From contig JAIORQ010000058.1 in assembly GCA_021108035.1 (NCBI GenBank), forward strand, positions 1-64,000: 64,000 nt of DNA. The letters are read 5' to 3'. Below, piece by piece: positions 1 to 64,000 of this stretch. The translations under genes and the position numbers were made by a program. Origin of the DNA: Bacteroidales bacterium (GTDB lineage: Bacteria > Bacteroidota > Bacteroidia > Bacteroidales > JAADGE01). Numbering within the stretch: the stretch's first letter is position 1; every line of letters begins with the position of its first letter. The notes below the pieces were generated by a model. It ran no database searches. It was not told the DNA's origin and saw nothing but the letters and a program-made list of their open reading frames with translations.

Positions 1-46
1 TCTTGTTTGCTTTTTTAAATAAAACTTTTATTCTTAATTGCATCAT
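1..46 (-). CDS. possible 5' end of a truncated gene leaving the window
   Basis: Reading leftwards from tandem ATG codons at 46 and 43, an open frame runs 15 codons to the window edge without a stop (begins MMQLRIKVLFKK). A TAnnTTTG element on the same strand lies about 55 bp upstream. Fifteen codons are too few to identify a product, and the frame could be open by chance. Confidence 0.25.
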   Translation of the reverse strand, partial: MMQLRIKVLFKKANK

Positions 47-101
47 AACATTTGTATTTACATAACTCAAATTTTTCTGTTACGTATATTTCTCTTTTAT
101 G

Positions 102-135
102 CAAAATTATTATTGTGTTACATTTTTTTGTCAAA
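102..135 (-). promoter_or_regulatory. predicted minus-strand promoter
   Basis: On the minus strand TAATTTTG (102-109) matches the Bacteroidota -7 consensus TAnnTTTG. A TTTG (132-135), the usual -33 element, lies 22 bp upstream. It would drive the gene leaving the left edge. Sequence match only. Confidence 0.35.
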
Positions 136-497
136 AATAATATTTTTCAATAAGTATTCCTAAGCAATTATAAATAAATCATTTCCTATATAAAGAAAGG
201 CTTTATAAAATGCTGATTATTAGTGTATTCGTGGTTGTTTAGCATGTTTTTTAAACAGGTCTTCAAAAATGATTTACTGTCTTCACAAACGAAGAATAAT
301 ACTTAAACATGCTGATTTTCAGATGATTTCAGCCTTTAGTATTTGCTTCAAATTGAATATATTCTTCGATATTGTAAATATTTATCTTCAACACACTTTC
401 GGCAAATCTCTGTAAACAATTAGTTATGTAGCAGTTACATGCTTTGGCATTTGTTTTGAAATATCATTTGCAAACAAACATTTAATAATTAAAAGTC
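136..497. other. AT-rich spacer, no gene seen
   Basis: No open frame of useful length on either strand, no terminator with a clear U-tract and no recognisable RNA. It presumably holds the promoter of the small gene at 498, but I see no convincing TAnnTTTG close to it. Confidence 0.4.
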
Positions 498-698
498 ATG
501 AAAAAATTAACAACAGAACAAGCAATCAATTTATTAAAAAAAGGGATAGAAGAAAATAACAAAGACGCAATAATCGACATACTTTCGTTTGATAATGATT
601 ATATGCCGAATTGGTTAGAGGTAAGCAATGAAGTTTTTGAAGAGTGGGATAAGTTGGTGGATGCAGCATTAGATATATTAGAACAATATAATAAGTAA
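498..698 (+). CDS. hypothetical protein, 66 aa
   Basis: I do not recognise this family. The protein is small, soluble and acidic (many Glu/Asp), with alternating hydrophobic residues suggesting two or three helices (residues 5-30 and 40-64). It has no signal peptide or membrane segment. The ATG at 498 follows an A-rich leader typical of Bacteroidota, which rarely use strong Shine-Dalgarno sites. It lies 68 bp before another small unknown gene on the same strand, so the two may be co-transcribed. A 60-codon frame on the opposite strand is treated as a shadow because this frame has the more natural composition and start. Confidence 0.55.
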   Translation: MKKLTTEQAINLLKKGIEENNKDAIIDILSFDNDYMPNWLEVSNEVFEEWDKLVDAALDILEQYNK

Positions 699-766
699 GT
701 TGATACATCTTTAAATGAAGTTGAGCTTACTTTCTTTATAAAAAGAACAAACTAAAACACAAAATA

Positions 767-1090
767 ATGAAAACTGACAGCGGAAATAATTCGATTATAC
801 CAAACTCTAAAAGATGCCTTTTCGGCAAAGAATATATTTTAATCAACGGTTTTAAAGTTGTTTACGGTTGGCACATCAGAAACTTTGGTTTCGTATATGT
901 GTTGAAAAAGAAAACAATTTGGGGTTGGCAAAGGGTTTCATTTACTTATGCCGGATTTCATAATGATTTCCAAAGCATTGTTGAATATTTGTTTTGGTAT
1001 AAAGATATCTTAGAGTCTCATGAAGAAAGCTGTGCAAAAGTAAATTCAGAACTCTTGACCTATCGAAATTTAAATTGTAGTGTTTTGTGA
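767..1090 (+). CDS. hypothetical protein, 107 aa
   Basis: I do not recognise this family. The protein is rich in aromatic residues (Trp and Tyr through residues 30-75) and has a basic patch near residues 47-56, which suggests a compact beta-rich fold. No signal peptide or transmembrane segment is evident. It sits on the same strand as the 66-residue gene just upstream and is followed by a hairpin at 1146-1186. Function unknown. Confidence 0.5.
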   Translation: MKTDSGNNSIIPNSKRCLFGKEYILINGFKVVYGWHIRNFGFVYVLKKKTIWGWQRVSFTYAGFHNDFQSIVEYLFWYKDILESHEESCAKVNSELLTYRNLNCSVL

Positions 1091-1145
1091 AGCATATTTT
1101 TTGTCCCTTTGGATTAATTGCGAAAGCAATTACCGCTATTTGTAA

Positions 1146-1186
1146 CACAGCAGATGTGTCAAATATATTTTGACAGCCTTGCTGTG
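1146..1186. repeat. compound hairpin
   Basis: An outer stem (CACAGCAG at 1146-1153 against TTGCTGTG at 1179-1186) encloses an inner palindrome (TGTCAAA at 1157-1163 against TTTGACA at 1169-1175). No U-tract follows, so it is not a standard terminator. It lies about 55 bp past the 107-residue gene and may be an mRNA 3' structure or part of the repeat-rich spacer. Confidence 0.45.
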
Positions 1187-1229
1187 ATATACTGCTACAT
1201 ATAAGATAGAGTTCAACAGGAATCTGTTA

Positions 1230-1389
1230 AGGAGCTGTAAACAAATAACCACTCATTTTATGCTTGTCCTTTTGCTTTTTATCTTCCTTGAAAAAGTCTT
1301 TTAATAGAACCACTATTGGCAGATTTTTCAACTCGTTAAAAAACAAAATAACTACGCCTAAAACAAGCGTTTATTTATTTACAGCTCCT
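1230..1389. repeat. 160-bp inverted-repeat element
   Basis: Its ends form a 19-bp inverted repeat with one mismatch (1230-1248 against 1371-1389; outer sequence AGGAGCTGTAAA). The right end abuts the regulatory boxes of the next operon. Part of the interior (accactcattttat) resembles a stretch near 63.5 kb. There is no coding capacity. It looks like a small non-autonomous element or a large mRNA hairpin. Confidence 0.5.
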
Positions 1390-1390
1390 A

Positions 1391-1461
1391 AGTAAAAATA
1401 CCTAATTCAATGATATAAGTAAAAACACTCTGTTTATGCATTATTGAAAGTGCTAATTTTG
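1391..1461 (+). promoter_or_regulatory. box-N22-TAnnTTTG promoter of the LruC/usher-like operon
   Basis: A -7 element TAATTTTG (1454-1461) is preceded, after exactly 22 bp, by the box AAGTAAAAACACTCT (1417-1431). A second related box (AGTAAAAATACCT, 1391-1403) lies 27 bp further upstream. The same box and spacing recur before four other genes in this window. The box occupies the place of the usual -33 TTTG, which suggests an activator-dependent promoter. The predicted start of transcription is about 20 bp before the ATG at 1490. Confidence 0.6.
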
Positions 1462-1489
1462 AGAAAAAGTTACTGATAATCTAATAATT

Positions 1490-3496
1490 ATGGAAATAAA
1501 AAATTTCATAAAATTAATCATCCCGATTTTTCTTATTTTGATTACCAATTCTTGTCAAAAAAAAGTTTACTTCGATGATGTAGATTCTGAAATTGATAAG
1601 TTAGTAATTGCACAAGATTTTGACTATAAGACAACTAAAAACATTTCTGTTAATATTACCGCAGTAAATTTCTATAATGATCCGATAATAGGTGCAGTTA
1701 TCGAAATTTATGATCAAGAATATTTTAATGAAGAAACAAATTTATTAAATGAAAATGCAACATTATTATTTAAAGGAATTACAAATAATAACGGAGTTTT
1801 CTCAGCAAGTTTTTCTATACCCGATAATATTGAAAACATATATGTTTGTCCTCAATATGTCGGACTTCCGAGTCAAATTAAACTACCGGCAATAAATAAT
1901 GAAATTAACTGTACAATTGGTAATAAATCATCAGGAAAAAGTGGATTTTTTTATTCTGAATCTTCAGATTACCAATTTATGGGAGCTTGGAACAGCTTGG
2001 GTGTACCTGATTATTTAGAACCGCAAAATGACACAATCAGCAGTGAATTTTTAGCAGATATTAATGCATCTTTACCTGAAAGAGTCCCTTTAACACAAAG
2101 TCATCCGGAATATCTCGCAGTAGGCAGTGAATGTAATACAAAACTTTATGAAGATGCAGATGTACGGATAACTTTTGTACATGAAGGAGCAGGTTGGAAA
2201 AACGTTCTTGCTTACTATACTTATGAAATAGGGAATGCACCTCAAAGTGTAGAAGACATTGAATATCTTACCGTTGTATTCCCGAATATTTCATATCCTA
2301 CAGCAGGGGGTCTTGTTTCAGGTAATAAAATTCATTTGGGGAGTTTTCCCGAAAATACTGAAATTGGTTGGTGCTTAATTGCACAAGGGTGGTGTAACTC
2401 TGATGTAACTGACGGAATTTATAAAGTATATTCAAATCCTGAATTAAACCCTGAAAATGATCCTGAACTTCAACAACATAATGTTTTATTATATGATGAC
2501 AGCAGAGATATTATGTTATTGGGTTTTGAAGATATTAAAAGAAGCTACTCATCTTGCGACAACGATTTTAATGATGCTGTGTTCTATGTTACAGTTGATC
2601 CGATTTCTGCAATAGAACCTCAACAATATAATAAAACTGCAAGTTACGAAGACAATGACGGAGACGGAGTATTAGATGAATATGATGATTATCCGGATAA
2701 TCCTGATCTTGCATTTAATAACTACTATAACGGAACATTGGTTTTTGAGGATCTTTGGCCGATTTCAGGAGATTATGATTTTAACGATTTGGTTTTGGAA
2801 TACAATATTAACCAAATTACTGATAATAACAATGATGTTGCAAAAATTGAATTCAGCCTTATAGTACAAGCTGTTGGTGCAAATTATTTTAACGGTTTTG
2901 GATTCGAGTTACCTGTCAGTTATACAAGTATTGAGTCAGTAACAGGCAGCAATTTAGGAGTGGGATATACATCAATGAATTCAAATGGAACAGAACAAGG
3001 CCAAACAAATGCCGTAATTATTGCTTTTGAAAATGCTTCTGATATTTTATCCTCAAGCGGTATGCTTGTTAATGTTCTTGAAGATTCTGAATATATTATT
3101 CCGGATACATTATTTATAACTGTAAACTTAATTGCTCCTGTTCCAACTAATGAATTAGGAACTCCACCGTATAATCCGTTTTTAATAAGTAACGGGCAAA
3201 GAGGAAATGAGATACATTTGCCTGATTATGAGCCTACTGATCTGGCAAATACATCATTATTCGGAACAGGTGATGATTTTACCCTTGAGAATGAAGGGAT
3301 ATATTATAAAACAAGTAACTATTTACCATGGGCTTTAAATATTAACGGAACTTTTAATTGGACATATGAAAATAAGAATATTATCAGTGCTTATTTAAAA
3401 TTTGCAAATTGGGCCGAAAGCTCCGGAGATTTATACCAAAATTGGTATGAAAATATTTCGAGTTACAGGGATGATTCTAAAATATATTATCCGTAA
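1490..3496 (+). CDS. LruC domain-containing lipoprotein
   Basis: The N-terminus is a lipoprotein signal with Cys22 in the context LITNSC, so export and lipidation are expected. Residues about 35-125 look like a beta-sandwich carboxypeptidase-regulatory-type domain. A DUF4114-like segment ends near residue 370 (GFEDIKRSY, NDFNDAVFYV). An Asp-rich DNDGDG calcium-loop motif follows at about 387-404. A DUF4842 domain (FEDLWPISGDYDFNDLVLEY, about 418-650) completes the LruC arrangement known from Bacteroidota and Leptospira surface proteins. The gene opens a row with a small secreted protein, a usher-like barrel and a PapD-like chaperone 28, 5 and 25 bp apart. I infer a surface or fibre-tip component; the biochemical role of LruC proteins is not established. 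Confidence 0.82.
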   Translation: MEIKNFIKLIIPIFLILITNSCQKKVYFDDVDSEIDKLVIAQDFDYKTTKNISVNITAVNFYNDPIIGAVIEIYDQEYFNEETNLLNENATLLFKGITNNNGVFSASFSIPDNIENIYVCPQYVGLPSQIKLPAINNEINCTIGNKSSGKSGFFYSESSDYQFMGAWNSLGVPDYLEPQNDTISSEFLADINASLPERVPLTQSHPEYLAVGSECNTKLYEDADVRITFVHEGAGWKNVLAYYTYEIGNAPQSVEDIEYLTVVFPNISYPTAGGLVSGNKIHLGSFPENTEIGWCLIAQGWCNSDVTDGIYKVYSNPELNPENDPELQQHNVLLYDDSRDIMLLGFEDIKRSYSSCDNDFNDAVFYVTVDPISAIEPQQYNKTASYEDNDGDGVLDEYDDYPDNPDLAFNNYYNGTLVFEDLWPISGDYDFNDLVLEYNINQITDNNNDVAKIEFSLIVQAVGANYFNGFGFELPVSYTSIESVTGSNLGVGYTSMNSNGTEQGQTNAVIIAFENASDILSSSGMLVNVLEDSEYIIPDTLFITVNLIAPVPTNELGTPPYNPFLISNGQRGNEIHLPDYEPTDLANTSLFGTGDDFTLENEGIYYKTSNYLPWALNINGTFNWTYENKNIISAYLKFANWAESSGDLYQNWYENISSYRDDSKIYYP

Positions 3497-3524
3497 AATA
3501 TTAACCTTTTTAAATAAATAAAAA

Positions 3525-4124
3525 ATGAAAACTAAAAACTTACTGTTAACTGCTGTATTTATGATGATTTTCTTAAACTTCATAAATGCTCAAGTAAACG
3601 AATCCGAAGTTATTACATTAACTTCTAATCTTAATACAACAATGTATTTAGATATGAGTTCTGCCGGTTATATGCCTGTTATTTTTGATTTTAATACACT
3701 GAATGATTATAAAAACGGGCTTGGAGGATACGATAATTGGGATTATTTCCATATGGCAAGTATAAATTCAACAGCAAATTGGAAATTTGGTGTTCGATCA
3801 GTATCTCCATTCTTACATTACAACGGAAATACCGAAATTCCGACAGATAATATCGGAATAAGTGTATTATGGCAAGGATTAAATACAATCATTAATAATG
3901 CTGATGAAATACCTCTCGGTATTATTCCTTCTGAAAAAATATTATTGGAATACGACGGTATCAATTCCAACTCCGGAGATTACTATACAAATAATTTTAT
4001 ACTTTTTTATGAAATGGGAACTCAATCAGGAGATATGAAACAAGAATCAATTTTTCTGCAAAACTTAAAGAAAGGTTCCTATACAATGGATATTCAATAT
4101 GTTGTTACTGAAATAATTGATTGA
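3525..4124 (+). CDS. secreted beta-sandwich protein, possible fibre subunit
   Basis: A signal peptide covers residues 1-22 (ending INAQ) and the mature part is about 177 residues of predicted beta structure. It ends with a strand of the type KGSYTMDIQYVVT, as seen at the end of Ig-like pilin or coat-type subunits. There are no cysteines or membrane segments, and I recognise no named family. Its place between an LruC lipoprotein and a usher-like barrel plus PapD-like chaperone suggests it is the exported or polymerising subunit; this is inference from context and fold guess only. The stop codon lies 5 bp before the ATG of the next gene. Confidence 0.6.
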   Translation: MKTKNLLLTAVFMMIFLNFINAQVNESEVITLTSNLNTTMYLDMSSAGYMPVIFDFNTLNDYKNGLGGYDNWDYFHMASINSTANWKFGVRSVSPFLHYNGNTEIPTDNIGISVLWQGLNTIINNADEIPLGIIPSEKILLEYDGINSNSGDYYTNNFILFYEMGTQSGDMKQESIFLQNLKKGSYTMDIQYVVTEIID

Positions 4125-4129
4125 GTTTT

Positions 4130-6898
4130 ATGAGATTCTTGGGTTGCATAGTGATATGTTTTGTGATGTTAACAATCTCATTTCCCCTTCTTGCTCAAGA
4201 AAGCAATATTGCGAAACAAATTGAATTTAATTTTATAAAAGCTCAAAAAGATCAAGATACTGATAAAGCATATTTTAACGTATTAAAAATTGAAAATAAA
4301 TCGAATAAAGAATTAAGTTTTGAACAAGAGATTATTATTCCGAAGGGTTGGAAAAGTTTGTCGTTTTTCCAAAAAAAGTTAACATTAAAACCCGGCACTT
4401 CAAAATCTGTCCCGGTCAGATTAATAGTTGATAAAAAAGCTGAAACAAATTTTGATTTTATAATAAGAGCAAATTTAATATTAAATAAAACAGACACACT
4501 ACATGCAAGCACAATAATTAATATTGAAGCAAAACATAATTGGAAATTTGAAATCAGTAACAATGATGTTTTCATTAATCCGGAAAACGAGCAAAACCCG
4601 GTAATATTAAAAATCAATAATAAAGGGAATGTTCCTGAAACAATTTATATTAAAATGCAAATAACAGATGAAATAAAAGTACTTGATAATTTGGAAAAGT
4701 TTCAGGTGTATTTAGAAGCCGGGAAAGATACTTGTATTAAATTGAGTATTGAACCGAAAAAGTTTTATAAAGACAAACAATTTTCAGGAAAAACATCAAA
4801 AATTATTGCCTGTAATGATTTTAATTCATTTGAAAAAGCATTCACTGTTTCAAAGTTAAGCAACACCTATGATTATCTGTCAGAAGAAAGTTCAAAACCC
4901 GGTAATCTTGTCGGTATTAAAACACATAATTTAAACGAACCGAATCTGTTGCAATATTCTGTATTCACAAGAGGTGAATATATTTTTAGTACATCAAAGT
5001 CATTAAAGTATGATTTTGTGCTAAACAATTTGTCTGAAGAAGGTAACTTTTTATCAAACAATAAACTCGCACTTTATTATTATTCAAATAATTTAAAGTT
5101 CGGAATCGGACCATCCGGTTCAGCATTGGGTAAAAACCTTAATATCAGTAACAGTATATTTTTAGATTATCATTATAAAATAAATAAACAGCAATTTCTG
5201 TATTTTTTTGCAAATCAAAGTATTATTAAGAATGAACAAAGTTTGGCCGCCGGTCATAAATTGTTAACAAAAAACTTTTCTTTAAACAGCAGCATTGCCG
5301 CAAATTCCGATAAAAGTGAAAGTAATAATACATTGAGCATGGTTTCGGTCTCACGCTTAAATATTAATAAATTTAATACAGTAAACTTTAAATTGAAACT
5401 CAACAGAGAAAATTTCTACAATGAACTAAATCCTTTAAAGTATGAATATATACATACATTAAACTATAAAGGCACAATATCAAAGAAAATATCGGTGGGT
5501 TTAATTAATGAATTCTATTTTCAAAAAGAAAGTATTCGTATTAACACAAGTCTCCGAAATGTATTATTTGCAAAATACAATCTAACCGGTAATACATCTC
5601 TTTTTGCTCAATATAATTATTTGAACAAAAAAAATGATGTAAATAATGTTTTTGAGATTATCGAAAACTCCGTAAAACTACAACTCTCAAAACCAATTTA
5701 TAAGGAAGTAAGACTTACAGCGGGATTATTATATACAACTTATTCAAAAAGTGAAAATTTTATGAAAAGTTCACATTCCTGTTTCGTTACATCAAATTAT
5801 TCAAAGACAAATATCAGATTTAAATCAACCTGGTTATTCGGATATAAAAATACTGATTTTGACAGCCTGCATATAAAAAATGAAACTCAAATGATGTTTA
5901 ATAATTCATTTTATCATCAATTAAATTCAAACAATGAATATTTTGTAGAGTTAAAATATTCAAACGGAATATACCCCAATGAGATTATTTATTTAGACAG
6001 ATATTCTAAACTGGATTTTACTGCTTCTTATAAACAGTATTTTTATAACAATCATCTTTTATTTGATATAGGAAGTAATTATCAATATACATCATATAAT
6101 AAATCACAAGGGATAAATATAATAACCGGTATTGGATTAAATTTAAGAAGAAATATTAATATAAAAATTGATTCAAAGTTTCAAAGGGCCGTAAGCGGTG
6201 AATTCAGCATCGGTAAACTGGAAGCAACTTTCATTAAGGGCTTTGAATATTCAAATCAAAAAACCGGTAACTACAACTTAAATATTACGTTTTTTAAAGA
6301 TATTAACAGTAACGGAAAATTAGATGCAGATGAAAGCACAATTGACAACGTGAAAGTTAACCTGAAATATAAAAGCTCTGATAATAAGGGCGATACAATT
6401 AAAAAGTATAGTATGTATATTTCACTGTTATCTGATATTGAAGGAAGAGCAAGTTACAAAAAAATACCTCAAGGATTATATGAAATAGATTTTTTGCCGC
6501 TTAACGATTTGCAATCTTGGTTTAATTTTTTTGGAAATAACTCTACAATTGTTTTAAATGAAGATAAAGAAATGTTAATCCCGTTTGTGCAGGCTGCAAA
6601 AATAAAAGGTTCTCTTGAATTACAAAAAGACAGATTTTCTTCATTAGGCTTAATAGATGTCGGAAATATCAGAATAAAAGCTGTTGATGAAGACGGTAAA
6701 GAGTATTCAACATTAACCGACCATTTCGGCAGTTTTATTATTTATGTTCCGAATAATATAAGCTATATCGTATCAATTAATAATCTGTTCGGAAAAAAGA
6801 TAATTCTTAAAGAAAATGATATAAAAGTGAACTCAATTAACCAAAGTGCGTCAGTTAATTTCATATTAACAGAGAAAAAAAGGAAAATTAATTTTTAA
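4130..6898 (+). CDS. usher-like outer membrane beta-barrel protein
   Basis: ATG 4130 is chosen over an in-frame TTG at 4121 because the TTG overlaps the upstream stop and the ATG begins a clean 23-residue signal peptide (ending PLLAQ). After it come two Ig-like NEW3-type domains (about 24-130 and 135-245). Then about 420 residues of alternating short amphipathic strands rich in Asn, Tyr and Phe (about 265-690) look like an outer-membrane barrel. The C-terminus has an SdrD-B-type segment (KDINSNGKLDADES, about 723) and a carboxypeptidase-regulatory-like domain (about 845-915). A barrel flanked by small beta domains, directly before a PapD-like chaperone, resembles a fimbrial usher, but I see no diagnostic FimD motif. 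A barrel with another transport or anchoring role is possible. Confidence 0.65.
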   Translation: MRFLGCIVICFVMLTISFPLLAQESNIAKQIEFNFIKAQKDQDTDKAYFNVLKIENKSNKELSFEQEIIIPKGWKSLSFFQKKLTLKPGTSKSVPVRLIVDKKAETNFDFIIRANLILNKTDTLHASTIINIEAKHNWKFEISNNDVFINPENEQNPVILKINNKGNVPETIYIKMQITDEIKVLDNLEKFQVYLEAGKDTCIKLSIEPKKFYKDKQFSGKTSKIIACNDFNSFEKAFTVSKLSNTYDYLSEESSKPGNLVGIKTHNLNEPNLLQYSVFTRGEYIFSTSKSLKYDFVLNNLSEEGNFLSNNKLALYYYSNNLKFGIGPSGSALGKNLNISNSIFLDYHYKINKQQFLYFFANQSIIKNEQSLAAGHKLLTKNFSLNSSIAANSDKSESNNTLSMVSVSRLNINKFNTVNFKLKLNRENFYNELNPLKYEYIHTLNYKGTISKKISVGLINEFYFQKESIRINTSLRNVLFAKYNLTGNTSLFAQYNYLNKKNDVNNVFEIIENSVKLQLSKPIYKEVRLTAGLLYTTYSKSENFMKSSHSCFVTSNYSKTNIRFKSTWLFGYKNTDFDSLHIKNETQMMFNNSFYHQLNSNNEYFVELKYSNGIYPNEIIYLDRYSKLDFTASYKQYFYNNHLLFDIGSNYQYTSYNKSQGINIITGIGLNLRRNINIKIDSKFQRAVSGEFSIGKLEATFIKGFEYSNQKTGNYNLNITFFKDINSNGKLDADESTIDNVKVNLKYKSSDNKGDTIKKYSMYISLLSDIEGRASYKKIPQGLYEIDFLPLNDLQSWFNFFGNNSTIVLNEDKEMLIPFVQAAKIKGSLELQKDRFSSLGLIDVGNIRIKAVDEDGKEYSTLTDHFGSFIIYVPNNISYIVSINNLFGKKIILKENDIKVNSINQSASVNFILTEKKRKINF

Positions 6899-6923
6899 AT
6901 TATTTATATAAAATTTTAGACAC

Positions 6924-7721
6924 ATGAAAAAAATTGTATTTATTTTAGTCTGTTTTGCATTCTGTCTTTCCTCAACTTTTGCTCAAAAATTTGAGATAGC
7001 ACCTACAAGAATGGATTATAATTTAGAGCCCGGACAAAGCGGGAGAATGATACTGCACGTTACCAACCAATCAGATAAAAAAAGAAGTTATATAACAATT
7101 CTTAATGATTGGAACATTACCGAAAACGGTAAAATTGATTATTCAGAACCGAATACTACGGAAAGATCTTGTGCAGATTGGATTACAATTACGCCGGCTT
7201 TTTTTGAGCTTGCTCCGAATGAGCAAAAAAAAATTAGTGTATTAATGAAAGTTCCTGAAAACGAAAATGCAAAATCAACAAAATGGGCAATGCTTTTTGT
7301 ACAAGAAGCAATTGAGAAAAATGAGACTATAGGAGGCGATAAGAATACAAGTGCAGGTATTACTGTTAATCCGAGTATCGGTGTGTATGTATTTCAATCA
7401 CCCGATTCGTATAATAATACAAGTGCAGTTATTAAGAATTTAAGAAAATCTGATAATGAAAATACACTAATTGTAGATGTTACTAATACCGGAGATAAAA
7501 TTATTCAGGGAAAAGTTTATTTAATAATTTCAGACTTGCAAAAAGCAGAGGAAGATCAGTTAGAACCCAAAGAATTTACAATTCTTCCCGGTGTTTCCAG
7601 AACTTTGAGTTTGGACTTACCTGAAAATATGGAAAAAGGAGCTTACTCAATCGCAAGTGTGTTAGATTATTCTGAAGACAAAGATTTAGAAGGGGCGGTA
7701 CTGGAATATGAAGTGAAGTAG
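6924..7721 (+). CDS. PapD-like periplasmic chaperone
   Basis: A signal peptide ends at about residue 20 (STFAQ). The mature 245 residues form two Ig-like domains. The first (about 22-145) has the PapD/COG1470-like opening 'FEIAPTRMDYNLEPGQSGRMIL', quoted here in outline, and a phrase near APNEQKKISVLMKVPE that matches the strand layout of pilus chaperones. The second domain spans about 155-265. The chaperone would cap subunits in the periplasm and deliver them to the barrel encoded just upstream. The gene starts 25 bp after the usher-like gene, consistent with one operon. The assignment rests on fold pattern and neighbourhood; signature Arg/Lys anchoring residues were not verified by alignment. 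Confidence 0.68.
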   Translation: MKKIVFILVCFAFCLSSTFAQKFEIAPTRMDYNLEPGQSGRMILHVTNQSDKKRSYITILNDWNITENGKIDYSEPNTTERSCADWITITPAFFELAPNEQKKISVLMKVPENENAKSTKWAMLFVQEAIEKNETIGGDKNTSAGITVNPSIGVYVFQSPDSYNNTSAVIKNLRKSDNENTLIVDVTNTGDKIIQGKVYLIISDLQKAEEDQLEPKEFTILPGVSRTLSLDLPENMEKGAYSIASVLDYSEDKDLEGAVLEYEVK

Positions 7722-7767
7722 AATTAATACCAATTTTATAATTCAAATCAACTTTAAAAACAATCAT

Positions 7768-7787
7768 AAAATTTAGGAAACATGAAA
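7768..7787 (+). pseudogene. vestigial gene start in the 7722-7952 spacer
   Basis: A 25-bp sequence around the ATG at 6924 (6910-6934) is repeated exactly around the ATG at 7953 (7939-7963). A degenerate third copy at 7768-7787 carries an ATG that opens only four codons. The rest of the spacer has no frame and no clear terminator. This looks like the trace of duplicated or deleted gene starts. Confidence 0.35.
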
Positions 7788-7952
7788 CACCCATGAGAAC
7801 CAAATTTCACACTAAGTAGCATGACTAACAAACAATGTTAATTACTTGCACATAGTTATAAGGTGTTCCTATGTGCAGAGCAAAACAAATATAACAAACA
7901 GCGATAAGCATTCATCTTGCACAATATTCATTAATTGCAAAATTTTAGACAC

Positions 7953-9104
7953 ATGAAAAAAATATATCTATTATTTATAATTATTTTAAGCTGTTTCACT
8001 ATCAAATCACAATATCATACAGATACAGTGTTTTATGACCAAACAGAAAATCCCAAGTTTATTTATACTTCTGTTTTAGAAAACGGACAAACGATCAGAC
8101 ACGGTAAATTCGAGTATTTTTACCCTGAAGGGAAAATATTACATCAAAGCGGGTATTATTATATGAACGAACCCGACAGTACATGGTTTATTTATAACAG
8201 ATTAGCAATATTAACCCAAATTGTAAATTACAATAAAGGGATAAAAAACGGGCAGTTCGGAATTTATTATCAAACCGGAGAAATAAAACAAGAAGGATCA
8301 TATTTTGACGGGAAATTAAATTCTGAACTTATAAATTACAGTAAAGACGGAAATATTATTGAATTAACTAATTATGAGTTTGGTGTATTAGACGGAAAAG
8401 CAAGAGCTTATTATGAAAACGGGAATTTGCGTTTTATCAGAGAATATTCTGAAGGTAAAGTTTTCGGTAAGTATGAATTATACTATGAATCAGGTTCACC
8501 TAAAATATTGGCTCAAAAAAATGATGAAAAATATTTCGGAAAATATGAAGAATTCTACGAAAACGAGGTATTAAAGAAAAGTATGACATATAAAGATAAT
8601 GAAATTATCGGTGAATATATGTCATATTATAAATCAGGAAATCTTCAAACAACATGCAAATATAAAAACGGTAATATTCAAGGATATTTTAAAGAATATT
8701 ACGATAACAAACAATTGAAAGAAATTAGTTTTTATAAAAACGGAAAAAAAGAAAAAGCATCTAAACTTTATTATTCGGACGGAACATGTTATATTGAAGG
8801 ACAATTTAAAGACGGAAAATTTAACAAAACATGGAAAGTATATTTCCCGAACGGCAAAATAAAACAAACAGGTAAATATAAAAAATCAAATTCAGAAGGT
8901 AAATGGACATTTTATTATCAAAACGGAAAGACAGAAAAGAACGGCAAGTATAAGAATGATAACAAGATTGGTTTATGGTCATTTTACTATGAAGACGGAA
9001 CTTTACAAGCAAAAGTATTTTTTAATGAAAACAGTAATTCAGATGTTTTGGAGTACTATTCTCAAACGAATGAAAAATTAGACCCGGATCAATTTAATCC
9101 TTAA
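7953..9104 (+). CDS. secreted MORN-variant (YwqK-like) repeat protein
   Basis: The ATG at 7953 is preferred over an in-frame TTG at 7935 because it begins the signal peptide (MKKIYLLFIIILSCFTIKSQ). The remaining 360 residues are at least ten tandem 20-25-residue repeats of the form G-x-W/Y-x-x-Y-Y-x-x-G-x-x-x-x-x-x-x-Y-x-x-G, the MORN repeat variant found in YwqK-family proteins. Such proteins in Bacteroidota are usually periplasmic or surface-associated. The YwqK 'antitoxin' label is historical and I see no toxin partner here. The gene shares its 25-bp start region with the chaperone gene. Its stop codon lies inside the left arm of a 23-bp inverted repeat. Confidence 0.8.
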   Translation: MKKIYLLFIIILSCFTIKSQYHTDTVFYDQTENPKFIYTSVLENGQTIRHGKFEYFYPEGKILHQSGYYYMNEPDSTWFIYNRLAILTQIVNYNKGIKNGQFGIYYQTGEIKQEGSYFDGKLNSELINYSKDGNIIELTNYEFGVLDGKARAYYENGNLRFIREYSEGKVFGKYELYYESGSPKILAQKNDEKYFGKYEEFYENEVLKKSMTYKDNEIIGEYMSYYKSGNLQTTCKYKNGNIQGYFKEYYDNKQLKEISFYKNGKKEKASKLYYSDGTCYIEGQFKDGKFNKTWKVYFPNGKIKQTGKYKKSNSEGKWTFYYQNGKTEKNGKYKNDNKIGLWSFYYEDGTLQAKVFFNENSNSDVLEYYSQTNEKLDPDQFNP

Positions 9105-9330
9105 CCTGCATTATTCATGCGTTTTTTCTTTGTCGGAATTGAGGCGACAAACCTTGAAGCTGTATATTAATACTGCGAAAGGTTTGCAACGATAAGTCCG
9201 GCAAAGAAAAAATGCACCTTTGGTAAAAACTTTAAAAAATCAGTTTTTATTAAAGAGATGCGTAAAAATTTGATAATCTGCAATATAACTGATTTTTTAA
9301 AATTTTTATGAATAATGCAGGTTAAGGATT
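9096..9330. repeat. 225-bp nested inverted-repeat element, copy 1
   Basis: A perfect 23-bp terminal inverted repeat (9096-9118 against 9308-9330; core TTAACCTGCATTATTCAT) bounds the element. An inner imperfect repeat (GTTTTTTCTTTGTCGGA at 9121 against TCCGGCAAAGAAAAAAT near 9197-9213) makes a second stem. A second copy is at 57265-57490. The left arm overlaps the stop codon of the YwqK-like gene, so the structure may also shape that transcript's 3' end. There is no coding capacity. The rest of the spacer to 9486 shows no gene. Confidence 0.75.
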
Positions 9331-9486
9331 GTAACGAATTAAACGGTGCTTTAAACGAATTATTTGTATCCGAACAATTAATATTTTTTTGTGATTAATA
9401 ACACACATCCTCATAAATGTATCTAATAATTTAATTTATATTCTAAATTTTCGTATATTAGGTGCCTCATATAATAAACCGTAAGT

Positions 9487-11034
9487 GTGTTTAAAACAAT
9501 TAAAATATTGATATTGGAAGACTTTGAATCTGATATATTCTTGATTGAAAGACAACTTAAAAGAAATAAGCTGAATTACAAGCTTAAACACACTGATAAT
9601 ATTACTGACTTTGAGAAATATCTGAAAACATTTAAGCCTGATATCATTCTTTCCGATTATAACTTACCTGATTTTAACGGTCTTGAAGCATTATCAATTG
9701 TTGTTCAACATCCTATATACATTCCTTTCATTATAGTAACCGGAGCTTTAGATGAAGAAACAGCAGTTGCTTGTATAAAAGCCGGGGCTGATGATTATTT
9801 AACAAAAGAAAATTTAACTCGACTTGTTTCGGCAATACAATCATCCATTGACAAAAGGGATACATTACTTAAAAAAGAAAAAGCAGAGAAGGAAACAAAA
9901 CAATTAGCAAAAGAACTGCAAACATTAATTAAAACAGTAAATACACCCATTTTTAGTGTAGATAAAAAGGGGGAAATAAATGAATGGAATAATGCAACAG
10001 AAAAAATTACCGGTTTTTCAAAGAAAAGTGTTTTAGAGAAGAATTTTGTTGAAAATTTTATACACGAAGATCAAAAAGAAACAGTAAACCGGATTATTAC
10101 AGATACGATTGAAGGCTCATGCATTACTAATTTTGAGATATTGCTCAAAACAGAAAAGAGATATAAGAAATTATTGCTGAACACCACAACAAAAAGAAAT
10201 AATTACGGAGAAGTTATAGGAGTTATTCTTATTGGGCAAGATATTACCAAAATGGCAGATTACAGGGAGGAATTGGAACAAAAGATTGAAGAAAGAACAA
10301 AAGAGCTTAAAACAGCTTTAGAAAAAGAAAAAGAATTGAATGAGTTAAAATCTCGCTTTGTTTCAATGGCATCTCACGAATTCAGAACGCCATTGGCTGC
10401 AATAGGTTTTGTTTCAGGGTTTTTGAAAAAATACGGAGACAGAATTGACAAAGAGGCACATGATAAAAAACTTGATAAAATTAATATTCAAATTAAGTAT
10501 CTTACTTCAATGCTTGATGATATACTTACCATAGGAAAAGCTGATGCAAGATCTAAATTCAAGCCTGAAACATTAAAGTTTTCCGACTTTATTAAACCAC
10601 TGTTGGAAGAAGTGAAAACAGTATCCGAAAATTCTCATGAAATTGAGTTTTTAATGACAAATAAGAATTTTACAATTGACTTAGATCCAAAATTAGGAAG
10701 GAATATTTTTATCAATTTACTAACCAATGCAATTAAGTTTTCACCCGGAAAAAAACATATACTGTTTGAAAACAAGATAGAAAACGGCAGCTTAATATCT
10801 AAAGTTACAGATTTTGGAATAGGTATTCCTGAAGAAGAATTAGAAATGGTTTTTATTCCGTTTCACAGAGCAAAAAATACAGAAGCAATACAAGGAACAG
10901 GCTTAGGCTTAGCAATTGTAAAAGAAGCAGTTGAAATTCATAAAGGAACGGTAAGTGTAGAAAGCAAAAAAAGTAAAGTAACGACTTTTACAATAAAATT
11001 ACCTTTAAAAACAGATATACACACCAATAATTAA
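9487..11034 (+). CDS. REC-PAS histidine kinase
   Basis: The order is receiver (about 5-125, phosphoacceptor Asp57 in LSDYNLPD), PAS (about 145-255, closing GQDIT), coiled coil, HisKA (about 285-350, His297 in SMASHEFRTPL) and HATPase_c (about 395-508, N box NLLTNAIKFS, G1 DFGIGIP, G2 GTGLGLAIV). All catalytic motifs are intact and there is no membrane segment, so it is a cytoplasmic kinase fed by another phosphorelay step. It starts with GTG; no better ATG lies in frame. It is a shorter paralogue of the 21354-24377 kinase: the receiver, last PAS and kinase core match closely. A single-domain receiver follows after 6 bp and is probably its partner. Confidence 0.88.
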   Translation: MFKTIKILILEDFESDIFLIERQLKRNKLNYKLKHTDNITDFEKYLKTFKPDIILSDYNLPDFNGLEALSIVVQHPIYIPFIIVTGALDEETAVACIKAGADDYLTKENLTRLVSAIQSSIDKRDTLLKKEKAEKETKQLAKELQTLIKTVNTPIFSVDKKGEINEWNNATEKITGFSKKSVLEKNFVENFIHEDQKETVNRIITDTIEGSCITNFEILLKTEKRYKKLLLNTTTKRNNYGEVIGVILIGQDITKMADYREELEQKIEERTKELKTALEKEKELNELKSRFVSMASHEFRTPLAAIGFVSGFLKKYGDRIDKEAHDKKLDKINIQIKYLTSMLDDILTIGKADARSKFKPETLKFSDFIKPLLEEVKTVSENSHEIEFLMTNKNFTIDLDPKLGRNIFINLLTNAIKFSPGKKHILFENKIENGSLISKVTDFGIGIPEEELEMVFIPFHRAKNTEAIQGTGLGLAIVKEAVEIHKGTVSVESKKSKVTTFTIKLPLKTDIHTNN

Positions 11035-11040
11035 AAAATT

Positions 11041-11478
11041 ATGAACAAGCATCAACAAATTGAAATTATATTAGTGGAAGATAATCCGGACGATGCACGT
11101 TTGGCAATCCGAGAACTTACGAAAAATAATCTTGCAAATAATCTGATACACTTAAAAGACGGAGAAGAAGCATTAAATTATTTTTTTGGAGAAAAAGATG
11201 AAGCAAAGTATTATTCAGAAAAAAACCCTAAGTTAGTTTTACTTGATTTAAAAATGCCTAAAGTAGGAGGGATTGAAGTTTTAAGGGAACTTCGGAAAAA
11301 TGAGAAAACAAAATCAATTCCGGTGGTTGTCTTTACATCTTCAAGTGAAGAAAAAGATATTATTGAAACCTACAAACTGGGAGTGAACAGCTATATTGTG
11401 AAACCTGTTGATTTTGACAGATTTACAGAAGTCATTAAGGAAATCGGTTATTATTGGTTGGTTATTAATAAAATGTAA
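11041..11478 (+). CDS. Rcp1-type single-domain response regulator
   Basis: A lone receiver of 145 residues with the acidic pocket VEDNPDD (13-19), phosphoacceptor Asp69 in LLDLKMP, the Thr/Ser switch in VFTSSSEE and the Lys in IVKPVDF. The insertion after helix 2 (DGEEALNYFFGEKDE) is typical of the cyanophytochrome-partner Rcp1 group. There is no output domain, so it passes phosphate or binds a target. It starts 6 bp after the REC-PAS kinase and is surely co-transcribed. The last helix ends YYWLVINKM. Confidence 0.88.
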   Translation: MNKHQQIEIILVEDNPDDARLAIRELTKNNLANNLIHLKDGEEALNYFFGEKDEAKYYSEKNPKLVLLDLKMPKVGGIEVLRELRKNEKTKSIPVVVFTSSSEEKDIIETYKLGVNSYIVKPVDFDRFTEVIKEIGYYWLVINKM

Positions 11479-11506
11479 TATTCATCATTTAATTTTTACG
11501 GCATTT

Positions 11507-11527
11507 CCTGTCTGCCGAACAGGCAGG
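11507..11527. repeat. 21-bp palindromic repeat, intergenic copy
   Basis: A hairpin of CCTGTCTG and CAGGCAGG around the loop CCGAA (one G-T wobble). The identical 21 bp occur twice more, inside the kinase gene at 19046 and 19439. It lies 28 bp after the Rcp1-type gene. The spacer to 11700 otherwise has only a short A-rich stretch with a 16-bp tandem duplication (11609-11640). Confidence 0.6.
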
Positions 11528-11700
11528 AGTCATTTAACGCAATCATATGAGAGCATTCATAAAAAAATATTTAATCATCATTAAAAAAACAACAGAACCA
11601 ATACAGATAACAACAAAACCAAAGAACAACAAAACCAAAGAATAACTTATAAAAGATACAGGGCAATTAAGGAGTCAAAATTAAAGCAAAAAAGCTTAAC

Positions 11701-13095
11701 ATGACAAACACTTTAAAACTATCGGTTAAAAATCAAACCGGTTACAAAATCTCTATTTCAATTCTTTTTGGATTAGCAGGGTTTTATACAAATTTTCATA
11801 CATTAATTTTCCCTTTCGGAGAATATACTGTTGCCATATTACTTGGATTGTTGTTTCCAATGCTGATAACATTGAGTTGGGGTTGGAAATACGGCTTACT
11901 CTCTGCTTTAACAGGTGGCTGCCAGACTATGTGGTGGTTGTGGGGAGCAAGCAATGGTTATGCAATTTTCTTTGTTATACCGCCATTCACACTCTGGGTT
12001 GTATGGCACGGAATATTTGCAGAGCTTCGCAGGAAGCAGAAAGTTCACAAATGGTGGCTGAACATATACATAGTAGAAATTATCTTCCGGATTATCAGCT
12101 CTGTAAATTTATTAACATTATGCAGATGGGCAATAACTCTTAATCCGCCGGACTGGAGTTGGGCATCGAATGCACCAAATATTATTCCTTTGCATTTTTC
12201 TGTTTTTGTTACAATTAAACAAGCAGCAATTGGTTTTATTATTTTGCTTCTAACTGATGTGCTTCTTAATATCAAGTATGTAAGATTTTTCTTTAAATTA
12301 AAAGAATACACAGATAACAAAAAAACAGCTTATATAATAAGCTTATTCCTGTTGCTTGGATGCTTGTTCTGGTTGCTGGATAGTGTCTTTTGTTTTTTCG
12401 CATTTCATAAGGAAAGTTCATTTATTGACCTGTTTGCTTTGAATATTCCGGATTATAATATTTTTACCAGAACTGTTTTCTTAATTTTTTGTCTGGTATG
12501 CGGACTAATTACTTCCGGAATTTTACGTACACAAAGAGAAGGTGAAATTGCTCTTGGAGAAAGCGAAGAAAAACTCAGAAATATATTTGAACACAGCACA
12601 AACGTGTTTTATTCTCATACACCTGAACATATACTAACTTATATGAGTCCGCAGGTAAAAGAGGTTCTTGGTTATGAAGCAGATGAAGTATTTAAAAAAT
12701 GGACTGAATTTGCTTCTGATAACCCTGTAAATAAAATCGGCTTTGAGCTGACCGAAAAGGCAATTAAAACCGGCAAACCGCAGCCGGCTTATGAACTCGA
12801 ATTTATTCACAAAAACGGGAAAAAAGTTTGGATTGAAGTTCATGAAGGACCTGTTGTTGTTGACGGGAAAACCGGTTCAATAGTCGGTGCCTTTTCTGAT
12901 ATCACTGAACGCAAAAAAGCAGAAAAAGAACTGAAAAAATACCGCGATCATCTGGAGAACTTGGTGAAAGAACGTACAGCAGAACTTGAAGAAAAAAATA
13001 AAGACTTAGAAGAATTCAATGAGCTGTTTGTTGGCAGAGAATTCAGAATTAAAGAATTAAAAGATAAGATAAAAAAGTTGGAGGGAAAGAATTAA
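11701..13095 (+). CDS. polytopic membrane PAS protein without kinase domain
   Basis: Residues about 14-285 hold seven or eight hydrophobic segments, rich in Trp, forming an integral-membrane sensor of a type I do not recognise by name. One PAS domain follows (about 290-405, ending AFSDITERKKAEKEL). The last 60 residues are a highly charged coiled coil ending EEFNELFVGREFRIKELKDK. There is no HisKA or HATPase, yet the next complete gene begins 25 bp later, so this is the natural end. The same C-terminal tail closes the products at 14157 and 14435, which points to a shared docking partner. Likely role: a membrane input subunit that signals through protein contact. Confidence 0.75.
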   Translation: MTNTLKLSVKNQTGYKISISILFGLAGFYTNFHTLIFPFGEYTVAILLGLLFPMLITLSWGWKYGLLSALTGGCQTMWWLWGASNGYAIFFVIPPFTLWVVWHGIFAELRRKQKVHKWWLNIYIVEIIFRIISSVNLLTLCRWAITLNPPDWSWASNAPNIIPLHFSVFVTIKQAAIGFIILLLTDVLLNIKYVRFFFKLKEYTDNKKTAYIISLFLLLGCLFWLLDSVFCFFAFHKESSFIDLFALNIPDYNIFTRTVFLIFCLVCGLITSGILRTQREGEIALGESEEKLRNIFEHSTNVFYSHTPEHILTYMSPQVKEVLGYEADEVFKKWTEFASDNPVNKIGFELTEKAIKTGKPQPAYELEFIHKNGKKVWIEVHEGPVVVDGKTGSIVGAFSDITERKKAEKELKKYRDHLENLVKERTAELEEKNKDLEEFNELFVGREFRIKELKDKIKKLEGKN

Positions 13096-13119
13096 TAATT
13101 TCAAAATACAGAAGAAAAA

Positions 13120-14109
13120 ATGAATATTAAAAGAAACATCAAAGCTATAAGGATATTAAATTTATCAATAATTATCTTTTTGCTGAATTCATTTCTGTTT
13201 GCACAAGAAAATCCACAAAAAAATGTTCTCATTCTGAATTCGTATAATAAAGGTTTTCTCCAGACTGACAATATCGTAAACGGAATCGAATCTGTTTTGG
13301 AACCGGAAAAAAATAATATTGATCTTAAAATAGAATATATGGACACAAAAGCCACAGGATATAAAATTGAATACAAAGAACGGCTGTTTGACCTCTATAA
13401 ATATAAATACGGCAATAAAAAGTTTGATCTTATTATTTCAACCGATGATAATGCACTTGATTTTCTCCGTGAATATCATAAAAGTCTGTTTCCCGGAGTC
13501 CCTATTGTTTTCTGCGGAGTGAATAATCTTGAGATTCCCGATATAACAGACAGGGAAGTATTTACCGGAATCATTGAGCTTCAATCTGTAAAAGAAACAA
13601 TAGACCTTGCTTTAAGATTACATCCGAAAACCGAACAGATAGTCTTTGTTGTTGAAAACTCTCCAACCGGAAATTATCTCTGGAGCCAGATACAAGGACT
13701 GCTTAAATATTATGAAGACATCCGGATAACTCGTATTGATGATAGTTTTTCGATGAAGCAGATAGAGGACAAGGTAAGCGAATTGCCCAATGATGCAATT
13801 GTGTATTGGGGAACATTTCATAACGATAAAAACGGAAAATATTACTCTTTCGGAAAAGGCGCTTCTCGTGTATCCAAAGCAAGTTCGCGACCAATGTACG
13901 GGCATTCTGTTCAGGTATTACCTTATGGTATTGTAGGGGGAAAACTGTTTGGTGGTTTTTATCACGGACAGCTTACAGCAGAAATGGCTCAACGCATTCT
14001 GAAAGAAGAAAAAGTGCGGGATATTCCTGTGCTGACAGAACCGCAAACCCAATATATGTTCAATTACGAACAAATGCAGCGATTTGGCCGGAAGGAAGTA
14101 TTATCATAA
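13120..14109 (+). CDS. periplasmic-binding-protein sensor, N-terminal fragment of a broken gene
   Basis: A signal peptide or anchor (1-29, ending FLFAQ) precedes an ABC_sub_bind-type domain (about 34-310) with the typical opening NVLILNSYNKGF and the core IVFCGVNN. Such domains sense small ligands in the periplasm at the front of sensor proteins. The frame stops at 14109 just after MQRFG. From 14088 another frame reads PEGSIIINKPYSFYEE and on through a membrane segment, which is what normally follows this domain. I therefore read 13120-14405 as one gene interrupted by a small frame-changing deletion. The fragment could still be exported but lacks its membrane anchor and signalling tail. Confidence 0.72.
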   Translation: MNIKRNIKAIRILNLSIIIFLLNSFLFAQENPQKNVLILNSYNKGFLQTDNIVNGIESVLEPEKNNIDLKIEYMDTKATGYKIEYKERLFDLYKYKYGNKKFDLIISTDDNALDFLREYHKSLFPGVPIVFCGVNNLEIPDITDREVFTGIIELQSVKETIDLALRLHPKTEQIVFVVENSPTGNYLWSQIQGLLKYYEDIRITRIDDSFSMKQIEDKVSELPNDAIVYWGTFHNDKNGKYYSFGKGASRVSKASSRPMYGHSVQVLPYGIVGGKLFGGFYHGQLTAEMAQRILKEEKVRDIPVLTEPQTQYMFNYEQMQRFGRKEVLS

Positions 14110-14156
14110 ACAAACCTTATTCATTTTATGAAGAAAATAAGTTTCTTATCCGGTGT

Positions 14157-14405
14157 GTGATTGCCTTTGTAGTTGTTCAAATGTTGATCATTATCAGTCT
14201 TGTTATGAATATTTCGAAACGCAAGAAAGCTGAAAAAGAACTAAAAAAGTATCACGATTATCTCGAAGAACTCGTGAAAGAACGAACAAAAGAGTTAGAA
14301 AAAAAGAATAAAGACTTGGAAGAATTCAATGAACTGTTTATCGGAAGAGAATTCAGGATTAAAGAGCTTAAAGACAAAGTTAAAGAATTAGAATGTAAAT
14401 TATAA
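14157..14405 (+). pseudogene. C-terminal fragment of the broken sensor: membrane helix plus coiled tail
   Basis: The open frame continues the interrupted sensor at 13120. In-frame residues can be read back to about 14088, before any start codon. It holds one transmembrane helix (about 3-20), then a basic and acidic coiled coil ending EEFNELFIGREFRIKELKDK. GTG at 14157 could in principle restart translation, giving an 82-residue membrane-anchored coil. No kinase domain follows. The tail is nearly identical to those of the 11701 and 14435 products. Confidence 0.6.
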
Positions 14406-14434
14406 TAAAATGACATTCATAAAAAAATAATTTT

Positions 14435-17383
14435 ATGGAAAGCTATAATAATAAAAGCAAAGACGAATTAATTAAAGAAATCGAAACTCTTAAAAGAAAT
14501 GTTAAAGATCTTGAAAAAAACAAATTAAAATTCAAAAAGGATGAAGAAGAATTGAGTCTTGAGAAAAACAACCTGAAAAATGTTTTTAATGCAATGGCAG
14601 ATGGCATATATATCGTAAACCAACAATATGATATTCAATATGTAAATCCGGTACTTATTAAAGATTTTGGCAGTTATGAAGGGCAGAAATGTTATGAATT
14701 TTTCCACGATAGAACGGAAGTTTGCCCCTGGTGTAAGAATGCCGATGTTTTTGAGGGAAAAACTGTACGTTGGGAATGGTATTCTGCTAAGAATAATAGA
14801 ACATACGATTTGATTGACACTCCGCTGACAAATCCTGACGGCAGCATTTCCAAATTGGAAATATTCCGCGATATCACCAATCGCAAGCGGGCCGAGGAAG
14901 CTTTAAAATTAAGCAATGAAAATTTTCAACAGCTTGTATCAAATATTACAACTGTTATTTGGAAAGCAGACATTGGAAAGAACGGAGCTTTTGAAAATAC
15001 TTATTCTTCTCCTGTATTAGATGAATTATTAGAGTTGCCGCCCGGAACAATGCGAAATGACTGGGATAAGTATTTCAGCTACATCAAACCCGAGTATCTG
15101 GAACAAGTAAACAAAGCTTTCAAAGAAGCAATAATATCGCCGGGTAAAGAAATTAATTGCGAATACGAAGTATTAAAAGACACCGGACAAACAGCTTGGT
15201 TTCATTCAAATGGCAGATGTTTTGAGAAAAGCGGGAAATTGCACGTTTTTGGCTCTACTACCGACATCACCGAGCGCAAACAAGCGGAAAAAGCATTAAA
15301 ACAGAGTGAATTGTTTCGTCGTAGAGTTTTTGACAGTTCCAAGATTCCAATTATTGTTATGGAATCTACTTCTTTTAAATATATTGATATAAATACAGCT
15401 GCAGTAAAAAAGTATGGTTTCCCTTCGTATGAAGCCTCCCTGGGTAAAACACCACTTGATGTTTCTGCACCTGTTCAATATGATGGTACTCCTTCATCTC
15501 AAAAAGCAGTATTTTATATTGAAAAAGCATTGAAGGAAGGAAGTGTTACTTTTGAATGGCTTCATCGCTACCCTAATGGTGAATTTTGGGATGCCGAGGT
15601 TCATTTGTTATCCTTTCAATCAAATGATAAAACATTAATTCAATTTTCTCTAATCGACATCACCGAACGCAAAAAGGCAGAAGAAGCACTGCGGGAAAGC
15701 GAAGCAAGATTTCAAAAGCTTTTAGAAAATATTCCAACAGTTGCTGTGCAGGGATATAATGCAGATGGAATAATTCATTATTGGAACAAAGCAAATGAGT
15801 TGATATACGGTTATACGGCAGAAGAAGCTATCGGGAAAAATCTCGTAGATATGATTATTCCTTCGGAAATGAAGGAAGATGTGCAGAAACTAATCAAGCA
15901 CGGTGCAAAAACAGGAGAAATGCCACCAGCTGCTGAATTAACCTTGATGCGTAAAGATGGAAATCCAGTTACAGTATTCTCAAGTTATGCTGTTGTACAA
16001 CAATCAGGGAAAGAACCTTTGTTATTTTGTATGGATATGGATTTGACCGAACGCAAGCAGGCAGAGGAATTACTTCAGAAAAGCGAGGCTCAATTAAGAC
16101 AAGTTATTGATGCTGTGCCACATATGATCTTCGCAAAAGACAGGGACGGGCGTTTCATCATTGCAAATAAAGCTGTAGCCGACGGATGTGGGACAAGTCC
16201 GGAAAATATAGTTGGAAAAACACATCCGGAATTGCTTGGGGCTAATACTGAACAATATGAGTCTTATCTGGCAGATGACCGTGAAGTTATAGACAGTGGA
16301 AAGTTAAAATTCATTCCCGAAGAGGACTATACATATCCCGATGGTCATAGTGTTGTTTTGGAAACTACAAAGATTCCGTTCACTTCAGCGGGAATACCTG
16401 CTGTTCTGGGTGTATCGGTTGATATCACTGTGCGAAAACAGGCAGAAAATATGTTAAGGTCATCAGAGATGTTATATCATTCAACAATTGATTCAATGGA
16501 CGAACATATCAATGTAATTGATGCTAATTTCCGAATTCAGCTCTTCAACGCACCCTTAACAAGATGGTGTAAGGAGTTAGGCATTAACACGGACGAGATA
16601 ATTGGTCAAAGCTTATTTGAAGTGTTCCCCTTTCTCGACGAAAAGAAAGTTAGGGATGAATGTACTCAGGTACTTGAAACCCAAAAACCTGTAATTACTC
16701 ATGAAAACTCTATACTTGGAGGAAAAGAAATAATAACAGAAACGCGAAAAGTACCTGCAATTAAAGACGGAATAGTTACCAGGATTGTTACCATAATCAC
16801 CGATATTACCGAATATAAGCAGACGATAGAAGCCCTGCGAAAAAGCGAAGAACGCTTTAGGCAGGTAACTGAATCTGCAGAAGAATGGGTATGGGAAGTA
16901 GATGAAACTGCTTTATACACTTATGCAAGCCCGATTGTTGAGAAATTGCTGGGCTACAAACCGGAAGAACTTGTCGGGAAAAAACATTCATTTGACTTGT
17001 TTCATCCTGACGACTATGAACCTTTAAAAAAAGCAACTTTCGAACTATTCGCAGAGAAAAAACCACTTTTCAGGTTTCTGAACAAAAATGTGCATAAGAA
17101 CGGCAATATTGTATGGCTTTCAACAACCGGTCTTCCTATCCTTGATAAAAAAGGAAACCTGCTTGGATATCGTGGTACAGACATTGACATCACCGAACGC
17201 AAAAAAGCAGAAGAAGAACTAAAAAAACACCGTGATCACCTCGAAGAACTCGTGAAAGAACGAACAAAAGAGTTAGAAAAAAAGAATAAAGACTTGGAAG
17301 AATTCAATGAACTGTTTATCGACAGAGAATTTAGGATTAAAGAGTTAAGAGATAAAGTAAAAGAATTAGAAGCTAAACTATAA
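14435..17383 (+). CDS. seven-PAS cytoplasmic sensor without kinase domain
   Basis: An N-terminal coiled coil (1-45) is followed by seven PAS domains, each ending in a DIT-x-R/Y-K type motif: about 46-150, 160-285, 288-410, 415-540, 543-665, 670-795 and 800-925. The first has a Cys pair (CPWC), unusual for PAS and possibly metal- or redox-binding. The second and fourth are almost identical to PAS domains of the next gene. The protein ends in the charged tail EEFNELFIDREFRIKEL, with no HisKA or HATPase. It probably integrates several cytoplasmic signals and acts through its coiled ends. The gap to the next kinase is only 13 bp, so a co-expressed complex is likely. Confidence 0.8.
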   Translation: MESYNNKSKDELIKEIETLKRNVKDLEKNKLKFKKDEEELSLEKNNLKNVFNAMADGIYIVNQQYDIQYVNPVLIKDFGSYEGQKCYEFFHDRTEVCPWCKNADVFEGKTVRWEWYSAKNNRTYDLIDTPLTNPDGSISKLEIFRDITNRKRAEEALKLSNENFQQLVSNITTVIWKADIGKNGAFENTYSSPVLDELLELPPGTMRNDWDKYFSYIKPEYLEQVNKAFKEAIISPGKEINCEYEVLKDTGQTAWFHSNGRCFEKSGKLHVFGSTTDITERKQAEKALKQSELFRRRVFDSSKIPIIVMESTSFKYIDINTAAVKKYGFPSYEASLGKTPLDVSAPVQYDGTPSSQKAVFYIEKALKEGSVTFEWLHRYPNGEFWDAEVHLLSFQSNDKTLIQFSLIDITERKKAEEALRESEARFQKLLENIPTVAVQGYNADGIIHYWNKANELIYGYTAEEAIGKNLVDMIIPSEMKEDVQKLIKHGAKTGEMPPAAELTLMRKDGNPVTVFSSYAVVQQSGKEPLLFCMDMDLTERKQAEELLQKSEAQLRQVIDAVPHMIFAKDRDGRFIIANKAVADGCGTSPENIVGKTHPELLGANTEQYESYLADDREVIDSGKLKFIPEEDYTYPDGHSVVLETTKIPFTSAGIPAVLGVSVDITVRKQAENMLRSSEMLYHSTIDSMDEHINVIDANFRIQLFNAPLTRWCKELGINTDEIIGQSLFEVFPFLDEKKVRDECTQVLETQKPVITHENSILGGKEIITETRKVPAIKDGIVTRIVTIITDITEYKQTIEALRKSEERFRQVTESAEEWVWEVDETALYTYASPIVEKLLGYKPEELVGKKHSFDLFHPDDYEPLKKATFELFAEKKPLFRFLNKNVHKNGNIVWLSTTGLPILDKKGNLLGYRGTDIDITERKKAEEELKKHRDHLEELVKERTKELEKKNKDLEEFNELFIDREFRIKELRDKVKELEAKL

Positions 17384-17396
17384 TTTGAGTTTAATT

Positions 17397-20300
17397 ATGG
17401 AAAATTATAAAAATAAAAGTAAAGATGAGTTAATTCAAGAAATTGAAAATCTTAAAAGAAATGTTAAAGATCTTGAAAAAAACAAATTAGAATTCAAAAA
17501 GGTTGAAGAAGCATTAAAAGAAAGCAATGAAAATTTCCGGCAAGTTGTGTCTAATATTACAACTGTTATTTGGAAAGCAGACATTGGAAAGAACGGAGCT
17601 TTTGAAAATACTTATTCTTCTCCTGTTATAGACGAATTATTGGAGTTACCGGCAGGAACAATAAAAAACGACTGGGATAAGTATTTCAACTATATAAAAC
17701 CCGAATATCTGGAACAAGTAAACAAAGCTTTCAAAGAAGCAATTATATCACCCGGAAAAGTAATTAATTGCGAATACGAAGTATTAAAAGACACCGGAAA
17801 AACAGCTTGGTTTCATTCAAAAGGAAGGTGTTTTGAAAAAAACGGAAAATTGCACGTTTTCGGTTCTACTACCGACATCACCGAACGCAAACAGGCGGAA
17901 AAAGTGCTGAGAGAATCAGAGGAAAAATTCTACAGCGTAAGTTCCACAGCTCAGGATGCTGTCATCATGATGGACAATGAAGGAAATATCTTCTATTGGA
18001 ACAAAGCATCCGAAAAAATATTTGGCTATACAAAAGAAGAAGCAAACGGCAAGGAATTGCACAAGTTGATCGTACCGGAGAAATATCTCGAAGATTTTCA
18101 AAAGGGATTCAAAAAATTTCGTAAAACAGGAGAAGGAGCCGCAATCAGAAAAACTATTGAATTGTTGGCAATTAGAAAAGATGGAACAGAATTTCCGGTT
18201 GAGCTCTCTCTTTCCGCTATAAAACTGAAAGGCAAATGGTGTGCTTCAGCCATCGTCAGAGACATCACCGAACGCAAAAAGGCAGAGGAAGCACTGCGGG
18301 AAAGCGAAGCAAGATTCCGAAAGCTTTTAGAAAATATTACAACAGTTGCTGTTCAGGGATATAATGCAGATGGAATAATTCATTATTGGAACAAAGCAAA
18401 TGAGTTGATATACGGTTATACGGCAGAAGAAGCTATCGGGAAAAATCTCGTAGATATGATTATTCCTTCGGAAATGAAGGAAGATGTGCAGAAACTAATC
18501 AAGCACGGTGCAAAAACGGGTGAAATGCCACCTGCTGCTGAATTAACCTTGATGCGTAAAGATGGAAATCCCGTTACAGTATTCTCGAGTCATGCTGTTG
18601 TACAACAATCAGGGAAAGGACCTTTATTATTTTGTATGGATATGGATTTGACCGAACGCAAGAAAGCGGAAAAAGAACTTCGTGAAAGCGAAGAAAAGTA
18701 TCGTTTACTCGCAGACAATTCAACAGACGCTATTTGGCAGACGAATTTGAAATTAGTCTTTACCTATGTTAGTCCGTCAATAAAAAAAATATTTGGGTAT
18801 TCAGTTGAAGAGTGGGTTGGTACCGGATTGTCTCAACATGCCTCAAGAAAAGAGTTTTTAAAAATGGCAAGAAAAGCTTCATACGCAATTAAAAATTATA
18901 AGAAAATTAAATACCTTACCTTTGAAGTTGTGATGCTTAAAAAAGACGGAACTGAAATTCCTGTTGAAATTACCGCAAAATTGCTGTTAAACAAAAAAGG
19001 TTTGCCTGTCGGACTACAAGGAACTACTCGCGACATTACCAAACGCCTGTCTGCCGAACAGGCAGGCAAGCAAGCCGAAGAAACATTAATCGAAAAAGAA
19101 AAAGAACTGCGCCTGATAACCGATTCAACTTTAGATACTGTCTTTATGTTAAATAAAACAGGAATAATTGTGTATTTGAATCAGCCGGCAGAAAAATTAT
19201 TCAATCGAAAATTAGAAGACATGCCGGGAACTTCTTTTACAAAATATGTACCTAAAAAAGAACTACCTCGCTATTTTAAAAGATTAAAGGAGGTTTTCCG
19301 GCATAAAAAGATTACGAATTTTGAAACCTATGTCATCAACCGTGACGGACAGCAAATACCTGTTGAGATAAACGGACAAATTATTAAAAGGGACGGGAAA
19401 TATTTTGGTTTAGGAACAATCAGGGACATAACTGAACGCCTGTCTGCCGAACAGGCAGGCAAGCAAGCAGAAGAGGCTTTGCGTGAAAGCGAAAAGCAAA
19501 TGCATACTTTAATTAATGCCATGCCTGACTTTGTTTGCCTTAAGGACGGGGACGGACGCTGGCTGAAAACTAATGATGCCGGTATTCGTATTTTTCAACT
19601 TGAAGGTACAGATTACCGGGGGAAAAATGATTCCGAATTGGCAGAACTTAACAGTAAACTTCGAGGAGCATTTCTTACATGTAAAGAATCCGATGCAAGA
19701 GTCAGAAAGGAGGGAGGTATTATTCACGGAGAAGAGACGATTACTGATACCGCCGGTAAAGTTCGGGTTTTTGATGTAACCAAAGTATCTGTTTCTCAAA
19801 CTGACAGTAAGCGGAAAGGGCTTGTTGTTCTGGGGCATGACATCACCGAACGTAAGTTGGCGGAAGATGAATTAAAAAAATACCGCGAACATTTGGAAGA
19901 ACTTATTAAAGAGCGAACTTTGGAAGTAGAAGAAAAAGCAAAAAAAATTAAAGAATCTCAAAAAGCAATGCGTTATCTTTTAGAAGATGTAAATGAAGCA
20001 AGGGAAGAACTTGTTAAATCAAATAAAAAAATAAAGGAAACAAATAAAGACTTAGAATCTTTTGCCTACTCTGTTTCTCACGATTTAAAATCACCTTTAA
20101 GAGCAATTAACGGCTACACAAAAGTTTTGCTTGAAGATTATCCCGGTCTTTTCACAGGTGAGAAAAAAGAATTCATGGATTTAATAGTTAAGAATTCAGT
20201 TAAAATGAATACACTTATTGATGACCTCTTAAGATTCTCAAGAGCCGGACGTAATAAACTTGATATAAGTGAATTCAATATGTCTGTAATGGTAAAGGAT

Positions 20301-20705
20301 GTTATTAATGCTGTTAAAGAAAATTACAAGAGTCAAAATATTGAAAGTAAAATTCAAGAAGATGTAATAATAAATGCTGATATTTCGGCAATAAAACATG
20401 TATTATTAAATTTAATCGGCAATGCCGTTAAGTTCTCAGAAAATGAAACTGTTTCAAAAATTGAATTCGGCATAAAAAATATTGACGGTATTAATGTATA
20501 TTATATTAAAGACAACGGTATCGGTTTTAGTATGAAATATACAAATAAAGTATTCGATGTTTTTCAACGATTACACGGCAGCGAAAAATATGAAGGAACA
20601 GGTGTCGGATTAGCTTTGGTTAAACGAATAATTAACAAACACGGCGGTAAAATTCGGGCAGAATCCGAAATTGGAAAAGGGAGTGTTTTTTATTTTACAA
20701 TATAG
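17397..20705 (+). CDS. six-PAS histidine kinase
   Basis: The ATG at 17397 is preferred to an in-frame TTG at 17385 because the protein from there matches the start of the upstream gene (MExYxNKSKDELIxEIE). Six PAS domains cover about residues 40-850, then a coiled coil, HisKA (His895 in SVSHDLKSPLRAI) and HATPase_c (N box NLIGNAVKFS, G1 DNGIGF, G2 GTGVGLALV) to the C-terminus. There is no membrane segment. The kinase core belongs to the phytochrome-like HisKA group (SHDLKSPL). Two linkers carry an in-frame 21-bp palindromic insertion, read as LSAEQAG. The N-terminal coil shared with the kinase-less neighbour suggests hetero-oligomers. Confidence 0.87.
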   Translation: MENYKNKSKDELIQEIENLKRNVKDLEKNKLEFKKVEEALKESNENFRQVVSNITTVIWKADIGKNGAFENTYSSPVIDELLELPAGTIKNDWDKYFNYIKPEYLEQVNKAFKEAIISPGKVINCEYEVLKDTGKTAWFHSKGRCFEKNGKLHVFGSTTDITERKQAEKVLRESEEKFYSVSSTAQDAVIMMDNEGNIFYWNKASEKIFGYTKEEANGKELHKLIVPEKYLEDFQKGFKKFRKTGEGAAIRKTIELLAIRKDGTEFPVELSLSAIKLKGKWCASAIVRDITERKKAEEALRESEARFRKLLENITTVAVQGYNADGIIHYWNKANELIYGYTAEEAIGKNLVDMIIPSEMKEDVQKLIKHGAKTGEMPPAAELTLMRKDGNPVTVFSSHAVVQQSGKGPLLFCMDMDLTERKKAEKELRESEEKYRLLADNSTDAIWQTNLKLVFTYVSPSIKKIFGYSVEEWVGTGLSQHASRKEFLKMARKASYAIKNYKKIKYLTFEVVMLKKDGTEIPVEITAKLLLNKKGLPVGLQGTTRDITKRLSAEQAGKQAEETLIEKEKELRLITDSTLDTVFMLNKTGIIVYLNQPAEKLFNRKLEDMPGTSFTKYVPKKELPRYFKRLKEVFRHKKITNFETYVINRDGQQIPVEINGQIIKRDGKYFGLGTIRDITERLSAEQAGKQAEEALRESEKQMHTLINAMPDFVCLKDGDGRWLKTNDAGIRIFQLEGTDYRGKNDSELAELNSKLRGAFLTCKESDARVRKEGGIIHGEETITDTAGKVRVFDVTKVSVSQTDSKRKGLVVLGHDITERKLAEDELKKYREHLEELIKERTLEVEEKAKKIKESQKAMRYLLEDVNEAREELVKSNKKIKETNKDLESFAYSVSHDLKSPLRAINGYTKVLLEDYPGLFTGEKKEFMDLIVKNSVKMNTLIDDLLRFSRAGRNKLDISEFNMSVMVKDVINAVKENYKSQNIESKIQEDVIINADISAIKHVLLNLIGNAVKFSENETVSKIEFGIKNIDGINVYYIKDNGIGFSMKYTNKVFDVFQRLHGSEKYEGTGVGLALVKRIINKHGGKIRAESEIGKGSVFYFTI
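19046..19066 (+). repeat. 21-bp palindromic repeat inside the kinase gene, first copy
   Basis: Identical to the intergenic copy at 11507. It sits in the linker between the fourth and fifth PAS domains. There it adds LSAEQAG to the usual DITxRK-QAEE linker without changing frame. Confidence 0.8.
19439..19459 (+). repeat. 21-bp palindromic repeat inside the kinase gene, second copy
   Basis: The same 21 bp at the next PAS-PAS linker, again in frame and at the same residue of the linker. The flanking codons (CGC before, AAGCAAGC after) match the first coding copy. Confidence 0.8.
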
Positions 20706-20717
20706 GTAAAATTACCT
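20704..20717. promoter_or_regulatory. palindromic AGGTA-N4-TACCT box
   Basis: AGGTAAAATTACCT overlaps the stop codon of the six-PAS kinase and forms a symmetric site identical to the one at 21248. It may be a distal copy of the boxes controlling the 21354 kinase, or simply a small hairpin. Confidence 0.4.
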
Positions 20718-21016
20718 ATAATCCGAATTCAAAAAATACGAGTTTTATTACTTATAAATATTCTGACAGTCATATGTAATTTTGTAGCATTCTTTTCATA
20801 ACAGAATAAATAATAATTGATTTTAAACAGTCGATTTATTTTTACAAATACTCCGGTGGGTTCAAGTTTAAATAAATTGACTTTTTTTATGAGAGGTATA
20901 TTTTTATACAAACCTGTCCGATTAATAATAAGTTCAGTATAAAAAGGTTAAAAGCAACAAATTCTGCAAAACACAAAAAATTATCATACTGATTTCTGCC
21001 AAATTAGCGTTTGTTC

Positions 21017-21127
21017 ATAAAGTCGATGTTTTTGAAAAAAGTCTCGGTGTGGATTCTTTAATTAATTATATATAAGTTGTTTAATTATTGTAGAACATAA
21101 TAAACTAAACCACACCGAGACTTTATG
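21017..21127. repeat. nested inverted repeat in the 20.7-21.35 kb spacer
   Basis: A perfect 14-bp repeat (AAGTCTCGGTGTGG at 21039-21052 against 21110-21123) sits within a second 9-bp repeat (CATAAAGTC at 21017-21025 against 21119-21127). A stretch at 20939-20985 just upstream resembles one at 54357-54400, so pieces of a dispersed element are present. A further palindrome (CCACAGG, 21216-21234) lies downstream. No protein-coding frame is convincing in this 640-bp spacer. Confidence 0.55.
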
Positions 21128-21247
21128 GACTAACTCTAATTATAAAAGTTGTCGGTTATGGTTTGTATTATAGGGTGAATTTATCCTTACTGCGGAGCAG
21201 TGAAACAATAGTAACCACAGGTGTAACCTGTGGATAATTCAGCAAAC

Positions 21248-21328
21248 AGGTAAAATTACCTGTTTGTATTTTTTTGTATTTATAGGTAAAAATACTCATA
21301 TTTAAAAGATAAGGATTGCCTAAATTTG
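21248..21328 (+). promoter_or_regulatory. box-N22-TAnnTTTG promoter of the 21354 kinase
   Basis: The box AGGTAAAAATACTCA (21284-21298) ends exactly 22 bp before TAAATTTG (21321-21328). A second, perfectly symmetric box AGGTAAAATTACCT (21248-21261) starts exactly 36 bp upstream of the first. The ATG follows 25 bp after the -7 element. This is the clearest example of the shared promoter design. Confidence 0.65.
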
Positions 21329-21353
21329 AGTCTGTTAATACAGATATTTGCAT

Positions 21354-24300
21354 ATGACTGATTATTTGAATATTTTAATTTTAGAAGATATAAAAAGTGA
21401 TGCTTTATTGATTGACTATCAATTAAGAAAAGCAGAATTTACCTATACGACAAAATTTGTTGAAACAAAAAATGATTATATTAAAAATATCAAATATTTC
21501 AAACCGGATCTGATTTTATCTGATTATAATCTTCCTGATATTTCCGGATTAGAAGCATTAGAAATTGCAACAAAACTATCTTCCGACACTCCGTTTATTT
21601 TTGTAACAGGTATCTTGAATGAAAAAACAGCTATCAATTTTATCAAAAAAGGTGCTTGGGATTATGTATTAAAAGACAATCTTTTAAGATTGATCCCTGC
21701 AATTGAATCTGCGATAAAATTAAAAAAAGAAAAGGATAATTTAAGATCGGTTCAAAAAACACTTGAACTTTCTAATGCAAAATATCAGGATTTATACGAA
21801 AATGCTCCTGACATGTATTTGAGTTTTGATATGGAAACAGCTGTTATTACTCAATGTAATAATACTCTGTCTGCAATAACCGGATACACAAAACCGGAAA
21901 TTATCGGACATTCAATTTTTGAATTTTATCCGAAGAATATTTCAGACCGGATTAAAGAAGAATTAATTTCGGACATTCTGCAAACAGCTGTAATTAAAAA
22001 TGTGGATATTCAAGTTATCAAAAAAGATAAATCCATAATAAACGGTATGTTAAACGCTACGGTTAAATATGGAGATGACGGATTAATTACATCTGTCAGA
22101 GCTGTTATCAGAGATGTTACAGAACGTAAAAAAGCAAACGAAGAACTTAATAAACTAAGCGTAGCCATCCGACAAAGCCCAATAACAGTTGTTATTACAG
22201 ACACTGAAGGCAATATTGAATTTGCAAATCCTAAATTTAAGGAACTTACGGGTTATTCTTCGAAAGAAATAATGGGTAGAAAATTGAGACTGTTAAAGTC
22301 CGGAAAACATAACAACGAATTTTATAAAGAAATTTTGGATACAATTACCGGAGGTAAAGTCTGGAAAGGAGAATTTCATAATAAAAAGAAAAACGGAGAA
22401 TTATATTGGGAAGATACAATAATCAGCCCTGTCAGAAATACCAAAGGTGATATCACTCACTTTATAGCATTAATAGAAGACATAACAAATAAGAAATATA
22501 TTGAACAAAAATTGAAAGAATCTGAAGAACATTTCAGAGAATTATTTGAAAAATCATTAATCGGGATGTATCTCACAACACCTGACGGAAAAATAATAAG
22601 AGCCAATAAAGCACTTTATGAAATGTTGGGGTACAATTCTTTTGAAGAAATCGCTCAAATTAATTTAGAACAACATATAGATTTAACAAAATACCGAAAA
22701 GATTTAAAAGCGATTTTGGAAACTAAAAACTATATTTTAGCTTATGAAAGCATTTGGATGAGTAAAGAAAACAAACCGATTTATGTAAGAGAAAGTGCCA
22801 GAAAATATATAGATGAAACCGGTCAAATTTTATATGAAGGAACCGTAGAGAATATTACAGATTGGAAATTAGCAGATAAAGAGTTAAGAGACATACATAA
22901 TTTTAATGAGAAAATTATTAAAGCAGGTAAATTGGGTTATGCTACTTTTAAGGAAAACGGTGATTGTATATCGGTAAACCAATCTTATGCGGATATTGTG
23001 GGAGCTACAGAAGAACAAATACTCGAACGGAATTTTAAAAAACTTAAAAACTGGGAAGCATCCGGTTTGATTAAAAAAGCAAATAAATGTTTAAAAGAAG
23101 GAACTATTGCAAAAATTATAATAGAAGCAGAGTCGTCATTTAAAAAAGATATTTGGATTGAAATAAATCTCAGCAGAATATACAAAAATAATGAAGCCAT
23201 ACTTCTTGTTATAATTAAAGACATTTCATCATTTTTGAAAGCAAAGAAAAAACAATTTCAAACCAAAGCCGAATACATAAACCTAATTGAAAACGTCAAT
23301 GTTCCGGTTTTCGGAATTCATAAAAACGGCATTATAAATGAATGGAACACAACAATTGAAAAACTTTCAGGTTTTGAAAAACACAAAGTAAAAGGAAAAA
23401 ATTTTATTAAGTTATTTTGTGATAAAAATGATAAAAAAACCTTCAACTATATTAATGACTCTTTAGGCGGTATTGAAATTTCAAATGAAGAAATTAACTT
23501 GATAATAAAATCCAAAAAACATCTCAAACTTCTTGTCAGTACAACAATACGAAGAAATACTAATAATGAAATTGACGGAATTATTTGTGTAGGCCAAGAT
23601 ATTACAGAAATCCACAATTATAAAACAGAATTGGAAAGGCGTGTAGATGAACGAACACACAAATTGATTGAAGCATTAAAAAAGGAAAAAGAGTTGGGTG
23701 ATTTAAAATCACAATTTGTTTCCATGGCATCACATGAATTCAGAACACCACTTGCAGCAATTAGTTTTGCAGCCGGATTTGTAAATAAATATTGGCAAAA
23801 AATTGATGATAATAAGAGAACCTTAAAGCTCGAAAAAATAGAAACTCAAGTTAAACACATGACTTATTTATTAGATGATGTATTGACTTTAGGAAAAACT
23901 GAAAACGGCAAAATGAAATTTGAACCTAAAAAGATCAATATCATCATTTTTTTAATCAATTTAATTGAAGAAATTCAAAATATAAACGGAAACAGTCATA
24001 AAATAAAATTTTCATTTGATGATGAGGATTGTATTATTGTGACAGATAAAAAAATAGTAAGAAATATATTTAATAATTTATTGACAAATGCTGTTAAATT
24101 TTCTCCGAATGCTGACGAAGTATTTCTTAATTTAAAATCAAATGATTCAGAAGTCATATTTGAACTTATTGACCAAGGAATCGGGATTAATAAGGAAGAT
24201 TTAGAGCATATATTTACGTCTTTTCACAGAGGAAAAAATGTTACAACAATACAAGGAACAGGATTAGGATTAGCAATAGTGAAAGAGTCGATCTCACTTA

Positions 24301-24377
24301 TGAAAGGAAAAATTAAAGTTGAAAGCAAAGTCGGAGAAGGAACTAAATTTACAATTACTTTACCAAAAAATTTATAA
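21354..24377 (+). CDS. REC-multiPAS histidine kinase
   Basis: The ATG at 21354 is preferred to the TTG at 21348. Domains: receiver (about 5-125, Asp57 in LSDYNLPD), five PAS domains (about 135-255, 260-380, 385-505, 510-625, 635-750), coiled coil, HisKA (His794 in SMASHEFRTPLAAI) and HATPase_c (NLLTNAVKFS, DQGIGI, GTGLGLAIV). All phosphotransfer residues are present. There is no membrane span, so signals reach it through the receiver or soluble PAS ligands. It is a longer paralogue of the 9487 kinase. Two response regulators follow on the same strand, making a likely cascade: this kinase, the receiver at 24442, and the LuxR regulator at 24837. Confidence 0.88.
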   Translation: MTDYLNILILEDIKSDALLIDYQLRKAEFTYTTKFVETKNDYIKNIKYFKPDLILSDYNLPDISGLEALEIATKLSSDTPFIFVTGILNEKTAINFIKKGAWDYVLKDNLLRLIPAIESAIKLKKEKDNLRSVQKTLELSNAKYQDLYENAPDMYLSFDMETAVITQCNNTLSAITGYTKPEIIGHSIFEFYPKNISDRIKEELISDILQTAVIKNVDIQVIKKDKSIINGMLNATVKYGDDGLITSVRAVIRDVTERKKANEELNKLSVAIRQSPITVVITDTEGNIEFANPKFKELTGYSSKEIMGRKLRLLKSGKHNNEFYKEILDTITGGKVWKGEFHNKKKNGELYWEDTIISPVRNTKGDITHFIALIEDITNKKYIEQKLKESEEHFRELFEKSLIGMYLTTPDGKIIRANKALYEMLGYNSFEEIAQINLEQHIDLTKYRKDLKAILETKNYILAYESIWMSKENKPIYVRESARKYIDETGQILYEGTVENITDWKLADKELRDIHNFNEKIIKAGKLGYATFKENGDCISVNQSYADIVGATEEQILERNFKKLKNWEASGLIKKANKCLKEGTIAKIIIEAESSFKKDIWIEINLSRIYKNNEAILLVIIKDISSFLKAKKKQFQTKAEYINLIENVNVPVFGIHKNGIINEWNTTIEKLSGFEKHKVKGKNFIKLFCDKNDKKTFNYINDSLGGIEISNEEINLIIKSKKHLKLLVSTTIRRNTNNEIDGIICVGQDITEIHNYKTELERRVDERTHKLIEALKKEKELGDLKSQFVSMASHEFRTPLAAISFAAGFVNKYWQKIDDNKRTLKLEKIETQVKHMTYLLDDVLTLGKTENGKMKFEPKKINIIIFLINLIEEIQNINGNSHKIKFSFDDEDCIIVTDKKIVRNIFNNLLTNAVKFSPNADEVFLNLKSNDSEVIFELIDQGIGINKEDLEHIFTSFHRGKNVTTIQGTGLGLAIVKESISLMKGKIKVESKVGEGTKFTITLPKNL

Positions 24378-24441
24378 ATAATACATAGGTTTTATCTTGA
24401 AAATTACTATCTTTAAACATACAACAAAAAACTTAAACATA

Positions 24442-24840
24442 ATGAAAAAAAATATACTCGTAGTTGAAGACACCTTTGCCATACGGGAAGAAATTTGTGA
24501 TATTCTTCGGATGGAGGGGTTTGATGTATTTGAAGCAGATAACGGAAAAACAGGCTTTCAAATAGCAAAAAAGAAAAATCCGAATTTAATTATTACAGAT
24601 ATTCTTATGCCTGAAATGAACGGTTTTGAACTGTTTAATATTCTTGCTGAAGATACTGATACGCAAAAAATACCTGTTATTTTTTTATCGGCAAAAGCAA
24701 ACAAAGATGCAGTTTTAAGAGGCAAAAGTCTGGGAACAGGCGATTATATTATCAAACCTGTTAGTCCTGATAACCTGCTTAATGTTATCTATAACAGAAT
24801 TGATAATCATTCAAGTATTATAAAAATATCAAACTCATGA
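24442..24840 (+). CDS. CheY-like single-domain response regulator
   Basis: The ATG at 24442 begins a normal receiver (MKKNILVVEDTFAIREE). An upstream TTG at 24397 would add 15 atypical residues and is rejected. The domain has VVED near the start, Asp53 in ITDILMPEMNG, the Ser switch in FLSAKA and the Lys in IIKPVSP. No output domain follows. It is similar to the receiver half of the 35261 REC-kinase. Its stop codon overlaps the next start by 4 bp (ATGA), so translation of the two regulators is coupled. Confidence 0.87.
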   Translation: MKKNILVVEDTFAIREEICDILRMEGFDVFEADNGKTGFQIAKKKNPNLIITDILMPEMNGFELFNILAEDTDTQKIPVIFLSAKANKDAVLRGKSLGTGDYIIKPVSPDNLLNVIYNRIDNHSSIIKISNS

Positions 24841-25934
24841 AGAAAAAAAAGATACTAATAATAGATGATTTTATTCCTCTTTTAGAAGAAGTGGTTGAAT
24901 TTCTTTCTTTTGAAGGTTATCAAACTTATTCTGCAAAAGACGGAACAGAAGGTGTTCAAATGGCAATTCAATACAATCCGGATTTAATAATATGTGATGT
25001 AGAAATGCCGAAAATGAATGGCTATGAAGTTTTTAAAACAATTGAAAAAATTCCTGCAACAGCTTCTATACCTTTTATCTTTCTGACAGCCAGAGCTCAA
25101 GTTGAAGATTTTAAAACAGCTTTGCAATTAGGAGTTGATGATTATATTACAAAACCTTTGGAGTTGGATAATTTATTAATGAGTATCTCAAAACGTTTAA
25201 ATAAGCATGAACGTCTCAAAAAATTGCATCAACAAAAATTTGATATATTACTTAAAAATCCTTTAATCGGCACTTTTATTTATATTGACAATCAGCTTGT
25301 TATGATAAATGAGAAAATTGAAACTATAACAGGTTACTCCAAACATGAGCTGAACAAACTGAAATTATCTAAACTGATAATCAGTGATACCGATATAGTA
25401 TTATCTAAATTAAATTCTTGTTTGAAAAATATCCATAAATCCGTTCAACTGAAATTATCGTTCTTAACTAAAGATAAAAAAGCTGTTTTTATTGAGCTGT
25501 TTGCTAAATATATAGAAATTGATTCCAAAAATGCACTTATCGGGAGTTTAATTGAAATTAATAAACAAAGTTTGAACAAACAGGAAACTTCCGGCAATAA
25601 ACCAACGGCAGAATTTGAAAAGATTGTTGATTATTTAATTTCAACAGGTAAAGAACAAATTGCTGATGAAATTATTAATGTTAAAGAATTAATATCTTTT
25701 GAAACAAAATCAGATATTCAAAAAATTAAGGATAAAATTAAATTAACAAAACGAGAGAAAGAAATATTAGTCCTAATTTGTAAAGGATTAACAAATATTG
25801 AAATTGCAGATAAACTTTTTATCAGTAATCGAACAGTTGATAATCATCGTGCAAATTTATTATCGAAAACCAATACTAAAAATACAGCTTCATTGGTTGC
25901 TTTTGCTTATAAGAATCAAATTATAAAAATATAG
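24837..25934 (+). CDS. REC-PAS-LuxR response regulator
   Basis: Receiver (about 4-120, Asp54 in IICDVEMPKMNG, Lys in ITKPLE), a PAS-like domain (about 130-245) and a C-terminal LuxR/NarL-type helix-turn-helix (about 300-365: LTKREKEILVLICKGLTNIE, then SNRTVDNHRANL). It is the only response regulator with a DNA-binding domain in this window, so it is the natural output of the surrounding kinases. NarL-type proteins bind short inverted sites. The AGGTA-N4-TACCT boxes upstream of its own kinase operon and four other genes are plausible targets (inference). It overlaps the preceding receiver gene by 4 bp. Confidence 0.88.
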   Translation: MKKKKILIIDDFIPLLEEVVEFLSFEGYQTYSAKDGTEGVQMAIQYNPDLIICDVEMPKMNGYEVFKTIEKIPATASIPFIFLTARAQVEDFKTALQLGVDDYITKPLELDNLLMSISKRLNKHERLKKLHQQKFDILLKNPLIGTFIYIDNQLVMINEKIETITGYSKHELNKLKLSKLIISDTDIVLSKLNSCLKNIHKSVQLKLSFLTKDKKAVFIELFAKYIEIDSKNALIGSLIEINKQSLNKQETSGNKPTAEFEKIVDYLISTGKEQIADEIINVKELISFETKSDIQKIKDKIKLTKREKEILVLICKGLTNIEIADKLFISNRTVDNHRANLLSKTNTKNTASLVAFAYKNQIIKI

Positions 25935-25960
25935 CCGGTTTATTTTTTTGTAAACCGGCT
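25933..25960. terminator. hairpin between convergent genes
   Basis: A perfect 10-bp stem (AGCCGGTTTA against TAAACCGGCT) with a T-rich 8-base loop starts at the LuxR gene's stop codon and precedes the end of the convergent operon. No long U-tract follows, so it may be a weak or bidirectional terminator. Confidence 0.6.
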
Positions 25961-25985
25961 GTATATTCCTTGTTCCTAAACAAAA

Positions 25986-26186
25986 CTATTGTTTATTTTC
26001 TCTGATATATAATTTATATCCGCCATAAGATAAGCCCATTGAAAGAAGAAGAATAAATCCTCCGTCAATATTTGCTAAAGCAATGTTTGAATCAATCATT
26101 GCTTCTTGTTTTAACAATAAATTGATTAGAATAATAATTAATACAACAGTTAATTTTCCGATTATTTTCATTGTTTTCTGTACCAT
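25986..26186 (-). CDS. small membrane protein with IDGG motif
   Basis: Two hydrophobic segments (about 8-25 and 42-60) with a short polar loop. The second segment follows IDGG and ends G-YKLYIRENKQ. That layout (IDGG, helix, Gly-rich end, basic tail) resembles the small PID-CTERM-type proteins annotated in Bacteroidota, but I cannot confirm membership. The ATG at 26186 gives MVQKTMKII; the second Met (residue 6) is an alternative start. It is the last of three tightly spaced genes on this strand, 3 bp after its neighbour. Confidence 0.5.
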   Translation of the reverse strand: MVQKTMKIIGKLTVVLIIILINLLLKQEAMIDSNIALANIDGGFILLLSMGLSYGGYKLYIRENKQ

Positions 26187-26189
26187 TAT

Positions 26190-26372
26190 TTATTTTTTAT
26201 AAGTTGATAAATAGATTTTTCCGGCAGAAAGTGTTGCCGATACTAAAATGATAAACATTAGTATAATGTCAATAAATGAATCATTTTGATTAAAATCTTC
26301 TATTAAAAACAAAAGAGAACCGAGTACCGGAACCGGTATAATTCTTAAAATTAAGCGAATAAGTTTTTCCAT
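26190..26372 (-). CDS. small membrane protein, 60 aa
   Basis: Two hydrophobic stretches (about 4-24 and 32-52) separated by an acidic loop (EDFNQNDSF), with a lysine-rich end. I do not recognise it. Spacing of 2-3 bp to both neighbours argues for a real gene in a three-gene operon that shares its promoter region, divergently, with the T9SS operon. Confidence 0.5.
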   Translation of the reverse strand: MEKLIRLILRIIPVPVLGSLLFLIEDFNQNDSFIDIILMFIILVSATLSAGKIYLSTYKK

Positions 26373-26374
26373 AA

Positions 26375-26977
26375 TTATATTATTTTATCAAACAAGTGCA
26401 GTAAAAATTGATCTTCTTTTTTCTCAATTCTTAAAGCCCGTTCATTCATTTCTTCACACTTATTATTCAATTGCCCGATATTCGGCAATAAATAGTTTAT
26501 TGAGAGTTCAAAAATGTCTTCTATAAATAAAATGTTTTTTTCAGAATCAATGATTTTAATACTTGAAAATTTGTCCGAATTAATATCATAGATGTTTTTT
26601 ATTGTATTAATTATTTTTGTTTTGTCAGAATCCTTAAGTTGTTGAAAAGTTACATTAATAAAAAACAGTTCATTATTTAAAAAGTGAAAACTTTTAAGGA
26701 TATTATATTTTGAAAATTTGATATTATAAAAAAGAATAAAATGAGATTTGTCAATTTCAGAGCGCTCTTTAAAAACCGGTTTCCCAAATCGTTTAATAAT
26801 ATTATTCTTTTTTAAATGCAATAGTTTTGAATTATTAAGAAATGCATAAGGAATTGAAAGAACATCTTTCATGTTAAATATTGACAGGTAATACTCCAAG
26901 CTCTGATATTTCAGAAAGTAAGTATAATAATAATAATCATTTTGATTTTTTCTTATGTGCTTATTTAAATATTTCAT
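26375..26977 (-). CDS. hypothetical protein, 200 aa
   Basis: A soluble, Lys/Asn/Ile-rich protein without signal peptide or membrane segment. It starts with a run of tyrosines (DYYYYTYF, about 14-21) and ends in a probable helix (about 168-195). I recognise no family. It is the first gene of the small divergent operon. Its promoter has the shared box exactly 22 bp from TAATTTTG, so it probably responds to the same signal as the neighbouring kinase and T9SS genes. A cytoplasmic helper of the two small membrane proteins is possible but unsupported. Confidence 0.5.
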   Translation of the reverse strand: MKYLNKHIRKNQNDYYYYTYFLKYQSLEYYLSIFNMKDVLSIPYAFLNNSKLLHLKKNNIIKRFGKPVFKERSEIDKSHFILFYNIKFSKYNILKSFHFLNNELFFINVTFQQLKDSDKTKIINTIKNIYDINSDKFSSIKIIDSEKNILFIEDIFELSINYLLPNIGQLNNKCEEMNERALRIEKKEDQFLLHLFDKII

Positions 26978-26999
26978 TTTTCGCCTTTTAAATCATAAG

Positions 27000-27045
27000 C
27001 AAAATTATTACTTATAAACCAATCTTATTTAGGTGAAAATACTTA
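27000..27045 (-). promoter_or_regulatory. box-N22-TAnnTTTG promoter of the divergent small-membrane operon
   Basis: On the minus strand TAATTTTG (27000-27007) is preceded after exactly 22 bp by a box ending ACCTA (27030-27044). The ATG at 26977 follows 22 bp after the -7 element. The box is near-symmetric, so it can be read in both directions. Confidence 0.55.
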
Positions 27046-27209
27046 TATAAATTTTGCATTAAAAATGGTGTAAAATACCTATACAGATTTTATCTGATAT
27101 TTCAATTTTTTGTTAAATTTTTTATATGGGTGATTTAACTCAAATTTCTAAAAATATTTCAATTAGTATTTTTAACTCTTAATAATGCATTGATTCCGCC
27201 TTACATTTG
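27031..27209 (+). promoter_or_regulatory. multi-box promoter of the T9SS type B operon
   Basis: TACATTTG (27202-27209) is preceded after exactly 22 bp by AGTATTTTTAACTCT (27165-27179). Further box-like sites lie at about 27128-27142 (GGTGATTTAACTCA type), 27067-27080 (GGTGTAAAATACCT) and 27031-27046 (AGGTGAAAATACTTAT); the last two are 36 bp apart. The ATG at 27251 is 41 bp past the -7 element. Confidence 0.6.
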
Positions 27210-27250
27210 TATTAGAAATTAAAAATTATTAACGCATAAATTATAAAGTC

Positions 27251-27745
27251 ATGAAAAAATATATGAAAATAATTTGGATCACGGCAATTATTTGCTTCTC
27301 GGGAAGCAGCATTGTCGTATTGGGTAATAATTCTTTTCCGACAAAAGTGCCTGATAAAACTTTTAAAGTAAGCAGTAAATCAAAAACAGTTAAAATGGTA
27401 AAAGGACAAACCTATCGTATGAAAATGAAATTAAGAGAAAACAGGTATTATTTTCTTTCGGTAAAAGGAAAAAAAAGTTTGGGTTGTGTTCAATATAAGA
27501 TCATAAATGCTAATAATGAAAATTCAATCATTTTTGATAATTCTGCTTATGAATTTGATAATAATATGACCTTTTATAATGAATTTGAAAGAGAAGTTAT
27601 TGTAGAAATAAGAACCATGCCTTGTTGCCTAAGTGAAAATCTGATTAAAAAATACGGAGTAAAATTACTTTTTGCAAACAAAAAACTGAAAAAAAATGAA
27701 GACTCTGATATTAACAATAATTATAATTTGTACGCAATTAATTAA
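27251..27745 (+). CDS. secreted hypothetical protein, first gene of T9SS operon
   Basis: A signal peptide (about 1-25) is followed by about 140 residues with beta character, a basic first half (KVSSKSKTVKMVKGQTY) and three cysteines (one at LGCVQY, two adjacent at MPCCLS). No named family is recognised. It is the first gene after the multi-box promoter. Its last 50 bp overlap, in another frame, the start and signal peptide of the PKD adhesin gene, which implies translational coupling. A periplasmic or surface helper of the adhesin is a reasonable guess. Confidence 0.62.
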   Translation: MKKYMKIIWITAIICFSGSSIVVLGNNSFPTKVPDKTFKVSSKSKTVKMVKGQTYRMKMKLRENRYYFLSVKGKKSLGCVQYKIINANNENSIIFDNSAYEFDNNMTFYNEFEREVIVEIRTMPCCLSENLIKKYGVKLLFANKKLKKNEDSDINNNYNLYAIN

Positions 27746-30700
27746 TATTAAAGCCCAAGTTCAAGCAAATTTTAATGCTGATAAAACTGAAGGTTGTAAT
27801 TCAATTGTCGTTACTTTTGAAAATCTTTCCACTCCGCCTGCAGGTTTAACATACTTATGGGATTTTGGCAACGGAAGTACTTCAACATTTTTTGAACCTA
27901 CTGTTGCATATATACTACCGGGAAGTTATACCGTAAAATTAATTGTGTCTGACGGTTTAGAATCTGATACTTTGACGAAAGAAAATTATATTAATGTTTA
28001 TTCACAACCACAAGTAAATATTGATATCACAGGAGAAGATATTGGATGTGCTCCTCATAACATTCAATTTCTTGATAATTCACAAGCCGGAAGCGGTTCA
28101 ATTGTTATGTGGCATTGGGATTTTGGCGACGGAACAATTAGTACCGAACAAAATCCTTTCCATACATTCTATTACCAAAGTGATTTTTCAGTATCATTAA
28201 TAGTTACTGATGATAATAACTGTACGGGAATAGGCTCTTACGAGAATTTAATTTCTGTATTTAAACCTACTGCTGACTTTCTCGCTGACCCTGTTAATTC
28301 CTGTATGTCATCATTGGAAGTAAATTTTTATAACAATTCAAGCGGATCAGGTAATTTGAGTTTTGAATGGGATTTTGGGGACGGTTCTACATCTGAAGAA
28401 ACTCATCCCGTACATACCTATAATTCTAACGGAAACTACAGTGTAGAACTTATTACTACTGATGAACTGTTATGTTCTGATACTGTGATCAGGGAAAACT
28501 ATATTGTTTTATCAGGTGTTAATGCAGAATTTACAGTTGATAGAGATACTATATGTCCGAATGAAGATCTCCTGATTACAAATCTGTCAGTAGATGCAAA
28601 ATCTTATTTGTGGGATTTTGGTGACGGTACTTTTTCAGAAGTTGAAAATCCGGTTCACAGTTATTCTCTCCCCGGTAATTATGAAATAACACTGACAGCT
28701 GATCATATATTCGGTTGTGTTGATACATACAGTATTATGATTAATGTTGAAGATGTAACAGCAGATTTTTATTTGTCTGATGAGTTTGCATGTGAAATTC
28801 CTGTATCAATTGAATATTATAATAATTCACAAAATGCAGTCAGTTATGAATGGCATTTTGGAAACGGTGAAATATCTTATGAAACAAATCCGGTTGTTAT
28901 TTATGATAAAAAAGGTATATATACTGATACTCTTATTGCTGTTAGTTCACATGGCTGCAGAGCTAAAAAAGTTATAGAAAACAGTTTGACAATTTTATTA
29001 CCCCGAGCATATTTTAAGCCTAACATGTGGGTTGATCCATGGGATATTAAAGGCTGTGCTCCTTTAACAGTTAATTTCACTGACGAATCATCTTATCAAA
29101 CTGAATATGATGAAATTACAAATTATTACTGGAATTTTGGAGACGGCAGTCAAAGCAACGAAGAAAATCCGATCCATGTTTTTAGTGATGTAGGAGTATA
29201 TAATGTGAGTTATTTTTTTGAAACTCAAAGAGGGTGTGTTTCCACATCATATTATGCTAAAGCAAAAGTAGGAACAGAACAAACAGCAGATTTTATTAAA
29301 AACTTACCGGATACAATTTGTGCTTCTCAAGCAATTCAGTTCTTTGACAAATCTCAAGACAGTACACTTATAAATGAATGGTATTGGAGATTTGGTGACG
29401 GCGAATATTCATTAATACAAGATCCGGTTCATACTTATGTAGATACAGGATATATGGATGTGAAGTTACAAGCATATTATAACGGTTGCGGAGTTGCTGA
29501 AGAAAAGGAAAACTTTGTTTATGTAAAAGGTCCGATTGTCAAAATTGATTATAATATAGAATGTGATAATCCGTATGAAGCGTTCTTAAACAGTAATGCA
29601 ATTGGCGTTGAAAAGGTATATTGGGATTTTGGAGATGGTTCACCTGTTGATTCAATAAATATTAATCCTAATCATACATATCCGAATAATGAAAATTATA
29701 CTGTAAATTTAACTGCTGTTAACAATAGTAATAACTGTAGTTTCTCATCAAGCAAAATAATTATAGTCAGAGATATAAAAGCTGATTTTAAAATTGAAAA
29801 TTACATAGGTTGTGAAAACTTAAACGTTAAGTTAAGCAGTAAAAATTGCCAAGACGAATCTTGTTTTTTCAATAACAGTTTATATGGAAAGTATTTTTGG
29901 GATTTTGGTGACGGTAACACATTATTAACTAATTCCGTTGAAATATCGCATATTTATAAAAATAAAGGAAACTATTCCTTAAAATTACTGGTAAGTGATT
30001 TAAGGGGTTGTAAAGATTCTCTTATAAAAGAAGTTAAAATATTTAAACCTGAACCGGATTTTAATGCAGATGATCTAATTGGTTGTATGCCAATGGAAGT
30101 AACTTTTAATAATTTATCCGAAAGTGATACTGCAATAGTTTCTTGGGAATGGAACTTTGGCGATAATACATCGTCAAGTGTCGAAAATCCTGTACATTCA
30201 TATAATGAGTTCGGAATTTTTGATCTGTCATTAACAGCAGTGGATGCATTAGGTTGTGTAGGAACAATTAATAAAAATAATTATATTGAAGCACTTCAAC
30301 CTGTTCCGGATTTTACGGTTGATGATAATACTGTTTGTCTATGTGATACAATCAGTTTCTTCCCTCAAGATACAAGCAATATTATCTCATATCAATGGGA
30401 TTTTGGTGACGGATCATCATCAAAAGAAGTTTATCCTAAACATAAATATGATAATCCCGGCTATTATTCCGTTACTTTAACTTTAATTGATGAACAAGGA
30501 TGTGATTCAACTCAAATTATTAATAACTTAATTTACATTCAAGATATTCCGGTTCCTAAAATATCTTCTTCAGACGTTTTAGCTGACTGCTATCCCTTTC
30601 AAGTTAATTTTATTGACAGTACTGATAATTCTGATATAATTGATTGGTATTGGGATTTTGGAGATGGTGAAACCTCTTCTCATTTAAAAAATCCGGTGCA

Positions 30701-32030
30701 TATTTATACAAAACCCGGCAGTTATGATGTTAGTTTGAGTGTTACAACAGGAAACGGATGTACGGGAGAACATACAGAATTTAATTATATTGAAATAAAG
30801 GGCCCCGTTGCTGTTATTAATGCACCTGATACTGTTTGCAGAAATGAAGAAGCATTGTTTATTGCAGAAGATCAAGAAGATGTGTTTGGTCTGCAATGGA
30901 TATTCGGTGACGGAAGTACTTCATCTGAAGACACAGTATATCACACTTATGATGATATTGGATATATGTATCCCATATTACTGTTAAAAAGTGATGATCT
31001 GGGTACTTGTGACAAATATTTGACAGACTCATTGTACATTCCACAGCTTTTGCCTGAAATAATTGTTGTTGATAATATGTATTCAGATTGTGTACCTTTT
31101 GAATTTAATGCATATAATAATTGTACCGTAGCTGATACTTGGTTTTGGGATTTTGGTGACGGTTCATATTCAAGTGTCTCGGATCCTGTTCATACCTATC
31201 CCAATGCTAATATTTATACAGTTAGATTAATAATTACTAACAATTTCGGGTGTAGTGATTCATCTGAAGTATTAGTTGAAGCTTTTCCGTTACCGGTTAT
31301 TACTCCTATAAATGACACTTTGATATGTCGAGGAGACGAAATTCAATTAAAAGTATCCGGAGCAGAAAACTATAACTGGTTACCTAAAATGTATTTGGAT
31401 GATCAATATGCAAATATGCCAAACTCTAAACCTGATTCTACAATTACATATACAGTTATTGGTACAGATATAAACGGTTGCATAAATAATTCAAGTTTAA
31501 CTCTCACTGTTCAGCAAGAACCTCAAGTTAATATTAATGATACTGCTGTTATTATTGGAGAACAAGTAATATTAAATGCATATTCAGATGATATTTTAAC
31601 TTATGAATGGTTTCCCGATTATGAATTAAGTTGTAATGACTGTCCTGTAATTACTGCAATTCCTATGGAATCTACTTTATATGAAATAACCGTAACTGAT
31701 ACTGCTAAATGCTTTTCTTTAACTTATGATGTGTTTATTGATATTATTAAAGAATATACAGTAGATGTACCCGCTGCATTTACTCCGAACGGAGACGGAA
31801 TTAATGATATGATTTTTGTAAAAGGATGGGGTGTTGATAATTTAATTCTTTTCAAAATTTTTAATCGTTACGGAGAAATTGTATTTGAAACTACTGATAA
31901 ATATATTGGCTGGGATGGTACTTATAAAGGAGAAATGCAAGGAGTTGAAACTTATACATACTTTGTATCAGTAGAAACATATGAAAATGAAATTTTAACT
32001 AAAAGAGGTACAATTAAACTTTTAAAATAA
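27696..32030 (+). CDS. giant PKD-repeat adhesin with T9SS type B sorting domain
   Basis: A signal peptide (1-20, ending NIKAQ) precedes 14 PKD domains between about residues 25 and 1200, each marked by W-x-FGDG or a close variant and a P-x-H-x-Y turn. Two further Ig-like domains follow (about 1200-1350). The end is the gliding-motility-associated type B C-terminal domain (PAAFTPNGDGINDMIFVKG through GWDGTYKGE to RGTIKLLK). Type B domains route proteins through T9SS and are usually held by a PorP/SprF partner, which is encoded 5 bp downstream. Role: a long cell-surface adhesin or filament protein. Cysteines recur in most PKD units (GC near each start), suggesting disulphides. Confidence 0.92.
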   Translation: MKTLILTIIIICTQLINIKAQVQANFNADKTEGCNSIVVTFENLSTPPAGLTYLWDFGNGSTSTFFEPTVAYILPGSYTVKLIVSDGLESDTLTKENYINVYSQPQVNIDITGEDIGCAPHNIQFLDNSQAGSGSIVMWHWDFGDGTISTEQNPFHTFYYQSDFSVSLIVTDDNNCTGIGSYENLISVFKPTADFLADPVNSCMSSLEVNFYNNSSGSGNLSFEWDFGDGSTSEETHPVHTYNSNGNYSVELITTDELLCSDTVIRENYIVLSGVNAEFTVDRDTICPNEDLLITNLSVDAKSYLWDFGDGTFSEVENPVHSYSLPGNYEITLTADHIFGCVDTYSIMINVEDVTADFYLSDEFACEIPVSIEYYNNSQNAVSYEWHFGNGEISYETNPVVIYDKKGIYTDTLIAVSSHGCRAKKVIENSLTILLPRAYFKPNMWVDPWDIKGCAPLTVNFTDESSYQTEYDEITNYYWNFGDGSQSNEENPIHVFSDVGVYNVSYFFETQRGCVSTSYYAKAKVGTEQTADFIKNLPDTICASQAIQFFDKSQDSTLINEWYWRFGDGEYSLIQDPVHTYVDTGYMDVKLQAYYNGCGVAEEKENFVYVKGPIVKIDYNIECDNPYEAFLNSNAIGVEKVYWDFGDGSPVDSININPNHTYPNNENYTVNLTAVNNSNNCSFSSSKIIIVRDIKADFKIENYIGCENLNVKLSSKNCQDESCFFNNSLYGKYFWDFGDGNTLLTNSVEISHIYKNKGNYSLKLLVSDLRGCKDSLIKEVKIFKPEPDFNADDLIGCMPMEVTFNNLSESDTAIVSWEWNFGDNTSSSVENPVHSYNEFGIFDLSLTAVDALGCVGTINKNNYIEALQPVPDFTVDDNTVCLCDTISFFPQDTSNIISYQWDFGDGSSSKEVYPKHKYDNPGYYSVTLTLIDEQGCDSTQIINNLIYIQDIPVPKISSSDVLADCYPFQVNFIDSTDNSDIIDWYWDFGDGETSSHLKNPVHIYTKPGSYDVSLSVTTGNGCTGEHTEFNYIEIKGPVAVINAPDTVCRNEEALFIAEDQEDVFGLQWIFGDGSTSSEDTVYHTYDDIGYMYPILLLKSDDLGTCDKYLTDSLYIPQLLPEIIVVDNMYSDCVPFEFNAYNNCTVADTWFWDFGDGSYSSVSDPVHTYPNANIYTVRLIITNNFGCSDSSEVLVEAFPLPVITPINDTLICRGDEIQLKVSGAENYNWLPKMYLDDQYANMPNSKPDSTITYTVIGTDINGCINNSSLTLTVQQEPQVNINDTAVIIGEQVILNAYSDDILTYEWFPDYELSCNDCPVITAIPMESTLYEITVTDTAKCFSLTYDVFIDIIKEYTVDVPAAFTPNGDGINDMIFVKGWGVDNLILFKIFNRYGEIVFETTDKYIGWDGTYKGEMQGVETYTYFVSVETYENEILTKRGTIKLLK

Positions 32031-32035
32031 CAATT

Positions 32036-33052
32036 ATGAGACATTTCTATTTCATATCATTTATAATAATATTTTTGATTTACGGTAATACCGGTAACAG
32101 CCAAGATATCCATTTTTCAAAATTCTTATCTGCACCTCTTATTTTAAATCCGGCTAATACAACAAATTATCACGGTAATTGGTGTCTGATTTCAAATTTT
32201 AGAAATCAAGGAACAGGAACACCGGATCCTTATGTAACAACATCTGTTGCATTTGATTTTCCGGTTTATATAAAAAATGAAAGAGCAGGTATCGGTTTTA
32301 TATGGATAAACGATAAATCAGCTCAAAATACCTTATTTGTAAACAAGTTGTATTTAAGTTCAGCTTATTTTGTCAGAATATCACAAAGATCGTACTTACA
32401 TATGGGATTACAAGCAGGTTATGTTCATAAAAAGTTTGATTATAATAATCTTACATTTCCTGACCAATTTGACATGACATCAGGTTATTTTAATTCAGAC
32501 ATGTACACAAATGAAGTTTTAGAGAACTCAACATTATCATATTTAGATTTAAATTGGGGCTTAATATGGAGTTATAAAGCTCCGAAATTTACATCAGAAA
32601 TTGGTGCTGCAATGTTTCATTATAATACTCCTCAAGAATCATTTTCAACTATTGAAAACAGGTTAAAGCCCAGATATGTTTATCATGCTTTTTTTGAAAA
32701 ACTTTTTTTGAAAAACTTTTTTATCAAACCAAAAGCTCTTTATGTGAATCAAAATATGGCTTCAGAATTATTGATAGGTTTTGATACCGGATTGCTGTTT
32801 CCGGAAAATAAAATAACTAAAAGCTTTTATGTTGGTGCATTTTTCAGAGGAGGATTTATGAGAAATCCGGATGCTTTTATTTTTAAGACAGGATTTAACT
32901 ATAAGAATTTTGATATTTCATTAGGATATGATCTGGAAGTTCCGGGACACAACTTATTTATATATACCAAGAACTCGTTTGAATTGTCTGTAAGCTTTAG
33001 AAGACCGGAGACAAATATTAAAAATAAAACTATTCCGTGTTCAATTTTTTAA
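32036..33052 (+). CDS. PorP/SprF family T9SS outer membrane protein
   Basis: A signal peptide is followed by the family opening QDIHFSKFLSAPLILNPANT and about 300 residues of amphipathic strands, consistent with a beta-barrel ending in an aromatic-rich strand. PorP/SprF proteins act with T9SS to export or anchor type B CTD cargo, and are typically encoded right after that cargo, as here. At 338 residues it has normal length. It is separated by 5 bp from the adhesin and 21 bp from the OmpA gene. Confidence 0.9.
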   Translation: MRHFYFISFIIIFLIYGNTGNSQDIHFSKFLSAPLILNPANTTNYHGNWCLISNFRNQGTGTPDPYVTTSVAFDFPVYIKNERAGIGFIWINDKSAQNTLFVNKLYLSSAYFVRISQRSYLHMGLQAGYVHKKFDYNNLTFPDQFDMTSGYFNSDMYTNEVLENSTLSYLDLNWGLIWSYKAPKFTSEIGAAMFHYNTPQESFSTIENRLKPRYVYHAFFEKLFLKNFFIKPKALYVNQNMASELLIGFDTGLLFPENKITKSFYVGAFFRGGFMRNPDAFIFKTGFNYKNFDISLGYDLEVPGHNLFIYTKNSFELSVSFRRPETNIKNKTIPCSIF

Positions 33053-33073
33053 TTAAATGTAAAGATAAAAAAG

Positions 33074-35155
33074 ATGAAAAAGACATTAATTATAACAATA
33101 TTCATAATAACTTACTTTTCAGCCTATAATCAAACTAATGATTTTATTCAACTGAAAGATTGGCAATTAATAGGTTATGCAAAAAGTGCTGAGCGTTTTA
33201 GTGATAATTATACGGCAATAGATTATTACAGTGAATATTATAAAAGAAACAAAAATAATGATAAGATATCATTCAAACTTGCAAATTTATATTTTGATGT
33301 TAAAGATTATCAAAGTGCAAAACCAATTTATTATGATTTATATATTGTCGGGAAAAAAAAGTATTCAAGATCTTTATTCAAATATGCTCAAATATTAAAA
33401 GTTGAAGAAAATTATAACAGTGCTGTATATTATTTTGAGATATACAGAGATAATTTATTAATACATGAGGAGAAATCAAAGCAAGATTTATATTTTTTCT
33501 TAACAGAGCATGAAATCGAAGGATGTGAGATTGCTGATTTTAATGATAAAAATAAAAATAATATCAGAATTCATCCGCTTAATAATTCAATAAATAAAGC
33601 TCATAAAGAATATGCTCCTATTATTTGGAATGACACATTATTAATATATTCATCGTTAATGTCAGACACTATACCTGTTATTAGTGTAGATCAGAATTTT
33701 GATTTGCCTGTCGATAAATTTTATGCCGCTAAATATATTAATAATACATGGCAAGGCGGGTTTAATCCTCCTAAACCTTTTTTTAATTATGACAGTCTTT
33801 ATTCATCAAACGGAGTTTTTTCAGATGATAATAAACGATTTTATTTTACCGTAAGCAAAAAAAATCAAGAAGGTAAACTTATAAGTTCTATATATGAAAG
33901 CAGATATGAGACCGGTGAATGGAAAGTTCCGGAAAAATTAGATGAAAGAATTAATTTAAAAAAATATACATCAACACAACCTGCAATCGGAAAGTGTTAT
34001 AACAAAGATTTTGACATCATTTATTTTGTCTCCGATCGACCCGGTGGTGTCGGAGGAATGGACATTTGGTATACCGTATATGACAAGCCGAATGATACCT
34101 ATAAGACACCTGCAAATGCAGGCAGCTATATTAACACGCCCGGAAATGAAATTACTCCTTATTTTGAAAAGTCAACAAAAACATTGTATTTCAGTTCTGA
34201 CGGTTTAGCCGGATACGGAGGGTTTGATATTTATAAAACAATAGGTGAATTAATTAATTGGACTCCTTCAGAAAATTTGGGATTACCGCTAAATTCAGGC
34301 TTTGATGATGTTTATTATACCCATAATAAAGAAAACGGATTTGGATTTATTGTATCAAACAGAAGTGAAAGCAAGGTTTTAAAAAGCCCGAATTGTTGTT
34401 ATGATATTTTTCAATACAATTTAATTGAAAAAAATGATCTTGAAATTTCAGGTGTTATATATGAGACAGATAATCAATTTGTTAACAGAATTATGAAAGA
34501 TGAGAATGTCAATAATACAATTTCTAAAGAAAGTGAAATAACTTCACTTAATTCAATTGTTGAGTTACATATTGAAAACAAAAATACAGGTGAGTATATA
34601 TATATTGAAACTGATACAACTGAAATTGACGGAAGTTTTAACTTCAATGTCGAAGAAGATCATAATTATATGCTTACAGTATTAAAAGATAATTATACAC
34701 CTGCCGTAATTAATTTCAATACTAATAATATTAAAGAACGATTATTTGTATTAGATCCGGTTACTATAATTCCGCTTCAAAAAGAACCGATATCAATTGA
34801 TAATATTTATTTCGAATTTAACAAATGGGATATTACAAATGCATCAGCAAAATTTATAGATACTACTTTGCTTGTTATTATGCAAAGATATAAAGACCTG
34901 GTTATTGAAGTAAGCGCACATACTGACGGAATTGGCAGTGATGATTATAATTTAGTATTATCAAAAAACAGAGCGGAAAGTGTTGTTAATTATCTGAAAT
35001 TTAAGGGAATTCAACGTTCAAGGATAATTGCAAAAGGATACGGAGAAGCAAGACCTGTTGAAAACGAAACAACTGCGGACGGATCTTATATACCCGAAGC
35101 TGCTGAACAAAACAGAAGAATTGAATTTAGAATAATAGGAATAATCATTCAGTAG
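33074..35155 (+). CDS. OmpA-family protein with TPR and PD40 propeller (PorE-like)
   Basis: A signal peptide (1-19) is followed by TPR-like repeats (about 35-150), a PD40/WD40-like propeller region (about 170-450; motifs YFVSDRPGGVGGMDIW and YFSSDGLAGYGGFDIY), a carboxypeptidase-regulatory-type domain (about 485-565) and an OmpA C-terminal domain (about 575-690; FEFNKWDI, ISAHTDG-like VSAHTDGIGSD, and NRRIEFRI). This matches the PorE/TPR-PD40-OmpA proteins that bind peptidoglycan and partner T9SS. In this trio it would tether the PorP/SprF-adhesin complex to the cell wall. It is probably the last gene of the operon, although a REC-kinase follows 105 bp later. Confidence 0.9.
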   Translation: MKKTLIITIFIITYFSAYNQTNDFIQLKDWQLIGYAKSAERFSDNYTAIDYYSEYYKRNKNNDKISFKLANLYFDVKDYQSAKPIYYDLYIVGKKKYSRSLFKYAQILKVEENYNSAVYYFEIYRDNLLIHEEKSKQDLYFFLTEHEIEGCEIADFNDKNKNNIRIHPLNNSINKAHKEYAPIIWNDTLLIYSSLMSDTIPVISVDQNFDLPVDKFYAAKYINNTWQGGFNPPKPFFNYDSLYSSNGVFSDDNKRFYFTVSKKNQEGKLISSIYESRYETGEWKVPEKLDERINLKKYTSTQPAIGKCYNKDFDIIYFVSDRPGGVGGMDIWYTVYDKPNDTYKTPANAGSYINTPGNEITPYFEKSTKTLYFSSDGLAGYGGFDIYKTIGELINWTPSENLGLPLNSGFDDVYYTHNKENGFGFIVSNRSESKVLKSPNCCYDIFQYNLIEKNDLEISGVIYETDNQFVNRIMKDENVNNTISKESEITSLNSIVELHIENKNTGEYIYIETDTTEIDGSFNFNVEEDHNYMLTVLKDNYTPAVINFNTNNIKERLFVLDPVTIIPLQKEPISIDNIYFEFNKWDITNASAKFIDTTLLVIMQRYKDLVIEVSAHTDGIGSDDYNLVLSKNRAESVVNYLKFKGIQRSRIIAKGYGEARPVENETTADGSYIPEAAEQNRRIEFRIIGIIIQ

Positions 35156-35260
35156 AATAAGAATAATATTGCAAATAAACTGACTGCTGAATAAACAAAC
35201 ATTTAATAAATTATGTGTATAATAAGAAATACATATTCAAAAAAATATAAGACACTTAAA

Positions 35261-36349
35261 ATGAAGACAATACTTATAGTAGAAGACAGTAATGAAATCA
35301 GAGAAGAGATCAGTGACATCTTCAAAATGGAAAATTATAATGTTTTTGAAGCTTCAAACGGTCACGAAGGCTATATTGCTGCAATTAATGAAATTCCGGA
35401 TTTAATTATTTCGGATATTCTAATGCCGCTTGTAAACGGATACGGGATGTATGAGAGACTAAAAGAAAATCCTTTAACTGATAATATACCGGTTATATTT
35501 CTCTCGGCACTATCTTCTGATAACGATATCAGAAAAGGTATGAATTTAGGCGCCGACGATTATTTAACCAAACCGCTTATCCCTAAAGACCTGATTCTTG
35601 CAGCTAATAATAAATTAGAAAAATATGCAAAAATTGAAAGTAAAGTCGAAAATCTTAAAATAAATATTACCGAAGTATTGCAACATGAATTGAGAACACC
35701 TTTAAACGGAATAGTTGGTTTTTCTGATTATTTAAGAGAAAGGGTTTTTGATTTGCCCAAAGAGGAAGTTGAAAAAATTGTAAATCATATATATAAAAGC
35801 GGTAAAAGGCTTCATATTCTCGTTGAAAAATACTTAAATTATGCCGATTTAAAAATGAAATCAATACAAACAAGTGAATTGAAAAAAATTAAAAAATGTG
35901 AATATTTTAATACGGCTGAAATTATTAATTATGTTGCAGAAGAAATCGGAAAAAGGTATAACAGACAAGAAGATTTTATTATTGATACAACATTTGCAGA
36001 AGTGAAAATGGATGAATTTATGTTTGTTAAGATAATTGAAGAGTTAATAGAAAATGCTTTGAAATTTTCAAAAAAAGGTGGTAAAATAAAGATATCATCT
36101 GATGCGAATAATGATCGTTTAAAAATAAGAATTAAAAATGAAGGAATAGGAATGACTTCAGATGAAATAAGAAATATTAATGATTTCAGACAATTTAATA
36201 AGAAATTATTAGCTCAAAACGGGTCCGGAATCGGCTTATCTATTGTTCAACTTATTACCGAAATTTATAATATCGAATTTAATATTATCAGCATGTATAA
36301 GCAATATTTAACAGCAATATTAATATTCAATAATAATTTTAATATATAA
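35261..36349 (+). CDS. REC-histidine kinase, short form
   Basis: The ATG at 35261 is preferred to 35213 because it begins the receiver directly (MKTILIVEDSNEIREE); the upstream ATG adds 16 atypical residues. The receiver (1-120) has Asp52 in ISDILMP and the Lys in LTKPLIP. HisKA follows with His142 (LQHELRTPLNGIVGFSDYL), then HATPase_c with ENALKFSKKGGKI, NEGIGM and GSGIGLSIV. No PAS domain lies between. The receiver resembles the lone one at 24442, so both may serve the same relay. Its position right after the T9SS operon suggests control of, or by, surface contact. It is followed by a copy of the 131-bp repeat. Confidence 0.86.
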   Translation: MKTILIVEDSNEIREEISDIFKMENYNVFEASNGHEGYIAAINEIPDLIISDILMPLVNGYGMYERLKENPLTDNIPVIFLSALSSDNDIRKGMNLGADDYLTKPLIPKDLILAANNKLEKYAKIESKVENLKINITEVLQHELRTPLNGIVGFSDYLRERVFDLPKEEVEKIVNHIYKSGKRLHILVEKYLNYADLKMKSIQTSELKKIKKCEYFNTAEIINYVAEEIGKRYNRQEDFIIDTTFAEVKMDEFMFVKIIEELIENALKFSKKGGKIKISSDANNDRLKIRIKNEGIGMTSDEIRNINDFRQFNKKLLAQNGSGIGLSIVQLITEIYNIEFNIISMYKQYLTAILIFNNNFNI

Positions 36350-36354
36350 AAGTT

Positions 36355-36485
36355 GAATCCGCTCCGAAAATGAAGCTTTCGGAAATTAGAGACAATTTAA
36401 TAAAGCGTAACAGCTAGATATATAGCGTTATAATATTTAATAAAATTCGTGCATTCGTGGCTTTTATACTTTTCGGAGTGGACTC
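36355..36485. repeat. 131-bp inverted-repeat element, copy 1
   Basis: Terminal inverted repeat of 16 bp with two mismatches (36355-36370 against 36470-36485; right end TTTTCGGAGTGGACTC). The body shares long stretches with 44858-44990, including AATAAAATTCGTGCATTCGT. It has no coding capacity and sits 6 bp after the kinase stop codon. Confidence 0.75.
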
Positions 36486-36510
36486 AAAGTTAATAGTTGA
36501 TTCAAAAATT

Positions 36511-36557
36511 ATCCCGGCTGATTATTACATTAAAATAATTATCGGGATTCTTTTTTT
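36511..36557 (+). terminator. rho-independent-type terminator
   Basis: A stem of ATCCCG/CGGGAT with an inner ATTATT/AATAAT pairing is followed by TCTTTTTTT. It lies 160 bp after the REC-kinase and just before the boxes of the next promoter, so it would insulate the T9SS type A gene. Confidence 0.6.
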
Positions 36558-36564
36558 GCAGCAA

Positions 36565-36645
36565 AGGTAAAAACACTCATTTTAATCTTTAATGAAAAAT
36601 AGTCTTTTTAACTCTGAAAGAGGAGCTGTAATAGTAATAAATTTG
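36565..36645 (+). promoter_or_regulatory. box-N22-TAnnTTTG promoter of the T9SS type A gene
   Basis: TAAATTTG (36638-36645) is preceded after exactly 22 bp by AGTCTTTTTAACTCT (36601-36615). A second box AGGTAAAAACACTCA (36565-36579) lies exactly 36 bp upstream of the first, counted between the ACTC cores. The ATG follows 57 bp after the -7 element. Confidence 0.62.
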
Positions 36646-36702
36646 TAATGTAACTTTTGAATACTATAAAAAACAATTATTAACAAAATAAAATAAGAAA
36701 AG

Positions 36703-38721
36703 ATGGAAAACTCTATTTACATTACAAAAATCAAAAATGCTGTACTGTTAGTATGCATTTTATTCGTAAGCTTTGCTCTAAATGCTCAAACCGGACTTTG
36801 GGAAGGTTCAGTTGATGATGATTGGCAAACAAGCGCTAATTGGACTAATAATACTGTGCCTGACAGTACAGTTGATGTTACAATTCCATCAGCCAGTACT
36901 TATTACCCTTCTATTGATAACTCAGGAGACAGCTGTAAATCTATGATTGTCAAAGACGGAGCAACTCTAACAATGTGCACCGGAGGCAGTTTGAATGTCA
37001 AAGGAAATTTAACTGTGGGAGAAGGCTCTTCCGGAGTATTAAACGCAGGTTCCGGTTGTCTTGTTGTTACCGGTCAATTAATTCTTAACGCCGGTTCTTC
37101 CGTAACAATATCAGGTTGCGGCATAACTTGTGCTTCCGCAAATTTAAACACTTCAAGTACTGTTACTTATGCCGGAAGTAATATGGATATGAATAATTGG
37201 AACTACGGAAATCTAATTTTAAACGGAACAGGGACAATGCAAATTACCGGAGATGCTACTACACCGACAACATGCAACAACCTTACAATTAATAATACCG
37301 GAAATGTATTAAAAATTCCCGTTAATAAAGCTTTAACTGTCAGCGGAACACTTACAAATAATGTCGGAACTTCCGGTATTGTTTTAGAATCAACTTCTTC
37401 AGGAGACGGTTCTTTAATTATTTCAACTTCAAATGTAAATGCTACAGTTGAGAGATATATTACAGGAAACAGATGGCATTATTTATCGCCTCCGATTGAT
37501 GCAGCACCTTTAACTCTGTTTAATACAAATAACTTTCTGTGGTGGGATGCAACAATGGAATGGTCAGGCTCCGGAGATTATGATCCGTGGAAATCGTATT
37601 CATCTTCAAATCTTACAAATGCTCAAGGTTATGCCTATTATTATTACGAAGATACTATTGAGTATAAAGGAAATATGAATGTAGGCGATTATGCGGTAAC
37701 ATTATATAAAAGTGAAACAGGTGCTCTTGCCAACCAAGGCTGGAATTTAATCGGTAATCCGTACACATCTGTATTGGATTGGGATGCACTTGTTGCAGAC
37801 GGCTCTATACCTGCCGGTGCTGAAAATGCAATATATCTGTTTGATGATGATGACGGAACAGGCGCACAAGGTAATTACAGATACTATGTTCCTTCAACGG
37901 GCGGAACTTATAGTATAGGTACAGAAAATGCTACCGGTATAATTCCTTTAGGACAAGGTTTTTTTATTAAAACTAATACAAATAATGTAACTTTAAATAT
38001 TAAAAAAGACTACAGAGCACATTCAAATCAAGAATTTTACAAGTCTTTTGAAAATGAATATATTAAACTTAAAATAGAAAATGAATTATCGGATGAAACA
38101 ATTATAAGAGTTGTTAAAAATTCAACATTCGGGTTTGACAGCCAATTTGATGCTCGAAAATTATTTCCTGATGATGCTGTTCCGCAACTGTTTTGTTTGG
38201 ATGAAGAAAATATTTTAACAGCAATAAGCTCTATTCCTGAAATTGATAAGAATACTGTAATAAATCTGGGAATAAAGGCTGAAGAAGGGAATTATAAAAT
38301 AACATTAAAAGATTTGAATTATTTTAGCTGTGATGTATATCTGATTGACAATTATATTAAATCAGAAATAAATTTAAGTAAAAAAGAATCCTATAAATTC
38401 TTTCACTCCGGAGAACAAGTTGATGACAGATTTTACTTAACTTTTCAAAGTTCTGCTACAGATATTAACAATAATTTTGATTTAGATATAAGCATTTACC
38501 CTAATCCGACCGGCAGCTTTATTAAATTTTCTAATAAAAGCAATTTAAAATTTGAATCAATACAGATCAATTCACTTAACGGAAGTACTTGTTATAAAAA
38601 TAATGAAGTTGAAAATATTGACAGAATTGATTTATCCGATTTTTCGGAAGGCATCTATTTCATTCAAATTAAGTTAAGTGACGGAAATACTTATAACAAC
38701 AAAATAATACTGCAAAAATAA
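36703..38721 (+). CDS. secreted protein with T9SS type A sorting domain
   Basis: A signal peptide (about 1-28, ending ALNAQ) is followed by a W-x-G-x-x-x-x-x-W opening and about 200 residues of beta-helix-like Thr/Ser/Asn-rich repeats (LTMCTGGSLNVKGNLTVGEG). The segment around VERYITGNRWHYLSPPI begins a domain common in Bacteroidota secreted proteins. The type A CTD (about 590-672: ISIYPNPTGSFIKF, then FSEGIYFIQIKLSDG, ending NNKIILQK) marks it for T9SS export and surface attachment. No catalytic motif is seen, so an adhesin or matrix protein is likely. It is monocistronic, with a hairpin 40 bp after the stop. Confidence 0.87.
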   Translation: MENSIYITKIKNAVLLVCILFVSFALNAQTGLWEGSVDDDWQTSANWTNNTVPDSTVDVTIPSASTYYPSIDNSGDSCKSMIVKDGATLTMCTGGSLNVKGNLTVGEGSSGVLNAGSGCLVVTGQLILNAGSSVTISGCGITCASANLNTSSTVTYAGSNMDMNNWNYGNLILNGTGTMQITGDATTPTTCNNLTINNTGNVLKIPVNKALTVSGTLTNNVGTSGIVLESTSSGDGSLIISTSNVNATVERYITGNRWHYLSPPIDAAPLTLFNTNNFLWWDATMEWSGSGDYDPWKSYSSSNLTNAQGYAYYYYEDTIEYKGNMNVGDYAVTLYKSETGALANQGWNLIGNPYTSVLDWDALVADGSIPAGAENAIYLFDDDDGTGAQGNYRYYVPSTGGTYSIGTENATGIIPLGQGFFIKTNTNNVTLNIKKDYRAHSNQEFYKSFENEYIKLKIENELSDETIIRVVKNSTFGFDSQFDARKLFPDDAVPQLFCLDEENILTAISSIPEIDKNTVINLGIKAEEGNYKITLKDLNYFSCDVYLIDNYIKSEINLSKKESYKFFHSGEQVDDRFYLTFQSSATDINNNFDLDISIYPNPTGSFIKFSNKSNLKFESIQINSLNGSTCYKNNEVENIDRIDLSDFSEGIYFIQIKLSDGNTYNNKIILQK

Positions 38722-38759
38722 AAAACTAACCGATTATATATAAAAATTGAAATCAATAT

Positions 38760-38780
38760 GCTTGGGGCAATGCCTCAAGC
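38760..38780. terminator. hairpin between convergent genes
   Basis: A 9-bp stem with one wobble (GCTTGGGGC against GCCTCAAGC) and an AAT loop sits between the T9SS type A gene and the convergent RelA/SpoT fragment. Only a broken T-rich stretch follows, so its strength as a terminator is uncertain. Confidence 0.5.
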
Positions 38781-38838
38781 TATTGTATTTTTGGATTTCA
38801 GTCTGTGTTTTAGACAGTTATAACTTCGTAAAGAAGAA

Positions 38839-39912
38839 TTAGTTAAGAATTTCAATATCTGTAGTAAAGGGAAGCTTACTCAATTTTTCATACAAATTTA
38901 TTGAGTTTTCTTCCTCTTTTACATATAGCTTAATATTTATCAAGAAGTTTGTGCCTTTTGTTTCAAAATTAAATGTCTTAATATTTACCGAAATGTCTTT
39001 TGAAATTATTCCTGTTATTTTATTAATAACTTCGGGTTGATTAAATCCTGAAATATTAAATTCTTTCAGAACAGAAATTGCTGTATAAGATGTCCATGAT
39101 ACATCAATATTATTATGTTTAAAAGCAATCTCGGTCATAGCTGAAGAGCAATTAATTTTATGTATTGTAATTGTTTTGTCATCACTTTTGGTTCCGATAA
39201 TTTCGTTACCCGGATATGGGTTACAACATTTTGCTAATTTGTATAATTCCGGAAGTACTGCATCTTTATCAGGGCTTTTGAAAGGTCTTTTTATTTTCCA
39301 AAATCGTGTACTTCTTTGCTTTATGCAAAATTTCTTTATGGTGTCAGAAATTATAATATCCGAGATTTTTTCTTCTCCAATATCTTCAAAAAGTTTTTCT
39401 TTCTTGCTGTAACCGAGATGTTTGCTGATATTATCAATGCATTTACCGATGTTATCTGTTTCTTTTTCAAGAAGTATCGATTCCAATTTATTTTTACCTG
39501 TTTCAATATTTTTTTCAATATCTTCCTTAAAAATTTTTCTTAATTTAGATAATGCTCTTTGAGTAATAACAAAATCAAACCATTCTTTCTGTGCTTGTTG
39601 TTTTTTTGTTGTTAATATTTCAATTTGATCTCCGTTTTTAAGTTTTGTGCTTAAAGGCTGGGGTTTCCCGTTTATCTTTCCTGCAATTGATTTCATCGCT
39701 ATATCGGTATGAATCTTGAATGCAAAATCAAGAACACTTGATTCTTTCGGTAGGTTTATTATATCTCCTTTTGGTGTAAACACATATATTTCAGAAGTAA
39801 AAAGATTTAACTTGAGATTATCAATAAAAGTTAGAGCCGATGAATTATCTTCCGATAAATATTCCAGAATATCTCTAATTTTTTCATCAAATTCAGTTTT
39901 TTTCTCTTTCAA
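38839..39912 (-). CDS. RelA/SpoT homologue, C-terminal fragment (TGS to ACT)
   Basis: This fragment holds the regulatory half of a (p)ppGpp enzyme: TGS domain (YVFTPKGDIINLPKESS, SVLDFAFKIHTDIA), a helical domain, the conserved-cysteine region (LAKCCNPYPGNEIIG) and a C-terminal ACT domain. Reading upstream of the ATG in the same frame, the sequence continues as VAEYGLATHWKYKG back to about 39957, the normal sequence right after the synthetase active site. It is therefore the second half of one gene split by a frameshift at about 39947-39958, with about six residues (the RTxxMD stretch) missing. Translation from 39912 would give a domain that binds ribosomes or amino acids but makes no nucleotide. 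Confidence 0.75.
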   Translation of the reverse strand: MKEKKTEFDEKIRDILEYLSEDNSSALTFIDNLKLNLFTSEIYVFTPKGDIINLPKESSVLDFAFKIHTDIAMKSIAGKINGKPQPLSTKLKNGDQIEILTTKKQQAQKEWFDFVITQRALSKLRKIFKEDIEKNIETGKNKLESILLEKETDNIGKCIDNISKHLGYSKKEKLFEDIGEEKISDIIISDTIKKFCIKQRSTRFWKIKRPFKSPDKDAVLPELYKLAKCCNPYPGNEIIGTKSDDKTITIHKINCSSAMTEIAFKHNNIDVSWTSYTAISVLKEFNISGFNQPEVINKITGIISKDISVNIKTFNFETKGTNFLINIKLYVKEEENSINLYEKLSKLPFTTDIEILN

Positions 39913-39946
39913 TCCTTTATATTTCCAATGTGTAGCAAGTCCGTAT

Positions 39947-40978
39947 TCAGCAACTGATTTGTACTTCTACCCATCGTCCGTCATCACTCATAACAGTTAC
40001 ATGTAAAGCTCTGTATCCGGTATCTTTTCCGTTTTTTAACCAATTTCTTTTCCTGTCTTTTTTCTCTCTGTAAAGATCGGTAATTAGTGTACCTATTTGC
40101 AAAGCCTCAAAATTTTCATTTTCTTTATTTTCAGCTTTAAAAATAATCCTTACAGCAAAGAGGTCGTAAATTTCTTCAATCGGAACACCTTTTCTCTGCA
40201 TCTTTTTCCAAATTGAAAAATTTGATTTTGATCGTCCGCTAATTTCATACTTAATATTCTTTGATTCTAACTTTTCTTTTATTGGTTGTACAAAACTATT
40301 GATAAATTGAATCCTCTCTTTTTCAGAGCTTTGCAAACGTTTGCTGATTTGATGATATATATACGGGTTTGTATTCTTTAAACAAATATCTTCCATTTCA
40401 GCCTTAATGTCGTATAATCCAAGCCTGTGAGCAAGCGGAGCATATATGTTAAGAATATCTTCAACTGATTTTTTTTGCTTTTCTGTCGGTAGGTCATCTA
40501 CATTTCTGATGTTATGAAGTTTATCAGCAATTTTTATGAATATTACTCTTATATCATCTGATATTGAAAGCAATATTTGACGCAGAATAGACGCTTGTGC
40601 GTTATTTTCAAAATATTCGGTATTCTTAATTTTTTTTAAGCTGCTTATTATGGAATATATTTTTTCTCCGAAGTATCTTTTAATATCTTCAGTATTATAT
40701 TCAGTTTTATTCGGAATGTCGTGTAGTAATGCTGATGTTGCTGAAGTTGTGCCTAATCCTATTTGTTCTGAAACGATTTTTGCTACTTCCAGAGGGTGAT
40801 TTATATATGGTTCTCCGTTATATCTGACTGAGCCTTTATGAGCTTTATATGCAAATTTAAATGCTTTACGTAATAATTCTAAATTTTTTTCAGTTTTAAA
40901 ACGATGCTTATTATCAGCTAAAAAATTTTCAAATTCAGAATGTATTTTTTGTTCTTGAGTTTTATGCTTTATTACCAT
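39947..40978 (-). CDS. RelA/SpoT homologue, N-terminal fragment (dead hydrolase, synthetase)
   Basis: The HD domain (about 30-180) keeps H86-D87 and IKIADKLHN but has Asn90-Lys91 where active hydrolases have Glu-Asp (HDxxED), so hydrolysis is probably lost. The synthetase domain (about 210-343) keeps the key motifs: GRSKSNFSIWKKM, EIYDLFAVRII, GYRALHVTV and WVEVQI with the catalytic Glu. The protein ends two residues later by frameshift. A RelA-like ppGpp synthetase is therefore the ancestral role. The truncated product may retain activity, since synthetase cores of small alarmone synthetases end near here, but loss of RTxxM makes this uncertain. Confidence 0.78.
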   Translation of the reverse strand: MVIKHKTQEQKIHSEFENFLADNKHRFKTEKNLELLRKAFKFAYKAHKGSVRYNGEPYINHPLEVAKIVSEQIGLGTTSATSALLHDIPNKTEYNTEDIKRYFGEKIYSIISSLKKIKNTEYFENNAQASILRQILLSISDDIRVIFIKIADKLHNIRNVDDLPTEKQKKSVEDILNIYAPLAHRLGLYDIKAEMEDICLKNTNPYIYHQISKRLQSSEKERIQFINSFVQPIKEKLESKNIKYEISGRSKSNFSIWKKMQRKGVPIEEIYDLFAVRIIFKAENKENENFEALQIGTLITDLYREKKDRKRNWLKNGKDTGYRALHVTVMSDDGRWVEVQISC

Positions 40979-41154
40979 AAGTAATTTTCAAACTGTTATG
41001 CAAATATAATGAAAATTTCGGTTCATCAGATTAATGTGTATTTTAAAAAATTAAATAAAATTTTAAATGTTTTCACTATTAAACTCAAAATACTTAGTTT
41101 TGTTTTTTATTAGATTTAGTATTTTCAGATAAACCTTAATTTTTAGTAATATAG

Positions 41155-42606
41155 ATGAAAAAAACATTTGATACTGTAATAATCGGTGCAGGTTTAAGCG
41201 GGCTACTTTGTGGCACATTACTCAGTAAGAAAGGGCAAAGAGTTTGTTTACTTGAAAAAAATAATAACATTGGAGGTGCAATTCAAACATTTACAAGAAA
41301 AGGCGTAACTTTTGATACCGGAATGCACTTTTTTGGCAGTGTTGGTAAAGGCCAGATTCAGAGAGAAATATTTAAGATTATCGGGATAGAGGGGAAAGTT
41401 GATTTAATTGAAAAAAAAGGGACTGCTTTTAATGTTATTATTAATGATAAAGAATATGAAATACCTACCGGTTTTGATAATTTTCAAAAGAAGTTAGTTG
41501 AATATTTTCCTAAAGAAAAACATTCCGTAGAATTATACTTAAAAAGAATAAAGTCAATATATAATAATTTAACAATTGAAAATCTTTATAAAGGTATCGT
41601 TGATAAAACAGATCTTGAAACAGGAGCTTTTGAATTTATTAAAAGTATAACTGATAATATTGATCTGCAAAATCTGTTAGTCTTTAATAATTCATTATAT
41701 GCCGGAGATAAAGAGACAACTTCTTTGTATATGCATGCTGTTATAACAGGTTCATATATTTCTTCAACTGCTGAATTTAAAGAAGGAACAAAAAGTTTTA
41801 CAGATGTTTTAAAAAATGAAATAATTCAAAGATCAGGAGTAATTCTTACAACTAAAGAAGTAGTACGATTAGAGACGATTAAAGATACTGTAACAAGTTG
41901 TATTTGTTCTGACGGATCAGAATATACTGCCGAAAACTTTATTTCTTCTCTTCACCCTTCATTAACTTTAAAATTAACAGATTCAAAATATTTAAAAAGC
42001 ATTTACAGAAAAAGAATACTTGGTTTAAACAATTCGGCAGGTTCTTTTTTGGTGTATGTTATTATGAAGGATTCTGCTTTCAAATATAACAGTTCAATTT
42101 TTTTTATTAATAATTCAGATAAAGTATGGAGCTCAGAAAATAAGGGAAAAGGAAGTTTTACGATGTACACACCTTATTCAGGAAAGTCAGGAGAACATGC
42201 CGGATTTGTTGAAATAGTAAGGAGTATGGATTATGAAGAAGTTAAGAATCTGAAAAATACAAGATCAAAATTAAGAAGCGAAGAATATAAACAGTTTAAG
42301 AAAGATAAAGCTGAAGATATTTTTGAAATAATAAGCAAAATTTATCCGAATTTCAAAGATAAAATTGAAGAGTATTACACTTCAACTCCTTTAACTTATA
42401 TTGATTATACAGGAATTCCGGATGGTTCAATGTATGGGATAGTTAAAGGATATAAATCTTTTTTTGAATCAAGTATTTCTGTAAGAACAAAGATCAAAAA
42501 TTTATTTTTAACCGGGCAAAGCATAAATTTTCACGGAATGTTAGGTGTGTCAATAACTTCATTATTAACATGTTCATTATTAACAGGTGCAAAAATTTAT
42601 GATTAA
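41155..42606 (+). CDS. FAD-dependent phytoene-desaturase-like oxidoreductase
   Basis: The N-terminus carries the dinucleotide fold VIIGAGLSGLLCGTLLSKKG with the acidic end of strand 2 in LLEKNNNIGGAI. Near the C-terminus NLFLTGQSINFHGMLGVSI is the second FAD contact typical of the CrtI/CrtISO/retinol-saturase superfamily. At 483 residues it has usual length. No other carotenoid gene is nearby, so the substrate cannot be named; these proteins also act on other polyenes and lipids. It is divergent from the RelA/SpoT fragments. The start at 41155 lies close after a weak TAGATTTA element. Confidence 0.8.
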   Translation: MKKTFDTVIIGAGLSGLLCGTLLSKKGQRVCLLEKNNNIGGAIQTFTRKGVTFDTGMHFFGSVGKGQIQREIFKIIGIEGKVDLIEKKGTAFNVIINDKEYEIPTGFDNFQKKLVEYFPKEKHSVELYLKRIKSIYNNLTIENLYKGIVDKTDLETGAFEFIKSITDNIDLQNLLVFNNSLYAGDKETTSLYMHAVITGSYISSTAEFKEGTKSFTDVLKNEIIQRSGVILTTKEVVRLETIKDTVTSCICSDGSEYTAENFISSLHPSLTLKLTDSKYLKSIYRKRILGLNNSAGSFLVYVIMKDSAFKYNSSIFFINNSDKVWSSENKGKGSFTMYTPYSGKSGEHAGFVEIVRSMDYEEVKNLKNTRSKLRSEEYKQFKKDKAEDIFEIISKIYPNFKDKIEEYYTSTPLTYIDYTGIPDGSMYGIVKGYKSFFESSISVRTKIKNLFLTGQSINFHGMLGVSITSLLTCSLLTGAKIYD

Positions 42607-42651
42607 TTGCCCTATCATATTATAAAGCTTTTTCTTATAATTAAAAAGTGT

Positions 42652-42659
42652 TATATTTG
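42652..42659 (+). promoter_or_regulatory. predicted -7 element of the SiaC-like gene
   Basis: TATATTTG matches TAnnTTTG and lies 52 bp before the ATG at 42712. No ACTC-type box occurs 22 bp upstream, so this gene does not belong to the shared-box set. Confidence 0.45.
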
Positions 42660-42711
42660 TATTTGTTGAAATTTATAAAAGCAAAAAGAATCAAATATTT
42701 ATGGATTTATT

Positions 42712-43146
42712 ATGAAAATACTCAGCTATAGACCGGAAGGTTATTTACCCGGAATTATTTTAGATAAAGATTCAGGAAAATTTGAAATTTTCGGGAAAAC
42801 ATGCCCTGAAGATGCAATTGAATTTTACGCTCCTGTTTTTGATTGGCTGGATGAATATGCAAAAAATCCGACAGATAAAATGGTTTTTGATTTTAAATTA
42901 ACTTATTTTAATACTGTTTCTTCAAAGATTATTATGATGATAATGCTAAGATTAGAAGAATTAGCAGAAGAAGGACATAATGTAAAGATAAGATGGTTTT
43001 ATCCGGAAGATGATGAAGATATTGAAGAAGCAGGAGATGATTATGAAGGTATGTTAGAAATAGATTTTGAGATGATTGCATATGATGATGAATCAGAAGA
43101 TTCTGACGATGATTATGCCGATAAATTAATTGATACCCTCTTTTGA
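42712..43146 (+). CDS. DUF1987 / SiaC family regulatory phosphoprotein
   Basis: The family opening (MKILSYRPEGYLPGIILD) and the core FDFKLTYFNTVSSKIIMMI are clear. In SiaC of Pseudomonas the Thr/Ser stretch in the equivalent YFN-SSS motif is phosphorylated by the SiaB kinase and dephosphorylated by SiaA, and SiaC activates a partner diguanylate cyclase. The Thr-Val-Ser-Ser here (residues about 67-70) fits that site. A long acidic tail (EDSDDDYADK) follows. No SiaA/B gene is adjacent. A role in a partner-switching pathway is inferred from family; the partners lie elsewhere. Confidence 0.8.
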   Translation: MKILSYRPEGYLPGIILDKDSGKFEIFGKTCPEDAIEFYAPVFDWLDEYAKNPTDKMVFDFKLTYFNTVSSKIIMMIMLRLEELAEEGHNVKIRWFYPEDDEDIEEAGDDYEGMLEIDFEMIAYDDESEDSDDDYADKLIDTLF

Positions 43147-43214
43147 TAATAATTTTCGGAATAATGAGTTAAATAAATATTCGACTTTAAACATCCGATA
43201 CTTGCCGAATTATT

Positions 43215-44741
43215 ATGAAAATTTTCGCATTTCTTCTGACAAAACTTTTGCTTATTATTCTCTTAACAGCATTCTTTCCGTTTTCTGATACTATTGCCCA
43301 AACAGTTGAAAAACCTGTTCTCGAAGTAGTAACAGTCGATCATTCCGATATAAAACCAATTTTAACTTGGTCTGTAAACGAGCCGTCATTAATAACAGGT
43401 TACAGTATTAAAAGATTAATCTATGAATATCCTTTCGTAAAACCAATGTCTTATCAAGCAATTGATACAATCTACGACCCATACATTATGTCCTATAAAG
43501 ATGAAACTGACGTATTCGGAGATGCAGAACCTGATCAACGTCTTGAAAAGTATTTTGTTGTTGCATTTAGTATCATTGGTACAGATACATTTTACAATTT
43601 CAGCGATAAACACCAAACTATTTTTTTGCAAAGCTCAAATGAATACTGTGAAAAGAGAAATAAATTAATCTGGAACAAATATATTGGTTGGGCCGATGAG
43701 TTTGATAAATATGAAATATATTGTAAAATAAATTCAGGAACATATTCTTTAATTGGGTCAATATCATCACAAATCGATACTGTATTTTATCACCCGAATA
43801 TAAATTCTAACAGTGAATATACGTATTATATTAAAGCTTTAAGAAATGATGCAGTAGAGTCTTTATCAAATGAAAGCTCTGTCAGTTCTCAATCAATTGA
43901 TCTGCCTGATTTCTTAAATTCAGATTCTGTAATTGTCAATAATAACAATAGTGTGCATTTATTTTTTGAACTTGATATTAATTCTGATGTTGAGAATTAT
44001 ACCTTATATAAGTACAATTCCCAAACATCCGATTATGATTCTGTTATGGAACATCAAGGAAAAGATATCAGAAACATTGAGTTTTCGGATGTTAATTTTG
44101 AATACAATAAAATAAATCAATATTTTTTGGCAGGAAAAGATTTATGTAATGATATTGTAATTGTCTCTGATACAATGAGTAATATATTTACTGAAGCTGA
44201 AGAAGCAAATGATGAGAAAAAAAAGAATTATATTGAATGGAAAGACGAGCAAATCAATTCGGAGTATATAATATACAGATGTATTGAAGATCATTGTTCT
44301 GTGATTGAACATACTTATGATGATAGTTATACAGATGATATTCAAGATGTTTTCCAAGATCAATTCATAAATGAAACAATATCCGGCATATTTTGTTATT
44401 ATGTTGAATCATCTGATATCGGATATTTAAGCCGATCAAATATTGCATGTGTAAATCAAGAAGAAGTTTATTTTTTGGCTAATGCATTTAATCCGAACAG
44501 TAAAATTGAAGAGAACAGAACATTTAAACCAAAAATTGCATTTGTCTCTGACTACACCTTAATTATATACGGTAATTTCGGAAATAAGATATTTGAAACT
44601 AATGATCCCAATACAGGTTGGGACGGAACGCTTCCTGACGGAACTCTTGCACCGAGAGCATCATACTTGTATTTTATAAGTTTCAAAAGTGCAAAAGGAA
44701 TACAAGTAAGAAAAAAATCATATATAAATTTGGTCTATTAA
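43215..44741 (+). CDS. secreted protein with type B (gliding-associated) C-terminal domain
   Basis: A signal peptide (about 1-29) is followed by two or more fibronectin-III-like domains (about 32-330; WSVNEPSLITGYSIKR is a typical strand). The C-terminus (about 420-508) has the type B CTD pattern NAFNPNSKIEENRTFKP, GWDGTLPDG and SYLYFISFKSAKG, although the usual TPNGDG is degenerate. No enzyme motif is visible, so an adhesin-like surface protein is the best reading. No PorP/SprF gene follows, so it may use the one at 32036 or another. A short CCCGAA/TTCGGG hairpin lies about 35 bp past the stop. Confidence 0.8.
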   Translation: MKIFAFLLTKLLLIILLTAFFPFSDTIAQTVEKPVLEVVTVDHSDIKPILTWSVNEPSLITGYSIKRLIYEYPFVKPMSYQAIDTIYDPYIMSYKDETDVFGDAEPDQRLEKYFVVAFSIIGTDTFYNFSDKHQTIFLQSSNEYCEKRNKLIWNKYIGWADEFDKYEIYCKINSGTYSLIGSISSQIDTVFYHPNINSNSEYTYYIKALRNDAVESLSNESSVSSQSIDLPDFLNSDSVIVNNNNSVHLFFELDINSDVENYTLYKYNSQTSDYDSVMEHQGKDIRNIEFSDVNFEYNKINQYFLAGKDLCNDIVIVSDTMSNIFTEAEEANDEKKKNYIEWKDEQINSEYIIYRCIEDHCSVIEHTYDDSYTDDIQDVFQDQFINETISGIFCYYVESSDIGYLSRSNIACVNQEEVYFLANAFNPNSKIEENRTFKPKIAFVSDYTLIIYGNFGNKIFETNDPNTGWDGTLPDGTLAPRASYLYFISFKSAKGIQVRKKSYINLVY

Positions 44742-44857
44742 CCCATTACTGAAAATCATAAACTATTTGTTCCGCACTCCCCGAAATTCTTCGGGACAAG
44801 TCGTTTCGGAAAACATAGCTTACACAGTTTTTTTTGGTGTTGTTTATATTTAAAGTT

Positions 44858-44990
44858 GAGTCCACTCCGAAAATGAAGTTTTCGGAAATTAGAGGGGTAA
44901 TTTGACAAAACGTAACAGTTTGATTTATAGTGTTTTAATAATTAATAAAATTCGTGCATTCGTGGCTTTTATACTTTTCGGAGTGGACTC
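44858..44990. repeat. 131-133-bp inverted-repeat element, copy 2
   Basis: A perfect 16-bp terminal inverted repeat (GAGTCCACTCCGAAAA at 44858-44873 against 44975-44990) bounds a body similar to 36355-36485. The rest of the 444-bp spacer (44742-45185) holds a small hairpin near 44776-44795 and the promoter of the RelA/SpoT gene, and no coding frame. Confidence 0.75.
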
Positions 44991-45088
44991 AAAGTTGTTC
45001 ATGTTACAATAATTAATGCTAAAATTCTAAAATAGAATGCTAATTGGCAGAATAAATATTGATATTTATTACCAAATTTATAACAAAA

Positions 45089-45132
45089 AATGTTTTTAAC
45101 TTTATCTTATGATTAAAAAACTATTATCTTTG
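45089..45132 (+). promoter_or_regulatory. candidate promoter of the RelA/SpoT gene
   Basis: TATCTTTG (45125-45132) is a good -7 element. A box-like AATGTTTTTAACTTT ends 21 bp upstream (one less than the 22 seen elsewhere, and with ACTTT instead of ACTCT). It is a weaker possible member of the shared set. Confidence 0.4.
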
Positions 45133-45185
45133 AATAATATTTGAAGCAGATTTAGGTATAAGTCTGTTTCTTTTTTTGTTATTCA

Positions 45186-47378
45186 ATGAAACCGGAATCA
45201 AAAGAACTGACATATAAAGAAAAAAGAGCAGTTGTTCAAAAACAGTTCGAAGATTTCATTAAAGAATCTCCTCGAATTCAAAAACCGGAATCCTTATCAG
45301 TAATAAAAAAAGCATTTGAACTTGCTGATGATGCCCATTCAAAACAATTCAGGAAAACCGGATTGAAATTGCCTTATATTGTTCATCCGATAGCAGTTGC
45401 AAAGATCGTTACTACTGAAATGGGTTTTGGAAAAACATCAGCAGTTGCCGCTTTATTGCATGATGTTGTTGAAGACAGTAAAGGAAAATATACTTTAGAT
45501 GACCTAAAAGAAATATTCGGAAATGATGTTGCTCGTATTGTTGACGGTGTAACTAAAATTATCGAAGGATTTGATCCTAACAGCACAATTCAAGTTGAGA
45601 CTTTTAAGAAGTTTATCAACAATATGGCAGAAGATAAGCGAACTGCATTCATCAAGATAGCTGACAGGCTTCATAATTTGAGAACATTTGCCGGTATGAG
45701 AGAAAATTCTCAAATGATTAAGACAGCAGAATCCTATGATATTTATGCTCCCTTGGCTCATATGTTAGGTTTGCATGAAATAAAAAAAGAAATTGAGAAT
45801 TTGAGTTTCAAGTATAGAATGCCGTATGAATATAAAAAAACTAAAAACAAAGCAGATAGTTCATTAAACCGAAGAAAACAATATTTAAAAGAAATATCGG
45901 ATATTATTTATGAAAAGTTCCCAAAGAATAAATTTGTTTTCAGAATAGAATATACAGAAAGATCTTTGTACAGGGCATGGAGAATAACTCAAACAAAAAA
46001 GATAGGATTTAATGAGATTCATAATTTTAATTCGGTTCGGATTATTCTTAAACCAATGAAAACTTATTCTGAAAAACAACAATGTTTTAGTGCTTACTCA
46101 TATCTTACAGATCTATTCCCTGTGAGACAACATACTTTCAAAGATTGGATTACAAATCCAAAATCTAACGGATTTCAAGCATTAATTGCTGATATAATGT
46201 ATAAAGGCAAATGGGCTGAAGTACAAATCATGACTGAATGTATGAATGATGTTTCGAAAACAGGTTATGCATCAGGTTATGAAAACAAACATACAGAGAA
46301 TGTTTACAGATGGGTAAATTCAATTAAAGAAATTTTAAACAGTAAAGAGTTAACGAGCCAAGAAATATTAGAACTAATAAGACCCCAACATCGTGAGATA
46401 TATACCTTAAGCCCAAAAGGAGAAATTGTAAAACTTCCAAAAAATTCTACAGTATTAGATTTTGCATTTCAAATACATACTGATCTCGGCATTAATTTTC
46501 AAGCTGCAGAAGTTAACGGAAAACTTGTAAGTTATAATTACAGACTTGATAATGCCGATCAAGTAAAAATTATTTCTTCAGAAAAGAACGAACCCCGAAA
46601 AGAATGGATAAAGTCACTTGCGAGTCATCGAAATCGAAATATTTTAAGACAATATTTCAGAAAACAAAAGAGAAAGACTATTAAGGAAGGTGAAAAAAAG
46701 TTTACAGTAATTTGTGAAAAACAAAAGTTTGATGAGGGTATTATTTCAAAACTGATAAATAAGTATAATTGTGATGATATAGATGATTTTTATTATCGTG
46801 TAGCAAATGAAGTTATCACAGAAAATGATATAAATGCAACAATAAAAAACAGGAGAGGTGTTTTCGGAATTGTTTCAAATATACTGAGCAGTGAAAAAAT
46901 TGAAACCGGTCAGCAGAAAAAATTTAGTTCGAAAGATATCTTTTTTATCAAGGATCTTGATAATATCTCATTTGCAAAATGTTGCAGACCTGTTGTAGGA
47001 GATACTGTTATGGTTTACAGAAAAGAAAAAAATAAATTTATTGTTCACAGAAGTGATTGCAAGCAAGCGAAGAATTTAAATTCAACTGACGGAAAAAACA
47101 CAGCAAAAGCATATTGGGATATAGTTGATGATATTATGTTCCGAACAACTATCAAGTTCAATGGTGTTGATAATAAAGGCTTATTATCTGAAATGATAGT
47201 TATTATATCTAATGAGCATAATATAAATATGACATCTTTAATAGTATCTGCTGAAAAAAATACATTTAAAGGAACAATTGGTTTAATGGTTTCAAATGTT
47301 GACAGCATTAACAATATATTAAAAAAAATCAGAAAAATTAAATATATAAAAAAAGCATACAGAGTTTCAAAAGAGTAA
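45186..47378 (+). CDS. RelA/SpoT homologue with intact hydrolase and decayed synthetase
   Basis: The full-length bifunctional layout is present: HD hydrolase (about 35-190; H92-D93-V-V-E96-D97 and IADRLHNLRT), synthetase-like (about 235-350), TGS (about 385-445), conserved-Cys region (FAKCCRPVVGD) and ACT (about 650-728). Hydrolase residues are canonical. In the synthetase, GRxK is replaced by YTER, the catalytic Asp of the DLFAVR motif by Asn (EIHNFNSVRII), and the YxxLH His by Ile (NGFQALI). It should therefore only degrade (p)ppGpp. It complements the 39947 homologue, which has the opposite pattern. Normal length (730 residues). Confidence 0.88.
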   Translation: MKPESKELTYKEKRAVVQKQFEDFIKESPRIQKPESLSVIKKAFELADDAHSKQFRKTGLKLPYIVHPIAVAKIVTTEMGFGKTSAVAALLHDVVEDSKGKYTLDDLKEIFGNDVARIVDGVTKIIEGFDPNSTIQVETFKKFINNMAEDKRTAFIKIADRLHNLRTFAGMRENSQMIKTAESYDIYAPLAHMLGLHEIKKEIENLSFKYRMPYEYKKTKNKADSSLNRRKQYLKEISDIIYEKFPKNKFVFRIEYTERSLYRAWRITQTKKIGFNEIHNFNSVRIILKPMKTYSEKQQCFSAYSYLTDLFPVRQHTFKDWITNPKSNGFQALIADIMYKGKWAEVQIMTECMNDVSKTGYASGYENKHTENVYRWVNSIKEILNSKELTSQEILELIRPQHREIYTLSPKGEIVKLPKNSTVLDFAFQIHTDLGINFQAAEVNGKLVSYNYRLDNADQVKIISSEKNEPRKEWIKSLASHRNRNILRQYFRKQKRKTIKEGEKKFTVICEKQKFDEGIISKLINKYNCDDIDDFYYRVANEVITENDINATIKNRRGVFGIVSNILSSEKIETGQQKKFSSKDIFFIKDLDNISFAKCCRPVVGDTVMVYRKEKNKFIVHRSDCKQAKNLNSTDGKNTAKAYWDIVDDIMFRTTIKFNGVDNKGLLSEMIVIISNEHNINMTSLIVSAEKNTFKGTIGLMVSNVDSINNILKKIRKIKYIKKAYRVSKE

Positions 47379-47385
47379 GTAAAAA

Positions 47386-47655
47386 TTAAGGGCATTCCTA
47401 AAAACTCATTCGCATCAAAATTTCCATAGCTTTTCATAGACAATCCAAATTTATGAAACACTATAGGGATAATGTGATGAAATTTGGTGAAGTATATGAA
47501 AAGCTATGGAAACCCTTTGGGAACAAAGATAACAAATAATCTGCTTCGTCAATTTTTTTTGAAATAGCTAATGCTATTCCAAAAAAAAATATGACTTGCA
47601 TCTCATTTGTTCTATTTATTTTTTGAAAGAAATGAGTTTTTAGGAATGCCCTTAA
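47386..47655. repeat. 270-bp nested inverted-repeat element
   Basis: A perfect 25-bp terminal inverted repeat (47386-47410 against 47631-47655; inner part GGCATTCCTAAAAACTC) encloses a perfect 18-bp repeat (47421-47438 against 47495-47512) and a third A/T-tract hairpin around 47555-47590. There is no coding capacity. It begins 8 bp after the RelA/SpoT stop codon and resembles a MITE in design. No flanking target duplication was identified. Confidence 0.75.
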
Positions 47656-47761
47656 GGCACTATCACTAATTTTGTGGGAATTTTACAAAAACCAACAAAT
47701 TATTTCCTGAAAATAATTAAAAACCGGTAAAATAACGGCAGAACTAAAAATAAACAAATAT

Positions 47762-49045
47762 ATGCTGAACAGAAAGATACAACCGGAATTCAAAACATTA
47801 GATAAACTTGTTATGTCTCAAGCAAAAGAAATTAAGTTATCTAACGGAATTCCTTTTTATGCAGTAAATTCCGGAGAGCAAGATGTTGTAAGGATTGACT
47901 TTGTTTTTTTTAATTCCGGTTCTGTTTACTCAGAAAATCCTTTAATTCCGGAAGCTGCCAATTCTTTAATTGAAGCAGGATCGTTAAATATGACATCTGC
48001 AAAAACAGCTGAAGAGTTGGATTTCTACGGAGCTTATCTTGACTTATATGTAGGAATGCATACCGGACAGATAATTCTCTATACTTTAAATAAATATTTG
48101 GATAAAACACTTAAGATAGTTTCTGAAATGATCTTTCATGCTGTATATCCTCAAAATGAAGTTGAGATATTTCTGCAAAACAAATTTCAAAATTTCTTAA
48201 TAAGCAGACAAAAAACAGAGGTTTTATCTAAAGAACTATTTACTGAAGTTATATTCGGAAAAAGTCATCCGTACGGAAGAATTATTAAAAAAGAAGATTT
48301 TGAAAATATTGATTCAAACATTTTATCAGATTTTTTTCAAAAGCATTATACTCTGCATAATTTAAAAATAATTATGTCCGGAAAAGTTTCCGAATTACAA
48401 TTAAAAACATTAGATGATTATTTCGGAAATAAAGAAGTAATCTGTATGCCTGAAAATAATGAGATTGATTATACAATTATTCATCCTGAACAACGTGTTT
48501 ATTTTAAAGAGTTAGATAATACAGTTCAATCCTCATTAAGGATAGGAAAAATTACGATTAATAAGCATCATCCTGATTTTTTTAAATTAAATATTACAGG
48601 TATTATCTTCGGCGGATATTTTGGTTCCAGACTTATGACTAATATCAGAGAGGATAAAGGTTATACTTATGGTATTTATGCAGGCAATTTATCTTTAATC
48701 AACGCAGGTATTTTTACTATATCGGCCGAGTCAGGAAAAGATGTTTACCAAAAAGCAATTGAAGAAATATATAAGGAACTTAAAATATTAAGAACAGAAT
48801 TTGTATCCGAGGAAGAGTTAGAGAGGGTAAAAAATTGGTTGATAGGAAGTTTGGCAAAAACATTTGATGGTCCTTTTGCTCCGGCAGATGCCTTTAAGTC
48901 AATATTAACTTATAACCAAACATACGATTACTTTGATAGTTACTTTGATACTGTAAAAACAATAACTCCTGATATGATAAGAGCAACTGCAGAAAAATAT
49001 TTACATGAAGACAGTATGTATCAGGTTGTTGCGAGAAGCAAATAA
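47762..49045 (+). CDS. M16-like protein lacking the zinc motif
   Basis: Two M16 (insulinase/mitochondrial-processing-peptidase) domains are recognisable, about 20-215 and 220-425, the second with FGGYFGSRLMTNIREDKGYTYG, the conserved substrate-binding stretch. At the place of the HxxEH zinc motif the protein reads EAANSLIEAGS, so it has no metal site and is catalytically dead. In Bacteroidota such subunits pair with an active M16 protein usually encoded immediately upstream. Here that position holds the 270-bp repeat and the RelA/SpoT gene. It has no signal peptide, so it may be cytoplasmic. The active partner must lie elsewhere or be lost. Confidence 0.82.
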   Translation: MLNRKIQPEFKTLDKLVMSQAKEIKLSNGIPFYAVNSGEQDVVRIDFVFFNSGSVYSENPLIPEAANSLIEAGSLNMTSAKTAEELDFYGAYLDLYVGMHTGQIILYTLNKYLDKTLKIVSEMIFHAVYPQNEVEIFLQNKFQNFLISRQKTEVLSKELFTEVIFGKSHPYGRIIKKEDFENIDSNILSDFFQKHYTLHNLKIIMSGKVSELQLKTLDDYFGNKEVICMPENNEIDYTIIHPEQRVYFKELDNTVQSSLRIGKITINKHHPDFFKLNITGIIFGGYFGSRLMTNIREDKGYTYGIYAGNLSLINAGIFTISAESGKDVYQKAIEEIYKELKILRTEFVSEEELERVKNWLIGSLAKTFDGPFAPADAFKSILTYNQTYDYFDSYFDTVKTITPDMIRATAEKYLHEDSMYQVVARSK

Positions 49046-49076
49046 AAAAACCTGCTTTAAAAAAGCAGGTTTTTTT
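49044..49076. terminator. bidirectional rho-independent terminator
   Basis: A perfect 15-bp stem (ACCTGCTTT core, 49044-49058 against 49062-49076) with an AAA loop is flanked by A-run and T-run on either side. It separates the M16-like gene from the convergent universal-stress gene and would work for both. Confidence 0.88.
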
Positions 49077-49098
49077 AATATTTATTCACATAATTATA

Positions 49099-49950
49099 CT
49101 AATATCTTGCCCAAGTTGTTTTTTTAGTTTCAATAGGATTAATACAAATGACAGGAATCTGAGAAGTGTTATAAATTATTTTTTCGTCCCAAGATGAGAA
49201 AAATAAACTTTTATCTTTATTAACTAATGTCATAATTAATTCAGCTTCGTTTTGTACAGCATAATCAACAACTTGCTTTGCAAAATTCCCTTCAGTAGGA
49301 GAAGATACTTTATCAACATACTTTACACCAAATTCATCAAATAAGTTTTTAATCTGCTTTGTAATACTCATGATTCTGTTTTTATAGAATCTTCCTGATT
49401 CAAATTTAGGAATCATATGAACAGTTGCATTAAACATCTTTGCAATATTAATTGCCCAAGTTACTTTTTGTCTGTCTTGAGTTGATGCAGTTATCGGGAA
49501 AACTATGTTGTTATAACCTTCAGTATATTGTCTTTTTTGAACAATAATAGTAGGTGTATTTGTTACACTTATTACTTTAAGCACATAACTTCCGGTAATC
49601 TTTTGAAACCCGACTTTACCGTGAGTACCTATCATTATAAGTTTAGCACCGACTTTATCACTTGCTTCCTTAATATTATCAAATAAATCTCCGTTCTTTA
49701 TTAAATATTCAACTTGAACATTAAAATTATTTGAAGCTTCGTTTGCAATTTTTTCTAATTTTTCAGAAATAACGTCTTCATCTAAATTTTCTTCATCTAA
49801 ATATTTATCAGTATCTTTATTGATAACATGCAACAAAATAACCCTGTACTTCATTATTGCCGCAATTGATGCACCATGCTCAATTGCATTTTGGCATACT
49901 TCTGAAAAATCAGTCGGAATTAAAATTACATCATTTTTAGCTTTTTCCAT
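49099..49950 (-). CDS. universal stress protein, two UspA domains
   Basis: Two tandem Usp folds (about 5-140 and 147-275), the usual length for Bacteroidota (283 residues). The first ends GTHGKVGFQKITGSY, close to the ATP-binding GxxG-x9-G(S/T) motif but one residue shorter. The second lacks it (TLVNKDKSLFFSSWDE). It is probably a cytoplasmic stress or energy-signal protein. It starts MEKAKNDVILIPTDFSE and is monocistronic, with the bidirectional terminator at its end. Confidence 0.87.
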   Translation of the reverse strand: MEKAKNDVILIPTDFSEVCQNAIEHGASIAAIMKYRVILLHVINKDTDKYLDEENLDEDVISEKLEKIANEASNNFNVQVEYLIKNGDLFDNIKEASDKVGAKLIMIGTHGKVGFQKITGSYVLKVISVTNTPTIIVQKRQYTEGYNNIVFPITASTQDRQKVTWAINIAKMFNATVHMIPKFESGRFYKNRIMSITKQIKNLFDEFGVKYVDKVSSPTEGNFAKQVVDYAVQNEAELIMTLVNKDKSLFFSSWDEKIIYNTSQIPVICINPIETKKTTWARY

Positions 49951-50281
49951 AACATGTTTTGTTTTTTTTTTAACTAAATGATTAATGCAAATATTTAAAT
50001 TGCGTTATAAAATTATTGAAAATAACTTAAGAAACCAAATAATTTTCTGTTTTTTTTATTTTGATTCTTTTTCCGGCAATTAAATAAGTCAATTATGCGA
50101 AAATATTTTATTTTTGTTTTCAAAAAAAATATTCTGTTAATATGTGTAATTATTAAACAGAATTAGTACTTATCAAAGATTATAATAACTAATCTTAAAT
50201 GTAGTATTTTAATTTTTACAGGCAAAGTTATTAAAATTTTATTAATTATTTGTTTTCAAAGATTATTTTTAAAAATGAATT
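49951..50281. other. divergent spacer
   Basis: A very AT-rich region between the divergent stress-protein and xerD genes. It must hold both promoters, but I see only a near-match -7 element (minus strand, about 49988-49995). No repeats or coding frames. Confidence 0.4.
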
Positions 50282-51190
50282 ATGGAAGAAAAAAAAATCA
50301 ATAATAATTGGTTACAATTAATAAATGATTTTAAATATTATTTAAAACTTGAAAGATCATTATCAGATAATTCAGTACAAGCTTATTTAAATGATATAAA
50401 TAAACTTGCTCTTTATACAGAAAAAGATCCGAATAATATTGATTTAAAGGAACTTGAAAGCTTTATTTATGAACTTAATAAAACTTTAATCAGTGCAAGA
50501 TCTCAAGCAAGAATTATCTCCGGAATAAAAGCATTTTATCATTTTTTAATACAAGAAGAATTAATAACGGATAATCCGACCGAATTACTGGAATCTCCTA
50601 AAATAGGCAGAAAACTTCCTGATGTTTTATCAGTTAATGAAATCAATTTGCTGCAATCAAAAATTGACTTAAGTAAGCCCGAGGGTCACAGGAATAAAGC
50701 TATTATTGAGACGTTGTACAGTTGCGGATTAAGAGTTTCTGAATTAACTGATTTGAAAATATCAAACTTACACTTTAAAGAAGGCTATATATTAGTTTCC
50801 GGAAAGGGAAGTAAGCAGCGTATTATACCGATTGGTGAATGTGCAATGGAGGAAATTAGTTTTTATCGAACACATTTCAGAAACACTCTAAATATTTTAC
50901 CCGAATATAGTGATATTCTTTTTCTGAACAGAAGAGGAAAACAAATAACAAGAGTAATGATTTTCACAATTGTAAAAAATCTTGCAATAAAAGCCGGAAT
51001 AAAAAAAAATATCAGCCCCCATACATTCAGACATTCATTTGCAACCCACTTAATTGAGGGCGGTGCAGATTTAAGAGCTGTACAAGAAATGCTTGGACAT
51101 GAATCAATTATTACAACAGAAATCTACACACATATTGACAGAGAATATTTAAAACAGGTAGTGAATGACTATCATCCGAGAAGCAGGTAA
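50282..51190 (+). CDS. xerD: tyrosine recombinase XerD
   Basis: An N-terminal SAM-like core-binding domain (about 12-98) and a catalytic domain (about 112-290) with the full set R151 (GLRVSEL), K175, H247 and R250 (SPHTFRHSFATHL), H273 (LGHESI) and Tyr282 (IYTHID). Length (302 residues) and the C-terminal YHPR are typical of XerD in Bacteroidota. It resolves chromosome dimers at dif with XerC and FtsK. No integron, phage genes or att repeats lie nearby, so a housekeeping role is favoured. XerC versus XerD identity was judged by pattern only. Confidence 0.88.
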   Translation: MEEKKINNNWLQLINDFKYYLKLERSLSDNSVQAYLNDINKLALYTEKDPNNIDLKELESFIYELNKTLISARSQARIISGIKAFYHFLIQEELITDNPTELLESPKIGRKLPDVLSVNEINLLQSKIDLSKPEGHRNKAIIETLYSCGLRVSELTDLKISNLHFKEGYILVSGKGSKQRIIPIGECAMEEISFYRTHFRNTLNILPEYSDILFLNRRGKQITRVMIFTIVKNLAIKAGIKKNISPHTFRHSFATHLIEGGADLRAVQEMLGHESIITTEIYTHIDREYLKQVVNDYHPRSR

Positions 51191-51290
51191 TTTCATCAAC
51201 TTATTCTATTATTTGATCATTTTAATATCTTTTTTTTTTTGAAAGAAAATATATTTGATCTGATTATTAATTTTAACACTAATTATTACA

Positions 51291-54200
51291 ATGAAGAAAC
51301 TTGAAGACAGAAAATTTAAAATAAAATTGATATGCATAATTATATCAATAATTATAATAACCGGTTGTTTTGTTTATTTTATTTTTTTTCACGATAAAGA
51401 AGATCTTGATTTTAAATATCCTGCACCTTTTCTTTCTGTTGATCCGGCATGGGCAGATACTACATTAAAATATATGTCCCTTGAAGAAAAATTAGGGCAA
51501 CTTATTTTTTATAATGCCGAAAATATTAATAATGATTCAAAAGATTCTGTTTTGAAAGTTCTGTATGAAACTAATCCGGGTGGTATTAGTTTTACAACTG
51601 ATTCTCTTGGTAACTTTGTAAGAATCCAAAATACAATTCAAAAAATCTCAAAGATCAATTTATTTACATTAGTTCCTTCAAAAACAGGAACAGGAGAATT
51701 TAAGGATATACCTGAATTCCCCACATTGCATAATTTATTTGCTGTTGAAGATGATTCTCTGAAGACAGATTATTTGAAAAGTCTCACTAAAATTAATAAA
51801 AAACTGAATATTTCATTCAGTAGCTTTCCGCTTAGTCGTTTTGAGTCAACTGATTCAACTTATTCAGATGATTATTACAAAATTCTTTCGGCTTATATTA
51901 AAGAATTCAGTAATAATAAAACATTAACAAGTATTAATGATGCAAACTTTTTAAATCCTGATTCTTTTAATTTTATTAAAAATAAAAATTTTATAAGTGC
52001 CGGTTTATCGGGTGTAATTTATAACAAACCCGGTTTTAAATCCGAGAATCCGTATGACTTAAAAGACAATCTCAACAAATTATATAATTTTGGCGGAATT
52101 ATTTTTGCCGACATAGATTCGTTGCTGTTATCAGAAGAAGAAATTATAAAGTATTTTAACAATAATGCTGAAATGTTCTTTACAAATAAACCAAAAGAAC
52201 TAATTATATTATTATTAAAATTAGTGAAAGATGAAAAAATTAATATTGAAAAAATTAATAAGGCAGTAAGAAAAATATTACTTGCTAAAACTTGGGTTGA
52301 GATTGATCAAAATATATGCATTGATGCAGACAGCATTCAATCTGAAATAAATGATATATCAAATATTATTACAAAAAGAGCCGTTTATCGGAATTCCGTA
52401 ACATTAATCAGAAATTCGAATAATCAAATACCGTATAAAAGTTTAAAAAACAGGTATTTTAATCTTATTGAGATAGGATCAAATAAATTGTCTTCATTTT
52501 ACAATACATTAAACGAATATTATTATGTCAAATCATCATACTTTGATCCTGCCGACAGTAAAATGATTGAGAAAATTGAAAAGATTAAAAAAAGATCAGA
52601 TATTATTGTTTCAATAAATAATTATGAAATTGATACGGTTTTAATCAATGCTCTTCTACAAAACAATTCCTCAAAAACATTAAGTATTGTAAATTTCGGT
52701 AAGTCTGAAAACTTGCAATTTCTTGACAGTTTTAAAACAATTATTCAAGTTTACGGGAATAGTGAATTTGAGCAGAAATTTGCTGCGGATGCTCTGTTTG
52801 GCGGAATAGCAGTTAAAGGAAAATTACCTGTATATGTAAACGACTCTTTACAATATGGTTTGTCTGTTAAAATTGACAAAGTGCGTGTGTCAAAAAGCCT
52901 TCCTGAAGAAGTTGGTTTAAATTCAAATATTCTTTTGCAAATTGATTCAATTGCAAAAAACGGTATTCGCAGAGGTGCTTTTCCCGGATGTCAAATAGTT
53001 ATTTTTAAAAGCGGAAATGTCGTATTAGATAAAACATACGGGTTTCATACATACAGTAAACAAAGACGAGTAAGAAAATCTGATCTTTATGATTTGGCAT
53101 CAATTACAAAGATTGCTGCTACCACTCTGGCAGCCATGCGAATGTATGATAAAGGGAGAATAAGATTAGATGATAAACTCGGTAAATTTTTTAGAGATAC
53201 CGGAATTGATTATTCGAATATAAAACCTGACACCATTATCAATATTGACACACTTCTGATAGCTGATATTAAAGATTTTAAGAAATTGTTGAGGTATCAA
53301 GATACATTACATATTAACGATTCAATGTTGATTGCTTATGACTCACTAATAGTTACAACAACACCAAAGAATAATATTTTTAAGGTAAGAATCAAGGATA
53401 TTCTTCTTCATAAATCAGGTATTACGCCTACATTACCAATTTTACCGTATCTATTATATCAGAAAAATTATTATGATTCATTAGAATTTATTAAGCAAAG
53501 ATTTTATAAAAATTTAAAAGCTGATACTCTAAACTATAATCCTAATATTCAGTATGATGTGAGGGGAGGGCTGAATAAGATTTATAATGAATATTTTTCA
53601 AGAAGGTATATTAAAGACAGTGCTCAAACAAAGATTGCCGATAATTTTTATTTTCAAAACAGATATTTTGATACTCTTTGGAATGATACAAAGCGATTAA
53701 GAGTTTATTCAAGAAAAATATATCAATACAGTGATATAAATATGATCTTATTACAACAAGCAATCGACAGTTTGAACAGAAGCAGTATAGACAAATACTT
53801 ATCCTATAATATTTATAAACCAATGGGTCTGACTACCATGTGTTATAAACCCACAAAATATTTTTCAAGAAATCGTATTACACCCACTGAAAACGAAAAA
53901 TATTGGAGACAACAGACTTTAAGAGGTAATGTACATGATCCTTCTGCAGCAATGCTTGGAGGAGTTTCCGGAAATGCCGGTTTATTTTCTGATGCTTATG
54001 ATTTAGCATTACTTGGGCAAATGTGGTTGAATGGCGGTTCTTATGGCGGAGTAAGGTATATTTCCAAGAGTACGATTAATAAATTTACCGGGTATCAAGA
54101 AGACAGCCACAGAGGATTAGGCTTTGATAAACCCGGAAGAAAGAGTATCATTGGAAATGGTGCACCTCCCGAATCATTCGGACATACAGGTTTCACCGGT

Positions 54201-54341
54201 ACATGCATTTGGGTTGATCCTGTTAATGATCTTGTTTATGTTTTTTTATCGAACAGAGTGCACCCCAATCAAAAGAATTGGAGAATTAATACATATAAGA
54301 TAAGACAAAAAATACATTCTGTTGTTTATAATGCAATGTAA
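51291..54341 (+). CDS. GH3-like / serine beta-lactamase-family fusion
   Basis: An N-terminal membrane anchor (about 11-33) is followed by a GH3-like region (about 48-350; DPAWADTTLKYMSLEEKLGQ is the family opening), a GH3 C-terminal-like domain (about 365-535) and a class C beta-lactamase-type domain (about 555-1016). The last has S604-I-T-K607, Tyr813 in YSD, and H965-T-G. This fusion is common in Bacteroidota and is linked to peptidoglycan turnover. Here the GH3 part lacks the KHFPGHG motif and is shortened, so only the serine hydrolase is likely active. It lies 100 bp after xerD and ends before a hairpin at 54360. Confidence 0.85.
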   Translation: MKKLEDRKFKIKLICIIISIIIITGCFVYFIFFHDKEDLDFKYPAPFLSVDPAWADTTLKYMSLEEKLGQLIFYNAENINNDSKDSVLKVLYETNPGGISFTTDSLGNFVRIQNTIQKISKINLFTLVPSKTGTGEFKDIPEFPTLHNLFAVEDDSLKTDYLKSLTKINKKLNISFSSFPLSRFESTDSTYSDDYYKILSAYIKEFSNNKTLTSINDANFLNPDSFNFIKNKNFISAGLSGVIYNKPGFKSENPYDLKDNLNKLYNFGGIIFADIDSLLLSEEEIIKYFNNNAEMFFTNKPKELIILLLKLVKDEKINIEKINKAVRKILLAKTWVEIDQNICIDADSIQSEINDISNIITKRAVYRNSVTLIRNSNNQIPYKSLKNRYFNLIEIGSNKLSSFYNTLNEYYYVKSSYFDPADSKMIEKIEKIKKRSDIIVSINNYEIDTVLINALLQNNSSKTLSIVNFGKSENLQFLDSFKTIIQVYGNSEFEQKFAADALFGGIAVKGKLPVYVNDSLQYGLSVKIDKVRVSKSLPEEVGLNSNILLQIDSIAKNGIRRGAFPGCQIVIFKSGNVVLDKTYGFHTYSKQRRVRKSDLYDLASITKIAATTLAAMRMYDKGRIRLDDKLGKFFRDTGIDYSNIKPDTIINIDTLLIADIKDFKKLLRYQDTLHINDSMLIAYDSLIVTTTPKNNIFKVRIKDILLHKSGITPTLPILPYLLYQKNYYDSLEFIKQRFYKNLKADTLNYNPNIQYDVRGGLNKIYNEYFSRRYIKDSAQTKIADNFYFQNRYFDTLWNDTKRLRVYSRKIYQYSDINMILLQQAIDSLNRSSIDKYLSYNIYKPMGLTTMCYKPTKYFSRNRITPTENEKYWRQQTLRGNVHDPSAAMLGGVSGNAGLFSDAYDLALLGQMWLNGGSYGGVRYISKSTINKFTGYQEDSHRGLGFDKPGRKSIIGNGAPPESFGHTGFTGTCIWVDPVNDLVYVFLSNRVHPNQKNWRINTYKIRQKIHSVVYNAM

Positions 54342-54359
54342 AAATAAAATTGTTTGAAA

Positions 54360-54475
54360 AGGTGCAAAGCAACTAATTCTGCAAAAGTCAAAAACATAGC
54401 ATGCTTACTGTCAATTAATTGAAAAGTTGCTATGCACCTCTTTTTGAGAAGTTGTTACTTTTCGGAGTAGGCTCA
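54360..54475. repeat. hairpin with U-run and remnant of the 131-bp repeat
   Basis: A 14-bp repeat with one mismatch (AGGTGCAAAGCAAC at 54360-54373 against 54426-54439) ends in CTCTTTTT, so it can act as a terminator for the GH3 gene. Its left part resembles 20939-20985. At 54457-54475 the right end of the 131-bp element recurs (ACTTTTCGGAGTAGGCTCA). The spacer to 54699 otherwise shows no gene. Confidence 0.6.
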
Positions 54476-54699
54476 TTATTTAAATTTCCTGAAAACTCAT
54501 TTTATATCCAAATACAACTCCCGTAATTTCAGCTACGTACAGCAATTTTTATCTTATAAACTGCCTTAATAAATTTTAAATTGCCCTTCAGTCGTTAGTA
54601 CTAATTGTACGTGTCTTTTATTATTGTATGTTAAATTTTTACTTGATATTTGGAATGCAAAAGTTATTACAATTCTAATTAAAAACATACTAATAATTT

Positions 54700-57171
54700 A
54701 TGAAAACAAAATATTATATTGAACGAATAAATAAAATTACGAAAAGCATTTTTATGATGATATTAATGCTTTTATCTTTAAGTAGTTTTGCCGGTGAACC
54801 AACTGACGGAGGAACGGAAAGTATCAAAATTACCGGAACCGTTTATGACAAAGACGATAAAGTGTCTTTGCCTTATGCAACAATTGTATTATATAATAAA
54901 TCCGATTCAACTTTTGTTCAAGGAACAGTTGCGGATTATGAAGGTAATTTTACTTTGAATAAAATTATCGGAGGAGAATACTATATTGAAATTAAATTCT
55001 TAGGGTATGATAAAAAGATCATTCGTGATATTAATATTAAAAAAGGAACTAAAAATATTAAGCTCGGAACAATATTAATTAATAAAGCAGCTGAGAATAT
55101 TGAAGAAGTAGAAATTCTCGGAGAAAAAGATGCTGTTGAATACAAACTGGATAAAAAAGTTATAAATGTCGGAAAGAAGGCTGTAGCAGCCGGTGGAACA
55201 GTAGTTGATGCACTGGAAAATACACCTTCAATTCAAGTTGATGTTGAAGGAAATGTATTACTTAGAGGCAGTTCAAATTTTACAGTATTAATTGACGGAA
55301 AACCGACAGCTCTTTCCGGAAATGATGCACTAAAAGGAATGCCTGCTTCAACAGTTGAAACTATTGAGATTATCACTAATCCCTCAGTGAAATATGATCC
55401 CGACGGTACAGCCGGAATTATTAATATCATTATGAAAAAAGGTTACCAAACCGGTGTAAACGGAATTGTAAATGCTTCAATTGGTACAAGGCTTAAACAT
55501 TCCGGAGATTTCACTTTAAATTACAGAACAGATAAAGTTAATTATTTCATCAGCGGTAATTATTCTGATCGTCCGAGTTATCCGACAACTAATTTCTTTA
55601 ACGAAACTGATATTAATGATACAATCAGATTTGTTTCACAAGACGCAGACAGATTACAAAGAAATAAATCCTATAATATAAAAGCCGGTGCAGACTTTTA
55701 TTTGAATGATATAAATACATTAACTTTTTCGGGAGAATACGGTTTTTGGGGATTTTACATGGAAATGGATTCGAAAGTACATGAATATAAAGTTCCTGCT
55801 ACTTCAGATATTTTCAAAAATACTGAAACGGATTTGACTATCGGCGGAAATTATATTAACGGAAGTATGATATTTGATCATGATTTTGCAAAAGATCATG
55901 ACTTGGTTACAACTTTTACTTATTCAACATGGGACGGTACTAATTCTACTGATGTTAATGAACAGAATACTGATGATACATGGCTTAATCCTTTTGATCC
56001 GTATCGTTATGAATCAATTAGAAATGATTTAAATCAAGATTTAAGGTTTAAAACAGATTATACACAACCAATAGGAGAAAAAAGTAAAATTGAAGCCGGT
56101 TTACAGGCAAGATATTTTACTTTGGAATCTTCTTACTCATTAATGAATATGGATTATGAAAATAATATTTGGGTAGATAACACTCAATTTCAGAATGAAA
56201 TGGATTTTACTCGAATAATTAATTCGGCTTACGGTACATTCTCAAGTTCTTTTAAAGATTTCCAATATAAATTAGGTATCAGAGGAGAATATACCGACAG
56301 ATTATTGCATGTTTTAACAAGTGATGATAAGTATGAATTGAAGCGTTTTGATTATTTCCCGTCAGTTCATATTTCCAAACAGCTGAAAAAAGGACAACAA
56401 TTTCAGGCAAGTTACAGCAGAAGAATTAACAGACCGCAACCATGGAATTTGAATCCTTTTCCAATATTTTCCGACAGCTATATTACTCAAGGCGGAAATC
56501 CTGAATTATTACCCGAATATACAGATTCATACGAGTTAAATTATATGAAACGTTTTAAAATCGGATTTGTATCATTTGAAGGATTTTACCGACAAACTAA
56601 TAATAAATATGATATGAATTTGAATTTACAAGATGACGGTATAATTAGTATTAAAACAACAAATCTTGACAGAAGTTTTGCCTATGGAACTGAATTATCG
56701 GGAAATTTTGGATTTACAAAGTGGTTAAATTTATATGCAAGTGCAAATCTTTACAGTTATAATATTGAAGGTGACATTGTTACAGAATTTGCAGATGTTA
56801 AAAGTTTCAGATATGATTTTGTTTTAAACGCAAAAATATCTTTTACAAAAACAACTCAACTGCAATTAACAGGATTTTATAATGCACCCACAATCACATC
56901 TCAAGGATTAAGGAGTGAAATGTACGGAATGAATGCCGCTGTCAGTCAATCCTTTTTTAAACGCAGATTATCAGTTACTTTGAGAGGGCGTAATATTTTA
57001 AATACAATGAAATTCAGTTTTAATGCAGAAAGCCCCGGTTTAAAGACCGGCTTTAATTATAATATGGAATATCCGGTAATTATGCTCAACATAAGCTATA
57101 AGATAAATAACTATAAGAAACGCAGAAATGATCCTGATACTGAAACAAATTTCGGCGGCGGAGTTTTATAA
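54700..57171 (+). CDS. TonB-dependent receptor with carboxypeptidase-regulatory domain
   Basis: A long signal peptide (about 1-31, ending SSFAG) is followed by a CarboxypepD_reg-like domain (about 43-130), the plug (about 140-250; VDALENTPSIQVDVEGNVLL and the family core VTIEIITNPSVKYDPDG-like stretch) and a 22-strand-type barrel to the C-terminus. This is the outer-membrane-beta-barrel family related to TonB receptors; no clear TonB box is visible. No SusD partner follows, so polysaccharide uptake is not indicated. Substrate unknown. A terminator follows 55 bp after the stop. Confidence 0.87.
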   Translation: MKTKYYIERINKITKSIFMMILMLLSLSSFAGEPTDGGTESIKITGTVYDKDDKVSLPYATIVLYNKSDSTFVQGTVADYEGNFTLNKIIGGEYYIEIKFLGYDKKIIRDINIKKGTKNIKLGTILINKAAENIEEVEILGEKDAVEYKLDKKVINVGKKAVAAGGTVVDALENTPSIQVDVEGNVLLRGSSNFTVLIDGKPTALSGNDALKGMPASTVETIEIITNPSVKYDPDGTAGIINIIMKKGYQTGVNGIVNASIGTRLKHSGDFTLNYRTDKVNYFISGNYSDRPSYPTTNFFNETDINDTIRFVSQDADRLQRNKSYNIKAGADFYLNDINTLTFSGEYGFWGFYMEMDSKVHEYKVPATSDIFKNTETDLTIGGNYINGSMIFDHDFAKDHDLVTTFTYSTWDGTNSTDVNEQNTDDTWLNPFDPYRYESIRNDLNQDLRFKTDYTQPIGEKSKIEAGLQARYFTLESSYSLMNMDYENNIWVDNTQFQNEMDFTRIINSAYGTFSSSFKDFQYKLGIRGEYTDRLLHVLTSDDKYELKRFDYFPSVHISKQLKKGQQFQASYSRRINRPQPWNLNPFPIFSDSYITQGGNPELLPEYTDSYELNYMKRFKIGFVSFEGFYRQTNNKYDMNLNLQDDGIISIKTTNLDRSFAYGTELSGNFGFTKWLNLYASANLYSYNIEGDIVTEFADVKSFRYDFVLNAKISFTKTTQLQLTGFYNAPTITSQGLRSEMYGMNAAVSQSFFKRRLSVTLRGRNILNTMKFSFNAESPGLKTGFNYNMEYPVIMLNISYKINNYKKRRNDPDTETNFGGGVL

Positions 57172-57226
57172 CAGACTTGTAAAATTTAACTGATAAATTA
57201 TCAACGTCTCTTCATAATTGATTTTT

Positions 57227-57261
57227 AAGTGCCTTTCATAAACCGGAAGGCACTTTTTTTT
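57227..57261 (+). terminator. rho-independent terminator
   Basis: AAGTGCCTT pairs with AAGGCACTT (57227-57235 against 57247-57255), followed by a T-run. It follows the TonB-dependent receptor and directly precedes the second 225-bp repeat. Confidence 0.85.
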
Positions 57262-57264
57262 AAT

Positions 57265-57490
57265 TTAACCCGAATTATTCATACGTTTTTTCTTTGCCTG
57301 AATCAAGGCGTCAAACCCTGCCGCTGTATCCTTATACTGCAAAGGGTTTGCAACGATGAGTCGGGCAAAGAAAAAATGTACCTTCGGTGAAAAATCACAC
57401 AAATTTGGGTGTCTTACAATGACAACTAAATTATTACCATTCAGCTTGTTACTATTGTATATTTGATTTTTCATGAATAATTCGGGTTAA
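57265..57490. repeat. 225-bp nested inverted-repeat element, copy 2
   Basis: A perfect 18-bp terminal inverted repeat (TTAACCCGAATTATTCAT at 57265-57282 against 57473-57490). The first half is similar to copy 1 at 9096-9330 (shared TTTTTTCTTTG, GGTTTGCAACGAT and GGCAAAGAAAAAATG); the second half differs. Inner stem as in copy 1. Beyond it the spacer to 57720 holds a decayed right end of the 131-bp repeat (57611-57635) and an AT-rich stretch with TTTGAACTTTAAAC repeated (57628-57710). Confidence 0.75.
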
Positions 57491-57720
57491 GATGCAACTT
57501 TTTAATAACTTTATAATCTGAATAATAGAAAAAATCAATTTAAACTGTCATTTTTGTAAACTCTTTGTGTAGTTTTGTGTTTTGATGATTTAGCGGCATT
57601 TTTATTTTTTTACTTTTCGAAGTGAACTCAAACTTTGAACTTTAAACTCTTTTGAACTTTAAACTTATAATTTTGAACTCTTTGAACTTTTTAATCTTTA
57701 AACTTTTAAACAATAATATC

Positions 57721-59295
57721 ATGAAATATCTATTTTTTACATCATTTATTTTATTTTCCTTTTCATTATTTGCACAAATTCCTTCATCCTTTGATCTCAG
57801 AGATTATAACGGAGAAAATTACGTAACTTCAGTAAAATCACAAGAAGGCGGAACGTGTTGGACACACGGGACAATGGCATCAACAGAAAGTAATTTGATG
57901 ATGACCGGAGCATGGACAGCAAACGGTGAAACCGGTGAGCCTAATTTAGCCGAATATCACTTAGATTGGTATAATGGTTTCAATGATTCTATTAATGATG
58001 ATTATGGTACTAATCCTCCGGGTCTTGAAGTGCATATGGGAGGAGATTACAGAGTATCAACTGCCTATTTATCAAGAGCTGAGGGTGCAGTAAGAGACAT
58101 TGACGGCCAATCTTTTGATGATCCTCCTGAAAGATATAATTCTTCTTATCATTATTATTATCCGAGAAGGGTTGAGTGGTATAATGCCGAAGAAGATTTG
58201 TCGAAGATTGATACAATTAAAACCAAATTAATGCAATACGGTGCAATGGCAACTTGTATATGTTACGACTACGGTTTTATTGATTATAATTATAACCATT
58301 ACCAACCAAGTTCAAACTCAATGTTACCCAATCATTCAGTAACCATAATCGGTTGGGATGACAGTCATTCTGTTCCCGCTGCCCCGCAAAACGGCGCATG
58401 GTTAGTAAAGAACAGTTGGGGTACCGGATGGGGATATTCCGGTTATTTTTGGATTTCTTATTATGATAAATGGTCATGCAAAGAACCTGATATGGGAGCA
58501 GTATCCTTTATTGACGTTGAACCTTTGCAATATGACACAGTATATTATCACGATTATCACGGATGGAGAGATACAAAAACCGACAGCGATTCTGCATTTA
58601 ATGCATTCAGTGTAAATGAAGATGTTCTTATCGAAGCTGTAAGTTTCTTTGTTGATGCAGATGATGTGAATTATGAAGTAAAAATCTTCAAAACATTTTC
58701 AAGCGGTGAATTAAGGAATCTTCAAACTACACAAACCGGTAATATAGTGCATCGCGGTTTTCATACCATAGATTTAGATGATAATGTTGAACTTATCGAA
58801 GGAGATGATTTTTATGTATTTCTTTATTTGGATAAAGGCGGACAACCCTACGACAGAACTTCCGATGTACCTGTTTTGCTCGGCGGAGTATCAAAAACAA
58901 TAGTACCTTCCACAGCAAATCCGGCTGAAAGCTATTATTGCGAAGCCGGTGAATGGCTTGATTTTTATGATTATGATGATCCTTCAGGTTTTGATAATAC
59001 CGGCAATTTTTGCATAAAAGCATTGGCTGTCTCTTACGAACCTGTTAATATTAATGATGTAAATGATATAAAATTTGAAATTTATCCGAATCCTGCAAAA
59101 GATTTTATTCGAATAAACACCGGATCGCAAGACATAATTTCATACAAGATATTTGATATTAGCGGTAAACAATTAAGTTCCGGTAATTTACCGGAAAGTC
59201 AAACAATTGATATAAGTCGGTTTAGTAAAGGATTGTATTTTATAGAGTTAGAAGTGAACAATAAATCATTTACTGAAAAGCTTATTATAAAATAG
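57721..59295 (+). CDS. secreted papain-family (C1) protease with T9SS type A domain
   Basis: The ATG at 57721 is preferred to a TTG at 57652 because it begins the signal peptide (ends SLFAQ) and the upstream codons fall in a repeat. The protease domain (about 20-260) has Cys46 (GGTCWTHG), His205 (NHSVTIIGW) and Asn231 (KNSWGTGWG), plus the Gln of the oxyanion hole (SQEGG, preceding). A middle domain (about 270-425) is lectin-like and occurs in other bacterial C1 proteases. The type A CTD (about 447-524: FEIYPNPAKDFIRI, ending FTEKLIIK) predicts T9SS export. It is an extracellular peptidase. No inhibitor gene is nearby. Confidence 0.9.
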   Translation: MKYLFFTSFILFSFSLFAQIPSSFDLRDYNGENYVTSVKSQEGGTCWTHGTMASTESNLMMTGAWTANGETGEPNLAEYHLDWYNGFNDSINDDYGTNPPGLEVHMGGDYRVSTAYLSRAEGAVRDIDGQSFDDPPERYNSSYHYYYPRRVEWYNAEEDLSKIDTIKTKLMQYGAMATCICYDYGFIDYNYNHYQPSSNSMLPNHSVTIIGWDDSHSVPAAPQNGAWLVKNSWGTGWGYSGYFWISYYDKWSCKEPDMGAVSFIDVEPLQYDTVYYHDYHGWRDTKTDSDSAFNAFSVNEDVLIEAVSFFVDADDVNYEVKIFKTFSSGELRNLQTTQTGNIVHRGFHTIDLDDNVELIEGDDFYVFLYLDKGGQPYDRTSDVPVLLGGVSKTIVPSTANPAESYYCEAGEWLDFYDYDDPSGFDNTGNFCIKALAVSYEPVNINDVNDIKFEIYPNPAKDFIRINTGSQDIISYKIFDISGKQLSSGNLPESQTIDISRFSKGLYFIELEVNNKSFTEKLIIK

Positions 59296-59296
59296 A

Positions 59297-59531
59297 TTTT
59301 TTCAGGATTACCTGAAAAAAAGCCGACTTTATCGAAAAAATATACTTTATATTGTTTGTTTTTATCAATTTAACAATGCAACAATTTAGTAATGTTCATC
59401 TGCAAGATAAAGAAGTGTTTAGAGAAATATCAACAACTTAATAAAAAACTGCATCTGAAGAAATTCAGTTGCGGTTTTTACAGTAAATCCTCTTGTTGAG
59501 AGGATTGAATAATCCTGATAACATCAGGATT
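59297..59531. terminator. run of four hairpins after the protease gene
   Basis: Stems: 59297-59320 (perfect 10 bp, ATTA loop, starts with a T-run and ends with an A-run); 59446-59477 (14 positions, one mismatch and one wobble, followed by TTTTA: the best terminator); 59486-59506 (9 bp, GTT loop); 59511-59531 (perfect 9 bp, AAC loop). The last two are adjacent and share the AATCCT start. No coding frame is present in 59296-59647. Confidence 0.6.
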
Positions 59532-59647
59532 TATTTCTGTGAAAGACAGCATGGAGTTTTAGTCATAAAATACAGGCAGGAAAGTTTAAACTTCTCTTTT
59601 TCAGGGCTGCGATTAAATATAGATCAGAATCTTGTTTTAACACTTTT

Positions 59648-60196
59648 TTACTGATAATACTTATCCGGATTATCTTCCCTGTCGTGATATTTTGAAGCCA
59701 ATAATGCAATTATTTGACGAAAGGTTTCAATGGCATTTGCAGTATCGGCAGTTATTTCTTTATTCTGTAATTTGAGCAACATAATTGCATATAAGCCGTG
59801 TAAGCAAATGTCAATTTGATTCAATGCTTTGCCTTGCATCTTTTCCGACAATGCTTTAATATGCGGCAATGTTGTTTCATGTATTTTTTTATATTGTATT
59901 TCAGCCGGTTGGTTTAAAAGCCATAAATGTAAATCATTCAGGTCGTTTACAATATTTGTTACTACTTGCAGATGCCCGGATTGTTTAATATTCTCCAAAT
60001 TCGTCATTTGAATAAGTCCGGAATACCAATTCAGGATTTTTTCTTTTATTTCTTCTTCAACATCGTATTTATCAATTATCTGTTCTTGAATTTTTTTCAG
60101 GTCAAAATCTAAAGATCTTACCATATCTTCTGTTTGCCACATATATAAGATATATTCGGCAATATTTGTTCTTCTGAGTTGTTCAGAAATAATCAT
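59648..60196 (-). CDS. DUF4924 family protein
   Basis: A 182-residue, all-helical, soluble protein. The N-terminus (MIISEQLRRTNIAEYILYMWQTED) and the end (ASKYHDREDNPDKYYQ) match the DUF4924 family, which is restricted to Bacteroidota and has no known function. There is no signal peptide. The nearest gene on the same strand, 167 bp upstream, encodes an ArsC-like reductase; co-transcription is uncertain. Confidence 0.8.
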   Translation of the reverse strand: MIISEQLRRTNIAEYILYMWQTEDMVRSLDFDLKKIQEQIIDKYDVEEEIKEKILNWYSGLIQMTNLENIKQSGHLQVVTNIVNDLNDLHLWLLNQPAEIQYKKIHETTLPHIKALSEKMQGKALNQIDICLHGLYAIMLLKLQNKEITADTANAIETFRQIIALLASKYHDREDNPDKYYQ

Positions 60197-60363
60197 AATA
60201 CTTTGTTTTTGCGGTTCGTTCTACTGTTATTTTACCGGAAATATCTTTTTATAAATACAGTTATCTAACTGACATAAATGCTTAAATGCTATAATGATTT
60301 AATGCTTAAATATATAATACCTGACAGAGTTTTTTTTGAGCAATCAAAAAACCTATATTAAGT

Positions 60364-60705
60364 CTATAAGATTTTATCAATATTAGACGGAGGATTACCC
60401 CAAACAGCTTTGTCATCAATCTCAATGATCGGTCGTTGAATAAATTTAGGATTTTCTGCCATAATTTTTATCAGATCATCATCTGAAATATCTTTTCCTT
60501 TATAGTTTTCTTTGTATTCTTTTTCCTGTGTTCTGATCATTTCAAAAGGCCTCTTGTCAAGTTTTTTCAAAAGGCTTTTTAATGATTCAAAAGTAAAAGC
60601 TTCATCTTTTAAATATTGAACCACAGTAAAGTCAATCTTTTTTCCTTCCAAATATTGAAGTCCCGCTCTGCTTTTTTTGCAACGAGGGTTGTGATATATT
60701 TTCAT
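60364..60705 (-). CDS. arsC: ArsC/Spx-like thioredoxin-fold reductase
   Basis: 113 residues of the ArsC (glutaredoxin-type) family with the active Cys9 in HNPRCKKSRAGL and the later Arg in KFIQRPI. The family includes arsenate reductases and Spx/MgsR-type proteins. The single Cys without a CxxC argues for the arsenate-reductase-like branch. No ars operon (arsB, arsR) is adjacent, so arsenate resistance is not shown. An 8-bp tandem repeat lies in its upstream region. Confidence 0.8.
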   Translation of the reverse strand: MKIYHNPRCKKSRAGLQYLEGKKIDFTVVQYLKDEAFTFESLKSLLKKLDKRPFEMIRTQEKEYKENYKGKDISDDDLIKIMAENPKFIQRPIIEIDDKAVWGNPPSNIDKIL

Positions 60706-60792
60706 TTTATTAATTGTTTCATTGTTTATCTCTTTATTTAGTCTTTAAGCCTAACATCTAACTTCAAACATCTAATTTTTCAACATCATCCT

Positions 60793-60847
60793 CATTCTCT
60801 CATTCTCTCATTCTCTCATTCTCTCATTCTCTCATTCTCTCATTCAA
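60793..60847. repeat. 8-bp tandem repeat (CATTCTCT, six copies plus)
   Basis: Six exact units at 60793-60840 and a partial seventh lie between the end of prfB and the start of the ArsC-like gene, about 90 bp upstream of the latter. Repeats of this length can vary in number by slippage. Confidence 0.85.
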
Positions 60848-60862
60848 TCATTAATTTCTCAC

Positions 60863-61946
60863 CTATCCTTGCATAAGATATTTCTTAATAAAGGCATTTA
60901 TATCTCCGTCCATAACACCGTTAACATCAGATGTTTCATAAGCTGTCCGATTGTCTTTTACCATTTTGTACGGGTGCATAACATAACTTCTGATTTGCGA
61001 ACCCCATTCAATTTTTTTCTTATTTCCTTCAACCTCTGCTTGTTTTTCTTGCCTTTTTCTTAATTCAATTTCATATAAATGAGATTTTAGTATTCGAAGT
61101 GCATTTTCTTTATTGGTATGCTGTGAGCGAGATTCTGTATTTTCAACGGCTATACCGGAGGGTTTATGCCTCACTCTTACTCCTGTTTCAATTTTATTAA
61201 CACTTTGCCCGCCGGCTCCTCCGGATCTGAAAGTTTCCCATGTAATATCAGCAGGATTTATTTCAATTTTTATTGAATCATCTGCAACAGGAGAAACAAA
61301 AACTGATGCAAAGGAAGTATGCCTGCGATTAGCTGAATCAAAGGGAGATAATCTTACTAATCGATGAACACCGTTTTCACTTTTCAGATAACCGTAAGCA
61401 TATTCACCTTCAAATTCAAGTGTTACGGTTTTAATACCGGCTTCATCTCCCGGTTGATAATATAATTGTTTTACTTTGTAATTATTTCTTTCACCCCAAC
61501 GAATATACATTCTCATTAACATTTCAGCCCAATCAGTGCTTTCTGTTCCGCCCGCTCCGGGATTAATCTTTAGTATTGCACTTTTTTCATCTTCTTCGTT
61601 GCTCAACATTTTTTTGAATTCCAATTCTTCAATTAAATGTAAAGATATATTAAAAGCATCGTTAACTTCTTTTTCATCAGCTTCACCGTTTTCAAAAAAT
61701 TCAATCAGAATTTCAAGTTCATCAAGTGATTCGGAAATATTATTAAAATCGGTAACCCAAGATTTTAATTTAGCTAAATCTTTTAGTTTAATTTCAGCTT
61801 TTTTCGGATCATTCCAAAAATTCGGTAATTGAGCTTCTTTTTCTTTTTCAATAATTATTTTTTCTTTGACATCAATGTCAAAGATACCCCCTTAACGCGT
61901 TTCTGCGTCCAAAAAGATCATCTGATTTTTCTTTGCTGAATATCAT
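60863..61946 (-). CDS. prfB: peptide chain release factor 2, with programmed +1 frameshift
   Basis: Translation starts at the ATG at 61946. Twenty-two codons (MIFSKEKSDDLFGRRNALRG, then Y, L) lead to CTT followed by in-frame TGA (61878-61880). The classical signal AGGGGGTATCTTTGAC is complete, so ribosomes shift +1 (skip T at 61880) and read LDIDVKEK onward to 60863, total about 360 residues. The second frame has the SPF codon-recognition motif (LSPFDSANRRHTS) that reads UGA/UAA, and GGQ (GGAGGQSVNKIE). RF2 thus regulates its own level. An automatic caller may report only 60863-61624, losing the N-terminal 107 residues. Confidence 0.94.
61877..61892 (-). promoter_or_regulatory. prfB programmed frameshift site
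   Basis: The minus strand reads AGGGGGTATCTTTGAC: an internal Shine-Dalgarno (AGGGGG), three-base spacing, slippery CTT and the weak stop TGAC. It is identical to the Escherichia coli site. The internal Shine-Dalgarno matters even though this lineage seldom uses it for initiation. Confidence 0.93.
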
Positions 61947-62006
61947 ATAATGATTTTTTAATAATAGAATAGTTAAAAAAAACTTATCTTTATCATTTAA
62001 AAAATG

Positions 62007-62014
62007 CAAATATA
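62007..62014 (-). promoter_or_regulatory. predicted -7 element of prfB
   Basis: On the minus strand TATATTTG matches TAnnTTTG, 60 bp upstream of the prfB start. No box of the shared type is seen. Confidence 0.45.
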
Positions 62015-62117
62015 TAAATTGAATTTTTAAAATCAATTTACAAATCATATATTAGAGGCAAAATATTTGCAGGTAATAAAAAAAAGCAGGAATTGAAATT
62101 CCGGTTAAGAAAAAAAC

Positions 62118-63302
62118 ATGATTAATCATTACGAATATTTTATATTAGCTATCTCAGATAATGAGGAAGTATTAAGTATGATTAAAGACAGCTTTACAGA
62201 TGAGGCTCAATCATATCTTGTGCTTACTTCCCCGATTTCCGGTGAAATATTTGATATGATAACTGAAAATAAGCCGGATATCATATTAATGGATATTAAC
62301 TACGGTGATGATACAAAAGGATTGGATATTCTTTTAGATCTGAGAGAATTTGATATTTCTATGGAGATTCCTGTTTTGGTAATGTCTGAGGATAATAAGA
62401 ATATTGAAAGAGCAGTTATTTTCGGTGCTGCAGATTTCCTTAAAGTACCCTTTGATAAGTTAGAACTTACCGTAAGAGTAAAATCTCTTTTATCATTATT
62501 CAAACTTATTGAAGGTATTACCGGACAAGCCAGAGAACTTGAAATTCAATCGAATAATCTGGAACAGCAGAAAAATCAGCTTGAAATTGAAAAAAACAAA
62601 ACAGATGAGTTGTTGCAAAATATTTTGCCTTATGAAATTGCGGAACAATTAAAGAATAAAGGGGAAGTAAAAGCAAAAAAATACAGGATGGTTTCAATCA
62701 TGTTCACGGATTTCAAAGATTTTACATCAATATCATCTGATCTTGAACCTGAAGATATTATTAAGGAATTGGGAGTTTATTTCCGAAAATTTGATGATAT
62801 TACCGAGAATCATTTTATTGAAAAGATTAAAACAATCGGGGATGCATATATGTGTGTAGGAGGATTACCTTTAAGAAATAAAAGTAACCCTATTGATATT
62901 GTTTTAGCTTCATTAGAAATTCAAAAATTTATGAAGTGCTATAATGATGCTCGAAGTGCAAAAGGCTTAACAGTATGGGAATTGAGAATAGGAGTTCATA
63001 CAGGGAAAGTTGTAGCAGGAGTTATCGGAAGCAAAAAATTTGCTTACGATATTTGGGGAGATGCTGTAAATACAGCAAGCAGGCTCGAAACTGCCAGTGA
63101 AGCCGGGAAAATTAATATTTCCGGCGTAACATATGAGTATATTAAAGAGTATTTTAATTGTACATACAGAGGAAAAATACCTGCCAAAAATAAAGGTGAT
63201 ATTGATATGTATTATGTTGAAGGTTTGAAGAAAAAATACTGCGAAGAAGGTGATCGTTATTCTCCGAATGAAAAATTTATGGAGAAACTTGCCGAGTTTT
63301 AA
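62118..63302 (+). CDS. receiver-linked class III adenylate cyclase
   Basis: A receiver domain (about 5-125; phosphoacceptor-like Asp59 in ILMDINYG, Lys109 in LKVPFDK), a coiled coil (about 135-170) and a class III nucleotide cyclase catalytic domain (about 188-375). Metal ligands Asp198 (FTDFKDF) and Asp242 (IGDAYM) are present. The purine-selecting pair is Lys238 and Asp311 (IKTIGD, FAYDIWGD), which fits ATP rather than GTP. Asn318 and Arg322 stabilise the transition state. It should make cAMP when its receiver is phosphorylated; no kinase is adjacent, so one of the orphan kinases at 9-25 or 35 kb may feed it (inference). Confidence 0.9.
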   Translation: MINHYEYFILAISDNEEVLSMIKDSFTDEAQSYLVLTSPISGEIFDMITENKPDIILMDINYGDDTKGLDILLDLREFDISMEIPVLVMSEDNKNIERAVIFGAADFLKVPFDKLELTVRVKSLLSLFKLIEGITGQARELEIQSNNLEQQKNQLEIEKNKTDELLQNILPYEIAEQLKNKGEVKAKKYRMVSIMFTDFKDFTSISSDLEPEDIIKELGVYFRKFDDITENHFIEKIKTIGDAYMCVGGLPLRNKSNPIDIVLASLEIQKFMKCYNDARSAKGLTVWELRIGVHTGKVVAGVIGSKKFAYDIWGDAVNTASRLETASEAGKINISGVTYEYIKEYFNCTYRGKIPAKNKGDIDMYYVEGLKKKYCEEGDRYSPNEKFMEKLAEF

Positions 63303-63587
63303 TTTTTGAAAGAATAAACAAAAACATTTTAAAATACAGAAAAGTATCACACATAGTCCAACTGCATTCTATCAACAATTATTTACAAATTATTCAGAAG
63401 CATATTTTTTTTACAGTATTTTTGTTAATTTTGAGTACTCACATTTTGCATGTCACAACTATCGATAGAATGCATAAGTGATAGCCACAAGCTGAAAGCC
63501 CACCGCTCATTTTATACATTTATCTTTTTTACCAACACCCAAATTCAACGCTAAAAAATAAAAGAGTAAATTTTTTCTACCGCTACC
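63303..63587. other. spacer with an 11-bp inverted repeat
   Basis: TGCATTCTATC (63363-63373) is repeated inverted at 63464-63474. Downstream, ACCGCTCATTTTAT near 63501 resembles the interior of the 1230-1389 element. No coding frame or terminator with a U-tract was seen. Confidence 0.45.
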
Positions 63588-63632
63588 GTCCAAAATTCAA
63601 AAAACTTTCTTATATTTGGACAATTATTGTCC
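63588..63632 (+). promoter_or_regulatory. operator-like array before the XRE gene
   Basis: GTCCAAA (63588-63594) pairs with TTTGGAC (63615-63621), and a perfect 6-3-6 palindrome GGACAATTATTGTCC (63618-63632) overlaps it. TATATTTG (63611-63618) is a good -7 element, so the palindrome covers the expected transcription start. This is the layout of an autorepressed promoter of a small helix-turn-helix regulator. Confidence 0.6.
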
Positions 63633-63663
63633 TGAAATATTATTTAAGAATAAAAATTACGGA

Positions 63664-63999
63664 ATGACAGCAAGAGAATCATTTGGAGAGTATATTAAAA
63701 AACTACGAGAAGAACACAAACTACCTCTTAGAAAAGTAGCGCCGGTATTAGACATTGATCCATCAACACTAAGTAAAATAGAAAGAGGTGAAAGAACTGC
63801 AAATAAAGAAATGTTACCACTACTTGCCGAATTATTTAATGAAGATGAAAAAAGATTAAGTATAATTTTTTTTAGCGACAAAGTTGCTTATCAAATCTTG
63901 GGAGAAGAAAATCCTGATGAAATTCTAAAAGTAGCAGAAAAAAAAATTCAATATTTAAAAAATAAGAATCTTAAACAAGGTTCATTTGACCTGAAATAG
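63664..63999 (+). CDS. XRE-family helix-turn-helix regulator
   Basis: The ATG at 63664 is preferred to a TTG at 63616, which lies inside the operator. The 111-residue protein has a Cro/C1-type helix-turn-helix (about 8-65; LRKVAPVLDIDPSTLSKIERGER) and a C-terminal helical part (about 80-111). This type (MTARESFGEYIKKLREEH) occurs in Bacteroidota next to DNA methyltransferase or restriction genes as a control protein; here the neighbour lies past the right edge, so that link is inference. Complete, ending at 63999. Confidence 0.8.
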   Translation: MTARESFGEYIKKLREEHKLPLRKVAPVLDIDPSTLSKIERGERTANKEMLPLLAELFNEDEKRLSIIFFSDKVAYQILGEENPDEILKVAEKKIQYLKNKNLKQGSFDLK

Positions 64000-64000
64000 T

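Follow-up and report, generated by a model that had tools for sequence, protein, structure and literature searches.

A chaperone-usher-like gene cassette of Bacteroidota that probably assembles TLP-1-type filaments

The window analysed here is a stretch of 64,000 nucleotides from a genome of the Bacteroidales (contig JAIORQ010000058.1). It carries four adjacent genes on the forward strand between positions 1490 and 7721, followed by a further gene on the same strand. The genes, and the predicted domains of the barrel protein, are as follows.

1490..3496, + strand: LruC-domain lipoprotein, 668 aa, with DUF4114 at residues 286-369 and LruC/DUF4842 at 415-654; a lineage-specific neighbour, non-core
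3525..4124, + strand: pilin-like subunit of the TLP-1 family, 199 aa, with signal peptide (profile, AF2 model, Foldseek, VIA)
4130..6898, + strand: usher-like outer-membrane barrel protein, 922 aa from the ATG, 925 aa from a TTG at 4121
4220..4855, + strand: two predicted N-terminal Ig-like domains of the barrel protein, residues 34-245 in TTG numbering (model, FixG_C/NPCBM-type matches)
4904..6244, + strand: predicted 26-strand barrel without plug, residues 262-708 (model)
6269..6874, + strand: SdrD_B-like and CarboxypepD_reg-like C-terminal domains of the barrel protein, residues 717-918, probably periplasmic
6924..7721, + strand: PapD-like periplasmic chaperone, 265 aa (Pfam, profile-profile comparison)
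7953..9104, + strand: secreted MORN-repeat protein (PF07661, 6.6e-28), with an alternative TTG start at 7935

An earlier sequence-only reading of this region had described four adjacent genes spaced by 28, 5 and 25 bp, and both the coordinates and the gaps proved correct. The 5-bp gap holds for the ATG start of the barrel gene at 4130, while the TTG start at 4121 gives a 4-bp overlap with the pilin gene. Comparison of the window with a near-identical locus (L063; L numbers are our handles for loci), whose pilin and barrel are 95% and whose chaperone is 98% identical to those of the window, gave dN/dS values of 0.05-0.17 for all four genes. These values indicate purifying selection, and the four open reading frames are therefore real genes. 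Upstream of the first gene (1090-1490) the promoter pattern TTTG-N-TANNTTTG had no match, and sigma-70-like matches were no more frequent than in shuffled sequences.

The 3525 product has no family match in Pfam or NCBIfam. Its description as a small secreted beta protein held up, since it is pilin-like, has a signal peptide and is predicted to adopt an Ig fold. In the AF2 model, built with 69 relatives (pLDDT 89.7), the region from the mature N-terminus to residue 39 takes part in no strand, and residues 190-196, near the C-terminus, form the last one, a layout that would fit an Ig fold without its final strand and with a free N-terminal donor extension. Searching the PDB with the family profile returned exactly two sequences, 9ikk and 9ikj (E 1e-8), named TLP-2 and TLP-1 by molecule and TLP-1b and TLP-1a by title. 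We take TLP to stand for Tsinghua Lotus Pond and the two structures to come from the CryoSeek study. Foldseek with the pilin model also ranked TLP-1a/b first (3e-6), and VIA aligned 157 residues of the pilin with TLP-1 at Z 10.7 (rmsd 3.1, 18% identity), followed by the chaperone-usher pilins CsuA/B, CfaB/CfaE, FimA and PapK at Z 6-7. For a sister pilin (L055) the alignment with TLP-1 runs from end to end at E 1e-40, and the closest genomic homologues of TLP-1b seen, about 50% identical, are found in Bacteroidia. TasA, a biofilm fibre protein, is also among the structural matches of the pilin. No match to FimA-type pilins was obtained by profile-profile comparison. A lipobox-like motif occurs in one of the 69 pilins and not in that of the window, and neither a T9SS C-terminal sorting domain nor the WxL family was matched in the 69 by Pfam. 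By profile and predicted fold, we assign the 3525 product to the TLP-1 filament family as a member of a distant branch, and the fibre that it would form should resemble the TLP-1 cryo-EM filaments. Of the TLP-1 system, the PDB contains the filament alone.

The 4130 product gave only weak Ig-like matches in Pfam. An AF2 model based on 38 relatives (pLDDT 80.3) places two N-terminal Ig domains (34-245) before 26 barrel strands (262-708) and two C-terminal beta domains; since the model is of moderate confidence, with a pTM of 0.48, the strand number is a prediction. The longest loop between the predicted strands has 13 residues and the model contains no plug. The barrel flanked by small beta domains that had been read from the sequence thus reappears in the model. 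That reading had looked ahead to 24 strands, a plug and C-terminal domains, of which the C-terminal domains are predicted, the strands number 26 and the plug is missing. It had also named a plugless 12-18-strand transporter as an outcome that would speak against it; the predicted barrel is indeed plugless but, with 26 strands, larger. FimD and PapC were the best Foldseek matches of the model, from 8e-12, and in VIA residues 260-917, covering the barrel and C-terminal domains, matched FimD at Z 16.8. For the barrel alone, MtrB (Z 21.4) and several TonB-type receptors came above FimD. The C-termini of the relatives carry an OmpA domain in 12 of 38 cases and SPOR in 2 of 38. Both domains bind peptidoglycan, so the C-terminus of the barrel protein should be periplasmic, as in ushers. 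The protein is predicted to share the domain order of ushers, with an N-terminal domain, a barrel and two C-terminal domains. At the level of sequence, PF00577 (Usher) has no match in the window's own genome, and hhalign of the 38 relatives against six E. coli ushers gave 0.4%. As there is no usher signal in these comparisons, we call the protein usher-like and not an usher. Across the phylum PF00577 appears in 3 of 296 genomes, in each below cut-off; these three represent a different usher-like family that has its own chaperone and is not matched by the barrel profile.

The N-domain of the 6924 product matches WxLIP_PGBD above the Pfam cut-off, while PapD_N (4e-4) stays just under its own, and in the PDB the family profile matches EfmWxLIP1. 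Against seven E. coli fimbrial chaperones hhalign gave 89% (E 2.3e-6) over 200 columns across both domains, which supports the earlier call of a two-domain PapD-like chaperone. The FimD and PapD profile comparisons that had been proposed as a check thus came out positive for the chaperone and negative for the barrel. Classical chaperones anchor the subunit C-terminus through R8 and K112, and every one of the seven E. coli chaperones in the comparison has this conserved pair. Among 114 relatives of the window chaperone, R or K is found at the R8 position in 44 and at the K112 position in 10; the window protein itself has R29 at the former and Y155 in place of R/K at the latter. We regard the 6924 product as a putative remote two-domain relative of PapD, for which the comparison supports the fold class and not the classical anchor chemistry.

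One explanation of these results is that the barrel is a true FimD/PapC usher that has diverged past sequence recognition and lost its plug. The top rank of ushers in Foldseek, the matching domain order, the PapD-related chaperone and the chaperone-usher-like fold of the pilin would all be expected from such an origin, but the barrel shows no signal with ushers even when profiles are compared with profiles, its plugless model counts 26 strands, and by Z-score the barrel alone is nearer to MtrB and TonB-type barrels. Other members of the phylum, moreover, have an usher-like pair that is recognisable but of a different kind. We give this explanation somewhat less than an even chance.

We surveyed the neighbourhoods of the genes in Bacteroidia from several starting points. 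With the barrel as query, tblastn gave matches in 34 of the 295 genomes of the class, among them a second cassette in the window's own genome (L031). Around these barrels a pilin homologue was found at all 32 loci and a chaperone at 26 of 32, so that barrel, pilin and chaperone recur together, in content and order far more often than by chance, in agreement with the expectation, set out in the sequence-only reading, that the neighbours should be conserved. Starting from the chaperone, we surveyed 80 named loci, found by scanning the collection with a subset of closer chaperones, as the full set proved too diverse for that purpose. Barrel and pilins recur at these loci, and a MORN-repeat homologue is the next same-strand gene after the chaperone in 74 of 76. 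The cassette therefore reaches 9104 in this lineage, where the MORN-repeat gene (7953-9104) appears to belong with the set as a fifth gene. Starting from TLP-1 homologues, 13 of 16 further loci carry a barrel and/or a chaperone (both in 10), and the remaining three are additional copies, whose genomes contain a complete cassette as well. The cassette is thus genuine, with a core of small beta protein, barrel and PapD-like chaperone that is conserved together in Bacteroidia. Several of the barrel loci without a chaperone sit close to contig ends.

The barrel profile matches 46 of 296 genomes of the phylum, mostly through short OmpA or SdrD_B matches, and we therefore do not use the 46 as a prevalence; matches that span most of the profile occur in only 6 of the 296. 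In the five further genomes found with this profile, all six loci have barrel and chaperone beside small secreted proteins. Four of the six resemble a classical fimbrial operon, with several pilins, chaperone, barrel and then a protein of 477-478 aa. Some cassettes also encode proteins of 440-460 aa, in which an extra N-terminal region precedes a C-terminal TLP-like pilin domain; by analogy, this architecture is like that of a two-domain tip adhesin. The window lacks a protein of this kind, and it also lacks the second small subunit that other cassettes encode.

The first of the four genes was correctly recognised from the sequence as encoding an LruC lipoprotein. Its product scores 253 bits against a cut-off of 36 with TIGR04456 (3.7e-75), has DUF4842 and DUF4114 in Pfam and carries the lipobox TNSC. 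The LruC domain and the lipoprotein signal are shared with Leptospira LruC, but the window copy adjoins a pilin gene whereas LruC copies elsewhere have no such neighbours. Its inclusion in the system could not be maintained: in a control of 20 LruC-centred loci from other genomes, none has a pilin, chaperone or barrel gene, and we therefore reject LruC as a core gene. In this lineage the protein could still be integral to the pilus, for example as a tip adhesin or membrane anchor. Its gene precedes the pilin gene by 28 bp in the same orientation, with the order kept in L063, and is under purifying selection; the second small subunit is missing here, and LruC recurs close to the cassette in L081, L083 and L095. 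Yet LruC is absent from the cassettes of the next closest relatives, L064 (from Prolixibacteraceae JC049, a cultured, non-pathogenic isolate) and L066, and from most other cassettes, the 20 loci elsewhere have LruC without the cassette, LruC is a common family with as many as 10 matches in a genome, and no pilin domain was found in the window product by Pfam. An integral role in the pilus is rather unlikely on this evidence, and LruC may act in this lineage as a partner at the surface or as an anchor.

We also considered that the barrel is some other surface scaffold or transporter, that the small proteins belong to a surface layer or matrix and that the chaperone only folds them. The high Z-scores of the barrel with MtrB and nutrient-uptake receptors, the above-threshold match of the chaperone N-domain to the Gram-positive WxLIP domain and the presence of TasA among the pilin matches could be read in this way. 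However, a helical filament of the pilin family has been solved, a pilin is found at every barrel locus, and the barrel protein has the domain order of an usher, which makes a scaffold or transporter improbable. The WxLIP match invites comparison with the Gram-positive WxL/WxLIP clusters, from which the cassette differs in the absence of a WxL Pfam match among the 69 pilins and in the presence of an outer-membrane barrel. Mfa/Fim pilins, such as FimA and Mfa1 of P. gingivalis, travel as lipoproteins, and although a Mfa/Fim-type pilus locus would agree with the phylum, with the formation of surface fibres and with small secreted beta-sandwich subunits, the near absence of lipoboxes, the lack of any Mfa/Fim-type Pfam match among the pilins and the accompanying barrel and chaperone make it highly implausible.

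Among the closest known systems is the chaperone-usher pathway, which includes type 1 and P pili, archaic Csu and CFA/I. It shares with the window the domain order of the barrel protein, a PapD-related chaperone, the clustering of the genes and, as predicted from the model, pilins with an incomplete Ig fold and an N-terminal extension. The differences are that ushers have 24 strands and a plug, whereas the window barrel is predicted to have 26 strands and no plug and gives no PF00577 signal, that the window chaperone does not have the R8/K112 pair, and that the pilins cannot be aligned to FimA by sequence. The system would work like the chaperone-usher pathway yet fails three of the tests that define it, and the sequence-only interpretation is partly supported. 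Overall, we consider it likely that the locus is a divergent chaperone-usher-like pilus-assembly cassette of Bacteroidota that builds TLP-1-type filaments. A chaperone-usher-like locus had been suspected from the sequence, and the PapD-related chaperone, the FimD and PapC matches in Foldseek, the pilin-like subunit and the conserved neighbours all uphold it. The same reading had called the locus unrecognised. This stands for the assembly locus, as no description of the locus family was found in the literature and family libraries searched, the original CryoSeek papers lying outside that search; it does not stand for the filament family, which is in the PDB as TLP-1.

If the locus is such a cassette, the 3525 product, which has a signal peptide, would adopt an Ig fold that lacks the last strand and carry a free N-terminal extension. 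The 6924 chaperone would probably supply the missing strand to the pilin in the periplasm. The 4130 barrel protein would probably recruit chaperone-subunit complexes through its terminal periplasmic domains and thread the growing fibre outward. By analogy with chaperone-usher pili, assembly would proceed by donor-strand exchange, in which the N-terminal extension of each subunit completes its neighbour. The MORN-repeat protein would be a conserved accessory, and LruC perhaps a tip, anchor or partner adhesin. The plugless 26-strand pore might be kept closed by the terminal domains at either end of the protein, or by a subunit that stays in the channel. A bolder proposal, which we advance only tentatively, is that a plugless 26-strand barrel not descended from FimD/PapC, working with a PapD-type chaperone without the anchor pair, represents a second way of exporting fibres under the guidance of a chaperone, one that either evolved independently or is very ancient, and that it gives rise to TLP-1-type filaments.

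Of the new findings, the link between a conserved Bacteroidota gene cluster and TLP-1 filaments is the strongest. According to a 2026 perspective (PMC12967142), the source of the pond-water filaments described by the TLP-1 authors has not been conclusively identified. The present cassette assigns TLP-1-type filaments to a probable phylum, Bacteroidota, and provides a gene cluster and a machine for their assembly, so that an orphan structure becomes a system open to gene-deletion tests. The machine would be a branch of chaperone-guided export with a plugless pore and a chaperone without the classical anchors, and this combination raises the question of how much of the FimD/PapC mechanism is truly required. 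For Bacteroidota, it would provide a second route to surface fibres besides lipoprotein pili.

The bacterium's own genome (G000) contains a second cassette at locus L031, which is fuller than that of the window and in which the TPR-SpoIIE phosphatase gene is divergent from the genes for the MORN protein and the chaperone:

G000, contig C17, 1949-11095: MORN protein, chaperone, TPR-SpoIIE phosphatase gene, two pilins, barrel (1191 aa)

Many relatives have a gene of TPR-SpoIIE size (~620-660 aa) between chaperone and pilin. A third pilin homologue of the genome (G000:C76:9771-10361, locus L204) is isolated, lacking a chaperone or barrel, and adjoins response-regulator and sensor genes. After the cassette, positions 9487-11478 of the window encode a response regulator-PAS-histidine kinase as well as a single-domain response regulator, and the cassettes in L081, L205, L208 and L210 likewise adjoin response regulator or kinase genes. 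Upstream of LruC lies an ORF of 107 aa (767-1090), whose product has no Pfam match.

Another family in Bacteroidota (loci L143, L144 and L145) has a different usher-like protein adjoining a PapD-like protein; this usher-like protein matches PF00577 below the cut-off, and the present barrel profile does not detect it.

Three loci encode proteins of 440-460 aa that share the architecture of a tip adhesin, in which a TLP-like pilin domain at the C-terminus is preceded by an additional N-terminal region:

L046, 6589-7950
L051, 5743-7128
L060, 6502-7827
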